Shown one piece after another: positions 1 to 21,837 of a stretch of DNA of 21,837 nucleotides. The notes under the pieces were generated by a model. The model worked only from the letters and a program-made list of their open reading frames with translations, was not told the DNA's origin and searched no databases. Position 1 is the stretch's first letter, and each line of letters opens with the position of its first letter. The translations under genes and the position numbers were made by a program. Source of the DNA: a virus; IMG/VR virus record IMGVR_UViG_3300010151_000215, positions 1-21,837 of that record; one strand, written 5' to 3'.

Positions 1-579
1 ATGAACGATAAGGAGTTTACAAATGAAATTTTGCACGGAGACATACACTCCGCTAATCAAAAAATTGCAGGACTTAAATCTAGAAATCAGGCTAAAACTT
101 TCATATATGCCTTCATCTACGGAGCGGGAAATGAAAAGCTTGGAAGTGTGGTTGGAGGAGGCAAACAAGATGGTCAACGACTTAAACAACGCTTCCTTGC
201 TAATCTCCCATCACTTAGAAATCTTAAAGATAGAGTTACAAGAGCAGCGTCCAAGGGATATATCAAGGGATTAGATGGTAGAAAGATATACATTAGATCA
301 GCACACTCAGCCCTTAATGCTTTACTACAGGGCGGTGGTAGTATAGTTATGAAGAAAGCACTAGAGCTTTTGAATGATTATATTATAGAGCATGATCTAG
401 ACGCACACTTTGTTGCTAACATCCATGATGAATGGCAGATAGAAGTAGTAAAGAAAGATGCCAAGAAAGTGGGTGAGCTAGGTGTATTGGCTATACAAAA
501 TGCAGGGCTAGAGTTTAATACAAAATGTCCTTTAGATGGTGAGTATCATATAGGAGATAACTGGAGTGAAACACATTAA
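1..579 (+). CDS. DNA polymerase I family (T7-like PolA), C-terminal part, 5' partial
   Basis: This is the palm/fingers end of a family A replicative DNA polymerase closely resembling T7 gp5. Motif B is visible as R28, K32, Y36 and YG at 40-41 (RNQAKTFIYAFIYGAG). Motif C is the HDE at residues 142-144, which carries a catalytic aspartate. The block IKGLDGRKIYIRS (88-100) also matches the T7 polymerase. The residue equivalent to E. coli Phe762 / T7 Tyr526 is Tyr36. Only 192 residues are present against about 700 for T7 gp5. The first Met falls just after where motif A should lie, so I read the gene as cut by the window edge, with position 1 not a true start. It runs into the next gene with a 14-nt overlap and belongs to the replication arm. 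Confidence 0.95.
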   Translation: MNDKEFTNEILHGDIHSANQKIAGLKSRNQAKTFIYAFIYGAGNEKLGSVVGGGKQDGQRLKQRFLANLPSLRNLKDRVTRAASKGYIKGLDGRKIYIRSAHSALNALLQGGGSIVMKKALELLNDYIIEHDLDAHFVANIHDEWQIEVVKKDAKKVGELGVLAIQNAGLEFNTKCPLDGEYHIGDNWSETH

Positions 580-844
580 CAAATATGGGAAATACGAATA
601 CACAGTTTGGGGTGAAGAATATGGATGTGATGACACTTGGTTTCCGGTTGATGTTATAACAACCAAAAGTGTAAGGAATGCTATATGGGGGTATGATGCT
701 GCACAGCAAGACCCTGCCCTAAGAAAAGTTAAGTTAGAGTTTTGTGTTATAAAGGATAAGAAAAAAGACAAGTACCCTATTTATAATTTATGTATTTGGA
801 CGGGTGAAGAAACTTTTTCTCACAACTATGGAGACATCCATTAA
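566..844 (+). CDS. Hypothetical protein, 92 aa
   Basis: I do not recognise this family. The product is a small soluble protein rich in aromatic residues (several Trp and Tyr) with a Lys/Asp-rich stretch near residue 65 and no membrane segment. It starts at a GTG, because there is no early in-frame ATG; a GGAG at 553-556 sits 9 nt upstream. The start lies inside the end of the polymerase gene (14-nt overlap) and its stop overlaps the next start by one base (TAATG), so translation is probably coupled across all three genes. Its position between a polymerase and nucleases suggests a DNA-metabolism accessory, but that is only context. Confidence 0.75.
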   Translation: MKHINKYGKYEYTVWGEEYGCDDTWFPVDVITTKSVRNAIWGYDAAQQDPALRKVKLEFCVIKDKKKDKYPIYNLCIWTGEETFSHNYGDIH

Positions 845-1167
845 TGAAACACATTAAACATTCTAATAGTAGGGTTGGGGATTTATCAGAATTTTATGCT
901 GTTACTTGGCTGTGGGATAATGGTTATGAAGTTTTCCTTAATGCAGGTACTCAAGGGCCAATAGATTTAATTGCTTATAAGGATGGAAATGCTACACTAA
1001 TAGATGTAAAAACAGAATCACATGATCCCCGCAAAGAGGGGAATTATTATTGTACTCATCAAGTAAGAACTGAATTACAAAAAGAACTAGGAGTAAAACT
1101 ATTAGGATATAATCCTGCTACTAGACAACTTAGATTTGTGGAGCATAGAAATGAAAAATCTGATTGA
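844..1167 (+). CDS. Small PD-(D/E)XK nuclease, resolvase-like
   Basis: The 107-residue protein has the layout of a minimal restriction-endonuclease-fold enzyme. An N-terminal helix with a GDLSE motif (Glu16) is followed by GPIDLIAY with Asp41 and then IDVKTE with Asp54-x-Lys56, the D-(D/E)xK metal-binding core. This order is typical of small Holliday-junction-resolvase-like or homing-type nucleases. The substrate cannot be told from sequence. The ATG overlaps the previous stop, with GGAG 10 nt upstream (830-833), and the gene overlaps the following exonuclease by 17 nt. It probably processes DNA during phage replication or recombination or degrades host DNA; a role as a free-standing homing-type nuclease is an alternative. 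Confidence 0.7.
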   Translation: MKHIKHSNSRVGDLSEFYAVTWLWDNGYEVFLNAGTQGPIDLIAYKDGNATLIDVKTESHDPRKEGNYYCTHQVRTELQKELGVKLLGYNPATRQLRFVEHRNEKSD

Positions 1168-2047
1168 AGATATATACAAAACCATAGAGCCTTTATCAGA
1201 CGGCCAAGCCTTAGACATATCTGAACAACAGATAGAAGACTTCGGTGAGGCTATGAAAGATGTCATGCGTTCTTGGGCTAATCCAACTAAAAGAGATTCT
1301 AACTTTTCTATAAGGATGTCTAATGTTGGTAAGGGTACAAGGCGCTTATGGTTTGATAACAAATATAAAAACAAACAGTCTGAATCTAAACCTAATCCTC
1401 CTACTCAAATTAAATTTTTGTATGGTCATATGCTAGAAGAACTAGTAAAACTTTTTGTAACTATATCTGGTCACGACTTAACTGGAGAACAAAAAGAAGT
1501 TGTAGTAGATAGTGTATCAGGCCACATAGATTGTATCATTGACAATGAAGTTGTTGATATTAAAACTGCATCGGGCTTTGCCTTTAGTAAATTTAAAAAC
1601 GGAACACTCAGAGATGATGATCCCTTCGGTTACTTGGGGCAACTTGCAGGGTATGAAGAGTCTGAAGGTACAAGCAACGGTGGTTTATTAGTTATCAATA
1701 AAGAAAACGGTGAGCTATGTTTCTACCAACCAGAGGATTTAGATAAACCAAACATCAGAAGTAAGATAAAGAATATAAACAAAGCTCTTAAAAAGAATAC
1801 GCCTCCGGCTGACCTCTGTTTTAAACCTGTAGCTGATGGTACAAAGGGCAATGAAAAGATACATAAGAACTGTGCTTGGTGTCCTTATAAGTTTGAATGC
1901 TTTAAAGACTCTAATAACGGTAAAGGATTACGGGTGTTTCAATATTCTAAGGGCTATGCCTTCTTGACTAAAGTAGTAGCAGAGCCTAAAGTACAGGAGG
2001 TAGATCATGAATTCCAAGCTTTGCAAGCAGATACGGAAACAATCTAA
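1151..2047 (+). CDS. Cas4/RecB-like PD-(D/E)XK exonuclease with Cys cluster
   Basis: The 298-residue protein is a RecB/Cas4-type nuclease. Visible motifs are GHMLEELV (92-99, helical acidic/His motif), GHIDCI with Asp127, VVDIKT with Asp136-x-Lys138, and QLAGY (Gln164 to Tyr168), the QxxxY signature of the AddB/RecB/Cas4 group. Near the C-terminus are Cys223 and a C-x2-C-x5-C set (241, 244, 250), which resembles the Cas4/AddB iron-sulfur cluster. I chose ATG 1151 over an in-frame TTG at 1136 because a GGAG (1140-1143) sits 7 nt before the ATG. It overlaps the upstream nuclease by 17 nt and the downstream gene by 41 nt. The likely role is 5'-3' resection for recombination or host DNA breakdown. 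No cas1/cas2 lies nearby, so CRISPR adaptation is not indicated. Confidence 0.85.
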   Translation: MKNLIEDIYKTIEPLSDGQALDISEQQIEDFGEAMKDVMRSWANPTKRDSNFSIRMSNVGKGTRRLWFDNKYKNKQSESKPNPPTQIKFLYGHMLEELVKLFVTISGHDLTGEQKEVVVDSVSGHIDCIIDNEVVDIKTASGFAFSKFKNGTLRDDDPFGYLGQLAGYEESEGTSNGGLLVINKENGELCFYQPEDLDKPNIRSKIKNINKALKKNTPPADLCFKPVADGTKGNEKIHKNCAWCPYKFECFKDSNNGKGLRVFQYSKGYAFLTKVVAEPKVQEVDHEFQALQADTETI

Positions 2048-2273
2048 GACTGTTCTAGTTGAATGGTTTAAAACTTTAGTATCTAAAAAAGAATCAGAAA
2101 ATATAAATGAAAGTAATATACTCTCATATCTTTCTAGTCAAACTCATGTCTTTGCTAACAATCAAATATTTTTAAGTGCCTACTCTTTTAAGTGGACAGT
2201 TAAAAAAATAAAAACTTTAATTAGAAAGACTAACATGGACGTTACTACAGTGAGGTTAAAGGACATTGAATAA
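2007..2273 (+). CDS. Hypothetical basic protein, 88 aa
   Basis: I do not recognise the family. The protein is basic and Lys/Ser/Asn-rich, with no membrane segment. Its start is well supported: an AGGAGG at 1995-2000 lies 6 nt before the ATG, although this places the first 41 nt inside the end of the exonuclease gene in another frame. It also overlaps the next gene by 8 nt. The net charge and the position between an exonuclease and endonuclease I would suit a nucleic-acid-binding accessory, but no motif proves it. Confidence 0.75.
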   Translation: MNSKLCKQIRKQSKTVLVEWFKTLVSKKESENINESNILSYLSSQTHVFANNQIFLSAYSFKWTVKKIKTLIRKTNMDVTTVRLKDIE

Positions 2274-2754
2274 AAAAATTCGCAAGGGATTTAGAAAGCC
2301 TAGAATTAAACGGCCTAAAGAAAAGAACGTACCTCCTAGCTATGATTCTAATTGGGAACATGAGCTTCACAATGGGCTGTTAAAACAATGGAATCATCAT
2401 ACTAAAGAAATAGCTTATATAATTGAACACGTTTATGAGCCTGACTTTGTTAGAATTATGGGCAATAAAATAATTTTGTTAGAAGCTAAAGGAAGGTTCT
2501 GGGACTTTGCCGAATACAGTAAATATATATGGGTTAAAAAAGCATTGCCTCCTAATACAGAATTAGTTTTTTTGTTTGCCAATCCTTCTGCTCCTATGCC
2601 ACAAGCTAAGAGAAGAAAGGATGGTACAAAAAGAAGTCATGGAGAATGGGCATCAGCAAATGGATTTGCATGGTACAGTGAAGACTCTTTACCAAGTGAA
2701 TGGGTAGATATAAACTATCGTAAAGATAATACTTTAAACATTGAGAGTGAGTAG
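2266..2754 (+). CDS. Endonuclease I (T7 gp3-like Holliday junction resolvase)
   Basis: The 162-residue product matches the phage endonuclease I family, whose T7 member is 149 residues long. The catalytic core is visible as YEPDF (Asp60) followed by LLEAKGR (Glu73-x-Lys75), corresponding to Asp55, Glu65 and Lys67 of T7 gp3. The N-terminal acidic helix residue is in WEHEL (Glu31/Glu33). The C-terminal part (HGEW, GFAWY, LPSEW) also follows T7. The enzyme cleaves branched DNA such as four-way junctions before packaging and helps degrade host DNA. The start is TTG, with GAGGT at 2252-2256, since the next in-frame Met lies past the catalytic Asp. The N-terminus is unusually Lys/Arg-rich (residues 3-20), possibly a DNA-binding extension. 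Confidence 0.9.
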   Translation: MNKKIRKGFRKPRIKRPKEKNVPPSYDSNWEHELHNGLLKQWNHHTKEIAYIIEHVYEPDFVRIMGNKIILLEAKGRFWDFAEYSKYIWVKKALPPNTELVFLFANPSAPMPQAKRRKDGTKRSHGEWASANGFAWYSEDSLPSEWVDINYRKDNTLNIESE

Positions 2755-2762
2755 GAGACACT

Positions 2763-3050
2763 ATGAGTATTGATAATGCAACACCAGAAGAATGGGATAG
2801 GGTACACCAACAATTAAAGAACCAAAGTAGTAATGTTTCTAGTCCGGCACATTACAACAAAGGCAATATAGAATGTATTGATGCTATTGAAGCAGCCTCA
2901 ACTAAAGAAGAGTTTGAAGGTTACTTGCGTAATAATGTGTTAAAATATGTATGGCGATTTAGATACAAAGATAATGTAACAGATTTACGAAAGGCCCGAT
3001 GGTACTTAGACAAACTTATTTCTAAGGTAACGGAAAATGTGGGATCGTAA
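2763..3050 (+). CDS. DUF3310 protein, nucleotide kinase-like (T7 gp1.7 family)
   Basis: The 95-residue protein carries the DUF3310 pattern: SPAHY (27-31), IECIDAI (36-42), a helix with EEFEGYLRNN (49-58), KYVWRF (61-66) and DLRKARWYLDKLI (74-86). The family includes T7 gp1.7, described as a nucleotide kinase acting on dTMP and dGMP; many members are just this C-terminal module fused to variable heads. Here it is nearly the bare module. It is preceded by AGGAGA (2753-2758), 4 nt before the ATG. Lying directly upstream of nrdA, it fits a dNTP-supply cassette. The kinase activity for this member is inferred from the family. Confidence 0.85.
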   Translation: MSIDNATPEEWDRVHQQLKNQSSNVSSPAHYNKGNIECIDAIEAASTKEEFEGYLRNNVLKYVWRFRYKDNVTDLRKARWYLDKLISKVTENVGS

Positions 3051-3150
3051 ATTAGAAAGAACCGAAAGATATAACAGAAAAAAGAAACAAGAAAAACCTA
3101 AGCCTAAAAAACAAAAAGTTAAACGTAAGGAGAAGCAAGTCAATGACTGA
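3037..3150 (+). CDS. Tiny very basic ORF, 37 aa
   Basis: This short ORF fills the only apparent gap before nrdA. It begins with an ATG (MWDRKLERTERY), is extremely Lys/Arg/Gln-rich (more than half charged) and ends in TGA at 3148-3150. It overlaps the DUF3310 gene by 14 nt and nrdA by 8 nt (ATGACTGA), the close packing seen for real genes here. AAGG at 3024-3027 lies 9 nt before the ATG. Nothing in it indicates a function; the charge suggests an RNA- or DNA-binding peptide. It may alternatively be a coincidental ORF whose translation just couples nrdA. Confidence 0.5.
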   Translation: MWDRKLERTERYNRKKKQEKPKPKKQKVKRKEKQVND

Positions 3151-4972
3151 GAAGATTGGTGTTCAGCCATATTTAGGTATTCATATTAACTATGAAAAAG
3201 AAAACTTATTAAATTCTTTTTCTAAAGAAACTATAACAGACAGATATTTATGGGAAGGTGAAACTCATGCTCAACAAGCTTTTGCTAGGGCCGCTATTTT
3301 TGGTGCAACTTATAAAGGACATACTGATTTTAATCTTGGACAGAGACTTTACGAGTACGCTAGTAATCATTGGTTTAGCTTCAGTACTCCTATACTTTCT
3401 AATGGGGGTACAAGTAGGGGTTTACCTATCAGTTGTTTTCTTAATTATGTACCTGACTCTAGGGATGGTTTATCTGCTCACTATGATGAGAACATTTGGC
3501 TTGCAAGTGGAGGTGGAGGCATCGGTGGACATTGGGGTGATATTCGCAGCAATGGCGTGGATACTTCTAACGGTAGCCGCAGTACTGGATCAATACCCTT
3601 TATGCACGTTGTAGACTCTCAGATGTTGGCCTTTAACCAAGGCGTAACTAGAAGAGGAAGCTATGCCGCTTATATAAATATATCACACCCCGAAGTAGAA
3701 GAGTTTATTAATATGCGTAAGACTACGGGCGGTGATTTAAATAGGAAGTGTTTGAATCTACACAATGCAATTAATATTACTAATGAATTTTTAAATGCTG
3801 TAGCAGAAGATGATGAGTGGAGATTGATAGACCCTAAAACTAATACAGCAGTAAAGATTGTACAAGCAAGAGATTTATGGTTTCAAATAATACAGACCCG
3901 AATGGAAACTGGTGAGCCTTATTTAATTAACATAGATAATTGTAATGATGCTCTGCCAGAGGAACAAAAGAAACTAGGCTTAACAATAAAGCAAAGTAAT
4001 TTATGTTCTGAAATAACTTTGCCAACTGATGAAAATAGAACAGCGGTTTGCTGTTTATCTAGTGTGAACCTAGAATACTTTAATGAGTGGTCTAAAGAAG
4101 ATAACTTTATATCTGATTTAATTACTATGCTAGATAATGTACTAGAAAACTTTATTGATTTAGTTGGTGATAAGCCCGGATATTCTAAAGCAGCCTACTC
4201 AGCTATGCGAGAAAGGTCTATTGGTTTAGGGGCAATGGGTTTCCATAGTTACTTACAAAAGAATAACATACCTTTTGAAAGTATGTATGCTGCAAGTTTT
4301 AACAACAAAGCTTTTTCTTTTATAAAAGACAGAGCCGACAAAGCCACAAGACAACTAGGAGAAGAACGGGGTGAGGCTCCCGACATGAAAGGTAGTGGTA
4401 AACGCAACGCACATCTTCTTGCCGTAGCTCCTAACGCTTCTAGTTCTATTATATGTGGTGCTACTAGCCCCTCTATAGAACCTAATAGAGCTAATGTCTA
4501 TACACACAAGACATTATCTGGCAGCTTTAAAGTTAGAAACAAATATCTTGATGATTTATTATATGAGCTTGTTCCTACTGGAAAAAAACGAGAAGAGATA
4601 TGGAAAGATATAGCAGCAAATGAAGGTTCAGTGCAGCACCTAGATATTTTATCTGATGAACAAAAGAAAATATTTAAAACAGCACCAGAGATAAATCAAA
4701 TATGGATTATAGAACACGCTGCTATGCGTCAAGAGTATATATGTCAAAGTCAAAGTGTTAATTTATTTTTTAAATCTCCACCTATAGAAGCAGACCAAGA
4801 AACTCACAACAATTTCTTACAGTATTTAAACGATATACATTGGGCGGGTATACATAGACTTAAATCTTTATACTACTTACGTTCTAACGCTGCCCGTAGT
4901 ACAGAGAATGTTAATATTAAAATACCTAAAATTAATTTAGAGGAAGAGGGGTGTATAAGTTGTGAAGGATAA
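3143..4972 (+). CDS. nrdA: Ribonucleotide reductase class I, alpha subunit
   Basis: This is the catalytic subunit that reduces ribonucleotides to deoxyribonucleotides. Visible active-site parts are Cys98 (LPISCF) and Cys303 (AVCCLSS) as the redox pair, Asn286-Leu-Cys288-Ser-Glu290 as the thiyl-radical site, the radical-transfer tyrosines Tyr577-Tyr578 (LYYLRS), and the C-terminal relay Cys604-x2-Cys607 three residues from the end. At 609 residues it is much shorter than E. coli NrdA (761). The N-terminal ATP-cone that mediates dATP shut-off is absent, since only about 35 residues precede the core helical region. AAGGAGA (3127-3133) is 9 nt upstream of the ATG. It works with the beta subunit encoded at 5550, and two small genes lie in between. 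Confidence 0.97.
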   Translation: MTEKIGVQPYLGIHINYEKENLLNSFSKETITDRYLWEGETHAQQAFARAAIFGATYKGHTDFNLGQRLYEYASNHWFSFSTPILSNGGTSRGLPISCFLNYVPDSRDGLSAHYDENIWLASGGGGIGGHWGDIRSNGVDTSNGSRSTGSIPFMHVVDSQMLAFNQGVTRRGSYAAYINISHPEVEEFINMRKTTGGDLNRKCLNLHNAINITNEFLNAVAEDDEWRLIDPKTNTAVKIVQARDLWFQIIQTRMETGEPYLINIDNCNDALPEEQKKLGLTIKQSNLCSEITLPTDENRTAVCCLSSVNLEYFNEWSKEDNFISDLITMLDNVLENFIDLVGDKPGYSKAAYSAMRERSIGLGAMGFHSYLQKNNIPFESMYAASFNNKAFSFIKDRADKATRQLGEERGEAPDMKGSGKRNAHLLAVAPNASSSIICGATSPSIEPNRANVYTHKTLSGSFKVRNKYLDDLLYELVPTGKKREEIWKDIAANEGSVQHLDILSDEQKKIFKTAPEINQIWIIEHAAMRQEYICQSQSVNLFFKSPPIEADQETHNNFLQYLNDIHWAGIHRLKSLYYLRSNAARSTENVNIKIPKINLEEEGCISCEG

Positions 4973-5282
4973 ACCAAATAATCCGCACCATGATGCACTA
5001 TTAGGTTGTATCATGCAGGTTGAGTGGGAAGATGCTTGGATAGATACTGAGGATCATCTCATATCTGATGCTAGAAAATTAAAACCTGTGCTTAGATCAA
5101 GCGTAGGTTATTTAGTAGCGGATAATGATAATGAAATTATATTATGTACTGATCGTTACCACAGCAAAAAGGATGAAGAGTATGTTAATGCTGTCATGGT
5201 AATTCCAAAAGGAATGGTTACAAGATATTGGGAAATTATAGCAGAGATAGGAGCAGAGTTTAATGTACTTAATAATAGCTAG
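4962..5282 (+). CDS. Hypothetical protein, 106 aa
   Basis: I do not recognise a named family. The protein is acidic, with a WEDAWIDTED stretch (22-31), a conserved-looking SVGYLVADNDNEIILC core (47-62) and MVIPKGMVTRYWEI (79-92). This is compatible with a small mixed alpha/beta domain and shows no membrane helix. It starts at a GTG inside the last 11 nt of nrdA, with GAGGG (4946-4950) upstream, and overlaps the next gene by 20 nt. Its place inside the RNR operon suggests co-expression with nrdA and nrdB but does not prove a nucleotide-metabolism role. Confidence 0.75.
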   Translation: MKDKPNNPHHDALLGCIMQVEWEDAWIDTEDHLISDARKLKPVLRSSVGYLVADNDNEIILCTDRYHSKKDEEYVNAVMVIPKGMVTRYWEIIAEIGAEFNVLNNS

Positions 5283-5553
5283 TTATATTTCTGTATTCGT
5301 TAAAGCATTTCAACAACGCAATGTTGCGTTTAATAATTATTTATTTGTACCTGTATTTAGTTTGGCTATGGCCTTTACAGAAGTATATATAATTATTAAC
5401 ATAGTAAAACTAGGGGCTAGTTGGGACTTAGTGTGGAAGCTTGCAACCGGAGCAGTCTTAGGGTGTTGGTCTGCTATGTACTTACACAACAAATTAACTA
5501 ATGCAAAAAATGATTTTGAATCAATAACTAATTTAATGAAGGAATCTAAATGA
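5263..5553 (+). CDS. Small predicted membrane protein, 96 aa
   Basis: The protein has two or three hydrophobic segments: a short one at about 2-15, a clear one at about 26-49 (YLFVPVFSLAMAFTEVY and onward), and one at about 54-76. They are followed by a hydrophilic C-terminal tail rich in Lys/Asn/Glu. An AGGAG (5249-5253) lies 9 nt before the ATG, and the stop overlaps the nrdB start (ATGA). Size and topology would permit a holin-like protein, but no lysis gene is next to it and it sits between nrdA and nrdB, so I leave the role open. It may instead act early at the host membrane. Confidence 0.75.
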   Translation: MYLIIASYISVFVKAFQQRNVAFNNYLFVPVFSLAMAFTEVYIIINIVKLGASWDLVWKLATGAVLGCWSAMYLHNKLTNAKNDFESITNLMKESK

Positions 5554-6530
5554 GCTTATTAGGAACAAGAGATTATTATAAACCTTTTGATTACCCGTGG
5601 ATGTTTGATTACTACGTGCAGCAGAATCAAATGATATGGTTGCCGGAAGATGTACCCCTGCACAATGATGTTAAAGATTGGCAGGACATGGATGAGTCTG
5701 AAAAGAATTTATTGACTCAGATATTTAGACTCTTTACGCAGTCTGATGTGGATGTAGCGTCTTGTTATATAGATAAATACATGAGGGCTTTTAAGAAACC
5801 AGAAGCTAGAATGATGATGTCTTCTTTTGCGAACATGGAATCAATACATCAACACGCTTACAGCTTGTTATTAGATACTGTAAATATGCCTGATACAGAG
5901 TACAAAGCTTTTTCTGAATATGAAGCTATGGCCGACAAGCACGACTACATTAACGCGGTGCCCTTTAAAGTATCTAACAAAGAAAGCATAGCTAAAAACT
6001 TAGCAATCTATTCAGGCTTTACTGAGGGACTACAACTCTTTAGCAGCTTTGCAATTCTTTTAAACTTCCCGCGCTTTGGTAAGATGAAAGGCATGGGACA
6101 GATAGTAACTTACAGTATAAGAGATGAGTCGTTACACGTTGAAGCAATGACTAATCTCTTTAGAGAATTTATGAAAGAGAATATACATCTTTGGACAGAT
6201 GATTTTAAGAAAGAAATATACCAAGCTTGCAGAGAAATGGTTAAGTTAGAAGATAAGTTTTTAGATTTAGTATTTGAAATGGGAGACATTCAAGGACTTA
6301 CTAAGTCTGAAATGAAGGAGTATATTAGATATATAGCAGACAGGCGTTTACTACAACTAGGTTTAAAACCTAATTTTGAAGTAAAAGATAACCCGCTTGT
6401 TTGGTTAGATGATGTACTAGGAGTAGAGCATCAAAACTTTTTTGAAGGGAGAGCTACTACTTATATGAAAGGAGGCATCAAAGGTAATATAGAAACTGTT
6501 CAATTTAAAAGTCTGCGTTTAGAAGACTAA
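5550..6530 (+). CDS. nrdB: Ribonucleotide reductase class I, beta subunit
   Basis: This is the radical-generating di-metal subunit of RNR. The ligand pattern is complete: Asp66 (TQSDVD; spacing fits Asp84 of E. coli), Glu97 and His100 (ESIHQHAY), Glu159 (GFTEG), Glu193 and His196 (RDESLH). Tyr104 is at the position of the stable tyrosyl radical (E. coli Tyr122), so a tyrosyl-radical enzyme is expected rather than one of the Tyr-lacking subclasses. Length (326 aa) is normal for the compact NrdB/NrdF range. The start overlaps the previous stop (ATGA), with AAGGA 6 nt upstream. It pairs with NrdA from 3143. Confidence 0.96.
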   Translation: MSLLGTRDYYKPFDYPWMFDYYVQQNQMIWLPEDVPLHNDVKDWQDMDESEKNLLTQIFRLFTQSDVDVASCYIDKYMRAFKKPEARMMMSSFANMESIHQHAYSLLLDTVNMPDTEYKAFSEYEAMADKHDYINAVPFKVSNKESIAKNLAIYSGFTEGLQLFSSFAILLNFPRFGKMKGMGQIVTYSIRDESLHVEAMTNLFREFMKENIHLWTDDFKKEIYQACREMVKLEDKFLDLVFEMGDIQGLTKSEMKEYIRYIADRRLLQLGLKPNFEVKDNPLVWLDDVLGVEHQNFFEGRATTYMKGGIKGNIETVQFKSLRLED

Positions 6531-6539
6531 GGAGGTAGT

Positions 6540-6758
6540 ATGAACAATAAAAAAGAAGGGAATCTTGTTTCGTTTAGAATATTTATTGCAAGAGATGGGA
6601 ATATAATATCTGAATTTAAACACTTACCAGTAAAGGAAATAGAAAAAATATTTAATAAAGATTACATACCTATTATTAATAAAATAGTTAAAGAAGGGTG
6701 CTTTAAACTAGAAGACTTGCATACTTATATAGAAAAGGAAGTGCAAAGTTTATCTTAA
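6540..6758 (+). CDS. Hypothetical protein, 72 aa, last gene of the plus arm
   Basis: I do not recognise the family. The protein is small and Lys/Ile/Glu-rich, probably alpha/beta (VSFRIFIARDGNIISEF then helical segments), without membrane helices. A near-perfect ribosome site, AAGGAGG (6529-6535, overlapping the nrdB stop), precedes the ATG by 4 nt. Its stop codon shares bases with the stop of the convergent minus-strand gene, so it marks the end of the early/middle arm. Confidence 0.75.
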   Translation: MNNKKEGNLVSFRIFIARDGNIISEFKHLPVKEIEKIFNKDYIPIINKIVKEGCFKLEDLHTYIEKEVQSLS

Positions 6759-6943
6759 TGCTCTATCGTTGTGTCAAATGTGCCGTCAAAAATTTCATCA
6801 GCTTTAGTCATAGCCATATATTGATATTCAAATATACTTCTGTATGTTTCAAAGTCTACTATCTCTATTTCTTTTGAGGCGTGTACCCGCGCATATACTT
6901 GATACGCTGCACCTAATTGTTCTTCTGTATATAAAGCTAACAT
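6755..6943 (-). CDS. Hypothetical acidic protein, 62 aa, last gene of the minus arm
   Basis: This is a small soluble protein of unknown family, acidic and Tyr/Glu-rich, with no signal or membrane segment. The start is supported by a GAAGGTGA element just upstream of the ATG (in minus-strand sense, around 6949-6956). It follows the lipoprotein gene by 16 nt, so it probably closes the long minus-strand operon. Its stop overlaps that of the convergent plus-strand gene within the palindrome TTAA. Confidence 0.6.
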   Translation of the reverse strand: MLALYTEEQLGAAYQVYARVHASKEIEIVDFETYRSIFEYQYMAMTKADEIFDGTFDTTIEH

Positions 6944-6959
6944 ATATTCACCTTCTATA

Positions 6960-7145
6960 TTAATTAAATAGTTGTTCCGCAGCGCAGTAGTCTAAGCTTC
7001 TACAAGTCCTAACATTCAACATAAAAATATCTTGATCAATCCAGTTAAATTGAGGGTACTCTTGTAAGTGTAAGGACATTCCACTAGGCGCTCCGAAGTT
7101 GCTACAGCCTGTCAGTAGTAAAGCTGTAAGTATTAAATGTTTCAT
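6960..7145 (-). CDS. Small predicted lipoprotein, 61 aa
   Basis: The N-terminus is a lipoprotein signal: MKHLILTALLLTGC with lipobox Leu11-Thr-Gly-Cys14, so the product should be cleaved before Cys14 and lipid-anchored. The mature part is only about 48 residues and includes two cysteines (RTCRSLDYC) that could form a disulfide in the periplasm. The ATG overlaps the stop of the copper/heme protein gene (ATGA at 7145-7142), with AGAGGT upstream, implying coupled translation. An outer-membrane spanin is a possible reading because of size and lipobox, but no inner-membrane spanin partner is visible. Partnership with the exported neighbour is an equally plausible inference. Confidence 0.65.
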   Translation of the reverse strand: MKHLILTALLLTGCSNFGAPSGMSLHLQEYPQFNWIDQDIFMLNVRTCRSLDYCAAEQLFN

Positions 7146-8440
7146 TGAGCTACTAACCTCTTGTTGTTTCTCTCAGTTATAAGTTCTTGATACTTCTCTT
7201 CATCAAGATGTGTTACTGCTATCCATGCGTGAGTCATCTCATCCCCTGTCCTACTACCTCCTACAACCCACATATCAGGATCAGGATTGTTAGGGTTGTT
7301 TGCTGTGTTGTCATACCATTGTTTTAAAACTAACACTGCTCCTGTTGGTAGTAGTGGGGCATAGTCTGGATCATACAAATGACTGTGATGCCACGTTGCA
7401 CTCCAGTTAGATACCTGACTGATCTGCTCTGTTCTCCCAGTATCGGGGTAGAATATCTCAAAGCTTGCTGCATTCATTCTTAAATGTCCATGTGGTTGCC
7501 ATGAGTCTATACGAACTGGGTGATCAAAGGAGTGAAAGCCTTGTGTCATAGAATAACCATTGGGCGGGATAACAATATCAGCTTGATCGCTAATCCTGTA
7601 TAGTCTCAGGTCTTGTTCGTAAGCAAGTTCTTGGGATTCCTCTGGAGAATACAACCACAGCCCTATCTCTACTACATTATCTTTAATAATAGTTCCGGGG
7701 GCTATAGCTCCAAGACCTCCGGGGAACATATGAATGTCCCAAGCTATCTCTGCGTTAGCAGGTATGGTTCTACACACCCCCTCTGGTACTATTTCACCCC
7801 ACTTACCCATAGCGTATTCAGTGAGCATACCGTACCTCTCGCCTTCTAAAGTAACAGTACTGTTAGCGTGGTGAACCACACTCTTAGCCTCTCCTCTTGG
7901 CTTAACTTGGATGGCTTTAATGCACCTGTCCTCAGTTAGTCCACTGGCTACATTATGTTTGTGCCAGAGATCGTTTCCTGTAGCCGGAATATCTATTGGA
8001 GTAGATGGTATAACCAACGTAGGCTCTCCAAAGTTTTCGTAGAAGTTCCACTGATCGGGGTCTGAGAGGCTCGGAGGCTGCACTACAACGTCAGTATCTC
8101 CGTACTCTGATCCTGTATTAACCCACTCTACTATCGTGTCTATATCGGCCTGAGAGAGCCTCCAATCACCATGTAATTCCTGTATGCCAATGCCTTCATC
8201 ATAAGCATAGGGCGGCATTTCTCTGTTAGCTACTTTAAGCTGAATCAAAGGACTCCACGGGCGAACCTGTTCGTAGTTTTCAAACTGCATTGGGCCTATA
8301 CCGCCTTCGCGGTGACAGACAACACAGTTGTTATTAATAATAGAAGCTACATCATCTACATAAGTAGGTTCATTTGAATATACTTTACTAGCTGATACCA
8401 GTAGTGCAGTAGCTATTATTAAACCAAGTAATGTTTTCAT
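7142..8440 (-). CDS. Exported cytochrome c / copper monooxygenase-like protein
   Basis: The 432-residue protein has a signal peptide (about 1-22), a small cytochrome c-like domain with heme motif CVVCH (39-43) and candidate axial Met75 (MPPY), and then a domain resembling copper type II ascorbate-dependent monooxygenases (PHM/DBM fold). The copper-ligand set is visible: His190-His191 (VVHHA), His237 (DIHMFPGG), His317-x-His319 (PHGHLRM) and Met402 (GDEMTH). These match CuH (His, His, His) and CuM (His, His, Met) of PHM. WYDNTANNPNNPDPDMW (375-391) is also typical of the bacterial family as I remember it. The expected site is the host periplasm; the substrate is unknown. Its ATG overlaps the stop of the 2463-residue virion gene (ATGA), with AGGAG 9-10 nt upstream. 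It looks like a host-derived auxiliary metabolic gene. Confidence 0.85.
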   Translation of the reverse strand: MKTLLGLIIATALLVSASKVYSNEPTYVDDVASIINNNCVVCHREGGIGPMQFENYEQVRPWSPLIQLKVANREMPPYAYDEGIGIQELHGDWRLSQADIDTIVEWVNTGSEYGDTDVVVQPPSLSDPDQWNFYENFGEPTLVIPSTPIDIPATGNDLWHKHNVASGLTEDRCIKAIQVKPRGEAKSVVHHANSTVTLEGERYGMLTEYAMGKWGEIVPEGVCRTIPANAEIAWDIHMFPGGLGAIAPGTIIKDNVVEIGLWLYSPEESQELAYEQDLRLYRISDQADIVIPPNGYSMTQGFHSFDHPVRIDSWQPHGHLRMNAASFEIFYPDTGRTEQISQVSNWSATWHHSHLYDPDYAPLLPTGAVLVLKQWYDNTANNPNNPDPDMWVVGGSRTGDEMTHAWIAVTHLDEEKYQELITERNNKRLVAQ

Positions 8441-11400
8441 TTACAGTTGCTCCTATGTAAGCTGCCTAGTAATTTACCGCCTTTATTGCGTTCAATCCTA
8501 CCAGTATATAATGGGCCTAATGTTTCTTGTGTTCCTACGGCTTTTAAATCTTCTGAATTAAAAATAAAATCTTGCCCTCGCACTAGAGGTAAGCCTAGAT
8601 TTAATTTTAAATCTGTTCTTTGTTTACTTCTAATCATTTCTTGTAAAGCTGCGGATTCAGTTAGTCCTTGTTGTTCTAAATAAAAACCTCTTGAATTATT
8701 AAAAGAATCTACAGAACTATCTATTGGATTTTCTGCCGCTTGTCCAAATTTTTCACCTTCTTTTAATTGAAGAAGCCCTCTCATAGCAGGATTAGTACCA
8801 TATCTGAAAGATAAAAGACCGTGGTTGACCGCATTAAAAAGTTCGTCAACATTTCCTTTAGTAAACCCATAATCATCTACTGGTACAGCGTGTTCTTCTT
8901 TAAGTATTCCTTCTGCTACTGCATCATTAATAGCTTTAGCTGCATCTCTTTCATTAAGACGTTGTTCTCTTGCACCTATTCCAACTGCTCTAGCTCCTGC
9001 TTCTATTGCTTCTTGTCTATAGCCTTCTTTATAATAGTTTATAGCATCTTTTGTATTAAGTAAAAATCTTAAACTTCTAACAATTCTGTTTCCTAAACCG
9101 CCTTTAAGAATTCCACCGTCTTTGTATTGCTTTCTGATTGAGCCGCCTGTGGCTGAAAATAGATTTCGCATTAGGTCTTCTTTAGTAGCATCTGGATTAT
9201 AGTTTGCATAAATTGATTTTACTTTATCTGGGCCTAAAGGTATGATCTGAGTTTGGGGAGTTATATCAGCAGCTTTGCTAACATCTTCAACATTAATAAA
9301 TTCTATATATCCATAGCCTTGTTTTTTTGCTTCCTTCCAAATTTCTTTTATCATATCAGACTTTTTAGTTACAGGGGTTTTAATATTTAATTGATCCATA
9401 GCATCCTGTATAAACCATTTTCCCCACGGCATAGCCTTGTTGTCTGGAGATTTATAAGTAGAGGGTGCCCATTTATCTATTTTTAATTTTAATCCCGGTC
9501 CCTTTAAAAACATAGGAAGTATTTCGGGGGTTGTCCAGTAGTCTTTTTTAATTTTTCTTCCTGCTGCTCTGTCGGCTGCTTCAGCTTTACTGTTCCATTT
9601 TTTTTGTGCATAAAAAGAAGATATATCTGCATCAGTACCTAAATAGACCATATGATTTTCGGGACTAATATCATCCATGTAATTATCTAGAAAATATTTT
9701 TCATCAAAAGTTATTCCGTCTGTAGCCCATCGCTCACCAGCAGCGTGATACACTATGCGCTCAGTATCCATTCCCGCTTCTTTTGCTTTCTTTATTAAAG
9801 CTGTACCTCCTTGTATAAGATTTTCTGGCCCTCCTGTTTTAATGTTTTTACTTACAATTTCTAGTACACTATCATCATAAAAAGAATATTCTTCATTTCC
9901 TCCAAGACTTAATCCTTCTAAAGAAGTTTCCCTTAAATCTCTTTTTGCAGCTTTAATTCCATAGTTTTTAAAAATATCTTCTGCTTTTAAATCTTTATCT
10001 TCTAAGTTTCTTTTTAAAATATAAAATATTCTTTTACTATCTTTGTCTTTATCTGACAACTGAATATCATAGTCTTTTGCTATAGCATCTATTCTAGTCT
10101 GCACAGGAGTCGGTTGATCGGCAAACTTTGTACCTGTTCTAATTATTTCATCCTCATTTATATGTGCTTCTAATTCATATAAAGTAGGAGTAGAAGAACC
10201 TCTAGCAGTTCTTTCTTCTAAAAGAGCTTTTTCTGATAAACCTACAGAACGGTTGGGTGTTGCATCAAGATATGACTCAGCTATTTTTTTATCTTTTGTT
10301 GCAGCTACTCCTCTGCCTAATTGAAGAGCATTAGAATCAATAGATTTACTAGCTTTTAAAGTAGGAACACTATGTGGAGAACCGTGCCATAAACCTTTTA
10401 TTATATTAGCACCTGTTCTAGCTAACGTACCTGCCATATATTTTTGACGAGAAATATATCCACCTTCATTTTTATATATAGGCAAAGTAAATTCTTTTTC
10501 AGGTAATACTATAGTTAAGTATCCTTTATCGTCCCAACGAGTAGTAGCTCCTATTTTTTTTGCAATTTTTTGTACTTGTGGAGCTACTGTATCTTCATAA
10601 TATTCTTGAATATGATAACTTCTTTGCATATGACCTTTTGATCTATTAGGCTTAACCTTCCATTCTTTATAAGCCGGGACACCCATATATTTTCTACTTT
10701 CTGGAGTATCTCTACCAATCAAAAAACTAATTTCGGGAAGCCCTCTTTCTTTTGTTTCAGCTATCATTCTATTTATTATATTTTGAGAAACATCTATTTC
10801 AGGTATAACTTTTGATATATTAATTGCATTAAGAGTATCTTGTACTTTATCTGTTATTTTATTTTTTAAAATATTTTGGGACTCAAATTTTGATATATAA
10901 TTTTTTATATCTTTATTTATTCCACGTTGGGGTAAATATTTTGTTTTTTCTATATAAGATTTTAAATCGGCTATAAGATCACTTTCTTTTACAAAACTTT
11001 CTAAATTTAAGTCATATTGCACGAATAATGTATCTAAGTGATAAAGCTTTTCATCTTCCAAAGCAAATTCTTTAATGTTTTTACGCATACTTGCAGCTTC
11101 TTTATATAAAGCATTTAAGTTTTTTACATCTATACCTAGTTGTTTGCCTTGTTCTTTTGAAAATTTAATATCTTTTTTATTAACATTAAATGAATCTAAC
11201 AATACATTATACACATTATCATTAGATTTTTTCTTCCACTTCGTTGGCTCAAACACAATATCATATAAGGCCAACCTAGTTTTTCTACCTATTGCTAAAT
11301 CACTTTGCATTTCAAAAACTCTAAGAGCGGGATCAATCTCATCAAATCTTACATGATAACTATAAGGATCGTCTTTATATCCCGCTTTAATAGCCGCACT

Positions 11401-14400
11401 ACCCTTTGGCAAATTAAGAACAAAATGTTTAGATTCAGCACCTATTTGCTTGCCTCTAGGATCACGAAATATTTTAGTTTCTAATGTTAAATCATTAACA
11501 TCTAGGGGAGTATATTCGTCAAAAAATGCGCCTTCTTCATTTATTATTAAATCTGCCTCAAGCTGTTTGCCATCATAAGGAATTCCTCGTTCGGCAAGCT
11601 CAGCATCAAATTCTAATTTTTCTAATGCTGTATTATGTTCTAATAAAGTTTCTTTTGCAGTTACAAAGTTAGAATCAATTAAAGGTTTATCCATTCTAGC
11701 TTTATCTATAGCTCTTAAACCATCAGGAGTATAAGCTAGATTACCTGATCTAGTAACTACAGTCCTAATTTGAGCGGCTGCTTCTTCGGATTCTTGTGTT
11801 GGTGAATGCCATGCATTACCGTCTTCATCAATACCTGCCGCCTCTATTTCATCTTTCCGAACACCTCTGTTTTGTAATCTTTTTACTAACCTATTAATAG
11901 GAATATTTTCACCTTTATCTGCTAATTCACCAAGAGCTTCTGATAGTTTAGATTTTAAAACCGGAGCCGCCTTTGAAACTATTGTTCCTAATGCAAAACC
12001 TTGGCGATCTTCTTCGTCTATAAAAGCTCCTCCCGCTTGTACATCATATGGAAGTCCTGTCATTCTATCTATACGTTCATCAGGTTCTTCAGTAACTTGT
12101 GGTACATTATAAACTTCACCGCCTTTTTCCCAGTTTTTTCTAGAAACTACATCTTGTTCTGGAGTAGTAGATTTTTGAAAAAAAGTATCTCCGGCCCGTA
12201 ACATTTCTCTATACTTATCAGGCCAATCTTCAGTGGCTTCAGTAGCACCAAAAATTGCATTAAAAGCTCCGTAGCCCGGAATTTTTTGTCCTAGTATAGA
12301 AAATACATCTGCACTAACTCCCAGTTTATAAGCATCACCCCAAAGCGGTCCAAACCCTGTCATATAAGCAGTAGGACTTTGATAAATTTCAGCAGCCGTT
12401 CTACCTCTTGTAAACATATCAGCAGGTAAACCATTAAATCCTGCTCTAGCCAAAGCACCACCAATTACTTCATGGGGTTTACCCTCCAAAGATTCGCCTT
12501 GAGTTCTAGCAGCATTAGTAAACATAGCTACTGCTGTCATAATTCCTACAGCAGGAATATGTTGAGTTAAAGCAGTCTCAGGATTTCTAGCTATTTGTCT
12601 AGCCATATTTTTCATAACTGTATTAGTAAAAGCTGCGGGGTAACCTAATAGTTGACCGAGGATTGCAGTTTTTGGATTTGACATATACATAGGTTTTATA
12701 CCTGACTGTGCGCTAGGATTTAAAATAACTTCATTAGTATATGTATTTGCTCCTTCTTTAAGTTTTCTGTAAAAATCGTCTTCTATATTAGCTCCTTTAT
12801 TTAGCCAAGATACACCTTCATTATAATTTATACCAAGATCAGCTAGTTCATCTATTTGTCTTTGTACTCTTCTAGATATTTTACCTGTTTGTATTAAAGG
12901 CATATGTGAAGCAATGCTTTCTAAATTTTCTGCTATTAATCTTTTTCCAATAATATATGAAGCTGTTTGAACTCCTTTAGTCCATTGGTCTAAAAGTGTA
13001 AACCTAAAAAATTTATTACTAACATTTCTCATTCTAGGACTAGATAGTGCATCACCTCCTAATCTATCTGCGTAGTCAGCAAAAGCTTGATCTAAAGCCG
13101 TACCCATTTGATTGAGTTCGTGCATTGCTTCTTTACTAGTCATATTAAAAGATTTTTGAAGACCGTTTAAAGAATCATCAAACATTTTTTTAGAACCACT
13201 AAATATAGCATCTCTGTATCCTGCGAAAGATGTTTTAACACCTGCTTTAGAAATGTTAATAAATATTTCTGAAAGACTTGATAGTGTTGATAAGGGTAAT
13301 AAAGCCATTCTATTAAATAACATATATGAATCTGCTGCCGTGCCTTTCCACCCCTTATATCTATCTAAACCTTCTCCAGTAACATTTTGATATACATCAG
13401 TCATGTCTTTCTTTGCTTGGTTTATTAATTCTGTTGTAGCTCCATTAGCTCTCATTTCTTTTTCTAAAGCCGGAAACCAAGTAGTATTAAAATCTTCTAT
13501 ATTTCTTACACCAAATACGGTATCTTTTGCTATAGCTTTAGCAGTAGAACGATGATAACTAAGCATTACATTATTTAAATCGTTATCTAAATATTTAGTA
13601 AAGGCAGTTTCATCTTTTAATTCTAATTGTCTTCTAGCAAAAAAACTATTCATGCCTGTACCAGAATCATTACCAAATTGAAATTTAATATCTAATAATT
13701 CTTCCCATACTTTTTCTGCTTTTTCTTTATTAGTAAGCTGCCGTCTAATTATATTTCCATTGGCATCAATAGTTTCTTCTAAATCTACGTGTTGTTTCCA
13801 ATTAACATTCTTTTCAAGAAGACTAATAAAATCTTCTTTATTATTTTCTATTTCTGATCTTTTCCATAATCTAGGTAGGTAATTATCTATTAAATTATTT
13901 ACTAATCCTTTTCCTTGTGATTCATCACCCATTTCTTTTAGTTGACTTCTACCAAATTTAACTATATTAAATAAAGATTTTCTTACATCTTTACCTAAAT
14001 GTTGTGTTTCTCTAGCTAAAGTTTTTATATCATTAGTTCTAATAGCATTAGAAAGTAAAGTATCTATTTCTTCTTTATATCCACCTTTAAGAGTTGTTTC
14101 AGCAATAGGATCATAAATAGCTTTCCAAGCCATTCCAAGTCTACCAAATTCTATATTAAATACATTACCATAATCATTTGTATCTCTTACTATAGACTCT
14201 CCTCTTTTCCAAGAATTAGATACAGCAGATACAATTCTTTCTTGAAAAGAATTTATAACATTAGGGCTAAGACCCTGATACTTATTAAAAATACCAGTAA
14301 CTTTTCCTGTTAAATATCTAGCATTAAAGTCAGAAGTTTTATCTAAAACTTTTCTTAGTATAGAACTTTCTCTAGCTATATTAGTTATACCTCTGGTAGC

Positions 14401-15828
14401 ATTAGCTTCTTGTATAGCATCTGTTAAAATTTCAGAAGTTCTTTGTCCTCCACCAGTTTTAGCAGCTAGTTGGTCGGCAAGACTGCCTATTTGTGCATCG
14501 TCTAAATCTATAGTTTGAGTTACTTTTACTTTTTGACCTTTTAAAACTTTTGTTGCAGTTTTTTCTGCATCTTTCATATAAGTATTTTTAACAAAAGTTA
14601 TAGCTGTTTGAATTTCAGAATTTTTTAATCCATATTGTTCAAACAATTTTAATACTTCAGGATCAATATCATTAATTTGTAAAGTTCTTTGTTTAGTAGC
14701 AAAGTTTAAACCTTGCTTTACTTCGTCAGGTGTAAGTTTTTTAAAAATAGTATCTTTAATTGCCAGTATTATATTAGCTATTCTTACATCATCGTATTGA
14801 TTGCCTAATTCTTTTTTTAAATTTTTTAATAATGTTAAATTTACTTCAGGATTTCCTTGCCTATCGTAATATTGTTTACCTCTTCTATCAGTTTTTAATT
14901 CAACTTTATTAAATAATCCTGATACAAGCGTTTCTGCTTCTTGTTCAGCAGTACTACTAGCACTTGAATTAATTGAAGAATTTGGAGGAGGCAATACTGT
15001 GGGGGTAGTACTTTGTCCAGTTTCAGCTACATTAGTTGTACGTCTAGAAAATAATTTACTTGCACCATAACCTAAACTACCTCCAAGCCCAATACCTAAT
15101 CCTACAGACAAGGCAAAGTCCCCATCACTAAAAGCATCTTGTAATCCAGTAGTTATATTTATATCTTGTCTATTAGCATTTTCTACGCCTGTCCAAATAC
15201 CGCCTTCAAATGCTGCGGATACGCCTGTAACTGTTGGAGATAAAGAATCTGCATTAGCCGCTGCAATATTATTTAAAGTCTTTTTAACATTTTGTTTACC
15301 TGCTTGACTTGTTAAAACTCTAGTTGCTGCGCCTGTAGAAGTCCTAGCAACAGCACTACCTAAACCCGGAGCTACCAATGCAAAAGCTAAATTAATAGGA
15401 TCAGCAAACATATCTACACCTCTATCAAAAGTAGCTTTTAACATTTCGCCAAAACTACCTGCTTTAGAAGCTTCAAAATTATCTCTAAGATATCTATATG
15501 TTTGTTTAATTTCTTCAGGAGCCTCTCTTAAAACTCTAGCTCTATCAATTACTGTAAGTAAACGGCCTTCTTCATCTCTAAGTGTTTCAAAAATATCGTT
15601 AGATATTGCACCACCTGTTAATTTTTCTGCCATCCCTTCTTGTTCTGATAAGTAACTAAGAAACTTTTCGGCTTCTGCTTGATAACGTGGATCATTCCTT
15701 AAATCAGCATGATTTTTTTGAATAAAACTAGAAGGCCCACTTAATCCTATTTGTGTTTTTTCAGGCGCTATAATATTATCGGCATTTAAAACACCCCAGA
15801 TATTTTCAGTATTCTTTTTTATTCCCAC
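8437..15828 (-). CDS. Giant polyvalent, probably ejected virion protein (2463 aa) with two ART-like domains
   Basis: The N-terminal part has Ala/Gly-rich hydrophobic stretches (about 143-160 and 234-258) suited to membrane interaction. A long helical region with FRFTLLDQWTKG and NPKTAILGQLLGYP (about 850-1110) recalls the large domains of polyvalent proteins. A module with EMQSD (1506-1510) follows. Two ADP-ribosyltransferase-like modules come next: one from LWHGSPH (His1815) through GRGVAATKDKKIAESYL to about 1995, and one from VYHAAG (His2028) through MVYLGTDADISSFYA to a typical KSIYANYNPD end near 2210. Size and place in the late operon resemble T7 gp16-type internal proteins, so delivery into the host with DNA is inferred. 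The start is GTG, overlapping the lysozyme stop, with AAGAGG about 9 nt upstream. The domain calls are pattern recognition only. Confidence 0.75.
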   Translation of the reverse strand: MGIKKNTENIWGVLNADNIIAPEKTQIGLSGPSSFIQKNHADLRNDPRYQAEAEKFLSYLSEQEGMAEKLTGGAISNDIFETLRDEEGRLLTVIDRARVLREAPEEIKQTYRYLRDNFEASKAGSFGEMLKATFDRGVDMFADPINLAFALVAPGLGSAVARTSTGAATRVLTSQAGKQNVKKTLNNIAAANADSLSPTVTGVSAAFEGGIWTGVENANRQDINITTGLQDAFSDGDFALSVGLGIGLGGSLGYGASKLFSRRTTNVAETGQSTTPTVLPPPNSSINSSASSTAEQEAETLVSGLFNKVELKTDRRGKQYYDRQGNPEVNLTLLKNLKKELGNQYDDVRIANIILAIKDTIFKKLTPDEVKQGLNFATKQRTLQINDIDPEVLKLFEQYGLKNSEIQTAITFVKNTYMKDAEKTATKVLKGQKVKVTQTIDLDDAQIGSLADQLAAKTGGGQRTSEILTDAIQEANATRGITNIARESSILRKVLDKTSDFNARYLTGKVTGIFNKYQGLSPNVINSFQERIVSAVSNSWKRGESIVRDTNDYGNVFNIEFGRLGMAWKAIYDPIAETTLKGGYKEEIDTLLSNAIRTNDIKTLARETQHLGKDVRKSLFNIVKFGRSQLKEMGDESQGKGLVNNLIDNYLPRLWKRSEIENNKEDFISLLEKNVNWKQHVDLEETIDANGNIIRRQLTNKEKAEKVWEELLDIKFQFGNDSGTGMNSFFARRQLELKDETAFTKYLDNDLNNVMLSYHRSTAKAIAKDTVFGVRNIEDFNTTWFPALEKEMRANGATTELINQAKKDMTDVYQNVTGEGLDRYKGWKGTAADSYMLFNRMALLPLSTLSSLSEIFINISKAGVKTSFAGYRDAIFSGSKKMFDDSLNGLQKSFNMTSKEAMHELNQMGTALDQAFADYADRLGGDALSSPRMRNVSNKFFRFTLLDQWTKGVQTASYIIGKRLIAENLESIASHMPLIQTGKISRRVQRQIDELADLGINYNEGVSWLNKGANIEDDFYRKLKEGANTYTNEVILNPSAQSGIKPMYMSNPKTAILGQLLGYPAAFTNTVMKNMARQIARNPETALTQHIPAVGIMTAVAMFTNAARTQGESLEGKPHEVIGGALARAGFNGLPADMFTRGRTAAEIYQSPTAYMTGFGPLWGDAYKLGVSADVFSILGQKIPGYGAFNAIFGATEATEDWPDKYREMLRAGDTFFQKSTTPEQDVVSRKNWEKGGEVYNVPQVTEEPDERIDRMTGLPYDVQAGGAFIDEEDRQGFALGTIVSKAAPVLKSKLSEALGELADKGENIPINRLVKRLQNRGVRKDEIEAAGIDEDGNAWHSPTQESEEAAAQIRTVVTRSGNLAYTPDGLRAIDKARMDKPLIDSNFVTAKETLLEHNTALEKLEFDAELAERGIPYDGKQLEADLIINEEGAFFDEYTPLDVNDLTLETKIFRDPRGKQIGAESKHFVLNLPKGSAAIKAGYKDDPYSYHVRFDEIDPALRVFEMQSDLAIGRKTRLALYDIVFEPTKWKKKSNDNVYNVLLDSFNVNKKDIKFSKEQGKQLGIDVKNLNALYKEAASMRKNIKEFALEDEKLYHLDTLFVQYDLNLESFVKESDLIADLKSYIEKTKYLPQRGINKDIKNYISKFESQNILKNKITDKVQDTLNAINISKVIPEIDVSQNIINRMIAETKERGLPEISFLIGRDTPESRKYMGVPAYKEWKVKPNRSKGHMQRSYHIQEYYEDTVAPQVQKIAKKIGATTRWDDKGYLTIVLPEKEFTLPIYKNEGGYISRQKYMAGTLARTGANIIKGLWHGSPHSVPTLKASKSIDSNALQLGRGVAATKDKKIAESYLDATPNRSVGLSEKALLEERTARGSSTPTLYELEAHINEDEIIRTGTKFADQPTPVQTRIDAIAKDYDIQLSDKDKDSKRIFYILKRNLEDKDLKAEDIFKNYGIKAAKRDLRETSLEGLSLGGNEEYSFYDDSVLEIVSKNIKTGGPENLIQGGTALIKKAKEAGMDTERIVYHAAGERWATDGITFDEKYFLDNYMDDISPENHMVYLGTDADISSFYAQKKWNSKAEAADRAAGRKIKKDYWTTPEILPMFLKGPGLKLKIDKWAPSTYKSPDNKAMPWGKWFIQDAMDQLNIKTPVTKKSDMIKEIWKEAKKQGYGYIEFINVEDVSKAADITPQTQIIPLGPDKVKSIYANYNPDATKEDLMRNLFSATGGSIRKQYKDGGILKGGLGNRIVRSLRFLLNTKDAINYYKEGYRQEAIEAGARAVGIGAREQRLNERDAAKAINDAVAEGILKEEHAVPVDDYGFTKGNVDELFNAVNHGLLSFRYGTNPAMRGLLQLKEGEKFGQAAENPIDSSVDSFNNSRGFYLEQQGLTESAALQEMIRSKQRTDLKLNLGLPLVRGQDFIFNSEDLKAVGTQETLGPLYTGRIERNKGGKLLGSLHRSNCK

Positions 15829-16349
15829 TAATTCATGCCTCTTCTAAAATAATCACTTTCGTCTATTCTTCTTTTTGTTAAGCCTCTGCTTACTTCAAGT
15901 TCTCCTGTTTCTGGATTTCTTTCTTTATTATATTCTAGCATCTTTTCTGCTATTTCTTCATCAGTACGTGTACCATTAGCAGTAAGTTGATTTAGTGCGC
16001 CAAAACCTAAATTATATAAGAAACTTGTAAGACCTTCTTTTTGAGTATCATTCCAATTATAATTATTTCTTTCTGAATAAGTATTTAATTTATTTATTAT
16101 TTCTCTATCTAAATAACCAAGAAGTTCTTCTTGAGCTTGTTCTCTAGTTATGGTTAAATCTGTAGGAACTTCTGCATTTCGGTCTTTTGGAAGAGGTGCT
16201 TCTGTTCCATATCCCCATGTCCATTGTGCATTATCCCATTCAGGAGTCCTAAGAAAACCTTCTTTACTTTTTATAGCTACAGTAATTAAAGTATCGTTTT
16301 CAAATTTATCTTCTTCTGCTAGAGTAATGTCTAATCCGCTAAGTGACAT
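15828..16349 (-). CDS. GH24-type phage lysozyme (muramidase)
   Basis: The 173-residue protein has the T4-lysozyme-like GH24 pattern. Catalytic Glu30 (KSKEGF) is followed nine residues later by Asp39 and then TWGYGT (44-49), the E-x8-D-...-T/GYG active site. The C-terminal half LTSFLYNLGFGALNQ (107-121) and GLTKRRIDESDYFRRG (156-171) matches the family signature of a helix ending in RR-x-E. It hydrolyses the peptidoglycan glycan chain. ATG 16349 has AGGA about 8 nt upstream, so independent translation is plausible. The frame is also open for 28 codons further upstream with no start codon (Pro/Glu-rich), consistent with expression as a frameshift fusion to the 744-residue protein. There is no signal or SAR segment. 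It lies among virion genes, so either a virion-associated lysozyme or the lysis enzyme is possible. Confidence 0.85.
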   Translation of the reverse strand: MSLSGLDITLAEEDKFENDTLITVAIKSKEGFLRTPEWDNAQWTWGYGTEAPLPKDRNAEVPTDLTITREQAQEELLGYLDREIINKLNTYSERNNYNWNDTQKEGLTSFLYNLGFGALNQLTANGTRTDEEIAEKMLEYNKERNPETGELEVSRGLTKRRIDESDYFRRGMN

Positions 16350-16378
16350 ATCTTCTTCCTGTTCTACATATGGTTGTT

Positions 16379-16445
16379 CGGAAACCTCTGCAACTTGAGG
16401 CTCAGGGGTTTCCGTTGTTACTTTTCCTCGTCTTCACCGCCTCCT
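16379..16445 (-). promoter_or_regulatory. Candidate -1 programmed ribosomal frameshift signal
   Basis: Read on the minus strand the parts are, in order: AGGAGG (16445-16440), a 12-nt spacer, G-GAA-AAG (16427-16421, containing the slip tetramer A-AAG), the TAA stop of the 744-residue gene (16420-16418), and then a hairpin beginning 6 nt after the slip site. The hairpin arms are 16414-16403 and 16390-16379: an 8-bp perfect outer stem (CGGAAACC with GGTTTCCG), one C/A mismatch, 3 more pairs, and a 12-nt loop. A -1 slip moves the ribosome into the lysozyme frame (GTA at 16421), which has no stop before the lysozyme. The arrangement mirrors E. coli dnaX. A weak point is the P-site codon GAA, which re-pairs poorly on GGA. 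Confidence 0.6.
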
Positions 16446-18652
16446 AATTGCTTCGCAGCCAAGAACATTGCATCCTCATAAGAAACGTCCTCGGTTTCCA
16501 TAATTTGCCTGACCAAACGCGTAAGCTCTTGTTGTTTAAGTACTGATTCCCGTGAGCCACTAATTATCCCAAGCTGTTTATTAATCCAAGGCATAACCCC
16601 TCTAAAGGTATAGCTGAGAGGTTCCGGTTCTCCAAAAACGTCCGAAGTTGGATCATAATAAGGATTATCGTTGGGCAAACCCGTATTAACAGGTGGTGGT
16701 GGCGGTGGTGGCGGTGGTGTAGCCGATATGTTCCAATGCTCTACAAGGTTTCCCATAGATATTTTGTTATCTACTACTGTATGATTTGTAGTAGCAAGTT
16801 CATTTATTAATTTAGTTAGTGGCTCACCTGATTCTGTATCTATTAAAGTTACTTCTTGCGACATAAACCGTTGAGAATTACCTATTAAATCTCTTGCTCT
16901 TTGTTTTTGTAATGTAGTTCTCATATCATCATCTTTATCATAAGATATTTCTTCTATAACTCCTGCAAGAATAGAACTATATTCTTTTGGTGGTATTGAA
17001 ACAGATTCAACAGAAACGTCTTCTCTTTCTGCATCAGCCGCCAATAATATTGTATTTTCAAAATTTTGAAATCCTAAAAAATTTTCATTTTCAGAAAAAG
17101 CTTTATACTCAGAATTTTCCATGCCAGTAAGAATACTAAAAATATAAGCATCGGCAATTAGTTTTGTAGTTTCTTCTGTTCCTAATCCAGTTGTTACAGT
17201 TAGTTCTTTAGCTTTAACAGCTAATCGTTGATATTCAGCCGTAGCTCTTGTACCTAATTGTTCATTCCTTTTTAGTTCATCCATTACATCAGCAGTTACA
17301 TCATCTCCTGCCAAATAAAAACCCATAACATTTCCTTCTAATACAGAAGGCACTTTACCAAAAAAACCACTTGATCCTGCTGTAAACATAGTAGAAGCTT
17401 CTGTAATAGCTCCTTGCATTTGAGTTATTGAAGCTTCAGATAAAGTAGATATTTTTTGATCTAAAGAAAGTTCTTCGTCTGGAGTATGAGGTGTGAATTC
17501 TTCAAACCTTTCTACTAACTCTCCTCTCTCTCCTATTACCTTATATGTTTGCCACGTTCCCGCTTGTCCCCACATTTCCCCCTTACCTACTCTAGGTGCG
17601 CCCTCTGGTCGTGCTACTACAACCCTATCTTCTACACTAGTAACATTATCGCTTTCTGTAAGGGTGTCTTGTCCTTGTGCTGTTCGGCTCATTATATTCC
17701 AATTTCTTAAATGCTGTGGTTCTATTGTTTTCTTACCTTCTTCATCTCGTATATATTCTCCAGTATTAGGATCAATATCATATGGAGCTTCTTCAAATAT
17801 AATAGGTCTTCCGTTCATTGTTCCTTTAATAACATTAAAGGGCACTTTAAGAGTTACATCAAAATACGGAACTTCTCTTTCCTTTCTTTCAACTGATGTA
17901 ATCTTTAATCCTGCGGGACGTATGTTTAAATTCTCAGGCGTTAAGTCACCGAATTTTTTTGCAGCCCGTAGACCATATCCTTGCTCTAAAGCATTTTTAA
18001 AAGCGCTAACTTTTGTAGCAGCGTCACCATACCGACTATTAATAACTGCATCTATAAGTTCATTATCAACATCTGCTTGAGTTTTTCCGGTTATAGCTCT
18101 TTCGGCTCTGTTAAAAAGCCAACCACCTGCATTACTTGCTCTACCATCTTTTGTTCTTACCCACGCATCATAGTCTCCTAAATCTGGCATTTGTAAAGAA
18201 GCTTGATAAGCTTCTTCAAACTTAGGTAAATATTCTTCAGCCGCTTTTAAACCTTCAGCTTGGGCATACAAATTCATAGAATCTTCATCCCACTGAGATT
18301 CATCAAAATTTAATTTTAAATTACTTAATATTTCTCCTGCAAATTCTTCTGCCCAGTAACCTTTTCTTCCTCCTGCGTGTGCAGTAGATGTTTCATAGTT
18401 AGTTATAATTGCATCTCTATCTTTTAAAGTAGCTTCATATCTTAATCTTTCACCTACTAAATCTTCTTGTTCATTAATAAAAGTATTAGTACGATCTTTT
18501 ATTGCTTGATTAAATAGTTGTACACCTTTACCAACTACTTGAAGGGCAGCTTGATTTCTGACATCTTTTTTATATCTTTTTTCAGTTCTTTTTCTAGTTT
18601 CTCTTCCTCTAGCTAAAAGAGAGGAACCTAAATCTTCTACTTCTTTGTACAT
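16418..18652 (-). CDS. Large virion-type protein, 744 aa (possible internal/ejection protein)
   Basis: The N-terminus is helical and basic (RGRETRKRTEKRYKKD, 15-30), followed by long acidic helical regions with no membrane segment. A beta-rich middle stretch lies near 250-400. A run of nine prolines sits near residue 648, just after NISATP, and separates the C-terminal 90 or so residues. I recognise no named domain. Size, composition and position between structural genes and the lysozyme and giant-protein genes suggest a T7 gp15-like internal virion role, which is inference. The ATG follows the previous stop by one base, with a GGGGGT ribosome site 7 nt upstream. The 3' end carries a candidate -1 frameshift site that would extend it by 24 linker residues plus the lysozyme (941 aa in total). 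Confidence 0.8.
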   Translation of the reverse strand: MYKEVEDLGSSLLARGRETRKRTEKRYKKDVRNQAALQVVGKGVQLFNQAIKDRTNTFINEQEDLVGERLRYEATLKDRDAIITNYETSTAHAGGRKGYWAEEFAGEILSNLKLNFDESQWDEDSMNLYAQAEGLKAAEEYLPKFEEAYQASLQMPDLGDYDAWVRTKDGRASNAGGWLFNRAERAITGKTQADVDNELIDAVINSRYGDAATKVSAFKNALEQGYGLRAAKKFGDLTPENLNIRPAGLKITSVERKEREVPYFDVTLKVPFNVIKGTMNGRPIIFEEAPYDIDPNTGEYIRDEEGKKTIEPQHLRNWNIMSRTAQGQDTLTESDNVTSVEDRVVVARPEGAPRVGKGEMWGQAGTWQTYKVIGERGELVERFEEFTPHTPDEELSLDQKISTLSEASITQMQGAITEASTMFTAGSSGFFGKVPSVLEGNVMGFYLAGDDVTADVMDELKRNEQLGTRATAEYQRLAVKAKELTVTTGLGTEETTKLIADAYIFSILTGMENSEYKAFSENENFLGFQNFENTILLAADAEREDVSVESVSIPPKEYSSILAGVIEEISYDKDDDMRTTLQKQRARDLIGNSQRFMSQEVTLIDTESGEPLTKLINELATTNHTVVDNKISMGNLVEHWNISATPPPPPPPPPVNTGLPNDNPYYDPTSDVFGEPEPLSYTFRGVMPWINKQLGIISGSRESVLKQQELTRLVRQIMETEDVSYEDAMFLAAKQLGGGEDEEK
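16691..16717 (-). repeat. Nine-proline codon run (trinucleotide repeat)
   Basis: Nine consecutive proline codons (CCA with CCG and CCT variants) lie inside the 744-residue gene. Such runs stall ribosomes unless EF-P helps, and they form a stiff polyproline II spacer. They separate the body of the protein from its last 90 or so residues. Confidence 0.9.
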
Positions 18653-18653
18653 A

Positions 18654-19238
18654 CTATACCCCCTGCGCTAAAAGACTGTTATCCATAGGTTCTATGCCTT
18701 CTGGTTTGTCTAATAAACTTTGTTCTATAATGGGTGCTTCCTCAACAAGTGTTTTAATTTCAGGAGGAATAGGACTATTTTTTTTAATTTTATTTTGTTT
18801 GTCTTTTAATCGGTTTTCTAATCCTGTACTATTTAATTTACTTTCTGCTATAGTATCTTCTTTAACATCATCTCTATTAATAATATAATCAATTCCTTGT
18901 CTTTCTGCTAAAGCTATTAACATATAAGCTAATGGTTCAGCTAGTAACATTAATAAATCAGGATTCCATTTACCTTCTGTAAAACCTTTAAATAATATTA
19001 CTTGTGTTAATTCCATTATTGGCACACCATTATCTATAGCTACAAGAATATCAGGATATTTTTCTTCATCCGTTATAGTTAAAAATAAATATTCTAAAGC
19101 TTCACGCTGTACTGTAAACTCTGGAGAAGATTCAAATGGATAAGGATTAGCAGGATCATTTGCTAATGCTTCACCCGGAATTGAACGCTTCATTTTAGAA
19201 GCAGTATTTACATAATCAGGAGTTATTTCTTTTAACAT
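18654..19238 (-). CDS. Virion-type conserved protein, 194 aa
   Basis: The protein has an N-terminal segment with GEALANDPANPYPFE (22-36), a helical domain with a hydrophobic block EGKWNPDLLMLLAEPLAYML (87-106), and a charged Lys/Glu/Pro-rich C-terminal tail (about 125-194). From memory this layout is common among structural-cluster proteins of marine phages, but I cannot name a function. The hydrophobic block could be a buried helix pair rather than a membrane span because it contains Pro, Asn and Glu. AAGGT lies about 9 nt before the ATG, and 11 nt separate it from the upstream LysM protein gene. Confidence 0.75.
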   Translation of the reverse strand: MLKEITPDYVNTASKMKRSIPGEALANDPANPYPFESSPEFTVQREALEYLFLTITDEEKYPDILVAIDNGVPIMELTQVILFKGFTEGKWNPDLLMLLAEPLAYMLIALAERQGIDYIINRDDVKEDTIAESKLNSTGLENRLKDKQNKIKKNSPIPPEIKTLVEEAPIIEQSLLDKPEGIEPMDNSLLAQGV

Positions 19239-19249
19239 AATTATTACCT

Positions 19250-20599
19250 TTAAGCAAATCTAGACGATAAATCTCTTGACCAAGTAGATACAGGATTCAT
19301 TAAAATAGTATCATATATTCTTGCGGTTGAACCATACTGCCCCATACTTGAATAAGCTTGGAAATTTCTTGGAGGAGATTGAACTGTAACATCATAATCT
19401 TGTGCCCCTGAAGCAAGATACATAGGAGCGCTATAAGAACCCCAAGTATCGTAATCTACTTCTGGTTCAATTACTGCTTGTGCTGTTGCTATATCTTGAG
19501 CAGCTTGATATGCAGATGTAAATGGTTTATCTAAACTATATCTATTTTCAAGCTCTCCTTTCGCTCCTGTCCACATACGCTGCATTACACCGGGATCAGG
19601 ATCAGGGACAATAGAAGAAAGCGGTACATTATTATTAGGAGCAGATAGTATACTTGTCTGATACTTACGAGTATCAAAACCTAAGTTCATACTATCTATT
19701 TCGGCTTGCGTATATGGAGCAGTAGGAGTAAGAGGAGCAGGAGGAGGGCCAAAAACTCCTGATTGATCCATTGTTAAGGGGTCTGTTATTCCAAACGCCT
19801 CTGCTCCGGCTTGAGCGCGAGCAACGCTAGGTGATACGGTTCCTCCACCAAAATCTACACCTGTCATATTTCTAACATCTTGAGCAGAAAGATAATCTGG
19901 TTTAGGGGTGGTTCCACCAAAATCTACACCAGTAAGTTCTTTAATTTGATCACCCGTCATAGGCTTGCCTATACTTCCTGCATCAAAATTTAAACTTTCT
20001 CCGACTTTTAAATTATTTAAATCAACACCAATATTCATGTCTTGAATTCTTTGTTTAGAAACTCCAGTGCTGTTTACTACATCTTTTATATCCATTCCTT
20101 CTTTTATGTTTACAGTAGATTTAAATGGGTTCATAATATTTTTATAATTCTTAGTTATATCTTTTTGAACAGTGTCCCAAGCTCCACCAGTACCAAAGAA
20201 ATTTTTAGAAGCACTTTGAATATTAACGCCCGGAATTTTATTTAAAGCAGTTTTAGTAAACTCTCCTACAAACTTTGTAACTCCTTGAGTTACAGTATTA
20301 AAAGCATTTTTTCCAACTGTTACAAACTTATGAGCGGCACTAACTACATGACCTGCTCCTTTAACTATAGCCCCACCAATACCCCCTAAAGTATTAGTTA
20401 CCATACTAGAAGCTATTCCACCTATCCCATTCATTAACATATTCCCTATTCCGGGTAGTATAAAAGCCATAGCTATTTGACCGACAATACCTATTTTATT
20501 CATAAATTGGCCTATTTTACCAACAACTTTCTTTATGCCCCTACCTATTTTTCTAAAGGTTTTAGCAACACCGCCAAATACTTTTTTAAAGAAACCCAT
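19250..20599 (-). CDS. LysM-containing virion protein with cationic amphipathic N-terminus
   Basis: Residues 1-38 are strongly cationic and amphipathic (FFKKVFGG, FRKIGRGIKKVVGKIG). They are followed by a Gly-rich hydrophobic stretch (about 38-90), together the makings of a membrane-inserting segment. Residues about 162-206 fit a LysM fold (NIKEGMDIKDVVNSTGVSKQ then LNNLKVGESLNF), a peptidoglycan-binding module. Two copies of a TGVDFGG motif follow (223-229 and 246-252), then a Pro-rich, probably extended region to the C-terminus. Expected role: a tail or internal protein that contacts the cell wall and membrane during entry. AGGAG is 7 nt before the ATG. It lies between the coiled-coil gene and the 194-residue gene, with gaps of about 10 nt. 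Confidence 0.75.
   Translation of the reverse strand: MGFFKKVFGGVAKTFRKIGRGIKKVVGKIGQFMNKIGIVGQIAMAFILPGIGNMLMNGIGGIASSMVTNTLGGIGGAIVKGAGHVVSAAHKFVTVGKNAFNTVTQGVTKFVGEFTKTALNKIPGVNIQSASKNFFGTGGAWDTVQKDITKNYKNIMNPFKSTVNIKEGMDIKDVVNSTGVSKQRIQDMNIGVDLNNLKVGESLNFDAGSIGKPMTGDQIKELTGVDFGGTTPKPDYLSAQDVRNMTGVDFGGGTVSPSVARAQAGAEAFGITDPLTMDQSGVFGPPPAPLTPTAPYTQAEIDSMNLGFDTRKYQTSILSAPNNNVPLSSIVPDPDPGVMQRMWTGAKGELENRYSLDKPFTSAYQAAQDIATAQAVIEPEVDYDTWGSYSAPMYLASGAQDYDVTVQSPPRNFQAYSSMGQYGSTARIYDTILMNPVSTWSRDLSSRFA
19844..19930 (-). repeat. Short direct repeat encoding the TGVDFGG motif twice
   Basis: An exact 18-nt repeat occurs at 19844-19861 and 19913-19930, offset 69 nt (23 codons). It encodes the GVDFGG part of two motif copies in the LysM protein. 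The surrounding residues (DQIKEL and DVRNM) are similar but diverged, so this looks like an old tandem duplication of a roughly 23-residue unit whose motif core is conserved. Confidence 0.8.
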
Positions 20600-20608
20600 T
20601 TTAATCTC

Positions 20609-21837
20609 CTAATTAAACATTTCGTTAATTAAATTTTTAACACCGTCTGCAACACCCGTACTATTTATAGCTGTATTAGCTTCATTATTCATAGCTGTAA
20701 TATATAAATTTGTTTTTTGATTAGCTGTATCTAAAGATTCTTTTCTTAAAAAAGTAGCTTCATCTCTTAAAGAGTTCCAAACAAAATCTAATTCCTGTGT
20801 TGTGACACCATAAGCATTTTGTACATTTTGTGCATTAGCAGCATTAATAGCAGCAGTATCAGCAGTATTAGCCTGTCTACGCCAGTTAGTATTAGCCTGT
20901 TCTATTGCTTGTGCATTAGAAGCGTTCCAAATATCTCTTTGGTTAGTAATGTTTTCATTAAATTGTTCTACTTGTAATTCTACTTGAGCATTAAATTTTG
21001 AAGCGTCTAATGAATTATTAGCTTCTATAGCTGCTATTCTGTTTTTTTCAGAAGCATTAAACTGTTCCATTGCATTGCTTTGTGTTGCGTTAAATTGTTC
21101 CATAGTATCTTTTTGAGATTTAAGAAACATATTAACTTGATTAGTGGACGTAGCTCCAAATTGTCTTGCTACATTTTCTGCTGCTTGATCAGATAATAAT
21201 CTTTGTTGCTCCATCTGAGCATCTAATACAGAAGCTTGCTGTTCATTATTTAAATTTGTTACATCTAATTGTAAAAAGTTTCTAGCATTTTCTATTGATA
21301 ATTTAGTTCTTGAATCGGCTGCACTCAAATCTAAAGATGCCATAGACGTAGCTCTTTGCATTGCTGCTTGTTGTCTAGCATTCATATTAGTTAATGTAGT
21401 GTTTTGCATAAACTGACTATTAGCTAGTTCAACTTGTTGTGCTGTAGAAAATTTAGTTAAATCTATATTGGCTTGTTTTGTAGCATTAGTTACTGCTCTT
21501 TGTTGATCAACATTTAATTGAGCAACATTCATTTCAGCAGCTATTCTGCCTTGAGCCAGATTACTTTGCATTGTAGCATTTAAATCTGCCATTAAAGCTT
21601 GCTGTTCATTTGTTAATGATTCTGCATTGGCTTGATTTTGTGCGCTTAAATTAGCCAGTTCCATTTGCTGTTCATTAGAAAGATTAGCAAGCTCCATTTG
21701 TTGTTTGAACCCTGCATTTTTAGACAGAAAATCAGCAGCTACCTGCATATTTGCAAGACGCATTTGATTATCAGCAGTCATGTTTTGCTGCTCAGTTTGG
21801 TTCTTTATTTCTAACTCAGCTAATTCTATTTGTTGAG
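20609..21837 (-). CDS. Asn/Gln/Ala-rich coiled-coil virion-type protein, 5' partial
   Basis: The frame is open through the right edge of the window: upstream of the Met at 21781 it continues in frame for 18 more codons (residues such as IELAELEIKN) with no stop. I therefore treat the gene as truncated rather than starting at 21781. The visible 408 or so residues are extremely rich in Asn, Gln and Ala and predicted helical, with 11-residue repeats (MELANLSNEQQ repeated; MEQFNATQSNA/MEQFNASEKNR), then a C-terminal region with YGVTTQELDFVWNSLRDEA. It is probably a long rod-like tail or internal virion protein. It ends 9 nt before the LysM protein start. The exact role is unknown. Confidence 0.75.
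   Translation of the reverse strand, partial: QQIELAELEIKNQTEQQNMTADNQMRLANMQVAADFLSKNAGFKQQMELANLSNEQQMELANLSAQNQANAESLTNEQQALMADLNATMQSNLAQGRIAAEMNVAQLNVDQQRAVTNATKQANIDLTKFSTAQQVELANSQFMQNTTLTNMNARQQAAMQRATSMASLDLSAADSRTKLSIENARNFLQLDVTNLNNEQQASVLDAQMEQQRLLSDQAAENVARQFGATSTNQVNMFLKSQKDTMEQFNATQSNAMEQFNASEKNRIAAIEANNSLDASKFNAQVELQVEQFNENITNQRDIWNASNAQAIEQANTNWRRQANTADTAAINAANAQNVQNAYGVTTQELDFVWNSLRDEATFLRKESLDTANQKTNLYITAMNNEANTAINSTGVADGVKNLINEMFN
21662..21697 (-). repeat. 33-nt tandem repeat encoding an 11-residue unit
   Basis: Two adjacent copies encode MELANLS with spacing of exactly 33 nt (Met codons at 21697-21695 and 21664-21662). A second pair with the same 33-nt spacing encodes MEQFNA (Met codons at 21103-21101 and 21070-21068). 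The unit length of 11 suggests hendecad coiled-coil periodicity. Confidence 0.8.

Follow-up and report, generated by a model that had tools for sequence, protein, structure and literature searches.

The window, by which we mean the whole stretch of 21,837 nucleotides analysed here (IMG/VR virus record IMGVR_UViG_3300010151_000215), raises the question of whether a phage can carry a complete copper oxygenase and, if so, to what end. The open reading frame at positions 7142–8440, hereafter referred to as PHM1, had been read in an earlier note as a phage-borne, exported heme c enzyme resembling the PHM/DBM copper monooxygenases, and the fold, the aligned ligands, the tree and the purifying selection described below support this reading. 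The strand, absent from the earlier note, is the minus strand.

Domain architecture and superfamily assignment of PHM1

The PHM1 ORF is intact (minus strand, 7142–8440, ATG start, 432 aa), and the plus strand of the same interval has many stops. On the basis of the ORF list, alignments, fold and ligand conservation, we annotate it as a putatively exported cytochrome c–PHM/DBM-like dicopper protein. The N-terminus (MKTLLGLIIATALLVSASKVYS/NEP) was judged by eye to be a Sec signal peptide (approximately residues 1–22), and the heme c domain (about residues 26–115) carries the heme site C39-V-V-C42-H43 (CVVCH), confirming both the signal peptide and the CxxCH motif claimed previously. Met75, which lies in an REMPP motif and is invariant, is likely the axial heme ligand. 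PHM1 fulfils the criterion for a c-type cytochrome (CxxCH and a distal Met in an exported protein), heme attachment being inferred. The remainder of the protein is a PHM-like double jelly-roll (about residues 140–412) with the Cu-H ligands H190, H191 and H237, the Cu-M ligands H317, H319 and M402, and additional residues typical of the subfamily (C173/C223, H351-H352-H354 and H160/H162).

The Pfam scan of PHM1 scored the cytochrome c part alone, below the cut-off, and yielded no Cu2_monoox match, so of the two domains to be expected from a profile search one was recovered below threshold and the other was not. None of the 24 viral members of the family matched PF03712 (Cu2_monoox_C) directly at E<10, and this Pfam family was connected to PHM1 solely via related bacterial proteins. 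As Pfam is blind to the copper part, a plain profile search would overlook the copper domain. Beyond a weak cytochrome c signal, PHM1 had no match in Pfam, NCBIfam or PHROGs, in the PDB by phmmer, or by tblastn among PLSDB plasmids and INPHARED phages, and no matches were found among isolate phages, PHROG or BFVD proteins.

The hhalign comparison of the 24-member viral alignment with 13 Pseudohongiella-like cytochrome c–PHM proteins (probability 100, E 2e-69) covered the whole length, with all ligands aligned; several of these bacterial proteins scored above the Cu2_monoox_C cut-off in the genome search and just below it in direct scans. A profile of 63 members with the window PHM1 as the lead sequence (A3) matched human dopamine beta-hydroxylase (DBH; 4zel) at E 2.4e-5 in HMMER, the HH, H, HxH and M ligands all falling in register, and a related bacterial profile (A2) matched DBH and rat PHM. 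An initial model, for which the alignment was shallow, reached a pLDDT of only 65 and was superseded by an AlphaFold2 model from the 63-member alignment (pLDDT 87, pTM 0.84). The 31 best Foldseek matches of this second model in the PDB were all PHM or DBH, with E values between 6.6e-12 and 1.6e-9, a probability of 1.00 and target-based TM scores of up to 0.64; the first match to any other protein had an E value of 2e-5. No alignable copy departs from the heme and copper ligand residues, whether among the 139 bacterial rows or the 151 phage rows (some of the latter from contigs fetched twice). This invariance and the PHM/DBH fold match together exclude a chance origin of the ligand pattern, the HH, H, HxH and M ligand set given in the earlier note was borne out, and the structure prediction suggested there yielded a PHM/DBH fold. 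PHM1 is a member of the PHM/DBM superfamily (copper type II, ascorbate-dependent) by its fold and its Cu-H and Cu-M ligands; copper binding and O2-dependent hydroxylation are inferred.

PHM1 resembles PHM and DBH (PF03712), the copper oxygenases with which animals make hormones and dopamine, in its double jelly-roll and in the aligned HH + H and HxH + M sites, but it is only about 13% identical to them, has no Pfam Cu2_monoox match, and has an N-terminal heme c domain and extra conserved Cys and His residues. The substrate pair of true PHM, which we take to be Arg240 and Tyr318 in PHM numbering, is not kept, being replaced by Q315 and W406 (the Arg240 position was read off the HxH alignment, and the ligand Met served as the starting point for locating that of Tyr318). 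This argues against a peptide with a C-terminal glycine as the PHM1 substrate, and peptide amidation appears unlikely, as far as can be judged from sequence. In the alignment, DBH too has a Gln at the PHM Arg240 position. The many conserved histidines besides the six ligands (H160/162 and H351/352/354) would be consistent with copper or heme handling, that is, copper storage or delivery rather than catalysis. We consider such a role very improbable, since both catalytic-type sites are intact under strong constraint and a chaperone would not need heme c.

PHM and capsid proteins have the double jelly-roll in common (PMC8812541). A capsid role of PHM1 was ruled out, since the protein has lost none of its ligands and retains both its signal peptide and its heme site.

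Gene position and distribution among phages

Upstream of PHM1 lies the gene for a giant protein of 2463 aa (8437..15828, minus strand) with matches to PHROG endolysin and virion structural protein families, and downstream lies lipoB (6960..7145, minus strand), encoding a 61-aa small lipoprotein with the lipobox LLLTGC and the mature motif CRS....C.AE.LF. Both PHM1 junctions are ATGA start/stop overlaps of 4 nt, the PHM1 start overlapping the giant-protein stop and the PHM1 stop overlapping the lipoB start; within the structural gene run of the minus strand, PHM1 therefore lies at the 3' end. This run is closed by a 62-aa ORF (6755..6943, minus strand; weak DUF7700 match, no signal peptide), which most members of the phage clade retain together with PHM1, and converges on a plus-strand run of polymerase, nrdA and nrdB. 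Further IMG/VR records, derived from separate metagenome datasets, show the same arrangement at 100% protein identity (L001, L002 and L174, the last on a contig of 53,281 bp), and it persists in about 20 relatives that have diverged. The junctions at 7142 and 8440, for which assembly chimerism had been raised as a possibility, are real.

The window resembles Pelagibacter phage HTVC115P in the order DNA polymerase, nrdA, nrdB and a convergent run ending after the giant protein. However, HTVC115P (17410–18762) has Hsp20 and small ORFs in the slot where the window (6755–8440) has PHM1 and lipoB; what lies between the giant protein and nrdB thus varies among HMO-2011-like phages. A survey of HMO-2011-type phages lists no PHM1-like enzyme, at least in its section on auxiliary metabolic genes (PMC9038755), and PHM-like phage genes were not described in any paper found by our literature searches, which did not cover subscription papers or preprints.

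The first scan recovered 204 IMG/VR contigs matching PHM1, and two scans together yielded 88 distinct phage PHM1 genes. The carriers are HMO-2011-like podophages, T4-like or jumbo phages of 77–340 kb, the contigs of which also encode T4-type Gp23 and/or terminase, and phages of a third type, which encode a B12-type RNR and a collagen-like tail fibre. The survey of related phages suggested in the earlier note was favourable, with the window gene order seen in about half of the first 80 PHM1 contigs. Among 80 contigs with a related nrdB, all those with an nrdB match of at least 86% and sufficient downstream DNA had PHM1; among the others it was present in L213 only, and L214 was cut off but had the lipoprotein. 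PHM1 is therefore not peculiar to the window contig and is a widespread marine phage gene.

Two PHM1 phage contigs were found inside bacterial MAGs (Neomarinimicrobiota and Flavobacteriales, respectively): L082 (PBPT01000016), which is 335 kb long and a phage by gene content, and L097 (DQKQ01000288). The 340-kb phage L070 encodes tandem repeat proteins (L070:6399-9334) that appear curli-like by eye; Pfam gave a sub-threshold DUF4179 match for one of them, and nothing else.

Bacterial relatives, selection and partner genes

The phage PHM1 copies formed one clade (SH-aLRT 98) inside the gammaproteobacterial sequences, beside L083 and L086. The only "bacterial" row in this clade, L097, is a 6.7-kb contig with phage-like genes. 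Because the tree was built rapidly and has only one, distant outgroup, it leaves the precise donor unsure. Judging from the nesting of the phage clade in multi-copy paralogs, phage PHM1 was taken from marine gammaproteobacteria. The cytochrome c–PHM proteins of this group (Pseudohongiella, OM182 and relatives), with or without TlpA, have the same domain order and ligands as PHM1, and the closest copies are 65–75% identical to it. However, the phage copies form a separate clade on a long stem, with HKH at 160–162 nearly fixed, and are paired with a lipoprotein or a second cytochrome c–PHM protein (PHM2), whereas the bacterial locus has a 317-aa secreted protein.

The dN/dS ratio of the window PHM1 relative to its relatives was 0.05–0.085 (a rough estimate, several dS values exceeding 1), and the 1,324 phage pairs for which dS was below 1 gave a median of 0.11. 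By this measure PHM1 is under strong purifying selection, and with its ligands kept it is, as had been anticipated, no decaying passenger. The GC content of PHM1 (0.44) is higher than the window mean (0.35; bacterial copies have a median of 0.53), which could point to bacterial contamination, a chimeric contig or decay. We regard this explanation as already refuted by the recurrence of the same junction both in other assemblies and in relatives that have diverged, the phage-only clade, the dN/dS values of about 0.05–0.1, and the presence of Gp23 and terminase on the PHM1 contigs of other phages. PHM1 meets the criterion for a phage auxiliary metabolic gene (host-derived, in a genuine phage genome, under selection), its effect on host metabolism being inferred.

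Host-type genomes have four to nine Cu2_monoox_C matches each. The bacterial loci (counts of bacterial and phage loci include some contigs fetched twice unless described as distinct) contain one to four tandem copies, the 317-aa secreted protein, which is conserved, an MFS transporter, a cupin and a GMC oxidoreductase, and this gene content fits the oxidation of an external substrate. The secreted protein (e.g. L083:6752-7684) has no Pfam match and adjoins PHM1 copies in 51 of 76 bacterial loci. In a TlpA–cytochrome c–PHM paralog located upstream in bacteria, adjacent to the tandem copies (e.g. L105:3041-4777, L084:4665-6530), the HxH Cu-M ligands have been lost; this protein is possibly a non-catalytic partner, and its loss of HxH indicates that the ligand constraint in PHM1 is not automatic. 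An NHL propeller lies close to the PHM copies in 16 bacterial loci. It matched the PAM lyase domain (E 2e-23), but generic NHL proteins matched better, and a PAL-type second step is therefore no more than a lead.

Partner genes were counted for 74 distinct phage PHM1 copies with at least 1.5 kb of downstream DNA. lipoB follows PHM1 in 39 of them, unrelated phages included, with a second lipoprotein gene, lipoA, in nine of these 39; it was found next to none of the 139 bacterial copies. lipoA (motif LPERSAQDW) is common to podophages and the jumbo phage L082, and the sharing of lipoA and lipoB between such phages (loci in the window, L012, L013, L014, L015 and L082) suggests cassette exchange. 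The direct coupling of this phage-associated lipoprotein to PHM1, its +2 Ser-type signal, making it likely outer-membrane bound, the inferred expression with structural genes and the separation of the phage clade from host copies would all suit a modification of an outer-membrane component by PHM1 and lipoB late in infection, for example in superinfection exclusion or as an aid to release. This seems to us a rather unlikely role, as lipoB is missing from about half of the phage copies, many of which have a second cytochrome c–PHM protein instead, and close bacterial copies lie in metabolic-looking clusters (MFS transporter, GMC oxidoreductase, cupin).

PHM2 (about 410 aa, all copper ligands kept) accompanies 24 of the 74 copies, only one of which also has lipoB; a free class I cytochrome c was found in six, and none of these partners in 12. 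PHM2 was identified in 56 loci, some of them contigs fetched twice (L047:11256-12494; also L059, L070, L080, L026, L028, L039 and L040), and the free cytochrome c lies between PHM1 and PHM2 in L078, L080, L290 and others. The window phage has PHM1 and the lipoprotein only, without a second PHM or free cytochrome, and no second PHM was found in its 53-kb relative. PHM2 and the free class I cytochrome c after PHM1 in other phages point to an electron-transfer role, in keeping with the heme-relayed hydroxylase proposed below. As an alternative, PHM1, with PHM2 and cytochrome c where present, might be an electron sink to O2, peroxide or NO without hydroxylation of organic compounds, serving the redox balance of the infected cell or protection against oxidants. 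The union of heme c and dicopper sites in a single chain, the free cytochrome c in some clusters and the extra histidines of the subfamily are compatible with this. We nevertheless consider it unlikely, because the full set of non-coupled Cu-H and Cu-M ligands, like the fold, is specifically that of hydroxylases.

Proposed function and significance

At somewhat better than even confidence, we prefer to read PHM1 as an auxiliary metabolic enzyme that phages acquired and make late in infection: a dicopper hydroxylase of the periplasm to which heme c relays electrons. Activity, expression and export are inferred, without biochemical, transcript or proteome data, and we know of no cellular copy of the subfamily with a known substrate, which counts against this reading, as does the lack of a second PHM and a free cytochrome in the window phage. 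PHM1 would be made late in infection with the structural genes, exported, and loaded with heme c and copper. By analogy with PHM and DBH, O2 would bind at Cu-M and a substrate C–H bond would be hydroxylated with a second electron from Cu-H; the substrate may be a small dissolved or envelope molecule of unknown identity. Bacteria are generally without ascorbate, and a fused heme c would thus be a natural electron relay, replacing ascorbate as the one-electron donor to Cu-H and drawing on the host periplasmic respiratory pool, although neither the heme–copper distance nor the copper geometry has been measured. The phage may benefit from boosting an oxidation pathway of its host, a host that has not been identified but that would itself have several paralogs.

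We suggest more tentatively, and with somewhat less than even confidence, a mobile periplasmic oxygenase cassette in unrelated marine phages, consisting of cytochrome c–PHM1 with the lipoprotein, or with a second cytochrome c–PHM and a free cytochrome c, in which the infected cell's respiratory chain and not ascorbate would drive a dicopper hydroxylase, so that the virus would run an extracytoplasmic C–H oxidation.

The pmoC-phages carry a host-acquired copper monooxygenase component that is expressed late (PMC7674155). Phage pmoC and amoC are like PHM1 in being virus-borne, host-acquired and part of a copper monooxygenase system, but they encode an integral-membrane subunit of an unrelated family that requires the host PmoA/B, whereas PHM1 would be a complete, soluble, exported enzyme, its activity being inferred. 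If active, PHM1 would give the PHM/DBM superfamily what is, to our knowledge, its first viral member and would place a complete copper oxygenase in phages, unlike the single-subunit pmoC/amoC known so far. It allows one to test directly whether heme c, when fused to a PHM/DBM enzyme, can stand in for ascorbate, and it draws attention to an enzyme family that has expanded in marine bacteria and has gone unstudied. Our results suggest that marine viruses with PHM1 change the oxidation chemistry at the surface of infected cells; if the enzyme is active, common marine phages would steer periplasmic oxidation in abundant gammaproteobacteria.
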